The notes beneath the pieces are model-generated. The model ran no database searches and was not told where the DNA came from. It saw only the letters and a list, made by a program, of their open reading frames with translations. DNA of 47,010 bases from a virus. Location of the stretch: positions 1 to 47,010 of IMG/VR virus record IMGVR_UViG_3300036857_000284; one strand, 5' to 3'. Both the position numbers and the translations under genes were made by a program. Shown piece by piece: positions 1-47,010 of the stretch (positions within the stretch are counted from its first letter, which is position 1; every line of letters begins with the position of its first letter).

Positions 1-323
1 CATGAGGGCCTGTACGGGCTTCCTATCGAATACGGTAACTCCGTACTGTTTGGGAACCCATGCATGGCTAGTAAGTCGTTGATTTTATTGCATTTTCCCT
101 ACAGCAACCCATTGATTTTATTGTGCTTTTCAGCGTCTAGGGCTGCGCATAGTAACTACATGCCTGCCCACGTTTGGACTCGTGGTCGGTTGCATCAATA
201 AGGCCATTGATATGATTGAAGAATTTAGCCTTTGCATAGGTACTGGCATACTAGAGTGCGCACATGTGGGGAGTGTAGTTATTCAACGCCATTTCTAAAC
301 TACACGAGAACGGCCTGATTTCC
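1..323. other. AT-richer left flank without a recognisable gene
   Basis: No open frame here looks coding on either strand, and base composition is clearly more AT-rich than the rest of the window. It holds two near-copies of TGATTTTATTG (about 82-92 and 114-124) and a related stretch, GATTTCCCTACATTTTCCC, at the far end, running into the HNH gene's stop codon. It could be flanking host DNA, an attachment region or a phage terminal region. I see no tRNA, terminator with a T-tract, or clear promoter. Confidence 0.4.
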
Positions 324-650
324 CTACATTTTCCCGCCAGTGTAGAAAACATGCCTCGGATCTAGGGGCATTCCGTCCTCCCCTATCCGATCGGAAAAGC
401 CCCTGATTTCGAGGGCGTTTTTCTCGCCGTCGTGGCATTCCTTGCACAGGCTTTGCAGGGCACCGAACCAGAACGCTCGCGGATCCCCCTTATGCGGCAC
501 CACGTGATCGGTCACGGTTGCGAGCGTTTTGCGCCCTCGTTTCAGGCATAGGGCGCACAGGGGGTTCAAACGTCGCTGGTAGCGGGCGCGCCGTTGCCAG
601 CGGCGGGAGGAATACCAATCGTGCCACGGTTCGCGGTTTCGTTTTGGCAT
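324..650 (-). CDS. HNH endonuclease (phage small HNH family)
   Basis: A 108-residue protein with the small phage HNH layout: a basic N-terminal part (WQRRARYQRR), a zinc-type pair CALC near residues 31-34, the catalytic stretch VTDHVVPHKGD near 46-56, and a second cysteine pattern, LCKECH, near 68-73. Such proteins nick or cut double-stranded DNA and often sit beside terminase, where they help packaging. The start ATG at 650 was chosen because a longer upstream extension is proline/arginine-rich and unlike the family. It is the last gene of the left minus-strand group. No terminase is visible next to it, so a packaging role is inference. Confidence 0.8.
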   Translation of the reverse strand: MPKRNREPWHDWYSSRRWQRRARYQRRLNPLCALCLKRGRKTLATVTDHVVPHKGDPRAFWFGALQSLCKECHDGEKNALEIRGFSDRIGEDGMPLDPRHVFYTGGKM

Positions 651-737
651 GGAACCGAGTTCCGCCTTGTGGTATTGGTTTGTTGCTCCGCTAGAACCGA
701 GAACCCCCAGCCCCCCGACCCTCGTTCTCGCGAGCCG

Positions 738-776
738 TGGGCCCGTACTGAGTGGCACGGGCCCATTGTCATTTTT
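738..776. terminator. hairpin between NusG-like and HNH genes
   Basis: Perfect 9-bp stem TGGGCCCGT/ACGGGCCCA (738-746 and 757-765) with a 10-base loop. The T-rich tail (TTGTCATTTTT) lies on the plus-strand side, so as a classical terminator it would stop plus-strand transcription. On the minus strand it lies between two genes and has no T-tract. A second weak hairpin, GACCC...GGGTC, lies near 797-821. The rest of 651-870 shows no gene I can support. Confidence 0.35.
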
Positions 777-870
777 GGGGCATAGGCCGACACATGACCC
801 AAACGGCGTTTTGCCGGGTCATTCCCACGATATCGGCCCGTTACCTTCAACCGCCCGCCGTCCGGGAGGA

Positions 871-1449
871 CTATTGGATCTCGTGCCGACCTCGTCGCCT
901 GCGGCGTCGCCGTTTACGCCCGGGCGTATTTCGCATTGCCTGTGACTCGAATACGAGTTGCCGTTCGTCGACCTGACAGGGCACGCTTGCGGAGAGCCAT
1001 TCGAGGCTCACGAGCGCCCGATATTCGTCGACCATGTATTGAAAGATCGCGCGTTGGCCCACGATGCGGTGATCGTCGCTCGAATGGACGATGACGCGGT
1101 CACCGAACCTGAATCGGCCGGATTGTCGTTCGGGGGCTGGAATGACGTCGTCGACGTCAGCGATTTTACGGAGCGAGGTTAGGGCGAGGTCTGGCACCTC
1201 GGCGATATGACCGCCGTCGCCGCGAACGAAATCGAAGATCCCGAATCGGGTGCGCAGCGCGTGGAACGCATTTCGCGGATCCAAGAACACGTAGCGAGGA
1301 AAAGCGGGCCGAAGGCGATCCAGCACACGACCGCGAACGACGCAACGGTTGCGGATCTTGAAAACATGATTTGGGAAATGGTGCCGTGTGAGCGACCGCG
1401 CGATCGCAAGCTCGCGGTTAGGTTGGCACAGTGCCAACGCAAACGCCAT
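871..1449 (-). CDS. NusG/RfaH-like transcription elongation (antitermination) factor
   Basis: A 192-residue protein. Residues 1-95 resemble the NusG N-terminal (NGN) domain, with the signature FPRYVFL near residues 50-56, and are followed by a KOW-like half (about 108-160, beginning RFRFGDRVIVHSS). NusG paralogues bind RNA polymerase and alter pausing or termination. A phage copy would plausibly allow read-through of phage terminators. The C-terminus ends in a very basic run of arginines, which may contact nucleic acid. GGAG-type bases precede the ATG at 1449, and its transcript probably starts between 1450 and the terminator at 1595. The family is recognised from domain pattern; the antitermination role is inferred. 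Confidence 0.75.
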   Translation of the reverse strand: MAFALALCQPNRELAIARSLTRHHFPNHVFKIRNRCVVRGRVLDRLRPAFPRYVFLDPRNAFHALRTRFGIFDFVRGDGGHIAEVPDLALTSLRKIADVDDVIPAPERQSGRFRFGDRVIVHSSDDHRIVGQRAIFQYMVDEYRALVSLEWLSASVPCQVDERQLVFESQAMRNTPGRKRRRRRRRGRHEIQ

Positions 1450-1594
1450 GGGCCTCCGCTCCCCTTATGTCCGCCGTGTGACGTTGAGCGTGGATTGGAC
1501 GTCTAAACCACGGGCGGGGCTTTTGGCAAGGGGGATCCGCCAGATGTGGGGGGAAGTTCATCGCGGGGGCGAGGTGGGGGCCGTACCTTAGAAA

Positions 1595-1634
1595 ACGCCG
1601 CCCCGGTCAATGCCGAGGGCGGCGTCGTGTTTTT
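1595..1634. terminator. bidirectional intrinsic terminator
   Basis: Perfect 9-bp stem ACGCCGCCC/GGGCGGCGT (1595-1603 and 1617-1625) with a 13-base loop. On the plus strand it is followed by CGTGTTTTT, and on the minus strand by TTTTC. It separates the NusG-like gene from the upstream 70-aa gene on the minus strand, so the NusG-like gene probably has its own promoter. Confidence 0.65.
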
Positions 1635-1637
1635 GGG

Positions 1638-1714
1638 GGGGGCGACAGGTTCGCGCGATCAAGGGCCTTGCAACCCGCGTGATCGCTTCGGTCCGAATCC
1701 GAACGTCCCCACCA
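1638..1714 (+). ncRNA. possible tRNA-like RNA lacking a D-arm
   Basis: The 77 bases can form a 7-bp acceptor-like stem GGGGGCG/CGTCCCC (one G-U pair), followed by ACCA as in a tRNA with an encoded CCA end. They can also form a 5-bp T-arm-like stem TTCGG/CCGAA with the 7-base loop TCCGAAT, and a perfect 7-bp middle stem GCGATCA/TGATCGC topped by GGG...CCC around CCTTGCAA. There is no D-stem, and the anticodon arm is not canonical. This could be a decayed tRNA, a tRNA mimic or chance in GC-rich DNA. It lies opposite to the surrounding genes and directly after a terminator. Confidence 0.25.
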
Positions 1715-1842
1715 CCGGCTAAGGCAACGACTGACACCGGTGTCTTAGCCCACCTCGCGGCCCGGCCGCAACTTGGGAGGCGGTGCATCTTTCCTCGCCT
1801 GCTATCGCCTCCGGAGAGGGGCAGGAAGCGCCCGCAACCGCT

Positions 1843-2055
1843 TCAAGGCAAGCGCCAATGGCTCACGGTCACGCCTTCCGGCATACGCTCGTCGAGATGG
1901 ATCTCGCGGCCGTGGATCTGGCCTTTGCGCTCGACGTGATCGGAGCAAAGCAGCACGACGGGGCCGGTGACCTCCGGCGAGGTGTCATCGTCGATAGCGT
2001 GCCACGGCCGATCCAAAATGAACGGTGCCGCGCGGAGTTCATGGCGTTGGGTCAT
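1843..2055 (-). CDS. hypothetical protein (70 aa)
   Basis: Not recognised. A compact acidic-basic mixed protein with no membrane segment and no cysteine motif; its middle reads PEVTGPVVLLCSDHVERKGQ. The start ATG at 2055 overlaps the upstream gene's TGA (ATGA), which supports co-translation and fixes the start. It is followed by the gene-free region holding the bidirectional terminator, so it is probably the last gene of a two-gene unit driven from the repeat region near 2660. Confidence 0.6.
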   Translation of the reverse strand: MTQRHELRAAPFILDRPWHAIDDDTSPEVTGPVVLLCSDHVERKGQIHGREIHLDERMPEGVTVSHWRLP

Positions 2056-2342
2056 GCGTGAGTCCAATCTATCGTTCGGAGTTCGTCTATCAGACGTTGG
2101 GCAAGCTCGAAATGGTGCTCGTCGAGAATCCGGCTTTCCTTAGATCTTGCAAGGCGTTCACCGTTCCAACCCAAATGAAACCACTTTTTTCGCTTGCGGG
2201 ATGCTCGCCATGGTGCCTCGACCTTGAGATTGTGCCAAGCGCCTGAATTTCCCCACCACCATACCCGCCAGCGTTGACCATCGAATTCGAAAGCATGGAT
2301 CTGAAACGGCGCGCGTGTGTCTCGTGCGACGTCAATCCCCAT
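2052..2342 (-). CDS. hypothetical protein (96 aa), tryptophan-rich
   Basis: Not recognised. The central part is rich in tryptophan and basic residues (GQRWRVWWWGNSG, KRKKWFHLGWNGERLAR), which suggests a soluble nucleic-acid or RNA contacting protein, though this is only a guess. ATG at 2342 was preferred over an upstream TTG at 2420 because GAGG stands 6 bases before it, while no ribosome-binding site precedes the TTG. The longer form would add 26 residues. Its stop overlaps the next start (ATGA). Confidence 0.6.
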   Translation of the reverse strand: MGIDVARDTRAPFQIHAFEFDGQRWRVWWWGNSGAWHNLKVEAPWRASRKRKKWFHLGWNGERLARSKESRILDEHHFELAQRLIDELRTIDWTHA

Positions 2343-2456
2343 AGCGTGCCTCGCGCGCGCAATTCTTGGGCGTTTGTCTGGAATGCTTATAGTTTTTTCT
2401 TGAATCTTTCCTGTCGTCAAGTGGTGCCACTTGGGGCCGCGCTATGGACGGGCGAG

Positions 2457-2795
2457 TGCGGCACCCTCGGAGGGGACGCGAGCGCCAGCGAAGCGCGGCA
2501 CCTCCCTCCCGGTTTCCCTACCCCGTAGGGGGGGAAACCGGAGGGTGCCGCACCGTCCGACGCGCGCGGCACTCGTGCGGCACCTTTGCGGCACCTTGAG
2601 GTATTGAGACATAGAATCTAATAGCTACGTTTTCGCGAATAAGCGGTATTGCGCGGGATTATGCGGGAAAGAGTTATCCACAACAATTTTAACGCGACGA
2701 TGCATCGCACAATTTCAACCGATTGGATGTTGTCGCGTCATCGGATTAAAGGGGTGCGGCACCTTGCGGCACCTCGCGGTTTGAGGTGCCGCACC
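2457..2795. repeat. nine-copy TGC(G/C)GCACC repeat region with a DnaA box; candidate origin or operator region
   Basis: Copies or close variants start near 2457, 2494, 2546, 2565, 2576, 2587, 2755, 2765 and 2787, in both orientations; GGTGCGGCACC is itself palindromic. The copies flank an AT-richer centre (2596-2750) that contains TTATCCACA (2674-2682), an exact match to the classic DnaA box. A long interrupted inverted repeat occupies 2495-2553. Iterated palindromic sites around an AT-rich core with a DnaA box suit a replication origin, but the same arrangement would serve as an operator cluster for the minus-strand genes to the left. No gene is present in 2343-2813. Confidence 0.45.
2658..2686 (-). 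promoter_or_regulatory. candidate sigma-70 promoter reading leftwards
   Basis: On the minus strand, TTGTTG (2686-2681) and CATAAT (2663-2658) are separated by exactly 17 bases. The -10 box is close to TATAAT and the -35 box is weak. The DnaA box at 2674-2682 overlaps the spacer and the edge of the -35 box, so DnaA binding could interfere with it. It would drive the genes at 2342 and 2055. Confidence 0.3.
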
Positions 2796-2802
2796 GTTGT
2801 TT
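2764..2802. terminator. hairpin built from the repeat units after the 59-aa gene
   Basis: A 10-bp stem TGCGGCACCT/AGGTGCCGCA (2765-2774 and 2784-2793) with a 9-base loop. A T-rich tail (GTTGTTTTTG) follows on the plus strand. On the minus strand it comes just after the stop codon of the 59-aa gene but without a T-tract. It is formed by two inverted copies of the local repeat, so it may be a by-product of that array. Confidence 0.35.
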
Positions 2803-2813
2803 TTGTTAGCAGA

Positions 2814-2993
2814 TTAGCGCCGGTCGCGGGGCAGGAACGAGCCCAAGAACCAATCGTAGAGCACCTGTCGGGCGTGCGAGCGGATCTTGCCCTTGTCGCA
2901 ATCGGCGGGCAGGTCGTTGGCGATACGGTCGGCGATTTCGTCGGCGAGGCCGTCGACGACGCGTTGGATATTGCCGGAGAGATCTTCAATCAC
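2814..2993 (-). CDS. small phage protein (59 aa), GTG start
   Basis: Not recognised. It begins IEDLSGNIQRVV and contains two acidic amphipathic helices (VVDGLADEIADRI), then a basic, aromatic end (HARQVLYDWFLGSF). The GTG at 2993 overlaps the upstream gene's stop (GTGATTGA), which implies translational coupling. The frame is open further upstream, but that stretch is a shadow of the upstream gene. An alternative is that this is the C-terminal part of the upstream protein displaced by a frameshift. Confidence 0.5.
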   Translation of the reverse strand: MIEDLSGNIQRVVDGLADEIADRIANDLPADCDKGKIRSHARQVLYDWFLGSFLPRDRR

Positions 2994-3303
2994 GGCGAGG
3001 TGCCAAGCGAGCCGGCCCGTACCAACCTGTGAGCGGGGGCAATCCGAATTCGTTGCGGCGTTTGCGGTCGGCCCAAGCGAGCAATTTTTTATAGCTCTTG
3101 AACCGTCCGATCTCGCACGACACGCGCGCGTGCTCGCCGAGGACATCGCGATTTTTCTCGACGAATTGGGTTTGCACGGCGTCGAGGCTGTAATTCTCGT
3201 CGATCTCGAACAGCCACACAATCCGACAGTGCTGCGCAAAATTCCACTCGTGCGGCAATTCCGGGTCGTCGAATTTAATGAGCACAGCGGCGAGCATGAT
3301 CAC
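2986..3303 (-). CDS. hypothetical phage protein (105 aa)
   Basis: Not recognised. It starts with a hydrophobic strand (MIMLAAVLIKFDDPELP), followed by a region rich in aromatic and acidic residues (HCRIVWLFEIDENYSL) and a basic helix (FKSYKKLLAWADRKRRNEFG). Nothing suggests export. The GTG at 3303 overlaps the upstream TGA; an ATG two codons further in is also possible. It is coupled to the 202-aa gene upstream and the 59-aa gene downstream. Confidence 0.6.
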   Translation of the reverse strand: MIMLAAVLIKFDDPELPHEWNFAQHCRIVWLFEIDENYSLDAVQTQFVEKNRDVLGEHARVSCEIGRFKSYKKLLAWADRKRRNEFGLPPLTGWYGPARLAPRRD

Positions 3304-3908
3304 ACGCGATATTTCTCGCGGAGCGTGGCCAAGAGGTCATCGCGATCAATCCTGTCGCGGCGTGTTTCACAATAACCGAAAACGCGATCTTGCCCCGCGA
3401 TGATCGCGCGCGCGCAACAATGGATGGAATCGAGGCTTCGGATCCGGGCGAATTGGGCGCGATAGCCGTGCTCATGCTCGATCACGTCGCCCCACAATTT
3501 GACGGTGCCTCCTACCCGGAATGAATCAGTCCACCATGTCGCATAGTCCGCCATCCGCTCGAAATCCTTGAACGCGTGCACGCCGGCGGCGTCGACGTCG
3601 CCTTGCATAACTTCACCCGGCCGCCAACACGCGTCGACGGCCATGCTAAAGAGCGTTTCTCCATCTTCGCCGACGCGCCAGCACCGATGCGCGATGATTT
3701 CGCCGGCGATGATTCCCTCGTTCGGGACGGGCACGGCGTCGTCGTCGACCCAATAGAGCGGCAGTCGCCAGATTGGGGGAATATTTTGAAACGAGATCGG
3801 CACGGCCATAGCCCGATTGATCGCCAAACGATATTGCGCCAACACCGAGAAGATCCGAAGTTGATTGACGAGATCAGGCGGGTACGTGTTCGGGGCCGGT
3901 AGGGACAT
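3300..3908 (-). CDS. conserved phage protein of unknown function (202 aa)
   Basis: The C-terminal third carries a pattern I associate with a widespread uncharacterised phage/prophage family: VKLWGDVIEHEHGYRAQFA followed by a conserved hydrophobic run and a basic tail. The N-terminal part has prolines and tryptophans (IPPIWRLPLYWVDDD) and no signal peptide. The start ATG at 3908 lies inside the preceding 48-aa gene (35-base overlap). Function is unknown in the family as far as I recall. Confidence 0.7.
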   Translation of the reverse strand: MSLPAPNTYPPDLVNQLRIFSVLAQYRLAINRAMAVPISFQNIPPIWRLPLYWVDDDAVPVPNEGIIAGEIIAHRCWRVGEDGETLFSMAVDACWRPGEVMQGDVDAAGVHAFKDFERMADYATWWTDSFRVGGTVKLWGDVIEHEHGYRAQFARIRSLDSIHCCARAIIAGQDRVFGYCETRRDRIDRDDLLATLREKYRV

Positions 3909-4020
3909 GCGCGGGCTCTTTCGCCGGCGGCGCTTTCGGTGTTGGCTCGGGTGTCGGTTGGATTGGTTCGGTCAACGGCACGACTGTGATGCGCCGAATG
4001 GGTTTGCCTATGTCTGCCAT
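3874..4020 (-). CDS. small proline-rich phage protein (48 aa)
   Basis: It begins MADIGKPIRRITVVPLTEP and continues with alternating proline, glutamate and threonine (TPEPTPKAPPAKEP). Short peptides of this type, with a basic PIRRI start and a proline-rich tail, are common in alphaproteobacterial phages, with no known role. Its ATG overlaps the stop of the last cassette gene (TAATG). The tail is probably unstructured. Confidence 0.6.
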   Translation of the reverse strand: MADIGKPIRRITVVPLTEPIQPTPEPTPKAPPAKEPAHVPTGPEHVPA

Positions 4021-4298
4021 TATGCTCGCTCCCCCCGCAACTTGCCTGCCATCGCACGGGAGTCGGCGGCGATCGCATTGAGGTCGTCGGAGTTCACGGC
4101 GTCGTCCGCGCGATCCGCCATCCGGTCGAGGAAGGCGGCGGCTTCGGTGATCCGCTTGCCGTCCTCTAGCAGCTTGCCCTCATAGTGGAATAGTCTCTGC
4201 TGATCTCCAGCACGCTCGGCGCACAGCCGCTCGATCTCATCGGCGGCCTCCCATCCTCCACACGCCCCCTCGCGCAATCGCTTAACGATATCGCTCAT
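4020..4298 (-). CDS. cassette h: coiled-coil accessory protein (92 aa)
   Basis: Starts MSDIVKRLREGACGGWEAADEIERLCAER, a pattern close to Ea22-like accessory proteins of phages, and ends with an alanine-rich helix (ITEAAAFLDRMADRADD...AIAADSRAMAGKLRG). The ending closely matches cassettes a and e (EAAAFLDGLA...DCRAMAAKLRALEGK). It is the last member of the array and the only long one without the ALEGK end, as expected because no cassette follows it. No function is known. Confidence 0.75.
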   Translation of the reverse strand: MSDIVKRLREGACGGWEAADEIERLCAERAGDQQRLFHYEGKLLEDGKRITEAAAFLDRMADRADDAVNSDDLNAIAADSRAMAGKLRGERA

Positions 4299-4299
4299 G

Positions 4300-4560
4300 C
4301 TACTTCCCCTCCAGGGCGCGGCGGGCCGTCATAGCTGCACTGGTGAGCCATTTATCTCCAAGCGCATCCTCCCAAGTATCGTTCACCATCTCTCTTAGCG
4401 CCGCCGTCAGCCGCTCGTTTTCAATCGACAGGGCGCAGCGCGAGGCCGTCAGCCGCTCGATCTCGGCGCGCAGTCTTTCCTCAAGTCCGCAATTGCATGG
4501 CCCGACTGGAAGGGCGGGTGCGTTGTAGATCGCACAGTCGGAATGGTGCACGTCGCTCAT
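4300..4560 (-). CDS. cassette g: coiled-coil accessory protein (86 aa)
   Basis: Begins MSDVHHSDCAIYNAPALPVG, then has a CNC motif and a heptad-like helix (LEERLRAEIERLTASR...SIENERLTAALREM), a tryptophan-containing middle, and the shared end ARRALEGK. Its N-terminal MSDVH is shared with the degenerate cassette d. The start at 4560 follows the junction GGAGGGGAAGTAGC, which gives a strong ribosome-binding site. Function is unknown. Confidence 0.7.
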   Translation of the reverse strand: MSDVHHSDCAIYNAPALPVGPCNCGLEERLRAEIERLTASRCALSIENERLTAALREMVNDTWEDALGDKWLTSAAMTARRALEGK

Positions 4561-4561
4561 G

Positions 4562-4663
4562 CTACTTCCCCTCCAGGGCGCTCCAGCCGGGACCACTGCT
4601 ACCCGGCCTCGCAGGGCGTCGGGGGCGATTGCGCATTCGCCACACCGCAGGAGTGTTGCTCAT
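4562..4663 (-). CDS. cassette f: minimal cassette (33 aa)
   Basis: A very short frame (MSNTPAVWRMRNRP...WSALEGK) between two junction elements. Start and stop fit the array rule: ATG overlaps the TGA of cassette e (ATGA), and the end is ALEGK-TAG followed by C-ATG of cassette g. The body is basic, glycine/proline-rich and not coiled-coil, so it may be a remnant left by deletion of a longer cassette. Whether the peptide is used is unknown. Confidence 0.45.
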   Translation of the reverse strand: MSNTPAVWRMRNRPRRPARPGSSGPGWSALEGK

Positions 4664-4953
4664 TCCTTCCCCTCCAGGGCGCGCAGCTTCGCCGCCATCG
4701 CGCGGCAATCAGAAGCGATAATCTTAAACCCTATGCCGTGGTAATCATTAGACGCTTCAAGGTCGTCTGCCAGCCCGTCGAGGAAGGCGGCGGCCTCGGC
4801 GATCTGCTCATGCAGATCATCAATGGACTTCTCATAGGACGCATTGCGTTCCTGTGAACGCTGCACGTCCTTGTCAGCCCGCAGCCGCTCGTTCTCGGCG
4901 CGCAGCCGTGCAAGCTCATGGTCCACGCTGGTCATCTCAGAATTAGGTCTCAT
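4660..4953 (-). CDS. cassette e: coiled-coil accessory protein (97 aa)
   Basis: Long helical protein: heptads in LARLRAENERLRADKDVQ and KSIDDLHEQIAEAAAFLDGLADDLEA, then SDCRAMAAKLRALEGKE. The second half is strongly similar to cassettes a and h, which shows duplication followed by divergence of the first half. The start follows a variant junction (GGAGGGAAAACT). The end is ALEGKE-TGA, not ALEGK-TAG, so it overlaps cassette f. Probably cytoplasmic and oligomeric; role unknown. Confidence 0.7.
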   Translation of the reverse strand: MRPNSEMTSVDHELARLRAENERLRADKDVQRSQERNASYEKSIDDLHEQIAEAAAFLDGLADDLEASNDYHGIGFKIIASDCRAMAAKLRALEGKE

Positions 4954-5035
4954 AGTTTTCCCTCCAGGGCGCTAAGTTTACGCGGTTGCGATGCTCAGCG
5001 GGCTCAAAAGCTTCGGAACGGTGCACGTCGCTCAT
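4943..5035 (-). CDS. cassette d: degenerate cassette (30 aa)
   Basis: Starts MSDVHRSEAFEPAEHRN like cassette g, then runs through a junction element in a different reading frame, so the end reads APWRENYET where other cassettes have ALEGK. It shows that the junction DNA, not the encoded ALEGK peptide, is what is kept: the element still provides GGAGG before the next ATG at 4953. Likely a decayed member. Confidence 0.4.
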   Translation of the reverse strand: MSDVHRSEAFEPAEHRNRVNLAPWRENYET

Positions 5036-5036
5036 G

Positions 5037-5342
5037 CTACTTCCCCTCCAGGGAACGGCGGGACACCCATTTGTCGGCGTCCCTATGCCACGACTGTTGC
5101 GGTATAAACTCTCCGGCCATCCAAGCGCGCGCCGCAAGAATGAGCGTATTGGCCAGGGCGAGCTCCGCCCTCAATTCGTTGTTGATGCGCATGATCTCCT
5201 GCATACCCCGCTCGACCGCCGATGGCTGCCGCAGCGCGATCTGCTCGATGAATTGATCTCGTTCTTGAGTCAGCCGCTCGATCTCGGCGCGCAGTTCTGC
5301 GTTCTCGTCGCAAAGCCTGCGCCATTCCGGTGCTAGGTTCAT
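5037..5342 (-). CDS. cassette c: coiled-coil accessory protein (101 aa)
   Basis: Begins MNLAPEWRRLCDENAELRAEIERLTQ, a long charged coiled coil, with a second helix (MRINNELRAELALANTLILAARAW), and ends DKWVSRRSLEGK. The DKW motif also occurs near the end of cassette g, so the two share C-terminal as well as coiled-coil parts. The junction before it is the standard form. Function is unknown. Confidence 0.7.
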   Translation of the reverse strand: MNLAPEWRRLCDENAELRAEIERLTQERDQFIEQIALRQPSAVERGMQEIMRINNELRAELALANTLILAARAWMAGEFIPQQSWHRDADKWVSRRSLEGK

Positions 5343-5343
5343 G

Positions 5344-5535
5344 CTACTTCCCCTCCAGGGCGCGGCGGGCACAGTCCGTCATGGACCGAATAATATCCCG
5401 CAACCCGTGTTCGTATTCCCCTGTCAGGTTGCACTTGTCGAAATCCGCGATAATTGTCATCTGCGCCCGCAGCCGCTTGATCTCGGCGACGAGCTTGTCG
5501 ATGGTGTCCATTGCGCGTTCGGTGATATCGCTCAT
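5344..5535 (-). CDS. cassette b: small coiled-coil accessory protein (63 aa)
   Basis: MSDITERAMDTIDKLVAEIKRLRAQM begins a single helix; a short loop (DKCNLTGEYEHG) follows, then RDIIRSMTDCARRALEGK. Both ends match the array rule: TAG of cassette a, one C, then ATG at 5535, and ALEGK-TAG at the end. It is the shortest intact-looking member. Function is unknown. Confidence 0.65.
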   Translation of the reverse strand: MSDITERAMDTIDKLVAEIKRLRAQMTIIADFDKCNLTGEYEHGLRDIIRSMTDCARRALEGK

Positions 5536-5536
5536 G

Positions 5537-5797
5537 CTACTTCCCCTCCAGGGCGCGGAGCTTCGCTGCCATCGCGCGGCAGTCGGCGGCGGCTTGTGGC
5601 AGGCTTTTGGCGAGTGGATTATCTAGGCGCTTCGCCAGCCCGTCGAGGAAGGCGGCGGCTTCGGTGCGTATATGCAATAGGTCGGCGATCAGCGAGGCGT
5701 CATGCGCCGCATATTCGCGCTGTTGCCGGAGTTCGGCACGCAACCGTTCGAGCCCGTCATGGTCGGCTTTTTCGCGATAGAACCGATCTGCGCTCAT
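5537..5797 (-). CDS. cassette a: coiled-coil accessory protein (86 aa)
   Basis: First member of the array in transcription order. It starts at the ATG at 5797, which overlaps the TGA of the 169-aa gene (ATGA). Heptads occupy GLERLRAELRQQREYAAHD, followed by TEAAAFLDGLAKRLD and the shared CRAMAAKLRALEGK. A longer open frame upstream is a shadow of the neighbouring gene. It donates the ALEGK-encoded ribosome-binding site to cassette b. Confidence 0.7.
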   Translation of the reverse strand: MSADRFYREKADHDGLERLRAELRQQREYAAHDASLIADLLHIRTEAAAFLDGLAKRLDNPLAKSLPQAAADCRAMAAKLRALEGK

Positions 5798-6303
5798 TGC
5801 TTGACCCCACCGCCGCGACGGATCACGAGCGCGCGCGGAGGGGCATTCGGTTTTTTGTCGATTGCCTCGCAGGCTTGCATGATCATGTGCGCGGGCGTTT
5901 GCGGATGCTTGACCCAATCCTCGATAGCCTGTTTCGAGACGAAAAAATGATCGGCAGGGACGTCCTCGCCGACTATGCTGGAAAATGCGACGCTTGAATT
6001 GCTGTATGCGCACAGGCGACCGGCGGCGAGTTCGGCGCGCACGTCATCCGGGTCGAGGCCGAACCGTGTGATGAATTCGCCGAGGCCGAGGCCGACCTTG
6101 TCGGGTTCGTTGTCGATTTGCTGTTGCGTGGCGAGGCGTTCCTCTAGCGGGACCGAAATTTTCCGTGCCTCGACTTCTCCGCCCTCGACTTTGGCGGCGA
6201 GGAGATCCATCGCTTGTTGCCGAGTATATCCGCCTTTCATGAGGTAGGCGACGGCCGTGTCGATATCCATCCATTTGCGCTTGTCGGATTTGCGCTTTGT
6301 CAT
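5794..6303 (-). CDS. hypothetical phage protein (169 aa)
   Basis: Not recognised. A highly basic start (MTKRKSDKRKW) is followed by a helical part that resembles a small DNA-binding fold (VAYLMKGGYTRQQAMDLLAAK), and later an acidic part (RFGLDPDDVRAELAAGRL). The second half includes a short hydrophobic stretch and ends with a proline/arginine-rich tail. It is in a chain of ATGA-coupled genes between the 118-aa gene upstream and cassette a downstream. Confidence 0.6.
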   Translation of the reverse strand: MTKRKSDKRKWMDIDTAVAYLMKGGYTRQQAMDLLAAKVEGGEVEARKISVPLEERLATQQQIDNEPDKVGLGLGEFITRFGLDPDDVRAELAAGRLCAYSNSSVAFSSIVGEDVPADHFFVSKQAIEDWVKHPQTPAHMIMQACEAIDKKPNAPPRALVIRRGGGVKQ

Positions 6304-6656
6304 GTTCCATTGTTCTCCGTCATGTTCACCCTGTGCCCGACCGCCTCGTGGGCCTTGCGCACGGCGGCCTTGTGCCCGGCCTGCGCGTCATCCCATGAGG
6401 CATAGCGCCAGCAATATTCATGGAGCGGGCCGCCGAATATCATCGTCTCGAACAGGATCGGCGGGCCCTTGCCGTGCATGCGATGATCGATCCCGATGAA
6501 AACCGTCGAGACATAGGACTCGCTCGTGATGCCCGTATAGGCGACGACATGCTCGTTTCGCATCCGCCATCGTCCCCACGTGACGACGTCGGCCTCGACC
6601 ACGTGATGCTCGTCGTCGAGCACGTAGCATTTGAACGGCGCGCGGGGTTGGGTCAT
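6300..6656 (-). CDS. conserved phage protein of unknown function (118 aa)
   Basis: Carries a pattern I recognise from an uncharacterised phage family: CYVLDDEHHVVEADVVTWGR near the start, VSTVFIGIDHRMHGKGPPIL in the middle and ETMIFGG just after it, with RYASWDDAQAGH near the end. These look like a beta-rich fold with conserved glycines. The start at 6656 gives the family's normal N-terminus and overlaps the upstream stop (ATGA). No catalytic residues are obvious. Confidence 0.7.
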   Translation of the reverse strand: MTQPRAPFKCYVLDDEHHVVEADVVTWGRWRMRNEHVVAYTGITSESYVSTVFIGIDHRMHGKGPPILFETMIFGGPLHEYCWRYASWDDAQAGHKAAVRKAHEAVGHRVNMTENNGT

Positions 6657-6895
6657 TCCGTCCCCGATGCCAATTCGACGACCTCTTGCCGGCCGAGGTC
6701 GACGCTCCATCTAAGCCCGCTGCGGACATGCGTGACGATCCAGCAATGGCCGCAGTTTATTTCCTTGGCGGCGAGCTTGACGGCCTGCAACGGTGTCAGA
6801 TCCCGCTCGTCGAATTCGTTATGCATTTCCACGATCCAATGCGGGACGTCGTCGGGTGTCTCGCCGTCGAGGATGGTGCGCAGGCGGCGTTTCAT
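6653..6895 (-). CDS. hypothetical protein (80 aa)
   Basis: Not recognised. It begins MKRRLRTILDGETPDDVPHW and contains a single CGHC pair (EINCGHCWIVTHV) in a hydrophobic context, which could form a disulphide or half a metal site. The ATG at 6895 overlaps the upstream TGA (TGATG); a GTG one codon earlier is possible. Confidence 0.55.
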   Translation of the reverse strand: MKRRLRTILDGETPDDVPHWIVEMHNEFDERDLTPLQAVKLAAKEINCGHCWIVTHVRSGLRWSVDLGRQEVVELASGTE

Positions 6896-7071
6896 CACTC
6901 CGCCTCGATCGCGCGCGCGAGATTGTCGAGCAAGCGCACCATGGTTCGCGCATACAAGTCGGTTGTGTGCCGGCGATTGCGCTCATGCGCCTCGACCGCG
7001 AGCTTTGCATATTCCTCGATCCGGCGCAGGCGGGCGACTTCGGCCTCGGCGATTTTGGCCGCCTCCGCCAT
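6895..7071 (-). CDS. small helical protein (58 aa)
   Basis: Not recognised. Almost entirely alpha-helical with heptad spacing (MAEAAKIAEAEVARLRRIEE...LLDNLARAIEAE). The ATG at 7071 was chosen because it overlaps the preceding TAA (TAATG), the junction type used elsewhere here. A longer frame to 7122 would overlap the upstream gene by 52 bases. Confidence 0.55.
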   Translation of the reverse strand: MAEAAKIAEAEVARLRRIEEYAKLAVEAHERNRRHTTDLYARTMVRLLDNLARAIEAE

Positions 7072-7337
7072 TAGGCTCGCCCGCTCCGCTCGTGTTCGGG
7101 TGCCGCTTGTTCGTCGCTCCATTCCGGATCCGCCCCGGTTTTAGCTTTCAGAAAATCAGCAATCACACTCTTGCACAGATCCATGAAGGCGCGCCGGCGG
7201 CCCTCGTCCTGCATCACGCCGAGGCGGATGCGGGCGATCTCGACTGCGCCCTCGGTCGTGTTCGACATGGCATAGGACGCGACCCACCATCCGCCCTCGA
7301 CGCGCAGAATGAGACGACCGACCGGGGTGATTTTCAT
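7071..7337 (-). CDS. hypothetical protein (88 aa)
   Basis: Not recognised. It begins MKITPVGRLILRVEGGWWVA, a beta-rich start with a WW pair, followed by helices (EGAVEIARIRLGVMQDEGRR and MDLCKSVIADFLKAKTG) and an acidic-basic tail. The ATG at 7337 overlaps the upstream gene's stop (ATGA). Nothing suggests membrane association. Confidence 0.55.
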   Translation of the reverse strand: MKITPVGRLILRVEGGWWVASYAMSNTTEGAVEIARIRLGVMQDEGRRRAFMDLCKSVIADFLKAKTGADPEWSDEQAAPEHERSGRA

Positions 7338-7561
7338 TGCTTTGCGTCCGGTGCCATAAGGATTAGCTTGCGGCGCTTCATCAAAGGGCACTCGCGCGCC
7401 AGCCTTGCGCCGCATCCCGGTTTGAACGGGCAATGCCATTTGAATTTATCGGGGGCTTCGTTCCATTCATCGCGAAGCTCGTCGGCACAATCGAAGCCCA
7501 CGACGTCGAGGTCGAACCCGTCGAGGTCGTCGCGCCAGTACCAACGGGCATCCATCATCAT
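7334..7561 (-). CDS. small cysteine-containing protein (75 aa)
   Basis: Not recognised. Acidic N-terminal half (DLDGFDLDVVGFDCADELRD), then CPFKPGCGARLARECP, in which three or four cysteines could bind zinc. It starts with three consecutive ATG codons at 7561-7553, so the exact start is uncertain. AAAGG stands immediately before the first ATG, which favours the second or third. Confidence 0.5.
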   Translation of the reverse strand: MMMDARWYWRDDLDGFDLDVVGFDCADELRDEWNEAPDKFKWHCPFKPGCGARLARECPLMKRRKLILMAPDAKQ

Positions 7562-7577
7562 GCCTTTCGTTTGCGCT

Positions 7578-7778
7578 TCATGGCCGTGCCCCGCGCAATG
7601 CTTCGCGCCGTGTCATGCCGCGCCGGCGTTTCGAAAGCTCGATGACGCGCAGGCGGCCGGCCTTGATTTCCGAGCGCAGGGTTTCGACCGCGATCTTGCG
7701 CAGCGCGGCGGCCTCCGAGAGGTTCACGATTTCATCGAGCCAACGTTCATATTCCATGTCGCGTTTGGGTTCCTTCAT
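7578..7778 (-). CDS. small helix-turn-helix protein, excisionase-like
   Basis: 66 residues. The segment VNLSEAAALRKIAVETLRSEI followed by KAGRLRVIELSKRRRG fits the winged-helix excisionase/MerR-type pattern, in which a helix-turn-helix precedes a basic wing. It stands directly downstream of the integrase gene on the same strand, beyond its terminator, the usual place for a directionality factor. The ATG at 7778 excludes an N-terminal extension that does not resemble the fold. DNA-binding is well supported; the excisionase role is inferred from position. Confidence 0.6.
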   Translation of the reverse strand: MKEPKRDMEYERWLDEIVNLSEAAALRKIAVETLRSEIKAGRLRVIELSKRRRGMTRREALRGARP

Positions 7779-7845
7779 GGTCAATCCGCATCCTTCCGCC
7801 AGAATCACGCATTTAACGTGTACGTGACCCAAGGAAAGGGCAAGA

Positions 7846-7878
7846 GCGGATCCCCGGTGTCCACAGCCGGGGATCCGC
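7846..7878 (-). terminator. intrinsic-type hairpin after integrase
   Basis: Perfect 12-bp stem GCGGATCCCCGG/CCGGGGATCCGC (7846-7857 and 7867-7878) with a 9-base loop, 8 bases past the integrase stop codon. The minus-strand tail TCTTGCCCTTTCC is only moderately T-rich. It probably limits read-through from integrase into the excisionase-like gene. Confidence 0.55.
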
Positions 7879-7886
7879 CGCAGGGC

Positions 7887-9158
7887 TTAGGCCGCTTTGC
7901 CGAACGCCGGCGCGGCGAGCTTGCCGCTCACGAGGCCGGTGACGAACTCCGCCCATAGCTCGAATCCCCGCCGTTGTGCGGCAAGCTTTTGTCCGGGCAG
8001 ATAGGTTTTCTGCACGACGGTGTGGGGCTCGTGGCCGATCATCTGTTCGGCGACCCGAAAGTCGACGTCGAGGTCGTCAAGGCCGCTGCGCATGGTGCGG
8101 CGCAGGTCGTGCAGGCGGAATTCCGCCACCTTGCCGAACACCGCCTCGTCGAGCTTGGCCTTGGCCTTGCTCCAATTCGAGAATCCAAGATCCTCGGCCC
8201 CAAACACGAACCGGCGGCCCTGCGGACGTTCGCCGATGATTTCGAGCGCGGCCGGCGGGAGCGGGATCTGGCGGGCGTTGCCGGTTTTGGTACGCTCCGC
8301 GGGCAGGTTCCAAACGCCGTCGGCAATCTCCGCCCATTCCATGCCGCCGATTTCTTCGCGGCGGTTGCCCAAGAGGATAGCGAGCCGAACAATCCGGCCG
8401 TAATCGCCAAGCACCTCGGCGGCCTGCCATACGAATTTGAGCTCGGCGTGGGACAAGGCCCGCTCGCGCGGCTTGCGGTCCTTTCTGCCCAACGGATCCT
8501 CGGTCACGCTGGCGGGGTTGGCCTCGACCCATTCGCGCGAGCGGGCGAAATCGAACAGCATGCACGCCGCCTCACGCGCTTGATGCGCCGCGCTGCGGGA
8601 GGGTTTCGCCGCCGTGGTGACCGTGTTGCCGGCCTTGTTCTCGCGCGCGTGTGCCACGCCGACGTCACAAATCAGGTCGAGCCGTTCGGCAATATCGCCA
8701 ACCGAGATCCGGCGCAGGTCGACGCCGTGCAGGGGGGCAAAGTACGAGCCCTGTAAATAGCGCGGATATCCCCGCGCGGTGTTGGGGCGAACGTCCTCGG
8801 AGCGCCGTGCAATGAACTCCTCGGCCGCCTGCGCCCATGTGCGCCGCTTGACCGCCTTCGGGGCCTCGGCCGGCTTGCGCTCGGCGAGCGGATCCTTGCC
8901 CTCGCGGATGGCCTTGCGCACGGCATAGGATTCCAACTCTGCATCGGCCACAGGAAGGCCCGCAACCGGGCCGAGGCGCACGGGCACGCGCTTATCGCCG
9001 ACGAGCGGGCGCACATACCAGATTTTGGAAACGACGCCGTCCTCGCCCTTCCTAAGCCGAATGGCGAGGTCGTGTTGGCCGTAGATCCACTCGTCGGCCT
9101 TGGCCGTGGTGAGGGCGGCGACAATTGCCTGATCAAATTCAATTCGCGGGGCGCGCAT
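7887..9158 (-). CDS. int: tyrosine-type site-specific recombinase (phage integrase)
   Basis: 423 residues, a normal length for P4-type integrases. The N-terminal arm-binding domain (about 1-95) is followed by a core-binding domain (105-215) and the catalytic domain. Catalytic residues are visible: Arg266 in LLGNRREEIGGMEW, His350 and Arg353 in LHDLRRT, His376 in MIGHEP and Tyr386 in KTYLPG. It catalyses strand exchange between phage and chromosomal attachment sites through a 3-prime phosphotyrosine link. A ribosome-binding site (AGGAAC) precedes the ATG at 9158. The attachment core was not identified; either flanking gap (7780-7886 or 9450-9821) could hold it. Confidence 0.95.
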   Translation of the reverse strand: MRAPRIEFDQAIVAALTTAKADEWIYGQHDLAIRLRKGEDGVVSKIWYVRPLVGDKRVPVRLGPVAGLPVADAELESYAVRKAIREGKDPLAERKPAEAPKAVKRRTWAQAAEEFIARRSEDVRPNTARGYPRYLQGSYFAPLHGVDLRRISVGDIAERLDLICDVGVAHARENKAGNTVTTAAKPSRSAAHQAREAACMLFDFARSREWVEANPASVTEDPLGRKDRKPRERALSHAELKFVWQAAEVLGDYGRIVRLAILLGNRREEIGGMEWAEIADGVWNLPAERTKTGNARQIPLPPAALEIIGERPQGRRFVFGAEDLGFSNWSKAKAKLDEAVFGKVAEFRLHDLRRTMRSGLDDLDVDFRVAEQMIGHEPHTVVQKTYLPGQKLAAQRRGFELWAEFVTGLVSGKLAAPAFGKAA

Positions 9159-9179
9159 GGGAAAAGTTCCTTTTGTGAA

Positions 9180-9449
9180 TTAGCGGGCGAGCTTGGCGAC
9201 TTGGGCGGCGAGCGCCTGTCGGGCGAGCTCAAGGCTCGAGTAGGCTTGCGGGCCCCGGCCGGCATAGCCTTCCGGCTCGATATCGGCACCGAGTCGGACG
9301 CGGTGCGACGCCTGCCATGGCTCGCCGGTTTTGGGATTGAGCGGGCGGAATTCCACCACATAGGCGTCGGGCGCGAGATAGTGCCCGCTGACAATCCACA
9401 GCACGTGGCGTTCCGTGGTGACCCGTTCGACGATCGTTTGCACTGTCAT
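9180..9449 (-). CDS. hypothetical protein (89 aa) upstream of integrase
   Basis: Not recognised. Beta-rich centre (ERHVLWIVSGHYLAPDAYVVEF) with a PKTGEPWQASHRVRLG loop, ending in an alanine-rich helix. AAAGGA stands before the ATG at 9449. It is transcribed with the integrase 21 bases away. A role in integration control is possible only by position. Confidence 0.55.
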   Translation of the reverse strand: MTVQTIVERVTTERHVLWIVSGHYLAPDAYVVEFRPLNPKTGEPWQASHRVRLGADIEPEGYAGRGPQAYSSLELARQALAAQVAKLAR

Positions 9450-9821
9450 GGTCCTTTTCGTTGGGAAGTTCCCGGGAAGATCCGGGGGCCGGGAACCGTC
9501 CCGGTCGGCTCAACAGATAAGCGGGCGGCACTGATAAATCAACGCATTTTGCGGTATTATCCCCAATTGCGACCCATCTAGCGAGGTCCCCGCTTTCGCG
9601 GGGGTGTCGGGATGGAGAAAAAACCCCAAGCAAATCAAGGCGGATAGCGGACACCACGGGCCGCGGGAAGACCACGGGAAGGTGAGGCGCAATGCCGCAC
9701 AGGGAACGGGGTTAAGAGGTGTTAGTGCGCAATATGGCAAGACACGTCGGGCCCCTAGTCGCTTGCCTAAACGGCAACGAAGGCCCCGCCTCTCTTGGGC
9801 GGTCCCCTTGCGTTCGGCCCC
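9450..9821. other. Gene-free region with a dispersed palindromic element
   Basis: No convincing gene. The hairpin CCCCGC-TTTC-GCGGGG (9588-9603) with its flanks (GAGGT before, GGTGTCGGGATGG after) looks like a common intergenic palindromic repeat of Rhizobiales chromosomes, whose translations give the familiar HPRESGD/PAKAG strings. An AT-rich stretch (9530-9565) and inverted GC-rich segments (CCCGGGAAGATCCGGGGGCCGGG near 9468-9490) are also present. It is a plausible place for attP because it is close to the integrase and free of genes. Confidence 0.45.
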
Positions 9822-10049
9822 TTAATCTTTCCGTTGATAGAGGTCGGGCCGCAACACTGTCCGGTCGACCCCTGTCACCGCCTCGATCTGCACTAAACGA
9901 TCTGCGGGAACGCGCCGCCATTCTGAAATTGCCTGCGGTGTCATGCCCAAGGCCCGCGCGAGCGCGCTTGGCCCGCCCATCTTTTCAAACGCTTGCCGTA
10001 GGCCGTCACTGATTTCCACAGGGGGGCCTTGCATCCGGCGGTCTTTCAT
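9822..10049 (-). CDS. YdaS/Cro-like transcriptional repressor (75 aa)
   Basis: Helix-turn-helix typical of the YdaS/Cro group: LRQAFEKMGGPSALARALGM followed by TPQAISEWRRVPADRLVQIE, in which the second helix of the motif is PQAISEWRR. Such proteins bind operators of the early phage promoter. Start ATG at 10049; an internal ATG five codons later is possible. It is divergent from the plus-strand gene at 10106, with only 56 bases between the two starts, so it probably controls the lysogeny switch. The C-terminus (GVDRTVLRPDLYQ) is the usual YdaS ending. Confidence 0.8.
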   Translation of the reverse strand: MKDRRMQGPPVEISDGLRQAFEKMGGPSALARALGMTPQAISEWRRVPADRLVQIEAVTGVDRTVLRPDLYQRKD

Positions 10050-10051
10050 GG

Positions 10052-10083
10052 CTACCCTGAAGATGTTCAAGCCTAACCTGAAG
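10052..10083. promoter_or_regulatory. candidate repressor operator: direct repeats in the divergent region
   Basis: CTACCCTGAAG (10052-10062) and CTAACCTGAAG (10073-10083) are near-identical direct repeats with their starts 21 bases apart, about two helical turns, between the divergent starts at 10049 and 10106. Repeats on the same face of the helix suit cooperative repressor binding. I could not place a convincing -35/-10 pair around them. Confidence 0.4.
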
Positions 10084-10105
10084 CGCCATGCAATAGGAGA
10101 AAGAC

Positions 10106-10717
10106 ATGGCAGTCGCACTTTCAAAATATGAGGATGCTTCGTTGGCGTTCCTCAAGGACCATCCCATCGGGACCATCGTCACGCCTGATCGGTTGGTGAA
10201 TTGGGCGGTCGCCGCCGACGGCGACGCCGCCGTTCTGAAAACGGATCTTTTGGTTGACGATCCAGCCAAGCGTCTCTCCGCTCTCCGCCGCCATCTTAAT
10301 CTCGGCGGCGCGAGTCGCAATCTCGACGAAAGTGAGCGTTTCACGCTTGTCATCGAGGACTCCAAGCGCAAGACCATGGCGGTGAGGTCTTTGCAAGAGC
10401 ATGTTCGCGATCAAACGGACGTCGCTTACGCTAAGTCGGTCACCGGCGCGATCAATCCGGTGAAGCGTCAACAGAAGGCCCTCGACGACATTAAGCTCGA
10501 CGAGGTCACGCCAGAGGTGAAGGCGGACGTCGAGGCCAAGCTCAAGGCGTTCGTCGACTACTACAGTCCGTTGCGTAGGTTTCTTTCTCAGTCAGTCATC
10601 GACCGTGAGGTGCGGCGGCTCATGGCGAAAGGCAATAGCGAGGCCACGGCGCGGATGATGCTGGAAATGGCACCATCCTTACTCGGTTCGCACAAGTTGC
10701 TGACTCAGATCGGTTGA
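10106..10717 (+). CDS. hypothetical early protein (203 aa) opposite the repressor
   Basis: Not recognised. First gene of the rightward unit, preceded by ATAGGAGAAAGAC. The N-terminal half (SKYEDASLAFLKDHPIGTIVTPDRLVNWAV) resembles a winged-helix fold of phage regulatory proteins, and the C-terminal half is helical with an acidic coiled coil (KLDEVTPEVKADVEAKLKAF). It is followed by a strong terminator, so it is a single-gene transcript. Position suggests an antirepressor or early regulator, but the sequence does not prove it. Confidence 0.65.
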   Translation: MAVALSKYEDASLAFLKDHPIGTIVTPDRLVNWAVAADGDAAVLKTDLLVDDPAKRLSALRRHLNLGGASRNLDESERFTLVIEDSKRKTMAVRSLQEHVRDQTDVAYAKSVTGAINPVKRQQKALDDIKLDEVTPEVKADVEAKLKAFVDYYSPLRRFLSQSVIDREVRRLMAKGNSEATARMMLEMAPSLLGSHKLLTQIG

Positions 10718-10738
10718 GCCGACAGACTCAAAAAACTT

Positions 10739-10762
10739 GGGGGCCCTCGTCGGCCCCCTTTT
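10739..10762 (+). terminator. intrinsic terminator
   Basis: 7-bp GC stem GGGGGCC/GGCCCCC (10739-10745 and 10752-10758) with a 6-base loop, followed by TTTTCTTT, and preceded by an A-run, just after the 203-aa gene. A textbook rho-independent terminator, separating the early regulator from the ParB-like unit. Confidence 0.85.
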
Positions 10763-10780
10763 CTTTCTCAAGGTGCCGGT

Positions 10781-10948
10781 ATGCGTGAACAAATCCAAGC
10801 CGAGATCTACGAACTCGCCCGCCAATTGCGGGCGGAAGGCAACGGCGTGTTGGCTAGGGAGATCATCAACCTTCTGCAAAGGACACAAGACAATGAAGCT
10901 CCATTACGTCCCGCTCGATCAAATCGTCTGGAACCCGTGGAGAGATAA
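10781..10948 (+). CDS. small leader protein (55 aa) overlapping parB
   Basis: The N-terminal 37 residues form an amphipathic helix (MREQIQAEIYELARQLRAEG) and read like a real protein; the last 18 codons run inside the ParB-like gene in another frame. An AAGGTG ribosome-binding site precedes the ATG, directly after the terminator. Translation of this frame would carry ribosomes across the ParB-like start at 10893, so it may be a coupling leader as much as a functional protein. Confidence 0.45.
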   Translation: MREQIQAEIYELARQLRAEGNGVLAREIINLLQRTQDNEAPLRPARSNRLEPVER

Positions 10949-12023
10949 GAAACTATTTCCAATCGACGCCGACCATGTCGCGGGTTTGCGCGCGTCGATT
11001 AAGGAGCACGGATTCTTTAGCAGCGTAAAGGGTCGCCGCCGGAACGGCAAGGTCGAGCTTGCGTGCGGTCACGCCCGGTTCGAGGCCGCCAAAAAGGCCG
11101 GCGAAGAAACAATGCCAATCTTCGTCGACGATATCGACGACGATCAAATGCTCGCTCTCATGACCGACGAGAACGCGTTGCAATATGGCAGCAACGCCGG
11201 TGCCATCATGAACGAGGTCGCCGCCGCCACCCGTCGGATGATTGGTAGTCTGGTAAGCGACGGGACAATTGTCCCACCGGTCGCCAAGGCTTTTGGGAAC
11301 AAGGCCGGCATAGAACAGGCGCGCACCAAGCTGCGCGGCGACAGCCCGCATCTGGCATTCGGCCATAATGTCATCCATGCCTATCTTGGCGAGGCTCGGG
11401 GCGAGCGTGCCATTCGCGAGGCCATGGCGGCGCTGAAACAATCCGGCGTCTATGCCGAAATCGTTGCCGAGGAATTGAGCAAGCACCCGGAGCGGGTCGC
11501 CGACAAGCCCGCGGCAAAAACCACGGCCATCGCCAAGTCGGAACGCGCCCCCGCCCCGCGCTTGCTCGACGAACGAACGGCAAGCGTATTCGAAAACGAT
11601 TTTCAATTTCACACCTTTAGGCAAGCGGTGACGTCATCGGTGGGGCGAAAGATGATCCCGGTTAAAGAGCAATTGCCGCTCGCCAAGGCGATCATGGAAG
11701 CCAAACCGGAAGGCGGCCCGCGGAAACATATCACGGCCGGCCAAATTCAGCGGCGCGTGCAGCATGAAATCCAAACCGCACTAAAACAGCAACGCGAACT
11801 CGATAAAGAAGAACGCGAACGCTATCTCGCCGAGCAACGCGACGCCGCCATTGACGCGCAATTGGTGCAGGCGAATGGCGCATTGCGTGGCATGATTAGC
11901 GCCATTGCCAAGATGATCGACCTCGCCGAGAAATACCCCAATCACCCCAAACTCGGAGGCTTTAGCGCAAAGCTCGACACGCTCGTTGCGGCGATTCAGC
12001 AATTCAGCAAGAAACTAAAATGA
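10893..12023 (+). CDS. ParB/Srx-fold protein (phage, 376 aa)
   Basis: The N-terminal domain has the ParB/sulfiredoxin layout: VPLDQIVWNPWRDKKLFP, then IKEHGFFSSVKGRRRNGKVE and the phosphate-binding ACGHARFEAAKKAG near residues 60-73, followed by DQMLALMTDENALQYG. ParB-type proteins bind nucleotides (CTP in classic ParB) and DNA. The C-terminal third is a long charged coiled coil (KQQRELDKEERERYLAEQRDAAIDAQ). No ParA ATPase is nearby, so plasmid-type partition is not evident; many phages carry solo ParB proteins as regulators or nucleases. The ATG at 10893 was chosen for the family N-terminus and AAAGGA. Confidence 0.8.
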   Translation: MKLHYVPLDQIVWNPWRDKKLFPIDADHVAGLRASIKEHGFFSSVKGRRRNGKVELACGHARFEAAKKAGEETMPIFVDDIDDDQMLALMTDENALQYGSNAGAIMNEVAAATRRMIGSLVSDGTIVPPVAKAFGNKAGIEQARTKLRGDSPHLAFGHNVIHAYLGEARGERAIREAMAALKQSGVYAEIVAEELSKHPERVADKPAAKTTAIAKSERAPAPRLLDERTASVFENDFQFHTFRQAVTSSVGRKMIPVKEQLPLAKAIMEAKPEGGPRKHITAGQIQRRVQHEIQTALKQQRELDKEERERYLAEQRDAAIDAQLVQANGALRGMISAIAKMIDLAEKYPNHPKLGGFSAKLDTLVAAIQQFSKKLK

Positions 12024-12256
12024 CTTATCGAATGAAACAACCGTTGAGTCACGTCGAAATTATCGAGATGATTTTGGCCAACCCGCCGACCAACGTGCGC
12101 AAGTTTGCGAGAGAGGTCGGTTGTTCGGGCAGGTCCGTCGCGCGCGTGATTGCTCGACTCGAAAGCGAGGGCCTGATCACACCTCGCCGCCGCAGCAATG
12201 GCCTATTGTGGGAGGATGCGCTCGACGAGGTCATATCGAAGCGAAAAGCAAAATGA
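12020..12256 (+). CDS. small winged-helix DNA-binding protein (78 aa)
   Basis: A helix-turn-helix region (NPPTNVRKFAREVGCSGRSV) is followed by ARVIARLESEGLITPRRRSN, a classic recognition-helix and wing arrangement (MarR/LexA-like small wHTH). It overlaps the ParB-like stop (ATGA) and the next start (ATGA), so the three proteins are made together. It may regulate this unit. Confidence 0.65.
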   Translation: MTYRMKQPLSHVEIIEMILANPPTNVRKFAREVGCSGRSVARVIARLESEGLITPRRRSNGLLWEDALDEVISKRKAK

Positions 12257-12444
12257 AACAACTCAACCAACACGGTCACGCCGTGCTCAATCGCGTGCGG
12301 CTCAAGTTCGGCTTATCAATCAATTGCCCGGTCGCCGACGTCATGGCGGCATATCTTGCCTATGATGAAAAGCGGATCGAACTACTCGACAAGGACGAAG
12401 ATCGATTGATGGTCTTTCTACTCGCCGAGATGATTGAAGGCTAG
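12253..12444 (+). CDS. hypothetical protein (63 aa)
   Basis: Not recognised. Helical and charged (HAVLNRVRLKFGLSINCPV, then AAYLAYDEKRIELLDKDEDR). Coupled to the winged-helix gene by an ATGA overlap and followed by an intrinsic terminator, so it ends the ParB-like unit. Confidence 0.55.
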   Translation: MKQLNQHGHAVLNRVRLKFGLSINCPVADVMAAYLAYDEKRIELLDKDEDRLMVFLLAEMIEG

Positions 12445-12452
12445 CTTTCCAC

Positions 12453-12480
12453 GGGGGGCAGAAATGCCCCCGCTCTTTTT
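12453..12480 (+). terminator. intrinsic terminator
   Basis: 6-bp stem GGGGGC/GCCCCC with a 6-base loop (AGAAAT), then GCTCTTTTT, directly after the stop of the 63-aa gene. It ends the ParB-like operon and insulates the next gene. Confidence 0.85.
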
Positions 12481-12496
12481 GTGCTAGACTGCGCGC

Positions 12497-13372
12497 ATGA
12501 TCGAAACCGCCATCTCGACCGAGGGCCGGGTGTTCACGGCGCAGATCTGCCGCGACGTCATCGCACGCGAGCGCGCAGGGGCGGCCTTGCTGTGGCCGGG
12601 GGCGGGTCGCTGGCAAGAGGCATTCCGCGAATTGGGCCTCGCCATCAGCAAATGCGGCGGCCCGGTCAAGGCGGGGGCCATGTTCAAGGCCGCGCAATTG
12701 CGCTTGCTCGACGCGCAACGCGACCACGGCGCATGCTTCCTCAATTGCTTCATGACGCGTAAGCGTTCGGGGCTCATGGAGGTCGTCACCTACTCGGCAA
12801 GCAAGCACCCGCTGACCGAACGTGGATATGAAGGCGTGGGCGTCGCCGTCTATCGCATGAGCTTGCAACGCAACGGATGCATCATCGTCGGCAAGCCCGA
12901 CCGCGTCGCCTTCCTGAGTTGGCATACGCTTGGCCGCATGCGCGAGCGCAGCACCGTCGACCTCGCCGGCGCGAACGGCATTGCCGCCGGATGCGGGCTC
13001 GCCGGCCTGTTGCTGCGGGAATCGGCCAAGCACTTCGAAACCGAAATCAATTGGTCGAGCGAGGACAGCGCGAAAATGATTTGCACGGGCGTCCTGCGCG
13101 GGCCCACGCGCGGGATCAGTCAAGGATTTTTTGACGTGCTCACGGCCTTGCCCTTCTATGACGACGAGCGCAGGCGGTCGCAATGGAATCAGGGGTGCCA
13201 AATCGGATGGATGGTGCACGAATATATCAAAGGCGATAATGCCGACCCGACCGGCGTCGCCGCTCATATCCCGGTGCTTGCATTCCACGGCCGCGACTAT
13301 GTCTCCCGCGGCTTGAAGGGCAACACGTTGTCCTCGACCCAATCCGGATGCGCCCAACCCTTGACGTCGTGA
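12497..13372 (+). CDS. isolated gene of unknown function (291 aa), possible moron
   Basis: Not recognised. Mixed alpha/beta protein without signal peptide. Cysteines are scattered (SKCGG, HGACFLNCF, AAGCG), and motifs such as SWHTLGRMRERSTVDLAG and NQGCQIGWMVHEYIKG look conserved but match nothing I can name. It has its own transcript: a terminator stands 16 bases before the ATG, and its 3-prime end overlaps the convergent helicase gene by 76 bases. An independently transcribed gene set between regulatory and replication units is typical of a moron or defence gene. Confidence 0.6.
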   Translation: MIETAISTEGRVFTAQICRDVIARERAGAALLWPGAGRWQEAFRELGLAISKCGGPVKAGAMFKAAQLRLLDAQRDHGACFLNCFMTRKRSGLMEVVTYSASKHPLTERGYEGVGVAVYRMSLQRNGCIIVGKPDRVAFLSWHTLGRMRERSTVDLAGANGIAAGCGLAGLLLRESAKHFETEINWSSEDSAKMICTGVLRGPTRGISQGFFDVLTALPFYDDERRRSQWNQGCQIGWMVHEYIKGDNADPTGVAAHIPVLAFHGRDYVSRGLKGNTLSSTQSGCAQPLTS

Positions 13373-14742
13373 CGGCCACGGCCGGGGATGTTCACTTCTT
13401 TAATCACCCGGTCGCGCGCCCACTTGTTGATAATCTCGCGCGCCCATTTCTTGCCCGACGCGGTGTCCATGTCGGCGCGGTCGCAATGCCGGCCGACGTC
13501 ATAGCCTAACCAATCCGCCGATTGTGAATCGGCGCGCCGCGGGCCCTCGCGTTCGAGCAAGCGTTGAACCCAATCCTTTTCGGTTTGCTCCAACGGATCG
13601 AATGAGGCGGGGAACATCCATGGGATAATTGATTGCACGTTGTCGGTATTGGGCAGCATCACCGACACAATCTGAAACCACACTGCGGCCTCGGCCGGGG
13701 CCATGTTTCTTTTGCCCTTGTCGACCCGAATATAAGCCGAACGCTTGGCCGTGTCCTTGAGCCGCGCGCGCTCGGCGTCGAATGTGCTCATGCGATTGAT
13801 CACGCGCGCCGAGCGCACCGCATTGATGATCGCGCCGCCGCCGCGGGCATCGTCGACCGTGAGCTCGTCCTGCCCCTGTATCGGCTTGCGCACATGATGC
13901 GAGAGCTCGATGCAACACTTGCGCCGCTGCGCGATCAAGCCGAGTGTTTTCACGACCTGATCAATCGCGCCGTTATCGTTCTCCGGAACGGTATGAAAGG
14001 AAATGAACGGGTCGAGTATGATCACGTCAATCCGGTTCTCGAGGATCTGTTGCTCGAACCGCGCCAACCATTGCTTGTTAGGAACGAGCATAGAGACACG
14101 CGGGCACGTGCCGATGAATAGCGGGAAGCTTTCCTTGTCGTCGACCCACAGGTTCGAAGCAACGACGGCCTGATCGAGCCGCGGATGTTGTTGGCAATGC
14201 GCGGCAATGCGCCGATCGATTTCGACCTTCGGATCCTCGCCCGACACGTACCACACGCGCCGGCCCTGCGCCGCCATGTCGATTGCCTCGAACAGCGACA
14301 GCGTGGTTTTGCCGAATCCTCCGGGCGCAACCGTCGCGGTCGCCGCCCCGCGCACGTAATGCCCGCCATAAAGAAACTCGCGTGGCGGAATGGCGAACGG
14401 GTTCGGGAATACGTAGCGGGTCGCGACGTGCTGCGGCCCTTCCTCTCTCGCCTCTTGCCGTGCCTCGCGCGTGCGCCCGTTGGGTTTGACCGCCGCGAAT
14501 GCATCCGTGATGACGGTTTGCACCTCGTCGGCCTGTTCGCCCCATCCCTGCGCCGACGCCATCTCGAACAGTTCGTCGGCGGCAAGCGTGCGGTCAAGCC
14601 CGCGATTGACATATCCCGCGACGTCGAACGCGGCGTCGTTGAAGATCTTCCATCCCACCTCGTCCGAGGGCGCACTCGCCAGCAAGCGCCGCCACGAGGC
14701 GAGCCCTTGCGCGAATTGTCCTAAGTCGGCGGACACCGTCAT
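13297..14742 (-). CDS. RepA-like hexameric DNA helicase (AAA/RecA fold)
   Basis: 481 residues. Walker A APGGFGKTT at about 139-147, Walker B VIILDPFISFH at about 240-250, and a third motif CIELSHHVRK at 277-286 match plasmid RSF1010 RepA-type helicases, which unwind DNA at forks. The N-terminal 100 residues are helical and specific; the C-terminal 100 residues (WAREIINKWARDRVIKE) resemble a winged-helix tail. The ATG at 14742 overlaps the preceding gene (ATGA). As the largest and last gene of the minus-strand replication group, it is the likely replicative helicase of the phage. Confidence 0.85.
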   Translation of the reverse strand: MTVSADLGQFAQGLASWRRLLASAPSDEVGWKIFNDAAFDVAGYVNRGLDRTLAADELFEMASAQGWGEQADEVQTVITDAFAAVKPNGRTREARQEAREEGPQHVATRYVFPNPFAIPPREFLYGGHYVRGAATATVAPGGFGKTTLSLFEAIDMAAQGRRVWYVSGEDPKVEIDRRIAAHCQQHPRLDQAVVASNLWVDDKESFPLFIGTCPRVSMLVPNKQWLARFEQQILENRIDVIILDPFISFHTVPENDNGAIDQVVKTLGLIAQRRKCCIELSHHVRKPIQGQDELTVDDARGGGAIINAVRSARVINRMSTFDAERARLKDTAKRSAYIRVDKGKRNMAPAEAAVWFQIVSVMLPNTDNVQSIIPWMFPASFDPLEQTEKDWVQRLLEREGPRRADSQSADWLGYDVGRHCDRADMDTASGKKWAREIINKWARDRVIKEVNIPGRGRHDVKGWAHPDWVEDNVLPFKPRET

Positions 14743-14942
14743 GCGTCCTCGAAACCGAAAACCCGATTGATGGTCAACACGACGAACTCAATGCCGTACC
14801 TGTCCGCTAGGCCGTGAACGTGCGCATAGGCAAGCAAGGGCCCGATTGCTTCCCCGCTATCCTCATATTCACAGCAACGGAACAACAACGCGCGCGCCTC
14901 GCATAACGCCTCGAACACACGCAACGGCGGGACACGCTTCAT
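14739..14942 (-). CDS. hypothetical protein (67 aa) between resolvase and helicase
   Basis: Not recognised. Begins MKRVPPLRVFEALCEARALL, helical, with two further cysteines (FRCCEYEDSGEA), and ends in a hydrophobic strand (GIEFVVLTINRVFGFEDA). Both ends overlap neighbours by ATGA junctions. Size and position suggest a helicase accessory protein, without sequence proof. Confidence 0.55.
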   Translation of the reverse strand: MKRVPPLRVFEALCEARALLFRCCEYEDSGEAIGPLLAYAHVHGLADRYGIEFVVLTINRVFGFEDA

Positions 14943-15454
14943 CGCGCGAACAATGGCGAGCGCGCAATCCCGATCATCGGATCCGCGAGCGCGCAGGCGT
15001 AATCCCAGCAAGCGCAAGCATCGGCCGCATTGTGATCGGCAATCGGCCAACCCAAGCGCCGGCACGTGCTAACGACGTCATCCTTTTTCGCGAACCGCGA
15101 GCCGCAGAAATGCTTGCGCACCGCCAAGGTCGGAACGGTTTTGATGTTGATCACGCCGCGACAGAACGCGACCGCGCCGAGCACCGCCTGCAATGCCACG
15201 AGCCGGTCACGCGCGATGCGGTTCGTCTCGCCCTGCAACGCCTCGATCGGTAGCACCGCCTCCATGATCAGCACGTCGGGCCGTGGTTCGGGTTCGAGGA
15301 AAGCAGAGAACCATTGCAGCGCATTCTTGCCGATCGCCCATTCGCTCGCACCGTCCGGGCCGACAAACGCCACGCTCCCGGTCGTCGGACACTCGCCCGG
15401 GCAACCTCTTGCCCATCCGCATTGCGTTGCGACGTCAAGCGCGAGAATGTTCAT
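14939..15454 (-). CDS. ruvC: RuvC-like Holliday junction resolvase
   Basis: 171 residues with the RNase H-like fold of RuvC. First acidic residue Asp7 in ILALDVATQCGWA, second Glu65 in VLIMEAVLP, and the C-terminal pair in IADHNAADACACW (Asp140, Asp145). These bind the metal ions that cut four-way junctions. Phage copies resolve recombination or replication intermediates before packaging. ATG at 15454 overlaps the preceding stop. It works naturally with the exonuclease/RecT pair in the divergent operon. Confidence 0.85.
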   Translation of the reverse strand: MNILALDVATQCGWARGCPGECPTTGSVAFVGPDGASEWAIGKNALQWFSAFLEPEPRPDVLIMEAVLPIEALQGETNRIARDRLVALQAVLGAVAFCRGVINIKTVPTLAVRKHFCGSRFAKKDDVVSTCRRLGWPIADHNAADACACWDYACALADPMIGIARSPLFAR

Positions 15455-15792
15455 TTCGATTTGCCGTTCAAAGTTCGATACTCGACCGGACGGCCGGCTT
15501 CCTGCGCGCGCCCGATGCCAAGCTTCATCCCTTCGCTAATTCCGCGGTCGGTATAGACCACGATCGCGTCGGCCGACGCCCCCCAAATCAAACCGGCGCG
15601 AATACCGCGCATGCGCTCGCCTTGGATGCTATCGCGCAACACGCCCATTTGCGTGTAGAGAAGATGACTCGCGAACGGGGCCTCGCCGCGGCGGAAGCAA
15701 TCGCGCATCGCCTTGCGCGCGTAGCGGCGATTGAGGAAGCGCACGAAAAACCATTTCGAGCCGTAAGGCGATTCGATGATCACACGGCGCAT
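15451..15792 (-). CDS. DUF7768-like protein, nucleoside deoxyribosyltransferase-related
   Basis: 113 residues with the pattern MRRVIIESPYGS, RYARKAMRDCFRRGEAPFAS, HLLYTQMGVLRDS and IVVYTDRGISEGMKLGI, ending RPVEYRTL. This is the arrangement I associate with the DUF4406/DUF7768 relatives of nucleoside 2-deoxyribosyltransferases, which use a Rossmann-like fold to bind nucleotides. A role in nucleotide salvage or signalling is possible. ATG at 15792 was chosen because GGAG precedes it and it begins with the family start; an upstream ATG at 15825 lies inside the previous gene. Confidence 0.7.
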   Translation of the reverse strand: MRRVIIESPYGSKWFFVRFLNRRYARKAMRDCFRRGEAPFASHLLYTQMGVLRDSIQGERMRGIRAGLIWGASADAIVVYTDRGISEGMKLGIGRAQEAGRPVEYRTLNGKSK

Positions 15793-15793
15793 T

Positions 15794-16144
15794 TCACGCT
15801 CCGTCGAACAGATCCGGATTGTCATCCTCGTGCCGGCCGAACCGATCGCGCGCGCCGCCCTCGCCTTCGCTGCGCAGCGAACAGAGTCGAAAGAAATCCG
15901 GAAATTCCGGATGTTGTTCTAACCAATGCCGCGCATAGTAGGCGCGATGATTGTTCGGCAGTTTGAAATCATGCGCCGAGCGCGTTTCAATGGTGAGATG
16001 CCAACGCAATCGTTCCCAAATGGTCGCGATTGCATATTCTTTCCAACCGCGGTCAATCACCTCTTGCGCGTAGCGGCATATCAATTGATAGACCTGCGGG
16101 TTTTCTTCGTGATACGCTCGCCATTCATCATAAAGGCTCGACAT
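15794..16144 (-). CDS. conserved phage protein of unknown function (116 aa)
   Basis: Pattern of a widespread phage family: YDEWRAYHEENPQVYQLICR near the start, then an ERLRW motif, then FKLPNNHRAYYARHWLEQHP and FFRLCSLRSEGEGG. It is helical and soluble, and usually sits among replication genes, as here between the methyltransferase and the DUF7768-like gene. Start ATG at 16144 overlaps the methyltransferase end by 17 bases. Function is unknown. Confidence 0.7.
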   Translation of the reverse strand: MSSLYDEWRAYHEENPQVYQLICRYAQEVIDRGWKEYAIATIWERLRWHLTIETRSAHDFKLPNNHRAYYARHWLEQHPEFPDFFRLCSLRSEGEGGARDRFGRHEDDNPDLFDGA

Positions 16145-16772
16145 GTGATTCCTCCCGCGGCTCGATTGATTGGAATTTATCGACCTCGTTTCCCCACGCA
16201 TCCCATCCCGCGCGCCGCGCGCGCGCGAACAATTCGAGATAGGGGCCGGCGACCAACCGCTCGATCCGCTCGTGCACGCATGCCGGTTTGCGGGAATGCT
16301 CGCGGCGGGGCTCGATAATCGCTTGCCGAACATCGGCGGCGAGGCGCTTTGGCTTGCCGCGCGTGGCGAGCAAACAGGGTTCGGTGTTGGCCCGCGTCCA
16401 ATATCCCATGCCCATCATGTCGGGAATGGCTTGCTCGAACATTTCGAGTTGTCCGGCGTGCGCCTTTGTCCAAGCGAATGCGCAGGTCTTATAGGTGAAG
16501 CCCCATGCCTCGATCACGGATAGCGCGTCGGGCAATTGCGGCCACGAGATCCACAGGAACAGACTGCAGTCAGAGGCCGCAAGCTCGCCGACCGGGAGCG
16601 CCCGGATCTCGGCAATGTCCATCGTCCGATAATGGATAGCACCAACACGCCGGCCGCTGCTGCGAACGCGCGGGATGGCCTCGCGATTGTCCCACGTGCG
16701 GAACCGCCACGGCGGATCCGCGAGGATCGCGCCATAGAATCCACGCCGCAGGCCATCGAAGGCCGCCGCCAT
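16128..16772 (-). CDS. MT-A70 family DNA N6-adenine methyltransferase
   Basis: 214 residues. The catalytic DPPW is at residues 19-22, followed by the target region and AIHYRTMDIAEIRALPVGEL, then LFLWISWPQLPDALSVIEAWGF and a TKA-G-motif region, with ATRGKPKRL and VAGPYLELFARARRAGW at the end. MT-A70 enzymes transfer a methyl group from S-adenosylmethionine to adenine N6. A phage copy may shield its DNA from host restriction or mark it for replication. No restriction gene is adjacent, so this is an orphan methylase. Confidence 0.85.
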   Translation of the reverse strand: MAAAFDGLRRGFYGAILADPPWRFRTWDNREAIPRVRSSGRRVGAIHYRTMDIAEIRALPVGELAASDCSLFLWISWPQLPDALSVIEAWGFTYKTCAFAWTKAHAGQLEMFEQAIPDMMGMGYWTRANTEPCLLATRGKPKRLAADVRQAIIEPRREHSRKPACVHERIERLVAGPYLELFARARRAGWDAWGNEVDKFQSIEPREESHVEPL

Positions 16773-16795
16773 GGCACCGCCTCATGCGGAAAGGT

Positions 16796-17191
16796 TTACG
16801 CGAGCGAGTCGAGCGACGCCTCGGCGTCCGGGCGAGCACGGCGGAGCGCCGCCTGCCCTAGCGGAAGGTCGCAAAAGTCGCCGAGCGAGGCGACCAGCGT
16901 GTCATAGTTTGCCTGATCGTCCTGTTCCAACCGCTCGACATTGCTGTGCATCTTGCGGTCGAGCCGGCGGTTTTTCACCAGCGTCCGGAACGCCCGCACG
17001 GGGATCCCGCTATCCTTGGCCGCCGAGATGGCGTCGGCAATGTCCTTCCGCGGTTCCTTGCAATTGGCCATGTATTCGCCCTTGAGCGAGGCGAGGTGAT
17101 TGTCCGCGTCGTCGATATCCTTCAACAGGCGTTCGAGCACCGCCTTGTCATAGCCGTTGCCGCCTGCACCGCTGTTGGTTTCCGTGTTCAT
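16796..17191 (-). CDS. helical protein, possibly GapR/DUF2312-related (131 aa)
   Basis: First gene of the minus-strand replication unit. A long helical region (YDKAVLERLLKDIDDADNHL) is followed by EPRKDIADAISAAKDSGIPVRAFRTL, similar in arrangement to the GapR/DUF2312 family, where helical subunits clamp overtwisted DNA, and then a basic stretch (KNRRLDRKM). The resemblance is partial and I give it only as a lead. Its ATG at 17191 faces the exonuclease operon, with 239 bases of shared promoter region. Confidence 0.5.
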   Translation of the reverse strand: MNTETNSGAGGNGYDKAVLERLLKDIDDADNHLASLKGEYMANCKEPRKDIADAISAAKDSGIPVRAFRTLVKNRRLDRKMHSNVERLEQDDQANYDTLVASLGDFCDLPLGQAALRRARPDAEASLDSLA

Positions 17192-17335
17192 GTGGGGGCC
17201 TCCGCATAGGTGTCGGCCGCGCCGCCGCGCGCCGGCCGGGTGATTTCGCGAGAGTCGAATCTGTGACGTATCTCGCATTGCACCGTCAACCGTCGGCGGT
17301 TCCTTTGCCTGTGGGCAAGTTTTAGAAAAGGGGGG

Positions 17336-17364
17336 TTGAGGGAACCCGGAATCCGTCCCATTAT
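17336..17364 (+). promoter_or_regulatory. candidate promoter of the recombination operon
   Basis: TTGAGG (17336-17341) and CATTAT (17359-17364) are 17 bases apart, about 65 bases before the 28-aa membrane peptide gene. Nearby are an inverted repeat GGTTCC/GGAACC (17299-17346) and a small hairpin TTGCC-TGTG-GGCAA. The region 17192-17430 must also hold the opposite promoter for the replication unit, which I could not place with confidence. Confidence 0.35.
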
Positions 17365-17430
17365 GGCCACAGCGCCCCGCTAAGGGGGGAATGCGGCCAC
17401 GGCGGCCCGCATCCGGTACGGCAAAGCCCC

Positions 17431-17517
17431 ATGAACGAGATCGAGGTACGCAATCTCGCGGCTTTAATCGTGCTGGCGATTGGCCTGTGCCTGTGGTGCG
17501 TGGGCGTCATCCCATGA
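17431..17517 (+). CDS. 28-residue single-span membrane peptide
   Basis: MNEIEVRNLAALIVLAIGLC followed by LWCVGVIP: a charged N-terminus and one hydrophobic span of about 18 residues. Its TGA overlaps the exonuclease start (ATGA), which supports real translation. Rare for a gene this small to stand at the head of a recombination operon; it may be a small regulatory membrane peptide or simply a leader that couples translation to the exonuclease. Confidence 0.5.
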   Translation: MNEIEVRNLAALIVLAIGLCLWCVGVIP

Positions 17518-18467
17518 AAATCGAGCGCCGGCCGATCATTAACATTGAGGAATGGTTGGCGTGGCGGCGGACCGACGTCCTCACGGCAAGCCGCGTCGCC
17601 GGCCTGTTCGGCCTGCACCCGCGCGAGACTCCCTATTCGCTGTTCCAGCGCGCCCATGGCGTCATTCTCCCGGAGGACGAGGGCGACGTCACCTCGCGGC
17701 AACGCGGCCTCGATTTCGAGGATCTGATCGGCCGCCGGTTCCAGCGCGAGCACCCGGAATTGAAGCTCAAGCGCGCCGGCGTCTATCTGCGCGACCCTGT
17801 GCGCAAGTTCGGCGGGACGCCGGATTTCTTCCTGCGCTCGCCCGCGCATCAAAGGGGCGTGCTCGAATGCAAGAGCGTCGCCCCCTTCGTGTTCAAAAAA
17901 TATTGGACGGAATACGAGCCGCCGCGATGGATCATCATGCAAACGCTCGTGCAAATGATGCTCGCACAGGCGACGTTCGGATGGATCGCGGCCTGCATCG
18001 TCGACGGATACCGATACGACCTGCATTGCTATGAGGTGCCGCGCCACGCCGGCGCGGAGCGCCGGATCCTAGATGCTATCGAGTCATTCTGGCATTGCGT
18101 CGAGAACAACAAGGTGCCGGAACCGGACTATGCACGCGACGGAGCTTTGATTGCGGCCATGAACCAGAGCACGACGGAAGGAAAGACGGTCGACCTGCGC
18201 CACGACAACCGCCTGCCCGAAATCCTCGACGAGCGCGCGCGCCTCAAGCAAGAAATCGACGACGCCAAGGCGCGTTGCGAGGAAATCGAGAACGAAATTC
18301 GCGGCAAGATCGGCGACGCCGAGGCCGCGCTCGTCACAGGCTGGCGATTGACCTGTAAGGAAATCAAGGAATCCGTCGTCAAGGAATACACGCGCAAGGC
18401 TTATCGCCAATTACGCGCCACGCGCGACGAGGCCCCCGCGCCCGCCACTAGCGAGGTCGTCACATGA
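17514..18467 (+). CDS. YqaJ-type viral recombinase (alkaline exonuclease)
   Basis: 317 residues, PD-(D/E)XK nuclease fold. Visible motifs: the starting helix LAWRRTDVLTASRVAGLFGL, then RQRGLDFEDLIGRRF, the catalytic GGTPDFF (Asp104) and VLECKSV (Glu118, Lys120), and a QTLVQMML helix. The enzyme digests one strand of a double-strand end, giving the single strand that RecT anneals. The C-terminal 90 residues form a charged coiled coil (DERARLKQEIDDAKARCEEI) that may mediate oligomer or partner contacts. The ATG at 17514 overlaps the upstream peptide gene and gives the family N-terminus. Confidence 0.85.
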   Translation: MKIERRPIINIEEWLAWRRTDVLTASRVAGLFGLHPRETPYSLFQRAHGVILPEDEGDVTSRQRGLDFEDLIGRRFQREHPELKLKRAGVYLRDPVRKFGGTPDFFLRSPAHQRGVLECKSVAPFVFKKYWTEYEPPRWIIMQTLVQMMLAQATFGWIAACIVDGYRYDLHCYEVPRHAGAERRILDAIESFWHCVENNKVPEPDYARDGALIAAMNQSTTEGKTVDLRHDNRLPEILDERARLKQEIDDAKARCEEIENEIRGKIGDAEAALVTGWRLTCKEIKESVVKEYTRKAYRQLRATRDEAPAPATSEVVT

Positions 18468-19510
18468 ATGTCGTTCCGCTCCCGATCATGATGCGTTGCT
18501 CCGCCTGCGGGGCCGAGGCGCGCGCGGCCTGCGGATGCGGCGCACCCTATGTTCACATGCGGGCGGGCAAGCTCGCGGCCAAGGCCATCGCCGCGAATCC
18601 GGGCCTATCGAATCGGGCAATCGCCGACAAGCACGGCGTTTCTTTTGAGACTGTAAGGCGCGCCCGCAAAACAACTGACACAAATGTGTCAGTTGAGCCC
18701 CGGGTCGGCAAGGATGGCAAGGTTCGCCGCTCGCCCAAGAAAAAGAAAAAGGCCCGGATCAAGAATTGGTGGAAAGATATCACCGAGGCCGACATCGAAG
18801 CCATTGATCCGGGTCCGTCGAACAATCCGCTCGACGAGGATTATGGATCCGAGGATCCGGAAAACTTCCGCACCGCATTTCTCGTTCGCCACATTTTTTA
18901 TTATAATGTCTGGATTGATCCGACAGATAAAACCGCAAAGCCACGCTTGGGCAAAGCGTCGGCAAAAGTATTTTCCGCGACAAAACCCATCGAAATGATC
19001 TTGACCGCCGATCACGTGACCAAATCAATCAAGGCAAAAGGAGTCGGCGACACCTTGCGTTGCTCGGTTGCGTTTTGCGTGCGCGATCATGCTGACAAAT
19101 TTCCCCATGCCATTGACGGCGGCATGATTGACTTCCAATACACCACGGCTTTCGTTGCCAGCAAGCACAACAAATCAGGATGGCCAACCGAGTGTTATGT
19201 TTACCAGCACAGTCTCGGAGAATTCGCAAAGCTCAACGATAGCCGAGGCGGTCAACGCAAACTCTTGAAATTGATCGAACAGCACGGCCCGATTCACATT
19301 GTGCTACGTCCCGCGCGCAAGCGAAAGGAACCGCCGGTCGGCGGACATGGCGGAGCGGTTCGAGGTTTGCGCGCAAAAATTGATTATTCGGGACGCGGCG
19401 CAAGTCGCCGCGCGGCATATGCTCTCGCTGGCGGCGTGCCGTGGGATCAGGTGAACAAGATCCGGGGCCTTGCACAGTCTGCCGCAACAGGCCCCGGTGC
19501 GCCCGCGTAG
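18464..19510 (+). CDS. zinc-ribbon plus helix-turn-helix regulatory protein (348 aa)
   Basis: N-terminus with a zinc-ribbon-like motif (MRCSACGAEARAACGCG, residues about 10-26), followed by a helix-turn-helix (NPGLSNRAIADKHGVSFETV, then RRARK), a lysine-rich linker (RRSPKKKKKARIK) and a large C-terminal domain with WWKD and a hydrophobic core that I do not recognise. It lies between exonuclease and AT-hook genes, so it may bind DNA at recombination or replication sites. A C-terminal catalytic function cannot be excluded. Confidence 0.6.
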   Translation: MNVVPLPIMMRCSACGAEARAACGCGAPYVHMRAGKLAAKAIAANPGLSNRAIADKHGVSFETVRRARKTTDTNVSVEPRVGKDGKVRRSPKKKKKARIKNWWKDITEADIEAIDPGPSNNPLDEDYGSEDPENFRTAFLVRHIFYYNVWIDPTDKTAKPRLGKASAKVFSATKPIEMILTADHVTKSIKAKGVGDTLRCSVAFCVRDHADKFPHAIDGGMIDFQYTTAFVASKHNKSGWPTECYVYQHSLGEFAKLNDSRGGQRKLLKLIEQHGPIHIVLRPARKRKEPPVGGHGGAVRGLRAKIDYSGRGASRRAAYALAGGVPWDQVNKIRGLAQSAATGPGAPA

Positions 19511-19560
19511 TGTATCGGGCGCGTTCTTTTACTCTATCACCAAACCAAAACGGAGGACCA

Positions 19561-20160
19561 ATGGCACGACCTAGAAAGAAACGCGGCCCCGGACGGCCCC
19601 CGGGAAGCAAGAATAAGCGCGGGCCCGGACGTCCCAAAGGCAGCAAGAACAAGCCGAAATCTGTCGCGGTCGCCGGATATGGCAACGTGCCCGCGGTGCT
19701 CAACAATATGCGGGCCCGTTTGGGCGAGCTCGAAAGGCGGTTCGTGCATATGGCCAGCATCGGCGAGGCGGAAGATCTTGCCGAGGTCGTGCGCTCGACA
19801 GTCGAGCAAATAACCGAAATGCACAAGCGGGTCGAAAAGCTCACGACCGCTTTCAACGATCTCGTGACCGACGTCGAACATCCGAGCACGCAAATCCTCG
19901 CGCGTCGGCTTATTGCTGTTGAGCAAGCCGACAAGATGACTCGCACCGCGCACGACCGTTTGAACATGCTCGAACAGCATGTGCGCCAGATGCGAACCGA
20001 GGTCGCCGAGCTCGTCAACGATCGCATCACGGAACGCAACCGCGCCGAGGTCGAGCGCATCGCGCGCGGTGAGGAAGAATCGGAAATGCTCTACGGCAAG
20101 CGCCCGTCGGAGATTGAACAGGAACAGGACGAGGACCATGGCGACAAACGCGAGCACTAA
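19561..20160 (+). CDS. AT-hook coiled-coil protein (199 aa)
   Basis: Starts MARPRKKRGPGRPPGSKNK and repeats GPGRPKGSKNK: two consecutive AT-hook motifs (GRP core flanked by basic residues), which bind the minor groove of AT-rich DNA. The rest is a long coiled coil (MRARLGELERRFVHMASIGE to the end) with a basic middle. It overlaps RecT by 23 bases. A reasonable guess is a DNA-bridging accessory factor for RecT or a nucleoid-type silencer. Confidence 0.7.
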   Translation: MARPRKKRGPGRPPGSKNKRGPGRPKGSKNKPKSVAVAGYGNVPAVLNNMRARLGELERRFVHMASIGEAEDLAEVVRSTVEQITEMHKRVEKLTTAFNDLVTDVEHPSTQILARRLIAVEQADKMTRTAHDRLNMLEQHVRQMRTEVAELVNDRITERNRAEVERIARGEEESEMLYGKRPSEIEQEQDEDHGDKREH

Positions 20161-21265
20161 CAGCGGCGGCGGGCCGCTCCAAATCATCCGGCACGACCTC
20201 GAACGCATGACCTCGCAATTCGCCATGGTCATGCCGGCGGACACGGTCGACCGCTTCAAGCGAATATTCGTCACCATGCTACAGGAAAACCCGAACCTGT
20301 TGTCGTGCACGCCCGGGTCGCTCATTCGCTGCGCCATGCGCGCCGCGCAAGACGGGCTCGAACTCGATGGCCGCGAGGCCGCGTGCGTGCCATTCAAATC
20401 CGGCGGCGAAACCATCGCACAATATGTGCCGATGATTTTGGGGATCCGAAAAAAGGTTCGGCAGTCGGGCCTCGTCTCCGATTGGAATGTGCAGGTCGTT
20501 TACGAGGGCGACGAGTTCGAGGTCGCGCTCGGCGATCGGCCGTATATCCTGCACAAGCCATCGCTTAAAGGCGGGCGCAAACGCCCCATCATCGGGGCCT
20601 ATAGCATCGCCACCTTTTCCGACGGCACGGTGTCGCGCGAGTTCATGAACGCGGACGAGATCGAGGACATCCGCGCCAAGTCGAAATCCCGTCAAGGGCC
20701 GTGGGCGGATCCTGTCTATTATCCGGAGATGGCGCGCAAGACGGTCGCCCGCCTGCACGCCAAGCAACTCCCCATGTCGTCGGATCTCGCCGCGGTGTTC
20801 ACGCGCGAGGATCAGGAAACCGGCGCGGTTCCGCCGCCGGCCGCGCCCGCGCCGACCCGCCTGCGCATCGGCAACGTGTCGCACGCGCTCGACGATTTCG
20901 CTTCCTCGCCGTCCCTTTCGGCCCCTCCGCAAGAGGCGGCGGCGGAAGGTCGGGCCCGGGATGACGAGCCGTCGCAATCGTTCCCCGACAGCGGCGGGGC
21001 GTCCCCCGGGCCCGGTGCCGATTGGAGCGACGACGTCGCCCCCGTTCCCGACGACGACCCGGCCGAGCTCGCCGCCGGCCACGAGGCCGCCGACGAGGCA
21101 TTCGACGCCCGCCGCGTTGCCTATGAACTCGGGAAAAAGGCCAAGGCCGCTAACCCCACGGCCCTGCCAAACAGGATCATTCCGGGCGAGTACCGTTCCG
21201 GCGAACGCACCCGCGAGGCCCTTGCGTGGCGGGCCGGGTTCGATGGGCAGGACATGCCGGCGTGA
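20138..21265 (+). CDS. recT: RecT family single-strand annealing protein
   Basis: 375 residues. The RecT core is recognisable: FVTMLQENPNLLSCTPGSLI, then RCAMRAAQDGLELDGREAA, PMILGIRKKVRQSGLVSDW, then VVYEGDEFEVALG, GAYSIATFSDGTVSREFM and SRQGPWADPVYYPEMARKT. It anneals complementary strands produced by the exonuclease. Beyond about residue 230 a proline/aspartate-rich linker leads to a C-terminal part (ARRVAYELGKKAKAANPTAL) ending in WRAGFDG, not present in minimal RecT proteins and like the ribosome-modulation-factor-type tails of other phage genes. Start ATG at 20138 overlaps the AT-hook gene. Confidence 0.85.
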   Translation: MATNASTNSGGGPLQIIRHDLERMTSQFAMVMPADTVDRFKRIFVTMLQENPNLLSCTPGSLIRCAMRAAQDGLELDGREAACVPFKSGGETIAQYVPMILGIRKKVRQSGLVSDWNVQVVYEGDEFEVALGDRPYILHKPSLKGGRKRPIIGAYSIATFSDGTVSREFMNADEIEDIRAKSKSRQGPWADPVYYPEMARKTVARLHAKQLPMSSDLAAVFTREDQETGAVPPPAAPAPTRLRIGNVSHALDDFASSPSLSAPPQEAAAEGRARDDEPSQSFPDSGGASPGPGADWSDDVAPVPDDDPAELAAGHEAADEAFDARRVAYELGKKAKAANPTALPNRIIPGEYRSGERTREALAWRAGFDGQDMPA

Positions 21266-21636
21266 AACGGCCGCTCAAAATGTTGTCGACGTCGCACCAC
21301 AAGATCTATTCGGGGCGACGCAACAAAGCGGGGCTTTGCATCGTGCACGTGCAAAGCAAGGGCGATTCCTATCTGTTGCCGCTCCGCCTCGATATCGTGA
21401 AGCATTCGCCGACCGGTTTCGAGTGGGGATACGGCGGAAGCGGCCCCTCGCAACTCGCGCTCGCCATCCTCGCCGATTGCGTCAGCGACGAGGTCGCCCT
21501 CGCCCTGCATATCAAGTTCAAAATGCAATTCGTCGCCAAGCTTCATCGCGACCGGCCTTGGAAACTCGGTGACAAGCAAGTGGTGCAATTCGTGCTCGCC
21601 AATATGAAACCGCTTAAGCAGCAAGAGGAGTCTTGA
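21262..21636 (+). CDS. DUF6166-like phage protein (124 aa), GTG start
   Basis: Matches the pattern of DUF6166: HKIYSGRRNKAGLCIVHV followed by LPLRLDIVKHSPTGFEWGYG, GSGPSQLALAILAD, then KFKMQFVAKLHRDRPWKLG. Small compact alpha/beta proteins found in many phages, with no known role. The GTG at 21262 overlaps RecT's TGA (GTGA). A longer frame upstream has no start in keeping with the family. Confidence 0.7.
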   Translation: MKRPLKMLSTSHHKIYSGRRNKAGLCIVHVQSKGDSYLLPLRLDIVKHSPTGFEWGYGGSGPSQLALAILADCVSDEVALALHIKFKMQFVAKLHRDRPWKLGDKQVVQFVLANMKPLKQQEES

Positions 21637-21638
21637 CC

Positions 21639-22088
21639 ATGACCACCAATCTCGTGACAGGTAACGGCCGCCCGGTCGACTATGCCGGCCCGCGCCATCG
21701 GCAACAGGCCCAAGAGGATCTTGGGTTCTCGCTGCATCCGGAGGTGCAACGTGCCACCTACGAATTTTCCGAGGCGGTACGCGAGCGCGATCTCTTGCGG
21801 GAGGAAAACGCCGCGCTCAAAAATCAGGTGAAATTGTTCGAGGCGAATATCGCGGAATTGCAACACACAATCGACCACGAGCGCGTACAGAAAGAAAAAT
21901 TCCAACGCTATTGCGTGACCGTGCAAACCCTCATTCGTTCCATCGCGGTCGCCGCCGAGCAAGCCAACGCCGCCGCGACCGATCACGCTGTGCGCGAGGA
22001 ACCCAAGGCGGTGCCATCCGTGAGCACTATCGAAAAAGAGGTCGCCGCGCTCGCGAAATCCTTGGGCAATGAAACGCGCGCAGGATAG
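21639..22088 (+). CDS. coiled-coil phage protein (149 aa)
   Basis: Not recognised by family. The middle (ERDLLREENAALKNQVKLFE followed by ANIAELQHTIDHERVQKEKFQ) is a clear coiled coil. The C-terminus is alanine-rich and acidic. A ribosome-binding site AAGAGGAG precedes the ATG at 21639, preferred over the TTG at 21633. Likely a small oligomeric accessory factor. Confidence 0.6.
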   Translation: MTTNLVTGNGRPVDYAGPRHRQQAQEDLGFSLHPEVQRATYEFSEAVRERDLLREENAALKNQVKLFEANIAELQHTIDHERVQKEKFQRYCVTVQTLIRSIAVAAEQANAAATDHAVREEPKAVPSVSTIEKEVAALAKSLGNETRAG

Positions 22089-22093
22089 CGCCC

Positions 22094-22291
22094 ATGGGCG
22101 CGCGCTATACGAACGGGCAGAAGATCCGCGAGATCGAGACGGAAATCGCCTTTCGTCGCAATGTCTATCGGAGGCTCGTGCGTGAGAATCGAATGTCACC
22201 ACAAGAGGCCGGCGAGCGCATAGCAATCTTGGAGGACATTTTAGACGACTATCAACCGCGCTTGCAGTTTGGAGAACCAGAACGTGCGTAA
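22094..22291 (+). CDS. small helical phage protein (65 aa)
   Basis: Not assigned a function. Basic helical pair (GQKIREIETEIAFRRNVYRR followed by LVRENRMSPQEAGERIAILED), a pattern often seen in small alphaproteobacterial phage genes. It overlaps the following GTG-started gene by 8 bases. Its size and charge suggest a nucleic-acid contact, but this is speculative. Confidence 0.6.
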   Translation: MGARYTNGQKIREIETEIAFRRNVYRRLVRENRMSPQEAGERIAILEDILDDYQPRLQFGEPERA

Positions 22292-22502
22292 GGGAAACTT
22301 TCTGCAACAAGACGTGACCCGCGCAATCAAGGCCGCCCACGCCGGCGGCCTTGCCCTCGCGCGCGTGGTCATAGACGCGAGCTTGAATCGGATCACGCTT
22401 TACGCCCGCGATGGCAGCGGCAATGACGTGATCGAAAAGGTCGCAATCGAAAGGCGCGCCGATGGAAATCGAACACACTCCGACAATGGCGGAGTTGATT
22501 GA
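22284..22502 (+). CDS. hypothetical protein (72 aa), GTG start
   Basis: Not recognised. Begins RKGNFLQQDVTRAIKAAHAG, then a beta-rich VVIDASLNRITLYARDGS and an acidic/basic tail. GGAG stands 9 bases before the GTG at 22284; an earlier TTG lacks a binding site. The end overlaps the next gene by 41 bases. Confidence 0.5.
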   Translation: MRKGNFLQQDVTRAIKAAHAGGLALARVVIDASLNRITLYARDGSGNDVIEKVAIERRADGNRTHSDNGGVD

Positions 22503-22929
22503 GCTCGCCTCGAAAATGGTCGAGCACAGGTTCGATAAATCCGGGCAGGTCGAGCCGCGCTATATCGCCGTCACCGCCGCGGGGCAGGTTTTTATTGTTC
22601 CGCCGCCGCCGTGCGACCGGCAAACCGCGACTAATCTCGTGCGCGAATTGTTCGTCGAACACGACGTCGTCGCTTATGTCTATTTCGACGAGGCATATAT
22701 CGCCGAGGGCAAGACAAAAGAGGAAGCGTTTGCCGGCCTCGACAGGCAACAGCACGAGGCCGTGGTGATATCGGCAGAATCCGAACGCGAGGGCCAACGC
22801 TTCGCGCTGCGCAAGATCGTGCGGCCGACCGGGCGCAAGGCATATCTCGAACCGCTCGTGATCGAGGATTTTCACGGAGCATCCGGGAATATCGTCGGCA
22901 TGCTCGCGCGCAGGACAACGCTGCAATGA
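22462..22929 (+). CDS. hypothetical protein (155 aa)
   Basis: Not recognised. Soluble alpha/beta protein: IELASKMVEHRFDKSGQVEP, PPPPCDRQTATNLVREL and HDVVAYVYFDEAYIAEG, followed by a charged part (QQHEAVVISAESEREGQRF). No membrane or metal motif. Its size suggests a stable folded domain in the accessory part of the early operon. Confidence 0.6.
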   Translation: MEIEHTPTMAELIELASKMVEHRFDKSGQVEPRYIAVTAAGQVFIVPPPPCDRQTATNLVRELFVEHDVVAYVYFDEAYIAEGKTKEEAFAGLDRQQHEAVVISAESEREGQRFALRKIVRPTGRKAYLEPLVIEDFHGASGNIVGMLARRTTLQ

Positions 22930-22957
22930 TCGGTCGGGCGTTTCTTGGAGGTTGGTT

Positions 22958-23185
22958 ATGATCCCAAAATACCCGTTTTGCGTTTCGGTGTGGCGCAAGG
23001 TCGGAACCAAGCTCGACCTGCGCACGAAATCGTTCGAGACATTGCCCGCGGCCTCAGCATTCGTCGGCGTCGCGCTGCGCGGGGCCGATACCAAACGCGT
23101 GCAACTTTACTGCATTCTTGAGGATTTTCACCGCAACAGCGTCGGCGGTGTCTCGGATTTCAATCGGGAGGCGCAAGCATTATGA
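22958..23185 (+). CDS. hypothetical protein (75 aa)
   Basis: Not recognised. Starts MIPKYPFCVSVWRKVGTKLD, with beta-strand character, then AASAFVGVALRGADTKRVQL and a tail. A strong ribosome-binding site GGAGG stands 7 bases before the ATG. Overlaps the next start (ATGA). Confidence 0.55.
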   Translation: MIPKYPFCVSVWRKVGTKLDLRTKSFETLPAASAFVGVALRGADTKRVQLYCILEDFHRNSVGGVSDFNREAQAL

Positions 23186-23376
23186 CGACCGAACCCGCCG
23201 ACAAGTTCGAACGCTTGGGCGAGGCGGATCTCAAGGCCGCGTTTGATTTGCTGTTCGAGGATCTATGCCAACGCTTGCGCGAGCGCGATGTATCCGAGGA
23301 CGCTATCGAGGGCGTGCAGATTACGCTCATGATTGCGTTCCGGTTGGGCGAAAAGCACGCGCGCAAGAAATCATGA
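23182..23376 (+). CDS. small helical protein (64 aa)
   Basis: Not recognised. Three amphipathic helices (FERLGEADLKAAFDLLFEDL, QRLRERDVSEDAIEG, ITLMIAFRLGEKHARKKS) and a basic end. Joined to both neighbours by ATGA overlaps. Possibly a small protein-protein adaptor. Confidence 0.55.
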   Translation: MTTEPADKFERLGEADLKAAFDLLFEDLCQRLRERDVSEDAIEGVQITLMIAFRLGEKHARKKS

Positions 23377-23957
23377 CCACGCTCACCATCAAGCTTGTGC
23401 CCGACGCCGTGCGCCGCTGCGGCGATTGTCAACTCTGTTGCAAGCTCATGCCGCTGCGCGACGCCACCGTGCACGATGGCTATAAGCCCGCGAACATGAA
23501 ATGCACGCATCAGAAATTCGGCGTCGGGTGCTCGATCTACGCTAAGCGGCCGCGCTCGTGCGCCGTGTTCTCGTGCCGATGGCTCACGAAGCACGACACG
23601 GCCGACCAGCACAGGCCCGACCGGGCGCATTGCGTTATCGACCCGATGCCCGATACCCTCGACATCGCGAACGAGGACGGCACCCGCGACACGATCACGG
23701 TTTGCCAGATATGGGTCGACCCGCGATACCGATACGCCTTCCGCGACGAACCGATGCGCAGCTTTATCGAGCGCCGCGGGGCCGAGGGTATCGCGACCCT
23801 CATTCGTTGGGACGAGCGCGCGGGGCTCGCCGTGTTCCCCGCCTCGATCACAGGCTCGCAATGGATGGAGCGCGGCGGCATTGCCGAGGAAGCCCGAACG
23901 CCACAAGGGACCATTGCCGCGGTCGCGGCGAGCCGCCGATTGGTGCCGCCAACATGA
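23373..23957 (+). CDS. YkgJ-like cysteine cluster protein (194 aa)
   Basis: The N-terminal half has the arrangement of the YkgJ/PF03692 zinc- or iron-chelating family: CGDCQLCCKLMP, CTHQKFGVGCSIYAKRP and SCAVFSCRW, giving about nine cysteines in the first 80 residues. The C-terminal half lacks cysteine and includes an aspartate/arginine-rich domain (WVDPRYRYAFRDEPMRSF). Start at ATG 23373, overlapping the upstream TGA. The family's chemistry is poorly known; metal binding is likely. Confidence 0.7.
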   Translation: MTTLTIKLVPDAVRRCGDCQLCCKLMPLRDATVHDGYKPANMKCTHQKFGVGCSIYAKRPRSCAVFSCRWLTKHDTADQHRPDRAHCVIDPMPDTLDIANEDGTRDTITVCQIWVDPRYRYAFRDEPMRSFIERRGAEGIATLIRWDERAGLAVFPASITGSQWMERGGIAEEARTPQGTIAAVAASRRLVPPT

Positions 23958-24124
23958 CGAAACAACGTCTCGCCATAGATGACGTGCAAACCTTGCTCGA
24001 CTACCGCATGCCGGCGAGCGGCAAACCCATGTCGTCAATCGTGCTGCCGCGCGAGCTTGCCGAACGCCTTGTGAAGGAATTCCGCGAGCAACAAGAGGTG
24101 AAAGATGCAGATCCACAATCGTGA
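23954..24124 (+). CDS. small hypothetical protein (56 aa)
   Basis: Not recognised. MTKQRLAIDDVQTLLDYRMP followed by VLPRELAERLVKEFREQQEV: short helical protein with an acidic tail. ATGA overlap with the YkgJ-like gene and a 20-base overlap with the next gene. May be a small regulatory partner. Confidence 0.5.
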   Translation: MTKQRLAIDDVQTLLDYRMPASGKPMSSIVLPRELAERLVKEFREQQEVKDADPQS

Positions 24125-24377
24125 AATCGACGACGACGAACTCGTGCGCTTGTGGCATAGCGAGGAGCGGGTCGGCCCAATTGCCATCCGCCTCGGCCTT
24201 GACGCCTCGCATTTGATCGCGGCATGGCGTCGGCTCAAGGAAGGCGGAATATTGCCCCGCGGCGAGCGCCCCATGGGCAGGACGAGCCGCCCCGATGATA
24301 TCTATGACGGCCGCCCAAAGGTCGGCCTGTACGGCCGCGACCCGCTATATGATGCCCTCGCCCGCGGCAAGCGGTAA
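24105..24377 (+). CDS. helix-turn-helix phage protein (90 aa)
   Basis: LVRLWHSEERVGPIAIRLGL followed by DASHLIAAWRRLKEGG fits a trihelical homeodomain-like DNA-binding region, as in GcrA-related or sigma-like HTH proteins. The tail (RGERPMGRTSRPDDIYDG) is basic and unstructured. It is the last gene of the first block of small early genes. Confidence 0.55.
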   Translation: MQIHNREIDDDELVRLWHSEERVGPIAIRLGLDASHLIAAWRRLKEGGILPRGERPMGRTSRPDDIYDGRPKVGLYGRDPLYDALARGKR

Positions 24378-24428
24378 TTAAAATCCACGCCAGTCTCGCC
24401 GGCATGCTACCATCCGGGCGCTTTTTCT

Positions 24429-24632
24429 ATGTGCGCCGACGGGATTCAATTGTTTTATTTACCGCTAACCCCTCGACAATTATTAATGATTCGGCGCGCA
24501 CTGTGCATCGCGCTCGCCGATTCCATGTCGCCGGTGCGGGCGGATTCGCTCACGCACGCGCCCGATCAATGGAAGGAATTGCTTGATTTCATTATGAATT
24601 TCGAGCGGGAGCAAAAACAGGGGGTGAAATAA
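24429..24632 (+). CDS. hypothetical protein (67 aa)
   Basis: Not recognised. Hydrophobic/helical start (LFYLPLTPRQLLMIRRALCI) with a basic residue mixture, then an acidic end (DQWKELLDFIMNFEREQKQG). Weak ribosome-binding site and a 51-base gap before it, so support is moderate. The following 90 bases hold a promoter with an operator. Confidence 0.4.
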   Translation: MCADGIQLFYLPLTPRQLLMIRRALCIALADSMSPVRADSLTHAPDQWKELLDFIMNFEREQKQGVK

Positions 24633-24637
24633 AAAAT

Positions 24638-24724
24638 ATTTCTTGAAAAACCGGACATAATGTCCGATATTCAGGGGTGCCCGCGCCAACGGGTTAAAAA
24701 CTCAAATCGGTGGAGTCCCCTGCC
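24638..24724 (+). repeat. leader module, copy 1 (second copy at 26239-26307)
   Basis: Shares with 26239-26307 the order: ATTTCTT(G/A)AAAAA, then a variable segment of about 25 bases, then TGCCCGCGCCAACGGGTT (hairpin CCCG-CGCCAA-CGGG), a short spacer, and ATCGGTG(G)AG just before the ATG of a small gene. Copy 1 also has a full promoter and an operator palindrome. Both copies contain a tiny frame that starts GTG/ATG and encodes PAPTG; in copy 1 it stops after six codons. Confidence 0.6.
24643..24671 (+). promoter_or_regulatory. internal sigma-70 promoter with a palindromic operator in its spacer
   Basis: TTGAAA (24643-24648) and GATATT (24666-24671) are exactly 17 bases apart, and the perfect palindrome CGGACAT-A-ATGTCCG (24652-24666) fills the spacer. 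A repressor bound there would block the polymerase. It would control the membrane/zinc-ribbon/secreted block 24725-26085 separately from the rest of the early operon. The HTH protein at 26471 is the nearest candidate repressor. Confidence 0.55.
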
Positions 24725-25021
24725 ATGGAATTCGTTTTTGCCGTCGCCTATTTTTTATTGGGCGTTCTGATTATCATCATTGCCCGCCGCCGCGGGCGCA
24801 GCGGTTTCGGATGGTGCGTCGTGCCCGTCCTGATCGCCCTCGTTCTGGCCATCGTCGGCGGCATTCTGGTTTTCGTGCTCGAACCGTTCTTCACGATCGC
24901 GCTCTTGTTCGCGCTCCCGCCCAAGGCACGGCGCGTCAAGGATCCCTCCATTCGCCAACTCAAGCGCGTGTTCGACGCGGTCGAGGCCGATTGCAATCGG
25001 CTCGAATGGCAGGGGAGGTGA
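24725..25021 (+). CDS. small two-span membrane protein (98 aa)
   Basis: Two hydrophobic spans, MEFVFAVAYFLLGVLIIIIA and GWCVVPVLIALVLAIVGGIL, with a basic loop (RRRGRSG) between them, then a charged cytoplasmic tail (DPSIRQLKRVFDAVEADCN). Two-span early membrane proteins of phages often mediate superinfection exclusion or inhibit host functions, which fits its regulated promoter, but no family is recognised. Confidence 0.6.
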   Translation: MEFVFAVAYFLLGVLIIIIARRRGRSGFGWCVVPVLIALVLAIVGGILVFVLEPFFTIALLFALPPKARRVKDPSIRQLKRVFDAVEADCNRLEWQGR

Positions 25022-25024
25022 CCC

Positions 25025-25222
25025 ATGGAAAAGCGCACCATCGAGGATGCGGACGGCCGGCGCACGGTCGAGGTGAAATGCTGCGGCGAGTGGTTACCCT
25101 GCCCCGCGTTCACCAACACGTGCCCGCATTGCGAGGCGGATTTCAATTTCGCGGGCCAACACCTCGCGCCGCGCTCGCAATGGGGCGAGGAAACCGGCGA
25201 ACTGTGGTGGGAGTGCTATTGA
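25025..25222 (+). CDS. zinc-ribbon protein (65 aa)
   Basis: CC near residue 19 and PCPAFTNTCPHCEADFNFAG give several cysteines in a CxxC pattern, expected to bind one zinc; the C-terminus has tryptophans (ETGELWWECY). Its stop overlaps the start of a second zinc-ribbon gene. No partner is identified. Confidence 0.55.
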   Translation: MEKRTIEDADGRRTVEVKCCGEWLPCPAFTNTCPHCEADFNFAGQHLAPRSQWGEETGELWWECY

Positions 25223-25455
25223 TGGGATACGCCCTCTGCACGTCCGAATGCCTCTTTTGCCGGCGGGTGTTCTCTTACAACCCCATGCGGGTGCCGAGCT
25301 TGCCCGCCAACGTGAGCCCCACAGGCACGCGCGAACCGATCTGCCGCGAGTGCGTCGAGGCGGCCAACCCCCGCCGCATCGCCAACGGGCTCGAACCTAT
25401 CGTGCCCCATCCCGACGCCTATGAGCCTTGCGACGAAAGCGAATTAGGAGATTGA
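25222..25455 (+). CDS. zinc-finger protein (77 aa)
   Basis: Two pairs of cysteines, CLFC near residue 11 and CREC near residue 43, spaced as in small treble-clef or HNH-like zinc fingers, with an aromatic RVFSYNP between them. No HNH histidine is visible, so it is probably structural. Co-translated with the preceding zinc-ribbon gene. Confidence 0.55.
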   Translation: MGYALCTSECLFCRRVFSYNPMRVPSLPANVSPTGTREPICRECVEAANPRRIANGLEPIVPHPDAYEPCDESELGD

Positions 25456-25457
25456 TT

Positions 25458-25625
25458 GTGCATACGCTTGTTGCCCTCGCCTTAACTGCCCCGGTTCTCA
25501 TTTTCTATGTCGTGATTGCTGGCGACGCCTTGGGATATCGGCAACTCGCCGAGCCGCACATGGTCGTGTCGGTTAGCTCGCTCAATCAAATCTGTTCTGC
25601 ATTGGCCAAGGATAAACGGCCATGA
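25458..25625 (+). CDS. membrane-anchored small protein (55 aa), GTG start
   Basis: HTLVALALTAPVLIFYVVIA is a single hydrophobic span near the N-terminus, leaving about 33 residues outside or in the periplasm. AGGAG precedes the GTG at 25458 by 7 bases. Overlaps the following membrane peptide by ATGA. Confidence 0.5.
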   Translation: MHTLVALALTAPVLIFYVVIAGDALGYRQLAEPHMVVSVSSLNQICSALAKDKRP

Positions 25626-25732
25626 GCTTCCTCAACGTGCGCCATACCGAAACCGTCGTGCTGATCGTGGTTGGCGTGTTCGCGCTCGTCATCGTCTCGG
25701 CAACCTTCATTCTTATGGCGGCCTTGCCATGA
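25622..25732 (+). CDS. 36-residue single-span membrane peptide
   Basis: MSFLNVRHTETVVLIVVGVF followed by ALVIVSATFILMAALP: nearly the whole C-terminal two-thirds is hydrophobic. ATGA overlaps on both sides support translation. The three consecutive small membrane or exported products here suggest an envelope-directed function. Confidence 0.5.
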   Translation: MSFLNVRHTETVVLIVVGVFALVIVSATFILMAALP

Positions 25733-26085
25733 AATACGCAACGCTAATTCTTGGCCTTGCAATCGCCTTGGCGTCGGTGCTGGCGGCGCGGGCCGACACC
25801 ATCCCCGCCGCCTATCGGGGGACGTGGTGCCAAAGCGCCAAGAGCTCGGAGAAATGGCAGCGGTGCCGCTATCGCGACCCGCCCATGACTATCAAGGCCA
25901 CGGCCATCCTCACGGACGAGACGACGTGCGCGCTCGCCGGCAAAATCACCCCCGCCGGCAATGGTATCATGGGGAAATTCCGCTGCGCCGCGCTCGATTC
26001 TCGCAATGATCGCTGGCGCTCGCTCGTCGAAATGCGGCTCGTCGACGGAACGCTGTTCTTTTTCGAGGCGGCCGACGACGAATAA
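25729..26085 (+). CDS. secreted small protein (118 aa)
   Basis: Signal peptide MKYATLILGLAIALASVLAA with cleavage expected after ARA; the mature part has YRGTWCQSAKSSEKWQRCRY, four cysteines in total and a beta-rich ending (VEMRLVDGTLFFFEA). It resembles small periplasmic proteins with two disulphides, of no named family. Possibly an exclusion or envelope-protection factor. The following A-tract begins a hairpin oriented to stop minus-strand transcription. Confidence 0.6.
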   Translation: MKYATLILGLAIALASVLAARADTIPAAYRGTWCQSAKSSEKWQRCRYRDPPMTIKATAILTDETTCALAGKITPAGNGIMGKFRCAALDSRNDRWRSLVEMRLVDGTLFFFEAADDE

Positions 26086-26125
26086 AAAAAACCTCCGGGC
26101 GAGCGGGAGGCTCAAGCCCGGAGGT
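26084..26125 (-). terminator. intrinsic terminator on the minus strand
   Basis: 10-bp perfect stem ACCTCCGGGC/GCCCGGAGGT (26091-26100 and 26116-26125). Read on the minus strand, the stem is followed by TTTTTTT (26090-26084), a textbook terminator. On the plus strand there is no T-tract. No minus-strand gene lies upstream, so it either stops antisense transcription into the secreted-protein gene or ends an unknown small RNA from 26130-26470. Confidence 0.6.
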
Positions 26126-26238
26126 CAACGCGGCCGCCGCCAAGCGGCCGACCGGCGCAGGAAATCGGTGGATAACCTGCCCGGAAGAGTCAGATATCTA
26201 GCTTAACGCGACGGAAATGGACAAGCGCCACTTGTCGC

Positions 26239-26307
26239 ATTTCTTAAAAAATGAACGGATACCAGCCATGCCCGCGCCAACGGGTTTCGAATCGGTGAGA
26301 TCCAAAC
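26239..26307 (+). repeat. leader module, copy 2
   Basis: Counterpart of 24638-24724: CATTTCTTAAAAAATG, then GCCCGCGCCAACGGGTTT, then AATCGGTGAGATCC before the ATG at 26308. The operator palindrome of copy 1 is missing and there is no clear -10 box. Upstream (26207-26228) is a hairpin GACAAG-CGCCA-CTTGTC. The region 26126-26307 otherwise holds no gene. Confidence 0.55.
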
Positions 26308-26493
26308 ATGCCGGCGAATGCCTCCCGCGAGTGGGAATGCTCGATCTGTCGCGCGATGGTTGTCGGGTTCCCCAACGATGCTTGGCCCGTCAACGACGGC
26401 GATTGCTGCGATTCCTGCAATTGGTCGGTCGTGCTGATCGCCCGTTTCCGCCTGCAAGAGCGCAGCAAAAATGAACCCCAACCGCCCAAATAG
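26308..26493 (+). CDS. small zinc-ribbon protein (61 aa)
   Basis: CSIC near residue 11 and CCDSC near 33-37 form a zinc-ribbon, with PNDAWPVNDGD between them, then a hydrophobic helix (WSVVLIARFRLQER). Preceded by leader module copy 2. The end overlaps the HTH gene by 23 bases. Confidence 0.5.
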   Translation: MPANASREWECSICRAMVVGFPNDAWPVNDGDCCDSCNWSVVLIARFRLQERSKNEPQPPK

Positions 26494-26668
26494 CGACGGT
26501 GATTATGTGCGCCGGGTGCGCGAAATGCTTGGACTCAATCAAACCGAGTTCGGCCAACGCCTCGGCTTGAGCGACCGTCAAATCCGGCGATACGAGGAAT
26601 CCGACGAGATCCCGCCTATGGCCATGCTGGCAATTCAGAAACTCGAATCCGATTGGTTGAAAAGATGA
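26471..26668 (+). CDS. XRE-family helix-turn-helix protein (65 aa)
   Basis: Clear XRE/Cro HTH: VRRVREMLGLNQTEFGQRLG followed by LSDRQIRRYEESDEIPPMAM. Only the DNA-binding domain is present, as in small phage regulators. A natural candidate for binding the palindrome at 24652-24666, 1.8 kb upstream. Overlaps the following signal-peptide gene (ATGA). Confidence 0.75.
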   Translation: MNPNRPNSDGDYVRRVREMLGLNQTEFGQRLGLSDRQIRRYEESDEIPPMAMLAIQKLESDWLKR

Positions 26669-27066
26669 AGCCCCTTGCCGCCTTCCTTTGTTCGTTGGTT
26701 TTGCTCGCAACCGCCGCACATGCGGAAAATTTCCTAGTTCATAACGGCTCGCTCATGGCCTTGCGCGCTTTCCCGGGCGGCCGAATCGAGATCAGATACG
26801 TCGAGCCGCGGCCGGGGTTGTGGGACGTGGGAGTGCGGCCCGGGACAATTCTGTTACGAGGACAATGGGTCGGCCCGGTGCTCAACGCCGAGGCGCGGGT
26901 GTTCTCCGCCTTCTGCGGCCCCCTGCCCTATCCTGTACGTGGAGGCGAACAAGGGGCGGTGCTCGTGCTTAATGGCGTTGCTCCCATCGTAGATCCGTAT
27001 TCGTGCGTGCTGATCGGCGGGGCCATCACGGACAACTCGACGCTGATTTTCACACCCGCCCAATAG
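26665..27066 (+). CDS. secreted protein (133 aa)
   Basis: Signal peptide MKPLAAFLCSLVLLATAAHA with cleavage after AHA; the mature part is beta-rich (RIEIRYVEPRPGLWDVGVRPG, PGTILLRGQWVGPVL, GAVLVLNGVAPIV) with two cysteines (SAFCGP, YSCVLI) able to form a disulphide. Similar in style to small periplasmic proteins of unknown role. ATGA-linked to the HTH gene. Confidence 0.65.
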   Translation: MKPLAAFLCSLVLLATAAHAENFLVHNGSLMALRAFPGGRIEIRYVEPRPGLWDVGVRPGTILLRGQWVGPVLNAEARVFSAFCGPLPYPVRGGEQGAVLVLNGVAPIVDPYSCVLIGGAITDNSTLIFTPAQ

Positions 27067-27074
27067 AGGAAAAA

Positions 27075-27299
27075 ATGTTCGTCTCGAAGATTCTGACAAG
27101 CAACCGTTTCGGCGACCATTACTTTATCGCCTATCGCCGAGCGCCGCGCGGTTTCAAATATCGCTGGACTCGCGTGCCGCTGTTCCCGGGCCCGGAGGTC
27201 GAGGTCGAGGCGCATGAGGTGCCCGAACCTATCCGAGAACGAGCCTATGACCTGTTCGAGGGGGACCGCTTGCGCGAGCGCGCAGAGGTGACGCTATGA
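27075..27299 (+). CDS. hypothetical protein (74 aa)
   Basis: Not recognised. FVSKILTSNRFGDHYFIAYR followed by a basic AWARTRV-like region and an acidic loop (PGPEVEVEAHEVPEPI). A strong AGAGGA ribosome-binding site precedes the ATG. It ends by overlapping the next gene's start (ATGA). Confidence 0.5.
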   Translation: MFVSKILTSNRFGDHYFIAYRRAPRGFKYRWTRVPLFPGPEVEVEAHEVPEPIRERAYDLFEGDRLRERAEVTL

Positions 27300-27550
27300 C
27301 CAAACGACGACAGCATGACCGCGTGTGCGCGGGGGCCGACCGCATCCTTGCGGCGATCGAAACCATGAGCGAGCCGGAAGGAAAATCCGCGCTCACGATG
27401 GCAATCATTGCCGTCATCGCAACCACGAGCGGCACCGCCGAGGAACGCCGCGGGCAGATCCGCACGCTGTGCAACATCCTCAACGAAAACCTGTTCGGCG
27501 AGGACGAGCCCGGGATCGAACTCCCCGCCGAACCGCGCACGCTGCAATGA
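27296..27550 (+). CDS. hypothetical protein (84 aa)
   Basis: Not recognised. All helical: DRVCAGADRILAAIETMSEP, LTMAIIAVIATTSGTAEERR and IRTLCNILNENLFGED. Two hydrophobic patches are short for membrane spans, so a helical bundle is more likely. Overlaps the next gene by ATGA. Confidence 0.55.
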   Translation: MTKRRQHDRVCAGADRILAAIETMSEPEGKSALTMAIIAVIATTSGTAEERRGQIRTLCNILNENLFGEDEPGIELPAEPRTLQ

Positions 27551-27816
27551 AAAAGATAGACGAGCTCCGCGGCGACGAGGCCCACGAGGCCGTCGAATGT
27601 GCACAGGAATGCGGGCGCTTGCTCATGGGATTGCCGCCGGAAATTCAGGCCGCCGCCTTGCTCGACCTCGTCGCCACCTATCTCGCGGGATGGCCGACGC
27701 CGGAACGGCAAAAGGTGTTGAATGATTTCCTCGCGCATTTGCCGGGAATGATCGAGGTGAACGAAAGGATCCGGTTCGGCGACGCGGGCCATCCGGAAAA
27801 TAAACGGGAGCATTGA
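27547..27816 (+). CDS. hypothetical protein (89 aa)
   Basis: Not recognised. Helical, with acidic surface (MKKIDELRGDEAHEAVECAQ, PPEIQAAALLDLVATYLAGW, RQKVLNDFLAHLPGMIEVNE). Likely pairs with the preceding 84-aa protein, as both are of similar helical type and tightly coupled. Confidence 0.55.
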   Translation: MKKIDELRGDEAHEAVECAQECGRLLMGLPPEIQAAALLDLVATYLAGWPTPERQKVLNDFLAHLPGMIEVNERIRFGDAGHPENKREH

Positions 27817-27820
27817 CAAC

Positions 27821-27964
27821 ATGATCATGTCGGAAGGCGAACGGCGGTTGCGCAATCTGGAAAATCAAATCAGTCACGCGAGAACCGAACTTGAATATTG
27901 GCAACAGCAACTCGTTCGGTTGCTTGAACGAATGGAACATGAACAGAAACAAGCGGAGGCATGA
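27821..27964 (+). CDS. coiled-coil peptide (47 aa)
   Basis: Short gene: MIMSEGERRLRNLENQISHA followed by a glutamine-rich coiled coil (WQQQLVRLLERMEHEQKQAE). The stop overlaps the region just before the next ATG at 27966 by one base. A GGAG precedes it at about 27808. Confidence rests on the coiled-coil pattern and on the spacing. Confidence 0.5.
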   Translation: MIMSEGERRLRNLENQISHARTELEYWQQQLVRLLERMEHEQKQAEA

Positions 27965-27965
27965 C

Positions 27966-28298
27966 ATGCGACGCGACGACCGCCGAGGACGGGCCGTCAT
28001 TCATGGATTAGAGACTCTGATCGTGGCCGCGCTCGTGGGCGCAATCCTTGCCACGGTTGCCATTCTCAACCGAGCGCACGGCGGCGAAGCGTTCTATGAT
28101 CGGAACGGTTCATTCGCCGGAAGCTCCAGCACGCACGGCAATTCGACGACCTTCACCGACCGCAACGGCCGATTTGACGGCACGGCCATTCGCAACAGCA
28201 ACGGCACGACCTCGTTCTATGACCGCTCCGGGCGGTTCACAGGCTCGGCCTCGCCGACCGGGACGAACAGCAATCCGTTAAGCGGAGGGCGGAAATGA
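27966..28298 (+). CDS. membrane-anchored protein with DRNGRF-type repeats (110 aa)
   Basis: N-terminal anchor (HGLETLIVAALVGAILATVA), then three repeats of a Y/T-DR-(N/S)-G-(R/S)-F motif: FYDRNGSFAGS, FTDRNGRFDGT, FYDRSGRFTGS, separated by serine/threonine/asparagine linkers. Similar repeat proteins are common in Rhizobiales genomes and their phages; the repeat may bind sugar or calcium. The tail is glycine-rich. Probably envelope-facing. Confidence 0.65.
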   Translation: MRRDDRRGRAVIHGLETLIVAALVGAILATVAILNRAHGGEAFYDRNGSFAGSSSTHGNSTTFTDRNGRFDGTAIRNSNGTTSFYDRSGRFTGSASPTGTNSNPLSGGRK

Positions 28299-28543
28299 AA
28301 AGAGATTTCTATTTTGTGCCTCATGCTGTGCAAACGGAGATCATGGCGCTTTCGGAGGAAGCCAAGGCCGATGTGATTTATTGGCTCGCAATTCGAGCAA
28401 TGGCGTCAACCGAAAGTAAATGGATCAATACCTACGGCGAGAACGAAATTGTTCAAATGGTGCGCAAGGGAATCGACGCCATGATTGACGCCCGTCGTAA
28501 GAAGATAAAATATCGGGAAGCCTTAATAAGGGTGCGCCGATGA
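28295..28543 (+). CDS. hypothetical protein (82 aa)
   Basis: Not recognised. Helical, slightly aromatic (KRDFYFVPHAVQTEIMALSE, VIYWLAIRAMASTESKWIN), with a basic end (DARRKKIKYREALIRVRR). Overlaps both neighbours by four bases. Could be a small nucleic-acid binding protein. Confidence 0.5.
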   Translation: MKRDFYFVPHAVQTEIMALSEEAKADVIYWLAIRAMASTESKWINTYGENEIVQMVRKGIDAMIDARRKKIKYREALIRVRR

Positions 28544-28907
28544 CGATGATCGAAGCGCCCACCACGCGCGGCCGCACGATCAAGTTCACGCCTGAACGGA
28601 TCGAGCAAATCAAGAACCTCGTCGAGCGCGGCATGTCAGCATGTTTGGGCCGCCGCAGGCTAATTCCGAGGCGTGAGCATGCGGCGGCCCATTGCGGCCG
28701 AAACTTCCGCCCTTGCCACCGGACAAGGCGGAGGGCAACGGCGATAGGTCATGGAGTCTTGTTCTCCGCCTGCGCGGGAGCGTGCGCGAATTCCCGTTGA
28801 ATTTGTCACGCGAGGAAATGCACGAGCTTGCGCTGCGCTCAATGGTGCGTGGGATCCGGATTTCGGAAGTGATCGGCGAAATCATCCGACAGGAGCTCAA
28901 GAAATGA
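28540..28907 (+). pseudogene. disrupted HTH regulatory gene (two halves in different frames)
   Basis: The first half (28540 onwards) begins MTMIEAPTTRGRTIKFTPER and IEQIKNLVERGMS, a start I know from a conserved alphaproteobacterial phage HTH family in which GMS is followed by a recognition helix. Here the frame turns into arginine-rich nonsense to 28800. A second frame (28692-28907) encodes RLRGSVREFPLNLSREEMHE and MVRGIRISEVIGEIIRQELK, which fits the C-terminal part of the same family. Between them lies an 11-bp inverted repeat GGGCCGCCGCA/TGCGGCGGCCC (28647-28690). I read this as one gene broken by deletion or frameshift; the 3-prime half may still be translated from TTG. Confidence 0.5.
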
Positions 28908-29086
28908 AACGCAAACCACGAAGAATTTGGGCGGCGGCCAGCAAGGTTAGATTCCTGCTTAACAAAATCGAAATCACGCTTTGCGATGAGGACCAACTCA
29001 CTGTCTATATTAGTCCCGACGTTATTGAGGTGACACGCGGCGGTCGAAAAACCATCCGCCGTCTGTTTCACGAGATCGCCCAATGA
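28904..29086 (+). CDS. hypothetical protein (60 aa)
   Basis: Not recognised. Basic start (MKRKPRRIWAAASKVRFLLN), then alternating strands (IEITLCDEDQLTVYISPDV) and a basic end. ATGA overlaps on both sides. Small and beta-rich. Confidence 0.5.
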   Translation: MKRKPRRIWAAASKVRFLLNKIEITLCDEDQLTVYISPDVIEVTRGGRKTIRRLFHEIAQ

Positions 29087-29514
29087 AATTCGCCATCGTC
29101 CGCTGCGGCGAGCACGTCGTCGAATACATCGACGCCGACATGCTCGAACAGGTGTTGACGAAAGCGGGGCTCGCTTCCGGGAGCATTGATTTCGCGACAA
29201 TCCAGCATCCGACCGATGCGGCCTATGGAATCGAAATCGCCGTTTACGAATACGGCCTCTATGCCGACCCCTCTGCGCAAGAATATTTTTCGATAGGCCG
29301 CGCTCTGTTCGCCGGCAATGCCGTGCTGTTCGGCTTCGACGAGGCCGGCAACACGGTTGACATTCCCCTGCATCCGCTGTTTCCGCAATGGTATCGCGAC
29401 GGGCACGACGTCGAGGCCGCCATCCGGGCCGGCAAAATCGACCGGCCGGTGTTCGTGGTCAACGGCGTCATCATGTGGCAATGGCCCGACCGCAAACCGG
29501 ACAACGTACCATGA
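29083..29514 (+). CDS. hypothetical protein (143 aa)
   Basis: Not recognised. Alpha/beta protein (MKFAIVRCGEHVVEYIDADM, VYEYGLYADPSAQEYFSIGR, DEAGNTVDIPLHPLFPQWYR) with a hydrophobic VFVVNGVIMWQWP strand near the end. No signal peptide. Stable and soluble by appearance. Confidence 0.55.
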   Translation: MKFAIVRCGEHVVEYIDADMLEQVLTKAGLASGSIDFATIQHPTDAAYGIEIAVYEYGLYADPSAQEYFSIGRALFAGNAVLFGFDEAGNTVDIPLHPLFPQWYRDGHDVEAAIRAGKIDRPVFVVNGVIMWQWPDRKPDNVP

Positions 29515-29777
29515 TGATCGATCCCGCCGAGGCGCGCCGCATGCTCGTCGCGCTACTGCGCAATCCGAACGATACGCTCCCCGACGTTTCGGCACTCGAC
29601 AGCGACGAGCGCCTGTTCGCGATTCCTACATGCGCCGCGGTCATGATCGAGGAAAGCATCTGCGCGACGGCGGCCTATGACGCCGAGGCGGCGATGCTCG
29701 GCCTCGATTCGCTTGTCCATTCGATGCGCGCGCATGTGGTAGAAATTTGCCAGCGCGAGCGGGCGACGCGACAATGA
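29511..29777 (+). CDS. hypothetical protein (88 aa)
   Basis: Not recognised. Helical (DPAEARRMLVALLRNPNDTL, CAAVMIEESICATAAYDAEA, SLVHSMRAHVVEICQRERAT). Coupled to its neighbours by ATGA overlaps. No motif. Confidence 0.5.
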   Translation: MMIDPAEARRMLVALLRNPNDTLPDVSALDSDERLFAIPTCAAVMIEESICATAAYDAEAAMLGLDSLVHSMRAHVVEICQRERATRQ

Positions 29778-29971
29778 GCAAGCGCGTTCGCATCCGCGCG
29801 GGCACAGGCCGACGTCTCGGTTTCTATATCGTCGAGCTTCACGTTCGCGGAAGATTCAATTCCGAATGGTGGGACACCTTGCGCCTGTTCACGAAGCTCG
29901 AAACCGCGGTCGCATGGTGCGCCGAACAGGGATTCGAGCTTGATAACCCGATAGAGGACGAACATGGTTGA
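29774..29971 (+). CDS. hypothetical protein (65 aa)
   Basis: Not recognised. Basic beta-rich start (RVRIRAGTGRRLGFYIVELH), then WWDTLRLFTKLETAVAWCAE and an acidic end. Small single-domain protein. Confidence 0.5.
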   Translation: MSKRVRIRAGTGRRLGFYIVELHVRGRFNSEWWDTLRLFTKLETAVAWCAEQGFELDNPIEDEHG

Positions 29972-30167
29972 GATCGTCTGCACGTTGCTCGTCGTGCTCG
30001 GCGTCGTGGCCGTGGTGCAAACCATCGTTAAGGCCGTCGTGTCGTGGCGCTTGGCCAAGCTCGCTATCGAGGCCGAGGACCGCCGCAAGCGCGATGGCAT
30101 CCTCGAATGGCGCGACGTCCCGCAGGCCGAAGTCATGCGGGAATGGCCGCACGACCGGAGGCATTGA
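29964..30167 (+). CDS. membrane-anchored protein (67 aa), last gene of the early operon
   Basis: VEIVCTLLVVLGVVAVVQTI is a transmembrane span; the rest (WRLAKLAIEAEDRRKRDGIL) is a charged cytoplasmic helix. Ends 28 bases before the terminator at 30195. Not recognised. Confidence 0.5.
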   Translation: MVEIVCTLLVVLGVVAVVQTIVKAVVSWRLAKLAIEAEDRRKRDGILEWRDVPQAEVMREWPHDRRH

Positions 30168-30194
30168 ACCACAGGTGCCGGCGCGCAAAAGCAA

Positions 30195-30219
30195 AAGGCC
30201 GCCCGGAGGCGGCCTTTTT
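30195..30219. terminator. bidirectional terminator between early and late operons
   Basis: Stem AAGGCCGCC/GGCGGCCTT (30195-30203 and 30208-30216) with a short CGGA loop, T-tract TTTTT on the plus side and A-tract CAAAA on the other, so it works in both directions. It lies exactly between the convergent 67-aa gene and the endolysin gene, preventing collision of the two long operons. Confidence 0.85.
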
Positions 30220-30236
30220 CGTTGCAGGGTAGGCGG

Positions 30237-31871
30237 TCATCTGCGCCGGCGCGAGAACCGGCGCGAGCGCGGCCCCTCGTCGTCGGGGAGGGCGGTTTGC
30301 TCGACCGTCACTGTGACATTGCCCCGGGTCGCGATCGCGACCTTGACCTCGGCGGGCTCGCCGGGTTCGGGTTCCGGGTCGGGCCCGGGTTCGGGTGTCG
30401 TGTCCATGGCTTGCTCCACGTCGATTAGAAAGTCGGCGACCTGTGGAATGATATCGACCTCGTGTCGCCCAATCGGGCCCCAATGCGCGCGCAAGAGACG
30501 CATGCCGATCCCGCTCACGAGGATGGTATAGGCGGGCGAAAATTTCGACAGCCATTGCGAGGCCACGCCATCAGCCCCGCTCCCGTAGTTGTCGAGGTTC
30601 GAGGTTGTCGGCGAGAGTCCTTTCGTGAATGTCTCGCGGAACCCGTTCGGATCCTCCATGTATTCCTCGAACAGGCCCTCAATCTCGTCGGGCGCGCACG
30701 AACGGATGTTGTAGCTCGTTTGCAGTAATCCGGCCTCGCACGTGTCCGGCGACACATTACTCGCACTCATGTCCCTTCCCTCCCAATGCGAACCCGAGCT
30801 TTCCCGCATCGAAAGGCCGGTGATCAGGACAAACAGCGCCCGCAGCGTGTCGACGCCGCCGTCGCCAGTATCAATTTCGGCCTCGCGGAATTCGGCGGCG
30901 AGATAGGCGAGCGCATCCTTGTCCGGATTGCCAAGCGGTTGTGCCATGAGCTCGGTGGCCGCGTCGCCGGCGTGCCATCGCGATAGGGCGAGCGAATAGA
31001 CTTTGCCAAGGCCGGCATATAGTCCGGGAGGGGCACGCCCGCGGTCGGGCCACGAGAACGATTGCAGCGGCGAGTCATCGGCGAGCTCGTTGATGGCGTC
31101 CTCTAGATCTGCACTAAGGCCGGAATCGCCGGCGGCCATGCGCTCGTCGAGCTTGTCGATTTCTGCCCACGTGGCAGGCCCGCATACGCCATCCTTGGCG
31201 AGGCCCATGGCCCCCTGAAATCCCTTCACGCCAGCCTCGGTAACCGGGCCGAACTCGCCATCGGCGGGCAGGCCGAGGGACCGTTGTAATGCCATGACGT
31301 CATCGCCAGAATCGCCCTCGGCGATGGTGCGGCGCGGGGCCGGCGGCAACGGTGCCTCGCGTGGCCAGAAATATCCGATCAGATCGTCCTTGTCGAAATT
31401 GCTCACGCAAACGCAATCGCTTTGATTGCCGCCGCGCAGCGTTATCGATCCATTCGTTTCGCCCTCGTACATGGCGACGTGTCCGCCGCCCTCGCGCACG
31501 AGCACGGCAATACATCCGATGCGTGGCGTGCCGATCTCAACGAAATCCGGATCCGATGCAAAGCTCTGCGCCCATAGAAATTTGTCGGTGTCTTCCGGTT
31601 CACGATAGGGCGGACGATAGCCGGCGACCGTGCAACAGAATGCCGTTGCGAGTCCGCACCACGCGGTTGAGTCGTGTCGATACGATAAACAGTACGCCTC
31701 CATTTCCTCATAGGTCTGCCCGATGATGCGGGCCATGGCGATGATCTTGTCGTTGTCGGCCTCACCCGGAACCTCGGCGAGTCCGGTGATTGCCTTCATC
31801 ACATCGTGCCATGGCGCGCCGCTTCCGGCCGCCCTTGCGCGCAATTCCGCTAACGATTGTCCGGGCTTCAT
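30237..31871 (-). CDS. endolysin: CHAP-like amidase, peptidoglycan-binding and transglycosylase-like domains
   Basis: 544 residues in three parts. Residues 1-170 match the TIGR02594/CHAP-type fold: Cys72 in STAWCGLATAFC and His131 in GGGHVAMYEG, ending TLRGGNQSDCVCV. Residues 183-240 are a PG_binding_1 domain (GDSGDDVMALQRSLGLPADG, FGPVTEAGVKGFQGAMGLAK). Residues 340-400 resemble a lytic transglycosylase, with Glu357 in SMRESSG and SPDTCEAGLLQTSYN. The C-terminus is proline/glutamate-rich and ends in a basic RSRRFSRRRR tail. It cleaves the host wall at the end of infection. No signal peptide is present, so a holin should release it. Confidence 0.85.
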   Translation of the reverse strand: MKPGQSLAELRARAAGSGAPWHDVMKAITGLAEVPGEADNDKIIAMARIIGQTYEEMEAYCLSYRHDSTAWCGLATAFCCTVAGYRPPYREPEDTDKFLWAQSFASDPDFVEIGTPRIGCIAVLVREGGGHVAMYEGETNGSITLRGGNQSDCVCVSNFDKDDLIGYFWPREAPLPPAPRRTIAEGDSGDDVMALQRSLGLPADGEFGPVTEAGVKGFQGAMGLAKDGVCGPATWAEIDKLDERMAAGDSGLSADLEDAINELADDSPLQSFSWPDRGRAPPGLYAGLGKVYSLALSRWHAGDAATELMAQPLGNPDKDALAYLAAEFREAEIDTGDGGVDTLRALFVLITGLSMRESSGSHWEGRDMSASNVSPDTCEAGLLQTSYNIRSCAPDEIEGLFEEYMEDPNGFRETFTKGLSPTTSNLDNYGSGADGVASQWLSKFSPAYTILVSGIGMRLLRAHWGPIGRHEVDIIPQVADFLIDVEQAMDTTPEPGPDPEPEPGEPAEVKVAIATRGNVTVTVEQTALPDDEGPRSRRFSRRRR

Positions 31872-31881
31872 GACGTTTCCC

Positions 31882-32511
31882 TCACCATCCTACGCGCGCG
31901 CCGACCTTGCCGCCCCAATTGCCGAACGGGTCGATGGCGAACCCGGCATAACCCGACGCGCTGCCCCGCAGGCGCATGATTCCCGTCATTCCGAACGCCA
32001 CGGCATTGTCGCCAAAGCCGAACCCGCCCGATATTGAGAACCGCTCATAAGGTTCCAGCCATGCCGGTTGCGCCAAGGCGGAATTGAGCGCGACGATTTC
32101 GCCGAGCTTGACCGACAGGCCGGCCGGCCCTTGCGGTCCCATGGGGCCCTGCGGCCCCGCCGGCCCTTGTGCGCCGGTCGCGCCGGTCGCCCCGGCCGCG
32201 CCGGTGGCCCCTACGGCCCCGCTTGTGCCCGCGGCCCCCACGGCCCCGGTCGCCCCCGTCGCTCCGGTTGCCCCCGTCGCCCCGGGCGGCCCGGGCGGGC
32301 CCGGTTGGCTGGCGCAATTGCGCAAGTCGAGGTTGATATTGTAATTGCCGCCGCCCGGTTGGATGGATGTTCCCGGGCCGAATGTCTGCCCCTGCGGTTG
32401 GCGGGTTGCCGTCCATAGGCCGCATCCGGTCGTCGACCACATCGGAATATTGTCGGCGAGCGCCGGCGTGGCACCAACCGCGATAAACGCCGCGAGAACG
32501 AGCCGCTTCAT
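31882..32511 (-). CDS. exported collagen-like repeat protein (209 aa)
   Basis: Signal peptide MKRLVLAAFIAVGATPALAD, a 40-residue head, then about 57 residues of Gly-X-Y collagen repeats (GPPGPPGATGATGATGA and GPAGPQGPMGPQGPAG), a short coiled-coil, and a C-terminal part (FSISGGFGFGDNAVAFGMTG, GKVGARVGW) recalling the strands of a trimeric autotransporter anchor. Collagen repeats build trimeric fibres. It would be exported to the envelope of the host and may decorate it or alter phage adsorption. Start ATG at 32511 overlaps the upstream TGA. Anchor similarity is visual only. Confidence 0.65.
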   Translation of the reverse strand: MKRLVLAAFIAVGATPALADNIPMWSTTGCGLWTATRQPQGQTFGPGTSIQPGGGNYNINLDLRNCASQPGPPGPPGATGATGATGATGAVGAAGTSGAVGATGAAGATGATGAQGPAGPQGPMGPQGPAGLSVKLGEIVALNSALAQPAWLEPYERFSISGGFGFGDNAVAFGMTGIMRLRGSASGYAGFAIDPFGNWGGKVGARVGW

Positions 32512-32978
32512 TTGTGATGCTCGACGTGCGGGATCGGTTCGGCGGATCCGACCGGCGTAATTGTGCCGGCCACGGCCTCGCCCGCCACGCATTCCACATC
32601 CATCGGCGTGACCAGCGGTCGGGCACCCTCGCCGAGGTCGGCGTCGGCGATCGCCGTGATCTGCACCTGTCCGAGCTTGCCGGCCGCGCGCACAAGCGCG
32701 TTGAACGAATCCTCGGGATCGACCGTCACCGTGGCAATCGTGTCGTCACTCGAATTCCAACGCACGTCGCCGTCGACCTTTGCGGGATTGCCCGCGCCGT
32801 CGACGTAATCGACCTTCACCTGTACTTGCGTATCAACCGCGAGCGTATATGCCATGTCATTTCCCCTTGCTCTGATTGTGAAATTGCCGTGACGCACCGT
32901 GACGAAACAACCGGCTTTGCTCGGCTCGGTGAGGATTTCGAGCGTGCCGCCAAGCTTGAATGCGACCGTCGTCGTCAT
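32508..32978 (-). CDS. Ig-like (bacterial Ig/BIG-type) domain phage protein (156 aa)
   Basis: The main body, AYTLAVDTQVQVKVDYVDGA followed by VRWNSSDDTIATVTVDPED and AAGKLGQVQITAIAD, follows bacterial Ig-like folds often displayed on virions. A N-terminal part of 41 residues (TTTVAFKLGGTLEILTEPS) precedes it in the same frame. The ATG at 32978 overlaps the upstream small gene's stop (ATGA). An internal ATG at 32855 with AAGGGG before it would give a 115-aa protein starting at the Ig fold, so two forms may be made. Confidence 0.6.
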   Translation of the reverse strand: MTTTVAFKLGGTLEILTEPSKAGCFVTVRHGNFTIRARGNDMAYTLAVDTQVQVKVDYVDGAGNPAKVDGDVRWNSSDDTIATVTVDPEDSFNALVRAAGKLGQVQITAIADADLGEGARPLVTPMDVECVAGEAVAGTITPVGSAEPIPHVEHHK

Positions 32979-33100
32979 CCGCGCGCCGCATACCAAATTG
33001 CCATGCCGACCATGATCATGACGATACCGGCCGCGGCATAAATCCACAGGTTCTCGCGGCGGGTTTCGTTGTCGCTTGTTCGTTGTCGGCGTCGCGCCAT
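32975..33100 (-). CDS. 41-residue single-span membrane protein
   Basis: Basic head (MARRRQRTSDNETRRENLW) and one hydrophobic span (IYAAAGIVMIMVGMAIWYAA), with stop overlapping the next ATG (ATGA). Size, orientation and its position 1.1 kb before the endolysin suit a small holin, pinholin or a Rz-type helper, but no family is recognised. A run of G's (GGGGG) precedes the ATG at 33100. Confidence 0.5.
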   Translation of the reverse strand: MARRRQRTSDNETRRENLWIYAAAGIVMIMVGMAIWYAARG

Positions 33101-33145
33101 GTCAGCCCCCGAAAGAAATCGCGTGTGCTCGATTCCCCACATCGG

Positions 33146-33514
33146 TCACCACCGAATCAAGGTACGGCCGGGGCCGGTATAGCCCCGAGAATACACGACC
33201 CAATCCGAAAGCACCTTGAGGTGACGGTTTTCGAGAAATGTGATTTTCTGTTGCCACGTCGTGGCACCGTCGCCGCAATTATTCCACGCCGAAAACGCCA
33301 TTTCGCCGGAAGCAATCCAACGTCCCTCGCCGAGGCGCACGACCTTCGTGATATCACACGTCGCGCGCGAGCTTGCGAGCCGTTGCTTGTCGACTTGCAA
33401 GAAATTGTCGCCTTGCCAGCAAACCGACCGCGAATAAATCAGATATGAACTGTCTAATTGCCAGCGCACAGGATTGCACCACAGGCCGAGCAACAGCGCG
33501 GGAAGCTCCAACAT
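33146..33514 (-). CDS. hypothetical protein (122 aa) with hydrophobic N-terminus
   Basis: Starts MLELPALLLGLWCNPVRWQL, short for a signal peptide and without a proper lipobox, then a beta-rich domain (RSVCWQGDNFLQVDKQRLAS, RWIASGEMAFSAWNNCGDGA, QKITFLENRHLKVLSDWVV) with cysteines at CWQ, TCD and NNCG. Possibly periplasmic. Lies between two membrane-protein clusters in the lysis region. Not recognised. Confidence 0.5.
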   Translation of the reverse strand: MLELPALLLGLWCNPVRWQLDSSYLIYSRSVCWQGDNFLQVDKQRLASSRATCDITKVVRLGEGRWIASGEMAFSAWNNCGDGATTWQQKITFLENRHLKVLSDWVVYSRGYTGPGRTLIRW

Positions 33515-33600
33515 TTTGCCCGAATGTCCCTGTTACGTGCTCTTGCATGGTGCAGCGGCGAGGCAACCGAACCGACAGCCTTGCGCCGCTCAACCTTTAC

Positions 33601-33630
33601 CCCCGGCGCGCGTTGCATCCAGCGCCGGGG
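33601..33630. terminator. strong hairpin after the 133-aa membrane protein
   Basis: Perfect 9-bp stem CCCCGGCGC/GCGCCGGGG (33601-33609 and 33622-33630) with a 12-base loop. Plus-strand tail TTCTTCATCC; on the minus strand no T-tract follows. It stands directly after the minus-strand stop at 33635, inside the late operon, so it may partly reduce expression of the genes beyond it or slow mRNA decay. Confidence 0.45.
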
Positions 33631-33634
33631 TTCT

Positions 33635-34036
33635 TCATCCCGGACATACGGGTGGCATCCACTTCAAAGCGTTTGCTCGACTCCCGAGATATGCACGAAT
33701 GCCGGTTGCCATGCCGGTGACCGCTCGTCGTGGCTGGTCGGTGCTGTCCTTTAACCAGATAGAGAAGATGTGCTTGGTGTGCTCTTTAAGGGCTTCGTCT
33801 ATGCCTTCCAGTACGAGGTCACGAATACGCTCGCGCGTGGCTTCGTCCATACATATTTCCGGCTGGATGATCTGGCTCTCCGCGCTCGCCAGCCCATATC
33901 CGGGCCGTGCTGTTTCATCTTCTTCCCAATTGCCTGTGAGGTAACCATATAGCGCGAGCGCGAACAGCACCGCGAGCACGATCACGACCGTGATCGCCAC
34001 GCGGTGCCCGATCGAAAGATCTTGCAAGCGCCTCAC
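33635..34036 (-). CDS. membrane-anchored protein (133 aa), GTG start; lysis-region candidate
   Basis: Basic head, then one span (IGHRVAITVVIVLAVLFALA), then a helical periplasmic part (DEATRERIRDLVLEGIDEAL). This topology resembles an Rz-like spanin inner subunit, although no Rz1 lipoprotein is nested or adjacent. GTG at 34036 overlaps the upstream TGA. It follows a second membrane protein and precedes the strong hairpin. Confidence 0.55.
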   Translation of the reverse strand: MRRLQDLSIGHRVAITVVIVLAVLFALALYGYLTGNWEEDETARPGYGLASAESQIIQPEICMDEATRERIRDLVLEGIDEALKEHTKHIFSIWLKDSTDQPRRAVTGMATGIRAYLGSRANALKWMPPVCPG

Positions 34037-34257
34037 GTCTTTTCCTTAACCGTGACGTTGAGACAGGATTTTGCCAATCCCTCCCAACGCTCGATTTCAT
34101 TGTCCCATCGCGCGTTTATCTTGACCGCAGCATAAGCCATCAAAAACATGAACAGGACGTTGAACACGACGAGAGCGAGCACGACTGGCGTCGACTTCAA
34201 CGCCTCGACTGTCGCACCCGCGACCTTGCCGACTTGCTCACTTGCGCCCGGGTTCAT
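34033..34257 (-). CDS. small membrane protein (74 aa), holin candidate
   Basis: One hydrophobic span (TPVVLALVVFNVLFMFLMAY) with a preceding basic/polar part (EQVGKVAGATVEALKST) and a charged tail. Size fits class II-III phage holins, which open the inner membrane for the endolysin. Reads in the order holin candidate, spanin-like protein, then endolysin further downstream. Start ATG at 34257 overlaps the upstream stop. No named family. Confidence 0.5.
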   Translation of the reverse strand: MNPGASEQVGKVAGATVEALKSTPVVLALVVFNVLFMFLMAYAAVKINARWDNEIERWEGLAKSCLNVTVKEKT

Positions 34258-35144
34258 CCATAGAAATCCTCGACTTGCAACACCGCGAGATCGGACACCG
34301 TCGAACCGACCCATCCGTGCGTGCCCGAGGTGTCGGTGTCCATCTTACTTTTGTCGAGCGCGGACGCGTAATCGCCATATCGCCAACGCGAGAACCAATC
34401 CGATTCCGGATTGCGGGTGCGAACCCACGCCACCGATTCCAGCGGCGTCCACAACGGACTCGGGCCCGTAATATATCCGCTGATCATGACGCCGTTGCGT
34501 GCGTCAATGGCGAGCGCGAGCGGGTCGGTGACCAAATTGCCATCGGGCCGCGGCCCGGTTTGTCCGGTGTTGGATCCGCCATTGAAGGTCATTCGCGTCA
34601 ACGCGGTCGCGACGAACGGCTTTGCCGATACCGGGCCGATATAGAGATTCGCGAGCGTGAAGATCCCTTGCATTGTCACTCGTACCTGCAAACCGGCGGG
34701 CAGCATGAACCGCGACGGACCGAGCACAGTGCAGAACGTATAACCGTCCCAACCGCTGCCCCATCCGTTCATGAATTGGATTCCGTGCGGGTTCACGCGC
34801 GCGCGAATCTGCCAATCGGTGAGCGGCGGAGGGGGAGACGGCGGAGGCGGCGGTTGATAGAGCTTCAACCATTCGTCATACGGTAACCAGAAATGCCACG
34901 GCTCGTCGTCCGCGATGACGTTGTCGTGCCGCCACGCCATGCATTCCTCGAAGTCGTGGCCGTGCTCCGGTTCCTCGATCGTCTCGACGTTATCGATCTT
35001 GCAAATGCGTACGCCCGGGCTTTTTGCGCGCCAGCGCGAATCCGCCCGCGCCTCGTATTCCATCTCCGCGGTCGACATATCCTTATCCCGCGGATAAAGC
35101 GGGTTTTGCCACTTGTCCTCAAGATCTGCGGATTTCGGTCGCAT
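34254..35144 (-). CDS. virion-associated protein of unknown function (296 aa)
   Basis: Charged N-terminal 95 residues, a polyproline linker (QPPPPPSPPPP), then a beta-rich domain (FCTVLGPSRFMLPAGLQVRV, NGVMISGYITGPSPLWTPLE). Not recognised; a linker plus beta domain in the fibre/spike neighbourhood suggests a structural accessory protein. The ATG at 35144 overlaps the preceding stop (TGATG). An upstream extension of the open frame is a shadow of the neighbouring gene. Confidence 0.55.
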   Translation of the reverse strand: MRPKSADLEDKWQNPLYPRDKDMSTAEMEYEARADSRWRAKSPGVRICKIDNVETIEEPEHGHDFEECMAWRHDNVIADDEPWHFWLPYDEWLKLYQPPPPPSPPPPLTDWQIRARVNPHGIQFMNGWGSGWDGYTFCTVLGPSRFMLPAGLQVRVTMQGIFTLANLYIGPVSAKPFVATALTRMTFNGGSNTGQTGPRPDGNLVTDPLALAIDARNGVMISGYITGPSPLWTPLESVAWVRTRNPESDWFSRWRYGDYASALDKSKMDTDTSGTHGWVGSTVSDLAVLQVEDFYG

Positions 35145-35437
35145 CACATCAGCTTGTTGACGACGTTCTCGACCGCGGATTGCAGGTCGGTATCGGTGAT
35201 CGATTCGCCGTTCGCTTGCACGGCCCCATCCATCACGACCGGTGGCGTGACCTGCCCCGCCACGCCATCCGGCGACACATAGCACTGTTGCGCCCATTTC
35301 TCGCGCGAATTGTGCGCGGGCGTGTTGGGCGCTTCATCCGAAATATAGGCGGCGTATTTCAGGCACGCGACTTTGACGCGGTCGCGAAATGCCTGATCGG
35401 CCATGAGCGCGGCGCTTTGCGCATAGTCCAAAGCCAT
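35144..35437 (-). CDS. hypothetical phage protein (97 aa)
   Basis: MALDYAQSAALMADQAFRDR followed by KVACLKYAAYISDEAPNTPA and a beta end (GVAGQVTPPVVMDGAVQANG, ITDTDLQSAVENVVNKLM). I recall similar short proteins next to tail-fibre genes in alphaproteobacterial phages, with no known function. Shares its stop with the next ATG. Confidence 0.6.
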   Translation of the reverse strand: MALDYAQSAALMADQAFRDRVKVACLKYAAYISDEAPNTPAHNSREKWAQQCYVSPDGVAGQVTPPVVMDGAVQANGESITDTDLQSAVENVVNKLM

Positions 35438-35462
35438 TGCAAGATCCTCCGTGCGTTAAAGA

Positions 35463-35708
35463 TCAATCTGGCGGCGGGTTCGGCGCAGGCGGGGGACGGT
35501 TGACGTACACGCGTTGATTAAACGGCATGCCGTCGGGAATGCCTTGCGCAATCCGCCATGCTTCCCAATCCGCCGCGGGATGCGCGCCGTTGACCGTGGG
35601 ATGTGTCGCGTCTCCCGAGTGCTCCATAATTTTGTCGCTCATGAACTCCTGTCCGCACAGAGTGCAACGCATGAGCTCCGCGACGCCGGCTCCCGGTTCG
35701 TCTGCCAT
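35463..35708 (-). CDS. small zinc-finger-like phage protein (81 aa)
   Basis: RCTLCGQEF near residue 14 with a later EHSGDATH gives a C2-H2-like pattern. The rest is acidic/proline (DWEAWRIAQGIPDGMPFNQR, PPPAPNPPPD). GGGAGGA precedes the ATG at 35708, fixing the start; an upstream extension would include unrelated sequence. Confidence 0.55.
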   Translation of the reverse strand: MADEPGAGVAELMRCTLCGQEFMSDKIMEHSGDATHPTVNGAHPAADWEAWRIAQGIPDGMPFNQRVYVNRPPPAPNPPPD

Positions 35709-35721
35709 CGAGTCCTCCCTT

Positions 35722-37044
35722 TCAAAGCGCGTTATATGAATTGTAATTGCCGACCGTGTTTTGCAATGGCGACAATGGTTGGCCAACGAATGAACCGATT
35801 AGCATGGCATTCGAACCATAAAGGCCGACCACGGAATATCCGCCACCGTTTCCTTGGAATGTATTGTTCGGCAGCACTGCGCCCGAGCTTTCGAGATAGA
35901 TGCCATATACCCCATTGTTAATGAACCATCCGCCTTGATAGCGCGAATTGATATATCCTGCATAAGCGGCCGCGCCGCTATGCGCGTTTAATTCGCACGT
36001 GATCCAATTCTCGGCCATGACGACGCCGCCCTCGAACACATCCATGCCGGGTTGCGGCGCGTTCGCCGAGGTGCCGCCACAGCCCGCGCATGTGACCTTG
36101 GCAAAATAGCCGTGACCGCCGACGAGGCGGAATCCGCTGTTGCCGCATGACTTGAAAATGCTGTGCGAGTTGTGCTCGGAAATCCATGCGCCATTCAACA
36201 AACTCACTCCGTGCGACTTGCAAAAGCAAACCGTGATTGATAGCGACGATTGAAACCGCAGCGTTGAATTGTCGAGATTAATTCCAACATCGCCGAACCC
36301 CCAAACAGCGATGCAATCCACGCGCAAATCATCATAAGCAAAAATCCCGCATCCGCCCTTTTCCTGTGGATTGCTCGTGTCAATCGTTTGACTCCCGGTG
36401 ATCAGTAAATAGCGCAACGTGATTTCGCGCGTATAAACTTGGAATCCGGTTTTGCCGCCGGTGAATGCAAGCTCAGTTGCGAACACGCTCCGCAAATAGA
36501 TGATTTGATTGCTGCCGTCGTTCGCTTGTGCGGTCGCGCCCCATCCTGTGCACGAAAGATTGCCGGGGACCGGGGCCGCGCCGAGCAACGCGCCGCCTTG
36601 AATTGCAATGCGGTTGGCGTTTTGATGGTCGATATAAACCGAACTCGTATAAGTCCATTTCCCGGGAGCAACGAGAAATGTCACGTATCCGGTTGAGGTG
36701 ATCGTATATTCCGAAACCCACATCATCGCGGAATTCAGATCCGGGAAATCCGCGCCCGCGCCGTGCACGGTTTTCGTGATGTGAGTCGTGATGTATTTCT
36801 TAGCAAGCAACGCCTGCAACGCGCGCCACAATTGCGTCAGATCCGAATGCGCCGGCACGAGCGACGGGTCGCCCGTTATTTTCTGCACCTCCGAAATCAC
36901 CGTAACGATTTCGATCTGATCCTCGTCGAACGCGGTGTTCGGCGGGATCGATCCTTCGGTGCCCGTGGTCGGGTTCCCGTTAATGTACCTCGGATAGTTT
37001 TCAAGCGGCGGCTCGGGAGTTCCGAAAGGTTGAGAATAACGAAT
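35722..37044 (-). CDS. tail spike with right-handed beta-helix; apparent ATT start
   Basis: Residues 60-440 have the repetitive beta pattern of a parallel beta-helix (FQVYTREITLRYLLITGSQT, GVSLLNGAWISEHNSHSIFK, FEGGVVMAENWITCELN), typical of receptor-binding or glycan-depolymerising spikes. The reading frame continues 49 codons upstream of the first GTG (36900) with protein-like sequence (RYSQPFGTPEPPLENYPRYI, TGTEGSIPPNTAFDEDQIE), reaching a TAG at 37056-37054. A perfect AGGAGG lies 5 bases before an ATT at 37044, the best start available. The gene is more AT-rich than its neighbours. Confidence 0.7.
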   Translation of the reverse strand: MRYSQPFGTPEPPLENYPRYINGNPTTGTEGSIPPNTAFDEDQIEIVTVISEVQKITGDPSLVPAHSDLTQLWRALQALLAKKYITTHITKTVHGAGADFPDLNSAMMWVSEYTITSTGYVTFLVAPGKWTYTSSVYIDHQNANRIAIQGGALLGAAPVPGNLSCTGWGATAQANDGSNQIIYLRSVFATELAFTGGKTGFQVYTREITLRYLLITGSQTIDTSNPQEKGGCGIFAYDDLRVDCIAVWGFGDVGINLDNSTLRFQSSLSITVCFCKSHGVSLLNGAWISEHNSHSIFKSCGNSGFRLVGGHGYFAKVTCAGCGGTSANAPQPGMDVFEGGVVMAENWITCELNAHSGAAAYAGYINSRYQGGWFINNGVYGIYLESSGAVLPNNTFQGNGGGYSVVGLYGSNAMLIGSFVGQPLSPLQNTVGNYNSYNAL

Positions 37045-37118
37045 CGTCGCCTCCTATTTGACTTTCGCGCGGCGAGTTTCCCATCCGCGTCGCGTTGCGT
37101 AAACGTATGCCCGCATCG

Positions 37119-37844
37119 TCACGGGGTTCCGGCCATGTCGTCGGGCGGCGTGACGCCCGAATAATCGAACAACACCTCGGTATGCGCGGGCCGCCACCGA
37201 CGGATCACGCACTCGAGATCTATTGCGAGCGCGATGCGCAAATGCGGGTCAATGCCCGCCTGTCCCGCGCCGGCGCGAAACCACGTGAGCCGCACGCTAT
37301 GCACGTGCATCGTCCACACGAACCGCATGGTCGGCGGCCCGATCTGGCATGGCCATTCGCCGAGCGAGCCGTCGGCGCGATATTCACGATTATCGCCGCA
37401 GCGGTCGACGCCAACCATGAACGGGCGATATTCCGAAATCGAAACCTCGTAACCGAGAAACTTGGCGTATTGAATGAAATGCGCGCGCGATTGCCCGCCG
37501 AGCATTGTCATCCGCAGCACGAGGTGCTTTTGCCGCTCGCCGATCGTTTGCGGGCCTTCGTAGCAGGGATCCGGCAAACCCCATGCCCTCTCCCATTGGT
37601 CTAACATTTCGACTGTGATGCGCGGATCCGATTCCCGCTCCAGCATGTCGCCGGCGCGGCCATCCATGAAACCGAGGATCCCCGCGAGCCCGCGCATAAC
37701 TTTCATTTGCACGGTGCTTGGCCAACGCGGCCACGCTATGCCCCACGGCAATAGCGCCGAAATTGCATGCCAATATTCATCCTGTCCGCGGCGGATATGG
37801 AGGTCGCGCGGGAATTCCTCGCTCGTGTCGGGCCCGGTCGGCAT
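37119..37844 (-). CDS. Mu gp48-like (DUF2313/YmfQ) baseplate-to-fibre protein
   Basis: 241 residues, with the family pattern ALLPWGIAWPRWPSTVQMKV, RITVEMLDQWERAWGLPDPC, QTIGERQKHLVLRMTMLGGQ and FLGYEVSISEYRPFMVG. In Mu-type tails gp48 (also called tail protein I-like) links the baseplate wedge to tail fibres. Its ATG shares a base with J's stop (TAATG). It stands directly after gene J, as in Mu. Confidence 0.85.
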   Translation of the reverse strand: MPTGPDTSEEFPRDLHIRRGQDEYWHAISALLPWGIAWPRWPSTVQMKVMRGLAGILGFMDGRAGDMLERESDPRITVEMLDQWERAWGLPDPCYEGPQTIGERQKHLVLRMTMLGGQSRAHFIQYAKFLGYEVSISEYRPFMVGVDRCGDNREYRADGSLGEWPCQIGPPTMRFVWTMHVHSVRLTWFRAGAGQAGIDPHLRIALAIDLECVIRRWRPAHTEVLFDYSGVTPPDDMAGTP

Positions 37845-38941
37845 TATGGTTCCGGGTAAGTGATCGTTCCGAGCACGCCGAGCGCGCCGTTGTGCGGCAT
37901 GGGATGGTCATCCATTTCCAAAATGAAATCATCGGTCACCCGGTTGACCGCCTCGGAGATCCATGCCGCCTTGATGGTCGTGCCCTCGACGAGCTCGCCG
38001 TTGACATGATGCGCGGGATTGGCGCGCTCGCGGATCATGTCGGCGCAGGACAACGCGACCTGATTGCGCAAGGTCAACGAATCCTTGCCGAGGATTAAGC
38101 CGAAATCGATCGGTTCCGGAATCGGGGCCTCGACGAAAAAATCGCGAACGGCGACCGGGCGCACGGTGTCGAGATATTGCCGCACAATCTCGACGTCCTC
38201 GGGCAGGGGAAACCCGGCATTGTCTGCCCTTAATGCGTCAGTCATAAACCTAACTGTAACTGTACCCATTCCCATTTCTCTAGGGGCGCACCAACTCCTA
38301 GTTACCGACGGTATAGCTAATGCCCAATGCTCGTAATCATAGGCGCATCCGCCCATCGGCGGTTGCCGGATGCGCGCGAGCACGCGGGCGCGCAATTGCT
38401 CATCGGTTTCCATCTCCGTGCCGCCGCGCAGATCCACGACCGTCACGGTGTCAACGCCGGCTTGCGGAACCGCCTGCGCGAACAGCGTTCCGGCCGGTTG
38501 ATTGCCGGCGGCCCCGGGGTTGAGCGCGCGCACCGCGACCTCAACCGGGGCGGTGCCAAGCACGGCGAATTCCAATGCCTCATAGGATTGTCCGTCGGGG
38601 CTCACGATCTCGTCGCCCTCGGCAATCACGATCCCCGGAACGCCGGCATAGGCCACTGTGCCCGACGCGAGCGTGGGGTTTTTGCGGCCCAAGCTTCCGT
38701 CGCTGTTGACTAGCCATATCTCGCCGTGCCGCGAAAGCCATTCATGCTCGGCGGTATCCGGCATTAACTGCAATGAAAGCCAATCGAGATATTTGAGGCA
38801 CAGTCGACCGATGCCCGCTTGCGTGTCCGATACGGCGCGAAGCACGGTGTTGCCGACGACGGCCGCGCCCTGCAACGACGCCGTGACATCGTTGCGGACG
38901 AGCTCGCGAACTTGACGGAGGCTAGGGGTTTGCCAAGGCAT
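37844..38941 (-). CDS. baseplate wedge protein J (Mu gp47 family)
   Basis: 365 residues, family pattern of PF04865: an N-terminal RQVRELVRNDVTASLQGAAV, DEIVSPDGQSYEALEFAVLG, VAVRALNPGAAGNQPAGTLF, then GGTEMETDEQLRARVLARIR and QPPMGGCAYDYEHWALAIPS, with the conserved WALAIPSVTRSW continuation. It assembles the baseplate that triggers sheath contraction. About 100 bases in the middle (38222-38330) use codons quite unlike the rest of the gene without changing the expected protein. The operon order (gp46, J, gp48) is that of Mu. Confidence 0.9.
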   Translation of the reverse strand: MPWQTPSLRQVRELVRNDVTASLQGAAVVGNTVLRAVSDTQAGIGRLCLKYLDWLSLQLMPDTAEHEWLSRHGEIWLVNSDGSLGRKNPTLASGTVAYAGVPGIVIAEGDEIVSPDGQSYEALEFAVLGTAPVEVAVRALNPGAAGNQPAGTLFAQAVPQAGVDTVTVVDLRGGTEMETDEQLRARVLARIRQPPMGGCAYDYEHWALAIPSVTRSWCAPREMGMGTVTVRFMTDALRADNAGFPLPEDVEIVRQYLDTVRPVAVRDFFVEAPIPEPIDFGLILGKDSLTLRNQVALSCADMIRERANPAHHVNGELVEGTTIKAAWISEAVNRVTDDFILEMDDHPMPHNGALGVLGTITYPEP

Positions 38942-38945
38942 TGCG

Positions 38946-39467
38946 TCAATATCCGTATGGGTTCGACGGGGTTTCCTCGCGCAACGCTTCCCACATATCT
39001 TGGAAGATCAATTCGATATCGCCGACCGAGGCACGCGACACGACCACACGCACGTCGATTCGGTCAATGTCGACGCGGGCGGCGCGCACGTCAATACGCG
39101 AACAGATCTTGCGCTCGACCAGCGGGAACAGCGCCTCGCGCGTGTATGTCTCGGCGCGCACGACCGTGTCGCCCTCGAACGAATATTTGTCCGAGATCTT
39201 GGCGCGCGTGAGCAACCAATTTTTCGTCCCGATTTCCCATCCGCCCCATATCGCTTGCGCCTCGTAATCCGCCCACCATCCGCGGCGGTTGTCAGAATCC
39301 GGGTCAGGCAAGATCTCGTCCGGGGCCGATAGCCGGTCGGTCATCAGCGCGACCTTGCAAATATTGGCGAGCTCGTCGCGTTCGTCGAGGTTACCGTCTT
39401 TCAACAACAACCAATCGGCGACCGTCTCGCGCAGGTCGACTTTCGATATGATGCGAATGTCGGGCAT
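38946..39467 (-). CDS. Mu gp46-like baseplate protein (PF07409 family)
   Basis: 173 residues. The core pattern DSDNRRGWWADYEAQAIWGG followed by WEIGTKNWLLTRAK is that of gp46, and an N-terminal DIRIISKVDLRETVADWLLL fits the same family. The protein forms part of the baseplate wedge. It lies just before gene J as in Mu. Start ATG at 39467 is separated from the upstream stop by 9 bases. Confidence 0.8.
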   Translation of the reverse strand: MPDIRIISKVDLRETVADWLLLKDGNLDERDELANICKVALMTDRLSAPDEILPDPDSDNRRGWWADYEAQAIWGGWEIGTKNWLLTRAKISDKYSFEGDTVVRAETYTREALFPLVERKICSRIDVRAARVDIDRIDVRVVVSRASVGDIELIFQDMWEALREETPSNPYGY

Positions 39468-39476
39468 TTATGTTGC

Positions 39477-40781
39477 TCACGTTGCCGGCGGACGCGGGCG
39501 CAGGAAGCGTTGTTCGAGTGGGATCCCGGCATTCGAGAGCACGCGCAATCGGCGCGGCATGAATGCGGGGTGCACGACGCCGTTCTCGACCTCGATCTCG
39601 TCCGAGCGCCGCACGTCCTGATAAATGCGATGCGCGAGATAGAGCGAGGGCATCGGCCACGCCGTCTCGTAGGTGACGAGGCGCGGCAATTGCAACTCCG
39701 TCACCGATAGGTGATTGATCAGCGCGCCCGACATGGCGGTCATCGCCTGATAAACGACGACGTCAATCTCATCTATGCCGATGGCCTTGGCGTCGTCAAA
39801 CGCTTTCGCCATGTAGATGATCAGGTTGCGGCATTGCTGTTGCGTCTTGAACTTCAATCGCGTGATGCATTTGGATTCGAGCGCGAGCGTCATGGTCAAG
39901 GCGGAGCGGAACACGATTTGCGTAAAGGTCGACTTGCTGGCGACTTGCGTCATGAGATAGAGGCGCGCCTTGTCGACGCCCGGGAAGGTCGCGCCGGCGG
40001 CATCGGCCGCCAACATGATCTCGGACAATTGCGTGCCGAGGGTGTCGCCACGAATGGCGGCGTCGGCGTTGGCCTTGAGCACGGAAATCAACCGCCGCAC
40101 GGTGTTGCGCTCGGCCGTTGCCGGCAAGGGCGGGATCGAGCTCAAGAGTGTATCGAGGAACGTGCGCAGCATGGCCGCCGCCTCGCCCGTCGCCTTGGCA
40201 TAAGTGAGCGGCCACTCGATCCCGACGAATTGCCACGTCAAGCGCGGATAGCCGAACGAGGGCGAGCCGAGGGAATAGGCGTTAACGAGGATGACCGAGT
40301 TGACGAGGATCGGGCCGACCGTTCCCCACGAGAGAGCCCCGACGCTATAGGCCGGCGCAACGAGTTGCCGATTGGCCAAGACTCGCGCCTGTCCCCACGC
40401 GAGGCCGCCGAGCGTATAGGCGTTGGTGAACAGTGTATGCGATTGCGTGAGAACCGGCGGCGTAGCAAAAGCGAGTGCGCCAAGCGAATAGGCCGGAACC
40501 GTGAGCCGTTGCGTCGCCCGTAGTGTCGGCGTGGCAAAGCTCGGCGAACCGAGCGTCAGCGGAACCGGATTGAGCGCGAGGAACGCGGTGCCGAGGATCG
40601 GCGTCGCGAACGCCGGCGAGGCAAGCGAATAAGCGGCAACGCTTAACTGATAATTGACCTTGAGTGTCGGCGTCGCGAACGCCGGCGCGCCGAGAGAATA
40701 GTCGAACGCAACGACATTGTTGCCCGCCTGAAAAGCGTTGGCCTGAAAACCCGGTGATTGGAATGCAGGAAAGCCGGACAT
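39477..40781 (-). CDS. gpN C-terminal domain fused to YSLGxPAFATP repeats (434 aa)
   Basis: N-terminal region (about 20-185) has seven imperfect repeats with a 20-22 residue period (YSLGAPAFATPTL, YSLASPAFATPIL, LTLGSPSFATPTL, YSLGALAFATPPVL and three more divergent). The C-terminal 240 residues (NTVRRLISVLKANADAAIRG, YLAHRIYQDVRRSDEIEVEN, GVVHPAFMPRRLRVLSN) match my memory of the end of Mu-type DNA-circularisation protein N, whose normal ending is ADEIVARN...HPGFVPGG...LEVL. The N-terminal half of gpN is encoded separately at 42979-43599. Start overlaps the preceding TAA. Confidence 0.65.
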   Translation of the reverse strand: MSGFPAFQSPGFQANAFQAGNNVVAFDYSLGAPAFATPTLKVNYQLSVAAYSLASPAFATPILGTAFLALNPVPLTLGSPSFATPTLRATQRLTVPAYSLGALAFATPPVLTQSHTLFTNAYTLGGLAWGQARVLANRQLVAPAYSVGALSWGTVGPILVNSVILVNAYSLGSPSFGYPRLTWQFVGIEWPLTYAKATGEAAAMLRTFLDTLLSSIPPLPATAERNTVRRLISVLKANADAAIRGDTLGTQLSEIMLAADAAGATFPGVDKARLYLMTQVASKSTFTQIVFRSALTMTLALESKCITRLKFKTQQQCRNLIIYMAKAFDDAKAIGIDEIDVVVYQAMTAMSGALINHLSVTELQLPRLVTYETAWPMPSLYLAHRIYQDVRRSDEIEVENGVVHPAFMPRRLRVLSNAGIPLEQRFLRPRPPAT

Positions 40782-41671
40782 TAACGCGCGCGCCTCGCGC
40801 GAATGCCGCCACAACACGCGCAATTGCCGTTAAACGAAACCCATTCCACGCAATACCATGTTTGCGTCGAGGCGAGGCTCAAGCGCACGGGCCCCGCGCG
40901 CAACGTCAATTGCTGAGTCGCGATTGCGGTCAATTGCTGCCGCCCAACAAACATCGTATTTGCGGTCATGCTGCCGCCGTTCGCAGCCACATCGGAAATG
41001 TACGTAAAGCAAATCGGGTTGAGCGTATTGCCGCTAAAATTGAAATTGACGACCGCACTCACATCCCAATCGCCGGCCGGAATGGCAAGCGAACGAATGG
41101 TCGCATATGCATTTGCGCTCACGAAAAATTCGCCAGCCGATGTTAAATTCGCTTCGAGATATTCGCCGACATCACCCGCTGCCGCATTGTCGTTGGTCAG
41201 CGTGCCGGCGATTGTAGTTGTGCCATTGAAATCGTTTGTTCCGGAAAAGACATTCTTGCCGCCGCGCGTAACTGCAATGACAGCCTGATAGGCGGCGGTG
41301 CCGTTGCTAAATAGCTCGATATAGTCGCCGCCAACGAGAACAATCGTTGCGCTTCCGTTGAAGGTCGCGCCGCCTGTGCCGGTGATCGTGACGGTGCCGA
41401 CTCCAGTATTTCGGATCCGCGTCATCCATCCGGCCGGCATGTTGCCGCCTGTGGGGGCCGCCATGGAAACTGCGACCGCGCCGGCATTGCTATAACTAAT
41501 GAGCGAAAAATGGTCGTCGTTTGTAATCGTGTCCGTCGTTCCGGTGACGGTCCGATAGCCGTACCAGAGATTATGGTCATCATTCCAATTCGTGAGCGGG
41601 CGCACGAGCGTCGCATCCGCACCGTCGGCAATGGCGGATTGGAATTTATGCTTGAGGATTTTTGCCGTCAT
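40781..41671 (-). CDS. virion surface or fibre protein, paralogue 2 (296 aa)
   Basis: MTAKILKHKFQSAIADGADA followed by WNDDHNLWYGYRTVTGTTDT and TNDDHFSLISYSNAGAVAVS, then a beta-rich glycine/threonine repeat (GTVTITGTGGATFNGSATIV, FSGTNDFNGTTTIAGTLTND). Closely parallel along its whole length to the neighbour at 41674. C-terminus has a CACCGG cluster and RRAR. Likely a displayed virion protein. ATG at 41671 follows the neighbour's stop by two bases. Confidence 0.65.
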   Translation of the reverse strand: MTAKILKHKFQSAIADGADATLVRPLTNWNDDHNLWYGYRTVTGTTDTITNDDHFSLISYSNAGAVAVSMAAPTGGNMPAGWMTRIRNTGVGTVTITGTGGATFNGSATIVLVGGDYIELFSNGTAAYQAVIAVTRGGKNVFSGTNDFNGTTTIAGTLTNDNAAAGDVGEYLEANLTSAGEFFVSANAYATIRSLAIPAGDWDVSAVVNFNFSGNTLNPICFTYISDVAANGGSMTANTMFVGRQQLTAIATQQLTLRAGPVRLSLASTQTWYCVEWVSFNGNCACCGGIRARRAR

Positions 41672-41673
41672 CG

Positions 41674-42585
41674 CTAACGCCTCCGCCGTGCGGAAATGCT
41701 GCCCCACACATTCACGCCGATACCGAGTCCAAAATTGGCGAATACAGGCAACCAGAAATCTTTAGCCGTTGATAAGCTCACGCGCGCAGGCCCCACATCA
41801 CATGAATGGGTGATACCGTTTGTCCAAGTAAAGGTCGTTTTTCTAGTCTGAAAGAAGTAATTTCCAAAATACGATCCACTATTTGCACTTGCATCGCTAA
41901 TGATGGCGAACATTGTTAGGTATTCGCCCGACGTTACACTGGCCTCAAACCCTGCGACCGCGGATACATCCCAATCGCCCGGGGACAAGGTTATCGGCGT
42001 CGTGACATTCGAATATGCGGCATTCACCAAGCTAAACCGATTCGCGAATAGCCGAACCGCTTCGACATATTGCCCGACATCGCCCGCGGCCGCCGCATCG
42101 TTCGTTGCGGTGCCTGCAAATGTGGTCGGGCCATTGAAATCGTTGGTGCCGGTGAATTGGTTATAACCGAGGCCGCGCGTTGCTGTAATGATTGCTGAAT
42201 AATTGGCGGTCCCATTGCTAAAGAGATCCACAATGTCGTCGGTTAAGACGGCGATGGTACCGACCCCGTTGATGGTCGCGCCGCCGCTTCCCTGCAAATA
42301 GACAATGCCCGCGCCGCCCGCAGCGTTGCGTAATCGCGTCGTCCATCCGGCGGGCATGTTGCTTCCGGACGGCGGCGAGATCGAGACGTTTGTCGTTCCC
42401 GCCGCGGTATAGGAAATCAGCGACAGATTGTCATCGTTGGTGATCGTGTCGCTTGTGCCCGCAACCGTGCGGATGCCATACCACAGATCATGCTCGTCAT
42501 TCCAATTCGACGGCCTGACTTGTGTCGCGTCGGGGCCGTCGGCGACGGCCGACACGAACTTATGTTTGAGGATTTTTGCCGTCAC
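41674..42585 (-). CDS. virion surface or fibre protein, paralogue 1 (303 aa)
   Basis: Same layout as the 296-aa neighbour: MTAKILKHKFVSAVADGPDA, then WNDEHDLWYGIRTVAGTSDT, INGVGTIAVLTDDIVDLFSN, FTGTNDFNGPTTFAGTATND. The two share roughly half their residues by eye, so they arose by tandem duplication. The region is less GC-rich than the rest of the operon. Start ATG overlaps the stop of the 127-aa gene (ATGA). Confidence 0.65.
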   Translation of the reverse strand: MTAKILKHKFVSAVADGPDATQVRPSNWNDEHDLWYGIRTVAGTSDTITNDDNLSLISYTAAGTTNVSISPPSGSNMPAGWTTRLRNAAGGAGIVYLQGSGGATINGVGTIAVLTDDIVDLFSNGTANYSAIITATRGLGYNQFTGTNDFNGPTTFAGTATNDAAAAGDVGQYVEAVRLFANRFSLVNAAYSNVTTPITLSPGDWDVSAVAGFEASVTSGEYLTMFAIISDASANSGSYFGNYFFQTRKTTFTWTNGITHSCDVGPARVSLSTAKDFWLPVFANFGLGIGVNVWGSISARRRR

Positions 42586-42965
42586 GAGCCGGGAATGCCG
42601 AAATCGAAGGCCGGGATCGAGAACACGTTGCCCGACGTGACCGCTTGCGTGGCGGCAAGGTCGTTGTCGAGCAACAGTCGCGAGTTGACGCTATCGACGA
42701 TGGCCCATCGTGCGGCGGTGCCTGTGCCTGTCACCGCGCCGTCGGTGACGGCAACCGTGGTCACCTTGCGGCCGTTCGGCGTGCGGTCGGTCGGCCCGGT
42801 GAAACAATTGCCCGCGCCGAAATTCTTGTTGCCGAGCGCCTTCGTCGTGGTCGCCTCGGCATAGTCGACCGGCTCGCCGTTGCAAATATAGATATGCGTG
42901 GCCATCGCTTTGAGCCCCGCCACGAGCCCGTTGTCGAGCACGGTCGAGTGACACTTTCCAGCCAT
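42582..42965 (-). CDS. conserved phage protein (127 aa)
   Basis: MAGKCHSTVLDNGLVAGLKA followed by ATHIYICNGEPVDYAEATTT, GRKVTTVAVTDGAVTGTGTA and ARWAIVDSVNSRLLLDNDLA. Beta-rich, small, no signal peptide. I have seen similar proteins beside virion genes of alphaproteobacterial phages, without a known function. Possibly a head decoration or tail-tip factor. Confidence 0.6.
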   Translation of the reverse strand: MAGKCHSTVLDNGLVAGLKAMATHIYICNGEPVDYAEATTTKALGNKNFGAGNCFTGPTDRTPNGRKVTTVAVTDGAVTGTGTAARWAIVDSVNSRLLLDNDLAATQAVTSGNVFSIPAFDFGIPGS

Positions 42966-42978
42966 GTCAGAATCCCTC

Positions 42979-43599
42979 CTAGAGTTGTACGCCCTTGAAT
43001 CGTTCGTCGAATGTCGCGGGGTTTTGCTGTTGCTGATTCAATTGATCTTTCGCCGCCTTTGTCGCGGCGTCGGCGGCCTGTGCCACCTGCACGACCGTGT
43101 TCATTCCCGATTCAAGACGATTGCCGGGAATGCCCGCCTCGACGAACGACATTTCGAATTGCGCATACCCGCCGCGCTCGCGGGTTTCGGACATCGTGTA
43201 GCGTTCGCACGCAAACAACAGCGGGTTGCCGCTATCGTATCCGGCGAGCGTTAGCCGGGGATTGTAGGGGTCACTCAAAACCCCCGGTTCCTGCGCGTCG
43301 AGCACGGCGCACAGCGCGTCGCGTTGCTCGTCGTAGTTTATGAAACTGCCGCCCCATCGCGTGCGACCCTCGCGCGGAAGGATCGGCGCTTGCAGAACAT
43401 AGCCAACAATCTGATAGCGCAATGCGTGGCGACCCATGTCCTCGGCCCACGGCAGATCACGCTTAGGGTATTGATGTAGAACAATGCGCCGGCCGCTCGC
43501 GCGGCCTTGTTGCTCAACGTGGAAGGCGACGCCGCGGAACGACGCCTCGCGCAGGCGCAAGCGCCATTGCCGCGGCGAGGCGTCCTTGATTGTCGACAT
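42979..43599 (-). CDS. gpN N-terminal domain (DNA circularisation protein, PF07157 part)
   Basis: 206 residues; matches the N-terminal domain of Mu-type protein N: RLREASFRGVAFHVEQQGRA, SGRRIVLHQYPKRDLPWAED, MGRHALRYQIVGYVLQAPIL, and LLFACERYTMSETRERGGYA. Full-length gpN is near 490 residues, so this covers only the first part. The C-terminal part is encoded in the gene at 39477-40781, with three other genes in between. It ends with a helical glutamine-rich linker (QLNQQQQNPATFDERFKG). Confidence 0.8.
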   Translation of the reverse strand: MSTIKDASPRQWRLRLREASFRGVAFHVEQQGRASGRRIVLHQYPKRDLPWAEDMGRHALRYQIVGYVLQAPILPREGRTRWGGSFINYDEQRDALCAVLDAQEPGVLSDPYNPRLTLAGYDSGNPLLFACERYTMSETRERGGYAQFEMSFVEAGIPGNRLESGMNTVVQVAQAADAATKAAKDQLNQQQQNPATFDERFKGVQL

Positions 43600-43602
43600 G
43601 CA

Positions 43603-44403
43603 TCACCATCCCGAAACTATGTCGTAAGCGGCGACCTGCGGAATGGTCGTGCACGCTTCGATCTCATTGAATTTCGTCACCCAAACATTGCTCAATGAAT
43701 AGGTGCGCGCCGAAACTGCATTGACCATTTGCGCGGTCGAATTTGCCGCGAGAGTGACATGCGGCATGTATTGGCCGGCGGAAGGAACCGGGAGTTCATA
43801 AAGAAATTGCTCCGGCATCGGCGTGAAAGTAACGTTCGTCGTGTATCCAGATTCGCCGCCGCCGCTCACTGTGACTTGAATGCTATCGATTGCGGCATTG
43901 ATCGCCGCGAGATACGCGCCCGCTTTGATGATTGCGTTGTTCAAATCGACATAGTAGCGAATGAGGTTTGCCAAGTTTGCGTTGAGGGTATCGATTGCCG
44001 CATTGACCGCATCGACAACGCCCGCACTCGTAAGCGAACCAATGGCGGCAACCTGAAAGGTGTCGGTTTGCGCGATCCCGTTATAGGATTGTTGCCGTTT
44101 CATATTGAACAGCGATTCGAGCAATGATTGCTTGATCCGCTTCGCCTGCGCGAGCGTGAGCGGCGGCGTTTCGTTTTCGCCCGCTAATAGAAACCTATCG
44201 AAAATCGGCAGATACGGCGTCGGGTCAATGAACTTTTCCCGCACGGGCATGGTCGCGTCTTGCTTGCGCATGATCTCGCCATGGTCGCCGTGCCAGAACA
44301 GCAAGAAAACATTCGAGGCGACCGGCGAGGTATTGAGTCCGCTAATCGAGGCGTCGTCGATTGTCACCTGACCGTCGGAGGGGCAGATCCACCATTGCGC
44401 CAT
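43603..44403 (-). CDS. phage structural protein with DUF4376-like segment (266 aa)
   Basis: MAQWWICPSDGQVTIDDASI opens a beta-rich part; LTLAQAKRIKQSLLESLFNM and QAKRIKQS-type helix resembles DUF4376 of tail-fibre-assembly proteins. The middle includes a region of hydrophobic helices (AVNAAIDTLNANLANLIRYY, GAYLAAINAAIDSIQVTVSG). A polar C-terminus (VSARTYSLSNVWVTKFNEIE) follows. Position after the spike V gene suggests a tail tip or fibre connector. Confidence 0.55.
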   Translation of the reverse strand: MAQWWICPSDGQVTIDDASISGLNTSPVASNVFLLFWHGDHGEIMRKQDATMPVREKFIDPTPYLPIFDRFLLAGENETPPLTLAQAKRIKQSLLESLFNMKRQQSYNGIAQTDTFQVAAIGSLTSAGVVDAVNAAIDTLNANLANLIRYYVDLNNAIIKAGAYLAAINAAIDSIQVTVSGGGESGYTTNVTFTPMPEQFLYELPVPSAGQYMPHVTLAANSTAQMVNAVSARTYSLSNVWVTKFNEIEACTTIPQVAAYDIVSGW

Positions 44404-44406
44404 GCA

Positions 44407-45357
44407 TCACACGTCGCATTCGTCGGGCTTGATAATGATCGGTTTCGACGAGTAGCAATTCTTGGTTTTCGAATCGACCCAAATCACTTGGCCTTGCTCG
44501 CTCATGATATGAGTGTGATCCTTGTCGCACCGATACGATTTCTTTTTGTCCCCCGGCATGTGGTGCATCCAATCTTTTTTGCGGTCGTAATAGCCGATAT
44601 CGCCGCCGCCTTCGTTGAAATTGATTCGCTGTTGCGTGAATTGAGCCTCCGTGTTCACGGAGTCGCCTTCGTGCTTGTAATTGCTCTTGCTCCCGTCGGG
44701 GAGCTCGCCCTTGTCCTGTCCGCCGCCGCTATCGGCCGCCTTCGGGCCCGCGCCCCCGCCTCCGCCGCTCTGTTGCTTTTGTTCTTTCTTGCGGCGTTGC
44801 TTTTTCTTGTTGGCATGACGGATGGAGATCATGCGCTGTTGTGATTGCCCATCCGCGCGCGGCACAAGCGAGCGTTCGTTTTGCTGATCATTGCATGTGA
44901 CGATATAGAACCCGTCCGCATTGTCGCCGTGCACGCGATGGAACGCCATCTGCCCGGATCCGTCGGCGGAATAGAACGCGGCCTCGCCTTGGCGCAAACC
45001 GTAAGGCCGCGCGCGCCGATCGTTGGACATGCCGACCGGGTGCGAGGCGGATCCGTTGACGTAGTTCACAATGAACTCCGCGGCTTCGCCTTGGGGCTGT
45101 TGCTTGTTCCAATCCTGCCCGCCCTGTTGCGCTTGCTGGCCCTGTTGCTTGTTGTCGTCCTCCTTCTGTTTGACCGCGGTCGCCGTCATGCCGAGCGGCG
45201 TCCACATTTCAAACGACGTGTGCGTGCGTGAGAATCCGGTGTCGCCGGTCTTGCACTCTTGGCACAGGTGGTCGTCGTCGATTTCGCGAATGGTGCCGCG
45301 GCCAACGGTCGAGGTCGTGACGCGGTGCGCGGCGTCGTTGGCATTGGTGCGTGACAT
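44407..45357 (-). CDS. baseplate central spike V (Mu gp45 family)
   Basis: 316 residues. Begins MSRTNANDAAHRVTTSTVGR; a cysteine pair (LCQECKTGDTGF) lies near residue 35, and after a low-complexity glutamine-rich part (QQGQQAQQGGQDWNKQQPQG) the beta-domain EFIVNYVNGSASHPVGM and GEAAFYSADGSGQMAFH matches gp45/V. A polyglycine/lysine linker and a C-terminal HTHIMSEQGQVIWVDS follow; the end contains further histidines and cysteines. It forms the puncturing spike of the contractile tail. The start shares a base with the preceding stop. Confidence 0.8.
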   Translation of the reverse strand: MSRTNANDAAHRVTTSTVGRGTIREIDDDHLCQECKTGDTGFSRTHTSFEMWTPLGMTATAVKQKEDDNKQQGQQAQQGGQDWNKQQPQGEAAEFIVNYVNGSASHPVGMSNDRRARPYGLRQGEAAFYSADGSGQMAFHRVHGDNADGFYIVTCNDQQNERSLVPRADGQSQQRMISIRHANKKKQRRKKEQKQQSGGGGGAGPKAADSGGGQDKGELPDGSKSNYKHEGDSVNTEAQFTQQRINFNEGGGDIGYYDRKKDWMHHMPGDKKKSYRCDKDHTHIMSEQGQVIWVDSKTKNCYSSKPIIIKPDECDV

Positions 45358-46652
45358 TAGACGTTTGTCCCCTGATCGGAGGTGCCTTCGGCCTGCGGAT
45401 AGTTGCCGCCGTTCATGGCGGCCGCGTTGACCAATTCGAGCGTCGAGCGCGTGCCGCTTTGATTGTCCTGTGAGAACGTCACCGCCTTGAGCATGAGCGG
45501 GCGTTGCATGATTAGCATGGGCGAGTCGACATAGACGAGCTCGCCCGGATCCCACAGGCCGCCGTTCGGCCGCTGCCATCCGACGCAAACCACGGTGACG
45601 AATATTTGGTTGGAGTCGTCGACGTTCTTCTCGATCCGAACACGGTTTTCGAGCATGGCTTTCGACCACGCCGGAATCTCTGACATCATGAGCTTGGGCA
45701 AAAACTGACTCGAAAACTGCGCCGGCGACCCGCCTTGCGAATAGGTGCCGTGGGTCGGCTTCGCGCCCCAATCGTCATCCTTGCCCGGGCGTTGTCCGCT
45801 CGACGTATAGGGTTGCCCGCCGCCGCTGCCGCCGCCGGCCTGCGGGAAATTGCCGCCGGCCGCGATCTGGCGATTGTGAATGACCTCGCGGCCGATCAGA
45901 ATATTTTTGCCCTCGACCACGGCCGGCATTCCGGAGTCATTGATCATGCCGCGAATGAGATATGAGCCGTCATTCGATTCGCCGGTGAGCGCGTTTTTCG
46001 CCCGCGCGTATTTCTCGACGAACTCCGCGACCGTCTCGCCCGGTTGCGAGTTCGCGCGCGGGATCTTCGAGCCGTCGATTGTCCCCAACGTTTTGAGCTT
46101 GATCCCATAGGGCGCGATCGCCGACTTGGCGATTTCCACGAGCGATTTATTGTTCCACTCACCGGTCGGCGAAATCACCGTGCCGCGGCCGAGCACGTCG
46201 GTATTGCCGACGGATTGGATCTCGACCGAGTGTTGGGTCGCGTCGTAGTAGACTTGCCGCGTCGCGACCTGCCCGGTGATCACGAGCATGCCGTCGAGAT
46301 AGACCTCACACTTATCGCCCGGGCGGATGCGAAGGAACGCCCAATCCTGCGCCCACGGGGTTTGCTCCGAGCATGTGAGGCGACATTGCCGCGGCGGTTT
46401 ACCGTACCATTCGATCCGCACGTACACCGATTCCCACTCGAAATACTCCTCGCCGTTGATCACCACGACCGCGCGCATGAGATAGGGCGGACGGAAGAAT
46501 GCTTTCGTGCTGCGGTTCGTGCCGCCCTGCGGTGTGTCGCGGCCCTCGCCGCCGGTACTGTTGCCCTCCGATGCCTTGCCTTCCGGCGCAGCATCGGATC
46601 CGGGCGTATCGGTTTCGGGCGTAACGATGACTTCGGGAAGATCTTCGGCCAT
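45357..46652 (-). CDS. baseplate hub protein P (Mu gp44/late control D-type)
   Basis: 431 residues. Low-complexity start (PETDTPGSDAAPEGKASEGN), then a hub-type core: VVVINGEEYFEWESVYVRIE, RIRPGDKCEVYLDGMLVITG, ATQHSVEIQSVGNTDVLGRG, then WNNKSLVEIAKSAIAPYGIK and EFVEKYARAKNALTGESNDG. The C-terminal half has IFVTVVCVGWQRPNGGLWDP and VYVDSPMLIMQRPLMLKAVT. It is the base of the tail tip on which the V spike sits, and the operon order (tape-side gene, P, V) agrees. Confidence 0.85.
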   Translation of the reverse strand: MAEDLPEVIVTPETDTPGSDAAPEGKASEGNSTGGEGRDTPQGGTNRSTKAFFRPPYLMRAVVVINGEEYFEWESVYVRIEWYGKPPRQCRLTCSEQTPWAQDWAFLRIRPGDKCEVYLDGMLVITGQVATRQVYYDATQHSVEIQSVGNTDVLGRGTVISPTGEWNNKSLVEIAKSAIAPYGIKLKTLGTIDGSKIPRANSQPGETVAEFVEKYARAKNALTGESNDGSYLIRGMINDSGMPAVVEGKNILIGREVIHNRQIAAGGNFPQAGGGSGGGQPYTSSGQRPGKDDDWGAKPTHGTYSQGGSPAQFSSQFLPKLMMSEIPAWSKAMLENRVRIEKNVDDSNQIFVTVVCVGWQRPNGGLWDPGELVYVDSPMLIMQRPLMLKAVTFSQDNQSGTRSTLELVNAAAMNGGNYPQAEGTSDQGTNV

Positions 46653-47010
46653 TAGGCTTGCGCGTAATTATTCCAATCGGACGTCCCCTCGCCGCCGTTC
46701 TCGCCCATCTGCGGGGTTTGTCGGAGCGAGGCGTCAATGAATTTCTTGTCCTTGGCGGCGTGCTTTTGCGACTTGCCCTTGACCTCGACATTGACCTTTG
46801 CGCCGCCGAGGTCGGAGCGTTTCTTGCGCTCCGGTGGCAAGGGGATATCTTGGCTCGCGCGGTTGCTCGACCGCCCGGTCACCCTATCGCGCTCCGTTTG
46901 GTCGACCGGATTTCGCATGCCGCGGTCGAGCGCGTCGCGCAATGCTTTTGACCCGCGATAGATCCCCGGAGCGCCGCCACGGGACGGGCCCACGACGTCG
47001 AGGTGGATCC
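46652..47010 (-). CDS. partial virion gene at window edge (C-terminal part, at least 118 codons)
   Basis: The frame is open to the right edge, entering as IHLDVVGPSRGGAPGIYRGS and continuing with a basic tail (ALRDALDRGMRNPVDQTERD, SDLGGAKVNVEVKGKSQK). The end shares a base with the start of hub P. In Mu-type tails the neighbour here is the tape measure or a tape-associated lysozyme; the C-terminal KVNVEV style resembles tape-measure ends, but the HLDVVG region could belong to a peptidase. No start is in the window, so this is truncated by the edge and not by mutation. Confidence 0.45.
   Translation of the reverse strand, partial: IHLDVVGPSRGGAPGIYRGSKALRDALDRGMRNPVDQTERDRVTGRSSNRASQDIPLPPERKKRSDLGGAKVNVEVKGKSQKHAAKDKKFIDASLRQTPQMGENGGEGTSDWNNYAQA

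Follow-up and report, generated by a model that had tools for sequence, protein, structure and literature searches.

The breaks of mosaic phage genomes fall at gene edges, and it is an old question whether they reflect exchange that is targeted to short boundary sequences or random joins that selection has later sorted. The lambdoid nin region, a "chain of interlinked genes" (Kroger and Hobom 1982, cited in PMC8022706 and PMC7166090), consists of small phage genes (nin) in series, most of them non-essential, with ATGA stop/start overlaps and a content that varies between phages, and in these respects resembles the locus described below. A model in which short conserved boundary sequences act as homologous recombination sites, cited in PMC3233612 and PMC3029335, follows the same logic as the reading favored here, i.e., short homology at module edges leads to module exchange while boundaries stay at gene ends. 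In Cluster K mycobacteriophages, many non-structural genes belonging to various families are immediately preceded by a repeated short sequence (SAS) that contains a Shine-Dalgarno (SD) motif (PMC3203893).

The window, i.e., the 47,010-base virus record that was analyzed, contained eight small ORFs (30–101 aa) in head-to-tail order on the minus strand between 4020 and 5797 (Table 1), with 1-nt gaps or overlaps of 1–11 nt between neighbors. These ORF coordinates confirmed the tandem array of eight cassettes described in the earlier note. A nin-type chain, i.e., small genes with overlapping or adjacent stop and start codons, was thus present; homologues of Nin proteins were not found, as Pfam, PHROGs and NCBIfam gave no cassette a convincing match. 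Unlike the nin region, the array has as its boundary one repeated in-frame word, which supplies both a C-terminus and an SD sequence, and further shared words inside its genes. As the boundary-sequence model would have it, the same short sequence joined different genes in different phages; the array departs from that model in that words are also intragenic, consistent with shuffling below the level of the gene, and in that the boundary is coding, carries an SD sequence and comes as either of two end words. SAS has a different sequence and occurs at dispersed positions throughout the right half of the genome, whereas the junction of the window is restricted to a single tandem array and also codes for the C-terminus upstream of it. 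The 13-bp SAS GGGATAGGAGCCC was absent near array starts, its best match in the array having 3 mismatches. Integron cassettes were rejected, as no attC site (RYYYAAC...GTTRRRY) was found in the array and the integrase of the window belonged by profile match to phage integrase family PHROG 1, and so was a diversity-generating retroelement, as no RVT_1 domain was found in the record, which may be a fragment. Searches of the cassette proteins against Pfam, PHROGs, NCBIfam and PADLOC gave no fitting family, only weak matches to coiled-coil models, and no profile match to named families, including those of known anti-phage defense. By protein homology or consensus sequence the array is a member of no named system, and no description of such an array was found in the open-license literature. 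What is new is a coding end word that doubles as an SD sequence, the interchangeability of two such words and the presence of further words within genes.

Table 1. Positions of the array cassettes, junctions and shared words, and of two recombination genes, in the window
Feature	Position	Strand	Remarks
Cassette a	5537..5797	-	86 aa; M2 + C1 + ALEGK end
Cassette b	5344..5535	-	63 aa; MSDI start, ARRALEGK end
Cassette c	5037..5342	-	101 aa; LRAEIERLT word, RSLEGK end
Cassette d	4943..5035	-	30 aa; MSDVH start; out-of-frame junction
Cassette e	4660..4953	-	97 aa; M2 + C1 + ALEGKE end
Cassette f	4562..4663	-	33 aa; ALEGK end
Cassette g	4300..4560	-	86 aa; MSDVH start, LRAEIERLT word, ARRALEGK end
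Cassette h	4020..4298	-	92 aa; MSDI start, M2, diverged C1, LRGERA end
Junction a/b	5533..5554	-	GCCCTGGAGGGGAAGTAGCATG
Junction b/c	5340..5361	-	
Junction c/d	5033..5054	-	TCC for GCC, giving SLEGK
Junction d/e	4951..4970	-	variant GCCCTGGAGGGAAAACTATG; out of frame with d
Junction e/f	4661..4680	-	variant GCCCTGGAGGGGAAGGAATG; ATGA overlap
Junction f/g	4558..4579	-	
Junction g/h	4296..4317	-	
M2 word in a	5633..5662	-	GAAGCCGCCGCCTTCCTCGAC...
M2 word in e	4768..4797	-	
M2 word in h	4116..4145	-	exact 34-36 nt matches to three other phages
C1 word in a	5558..5590	-	GCCGCCGACTGCCGCGCGATGGC...
C1 word in e	4684..4716	-	
LRAEIERLT word in c	5269..5295	-	27 nt, identical to g
LRAEIERLT word in g	4448..4474	-	27 nt, identical to c
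RecT-family annealing recombinase ORF	19979..21265	+	PF03837, 6e-35; proposed shuffling agent
YqaJ-type exonuclease ORF	17391..18467	+	PF09588, 2e-6

The exact 19-mer CTGGAGGGGAAGTAGCATG was present in five copies in the window, all of them inside the array, and was absent from shuffled sequence. As had been claimed for all seven inner boundaries, five carried the exact word and two (d/e and e/f) carried variants of it. The junction encodes (A/S)LEGK and the stop of the upstream gene, and its GGAGG is a strong SD sequence for the next gene. Six cassettes (a, b, c, e, f and g) read the core in frame, whereas it is out of frame with d, where a check of the reading frames agreed with the earlier observation that GGAGG is nevertheless kept; cassette d and the body of cassette f are both probably remnants. 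Unlike the other cassettes, h ends in LRGERA. Most array boundaries were exactly identical to one another over 22–35 nt (35 nt between a/b and g/h, 34 nt between c/d and f/g and 32 nt between b/c and g/h), and identity ended at points on either side that differed from pair to pair. The MSDVH start common to d and g was likewise recovered, in a stretch of 41 nt at 98% identity that also spans the junction.

A role of the junction in ribosome binding was consistent with predicted SD duplexes, which for all nine array starts were in the range of -10.4 to -10.5 kcal/mol as compared with a median of -5.9 kcal/mol for 26 other window starts, these energies being calculated with a generic 16S 3' end, with one of the 26 comparison starts that lacked a valid duplex counted as weakest, and with the top 5% of random array-strand windows also reaching -10.4. 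Leu CTG and Gly GGG, which are minor codons of this phage (0.18 and 0.16 of the codons for the respective residue), hardly vary in the junction, which would be expected if GGAGGGG were retained for the ribosome. The junction is thus under SD selection. Since the end word is both the C-terminus of one protein and the SD sequence of the next gene, any body joined at it would be translated at once, in support of the claim that cassettes arrive translation-ready.

Selection of this kind also suits an ordinary history, in which a single ancestral gene for a coiled-coil protein was duplicated in tandem and the copies then diverged, with the ends kept for ribosome binding and as a needed C-terminus. 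Small size and a probable helical structure are common to all bodies, and cassettes a, e and h, which aligned over EAAAFLD...RAMA.KLR as the earlier note had indicated, are clear paralogues. The AlphaFold monomer model of cassette e consisted of two helices (residues 5–72 and 74–95, mean pLDDT 90); the small array proteins are probably mainly helical and might, as a guess, be accessory proteins that act in hetero-oligomers. Duplication accounts less well for bodies b, c and g, in which little or nothing was alignable with a, e and h, yet which have the junction DNA in common with them, and for the following properties of words that lie within the genes.

Synonymous sites of the M2 word (GAAGCCGCCGCCTTCCTCGACNNGMTGGCG, EAAAFLD..LA) and of the C1 word (GCCGCCGACTGCCGCGCGATGGCG, AADCRAMA.KL) were nearly invariant in 16 and 10 genes, respectively. 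Codon identity at identical residues between phages was 0.86 for M2 and 0.76 for C1 as compared with 0.50 (658/1313) for other shared proteins, the latter value being from 13 alignments in which other proteins of the window were compared with the contigs of these relatives. Alanine codons depended on position (GCC in 47/47 cases in AAA of M2, GCG in 14/16 at the last Ala of LA in M2 and GCG in 17/20 in C1), and when those of M2 were permuted, the observed regularity was reached in none of 20000 trials. Position-specific Ala codons together with the control proteins thus ruled out codon bias alone as the source of the shared words. M2 and C1 carry no SD sequence yet are conserved at synonymous sites across phages, which speaks against duplication with ends kept for the ribosome. 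The 1.8-kb array had 55 stretches of 18 nt or more that matched relatives exactly and the other 45 kb had five, a contrast that is partly built in because the relatives, whose sequences are not independent, were picked by M2/C1 similarity; comparing codons is accordingly the fairer of the two tests. Among viral contigs, only a handful matched the M2 and C1 DNA patterns exactly, nearly all within this phage set.

Other words were less distinct. The DKW end thought to be common to c and g was a weak match of only about 9 nt; these cassettes do have in common an exact 27-nt LRAEIERLT stretch that had been missed. The LRAEIERLT word was also found in mycobacteriophages, for which reason convergence of high-GC coiled-coil sequence may explain it. 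The MSDI N-terminal word and the LRAEIERL word are possibly shared as DNA as well, the former being a tentative member of the word set.

Relatives detected with a profile of cassettes a, e and h were present in about ten other IMG/VR phage contigs and in no annotated phage, and the M2/C1 profile gave no confirmed relative in 84,980 bacterial and archaeal genomes. The relative contigs are metagenomic, mostly incomplete and drawn from few independent phage lineages, some maybe from one sampling project. Short mycobacteriophage matches (a high-GC coiled-coil stretch) and a non-significant Rhizobium phage match were rejected as relatives of the array, and the neighboring gene at 5794–6303 had no relatives when used as probe. 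The exact 20-mer junction had no match in the other viral or genomic contigs searched. Forms of the same end word (GCGCCCTGGAGGAGAAGGCATGA, GCGCCCTGGAGGGGAAATGA and similar) were attached to other bodies in G002, G004 and G005. A second end word, GGYGAGACATGA (LRGET/ATGA), which pairs with the 16S end at about -11 kcal/mol, starts genes in six relatives; it and the first junction are interchangeable and do the same job. M2/C1 bodies had an LRGET or near-LRGET end in most relatives and an ALEGK end in a and e of the window, which indicates that end words and bodies combine freely. MSDI starts were found with ALEGK bodies as well as with M2/C1 bodies, and each end word preceded several starts. 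Neither the two end words on one kind of body nor the MSDI starts on both kinds would be expected from duplication.

Turnover of cassettes at an orthologous locus was evident from comparison of flanks. Thus, G007, G003, L042 and G005 were collinear beside the array at 72–85% nucleotide identity over kilobases, with a shorter conserved stretch on the other side, whereas the interval between these flanks ranged from about 1.0 to 4 kb and held differing cassettes. A second pair with homologous flanks and differing cassettes was formed by G002 and G004. The relatives do not share the eight genes of the window, and the gene order of the window array was matched in no other contig examined. The cleanest breakpoint found was within a gene, at M2: a gene of G002 and a gene of G007 were 92% identical over 132 nt and unrelated upstream of M2, nearly all of the differences falling within the terminal M2 and C1 words and one in the approximately 95 nt between. 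Since such chimeras exist and duplication cannot produce them, duplication of whole genes is insufficient, and as an account of the array it appears improbable. Thus, the earlier interpretation is partly supported, neither of the outcomes that the note had named as refuting it having been found. Modular gain, loss and shuffling are supported by the different cassette sets at a homologous locus and by the same end word on different bodies; the junction as sole breakpoint is not, given M2/C1 and the second end word. It was broadly right and too narrow, the junction being one of several short DNA words.

The conserved words could instead be kept for a function at the level of DNA or RNA (a binding protein, transcription control or mRNA structure) and not as crossover sites, the shuffled look being due to fast-evolving linkers. 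Synonymous conservation fits such a role, as does the retention of words out of frame where they still serve the next gene, which was noted in d of the window, in L036 and in L042 at 12043–12246, where C1 and the LRGET word are read as RARLPRGGEEAEG. The SAS of Cluster K, repeated start-site sequences of unknown role, provides a precedent (PMC3203893). Against these points, the words are constant in order and orientation and nearly always in frame, from which it follows that selection on protein acts as well; SD pairing already accounts for the junction words, and a whole segment is replaced in the G002/G007 pair. A purely functional explanation of the words is thus of low probability. A further alternative, in which the complete array was recently acquired by lateral transfer from another mobile element and has not been shuffled locally, would suit array families that occur in only a few groups of phages and lack a match in the family libraries, in a window that has an unrelated recent exchange elsewhere, but is highly improbable given that orthologous loci hold different sets and that the array of no other contig has the gene order of the window.

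We therefore consider it rather probable that the array represents a hypervariable accessory locus in which annealing recombination, acting at short words, reassembles the genes and the products are kept translation-ready. RecT and ERF are annealing recombinases. The window encodes a RecT, of which the YqaJ-type exonuclease is the probable partner, and among relatives RecT was found in G009 and ERF in G002, G003 and G004. The 37- and 87-kb contigs G005 and G010 had no RecT or ERF, and RecT is put forward as a candidate agent. Rad52-like phage recombinases drive exchange at short, diverged homology (PMC3945230), and word identities of 23–36 nt, like the exact identities of 22–35 nt between most array boundaries, are close to the minimal pairing segment of 23–27 bp for Red-beta quoted in the same paper. 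Exchange of short diverged stretches was assayed there for lambda-type phages and prophages, whereas here it is deduced from genes and sequence.

According to this scheme, the small genes would be patchworks of conserved DNA words of approximately 20–36 nt with unrelated inserts between them, the set comprising an MSDI start (tentatively), M2, C1 and one of the two end words, RALEGK or LRGET. RecT here, or RecT or ERF in relatives, would probably pair words between copies of the array or between co-infecting phages, giving new combinations; a body joined at an end word would be translated immediately by re-initiation or coupling, and out-of-frame joins would leave short remnants that still hand on the ribosome-binding site. 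We infer recombination of the array from sequence comparison; coupled translation, ongoing activity and a benefit of variation are likewise presumed. With regard to the question of targeted exchange, the candidate crossover words can be read directly, are common to phages at synonymous sites, coincide with breakpoints and are in some cases intragenic, and they would also solve the expression of a newly arrived gene. The array thus offers a concrete, testable substrate for gene shuffling driven by RecT or ERF and may be one way in which new small genes arise. A bolder proposal, that this is a dedicated gene-assembly locus of temperate phages in which a small set of words codes for protein modules and at the same time provides sites for crossover and ribosome binding, and from which annealing recombinases repeatedly build new translation-coupled small helical proteins, including wholly new reading frames at out-of-frame joins, is tentative and on balance doubtful; if true, the locus would be a recombination-driven nursery for new genes.

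A position between replication genes and a late antiterminator is a further trait of the nin region. The array lies on the same strand as, and between, the integrase gene (7887–9158) and a weakly NusG-like gene (871–1449), the contig end limiting the gene order that can be read. The latter gene, downstream of the array and beside an HNH gene, gave an E value of 9e-4, just under the Pfam cut-off, and its product is a possible phage antiterminator. Apart from the genes already mentioned, ParB, MT-A70, AAA_25 and tail genes were noted in the window, including a baseplate J-like protein that matched those of many phages at about 30–37%. The phage, which carries an integrase, is probably temperate.

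Elsewhere in the window, the region 33616–33879 had a 172-bp exact match to L033 (G003), with about 92% identity over 376 bp between genomes that are otherwise very different. Three of the five non-array exact matches of at least 18 nt fell in this region, and the likeness is a recent exchange unrelated to the array. Twelve loci were found with CGCGCCCTGGAGGRGAA, most of them unrelated or chance matches. One, L015 in an unrelated phage (G006), had two successive genes on the minus strand (approximately 9500–10700) that end in RALEEK and RALEGK, with the next genes starting GTGAAGCCCGACCTGGAG; it had no M2/C1, and its dual-purpose junction is probably a parallel case by convergence. Upstream of the cassettes of L031 (G003) and L023 (G007) lies a flanking gene (REDHLVANLTLAAGFLRGMASRLDN...AAADCRA) that resembles the M2/C1 cassettes in a diverged and fixed form; it may represent an ancestral copy of them. 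In L043 (G007), two arrays (16738–17190 and 18034–18690) flank a gene of 268 aa (17198–18004) with a weak IS110-type match, an arrangement also noted in L036 (G005). In the arrays of L043, two 10-nt repeats, GAGCGAGCCA and GAGAGCRCCA, alternate and are separated by variable spacers of 8 nt, giving a 36-nt unit; 28 exact copies of GAGCGAGCC are included. Together with the 268-aa gene, these repeats, which lie inside the hypervariable locus of the cassettes, look like a TIGR-Tas system (compare PMC12045711).
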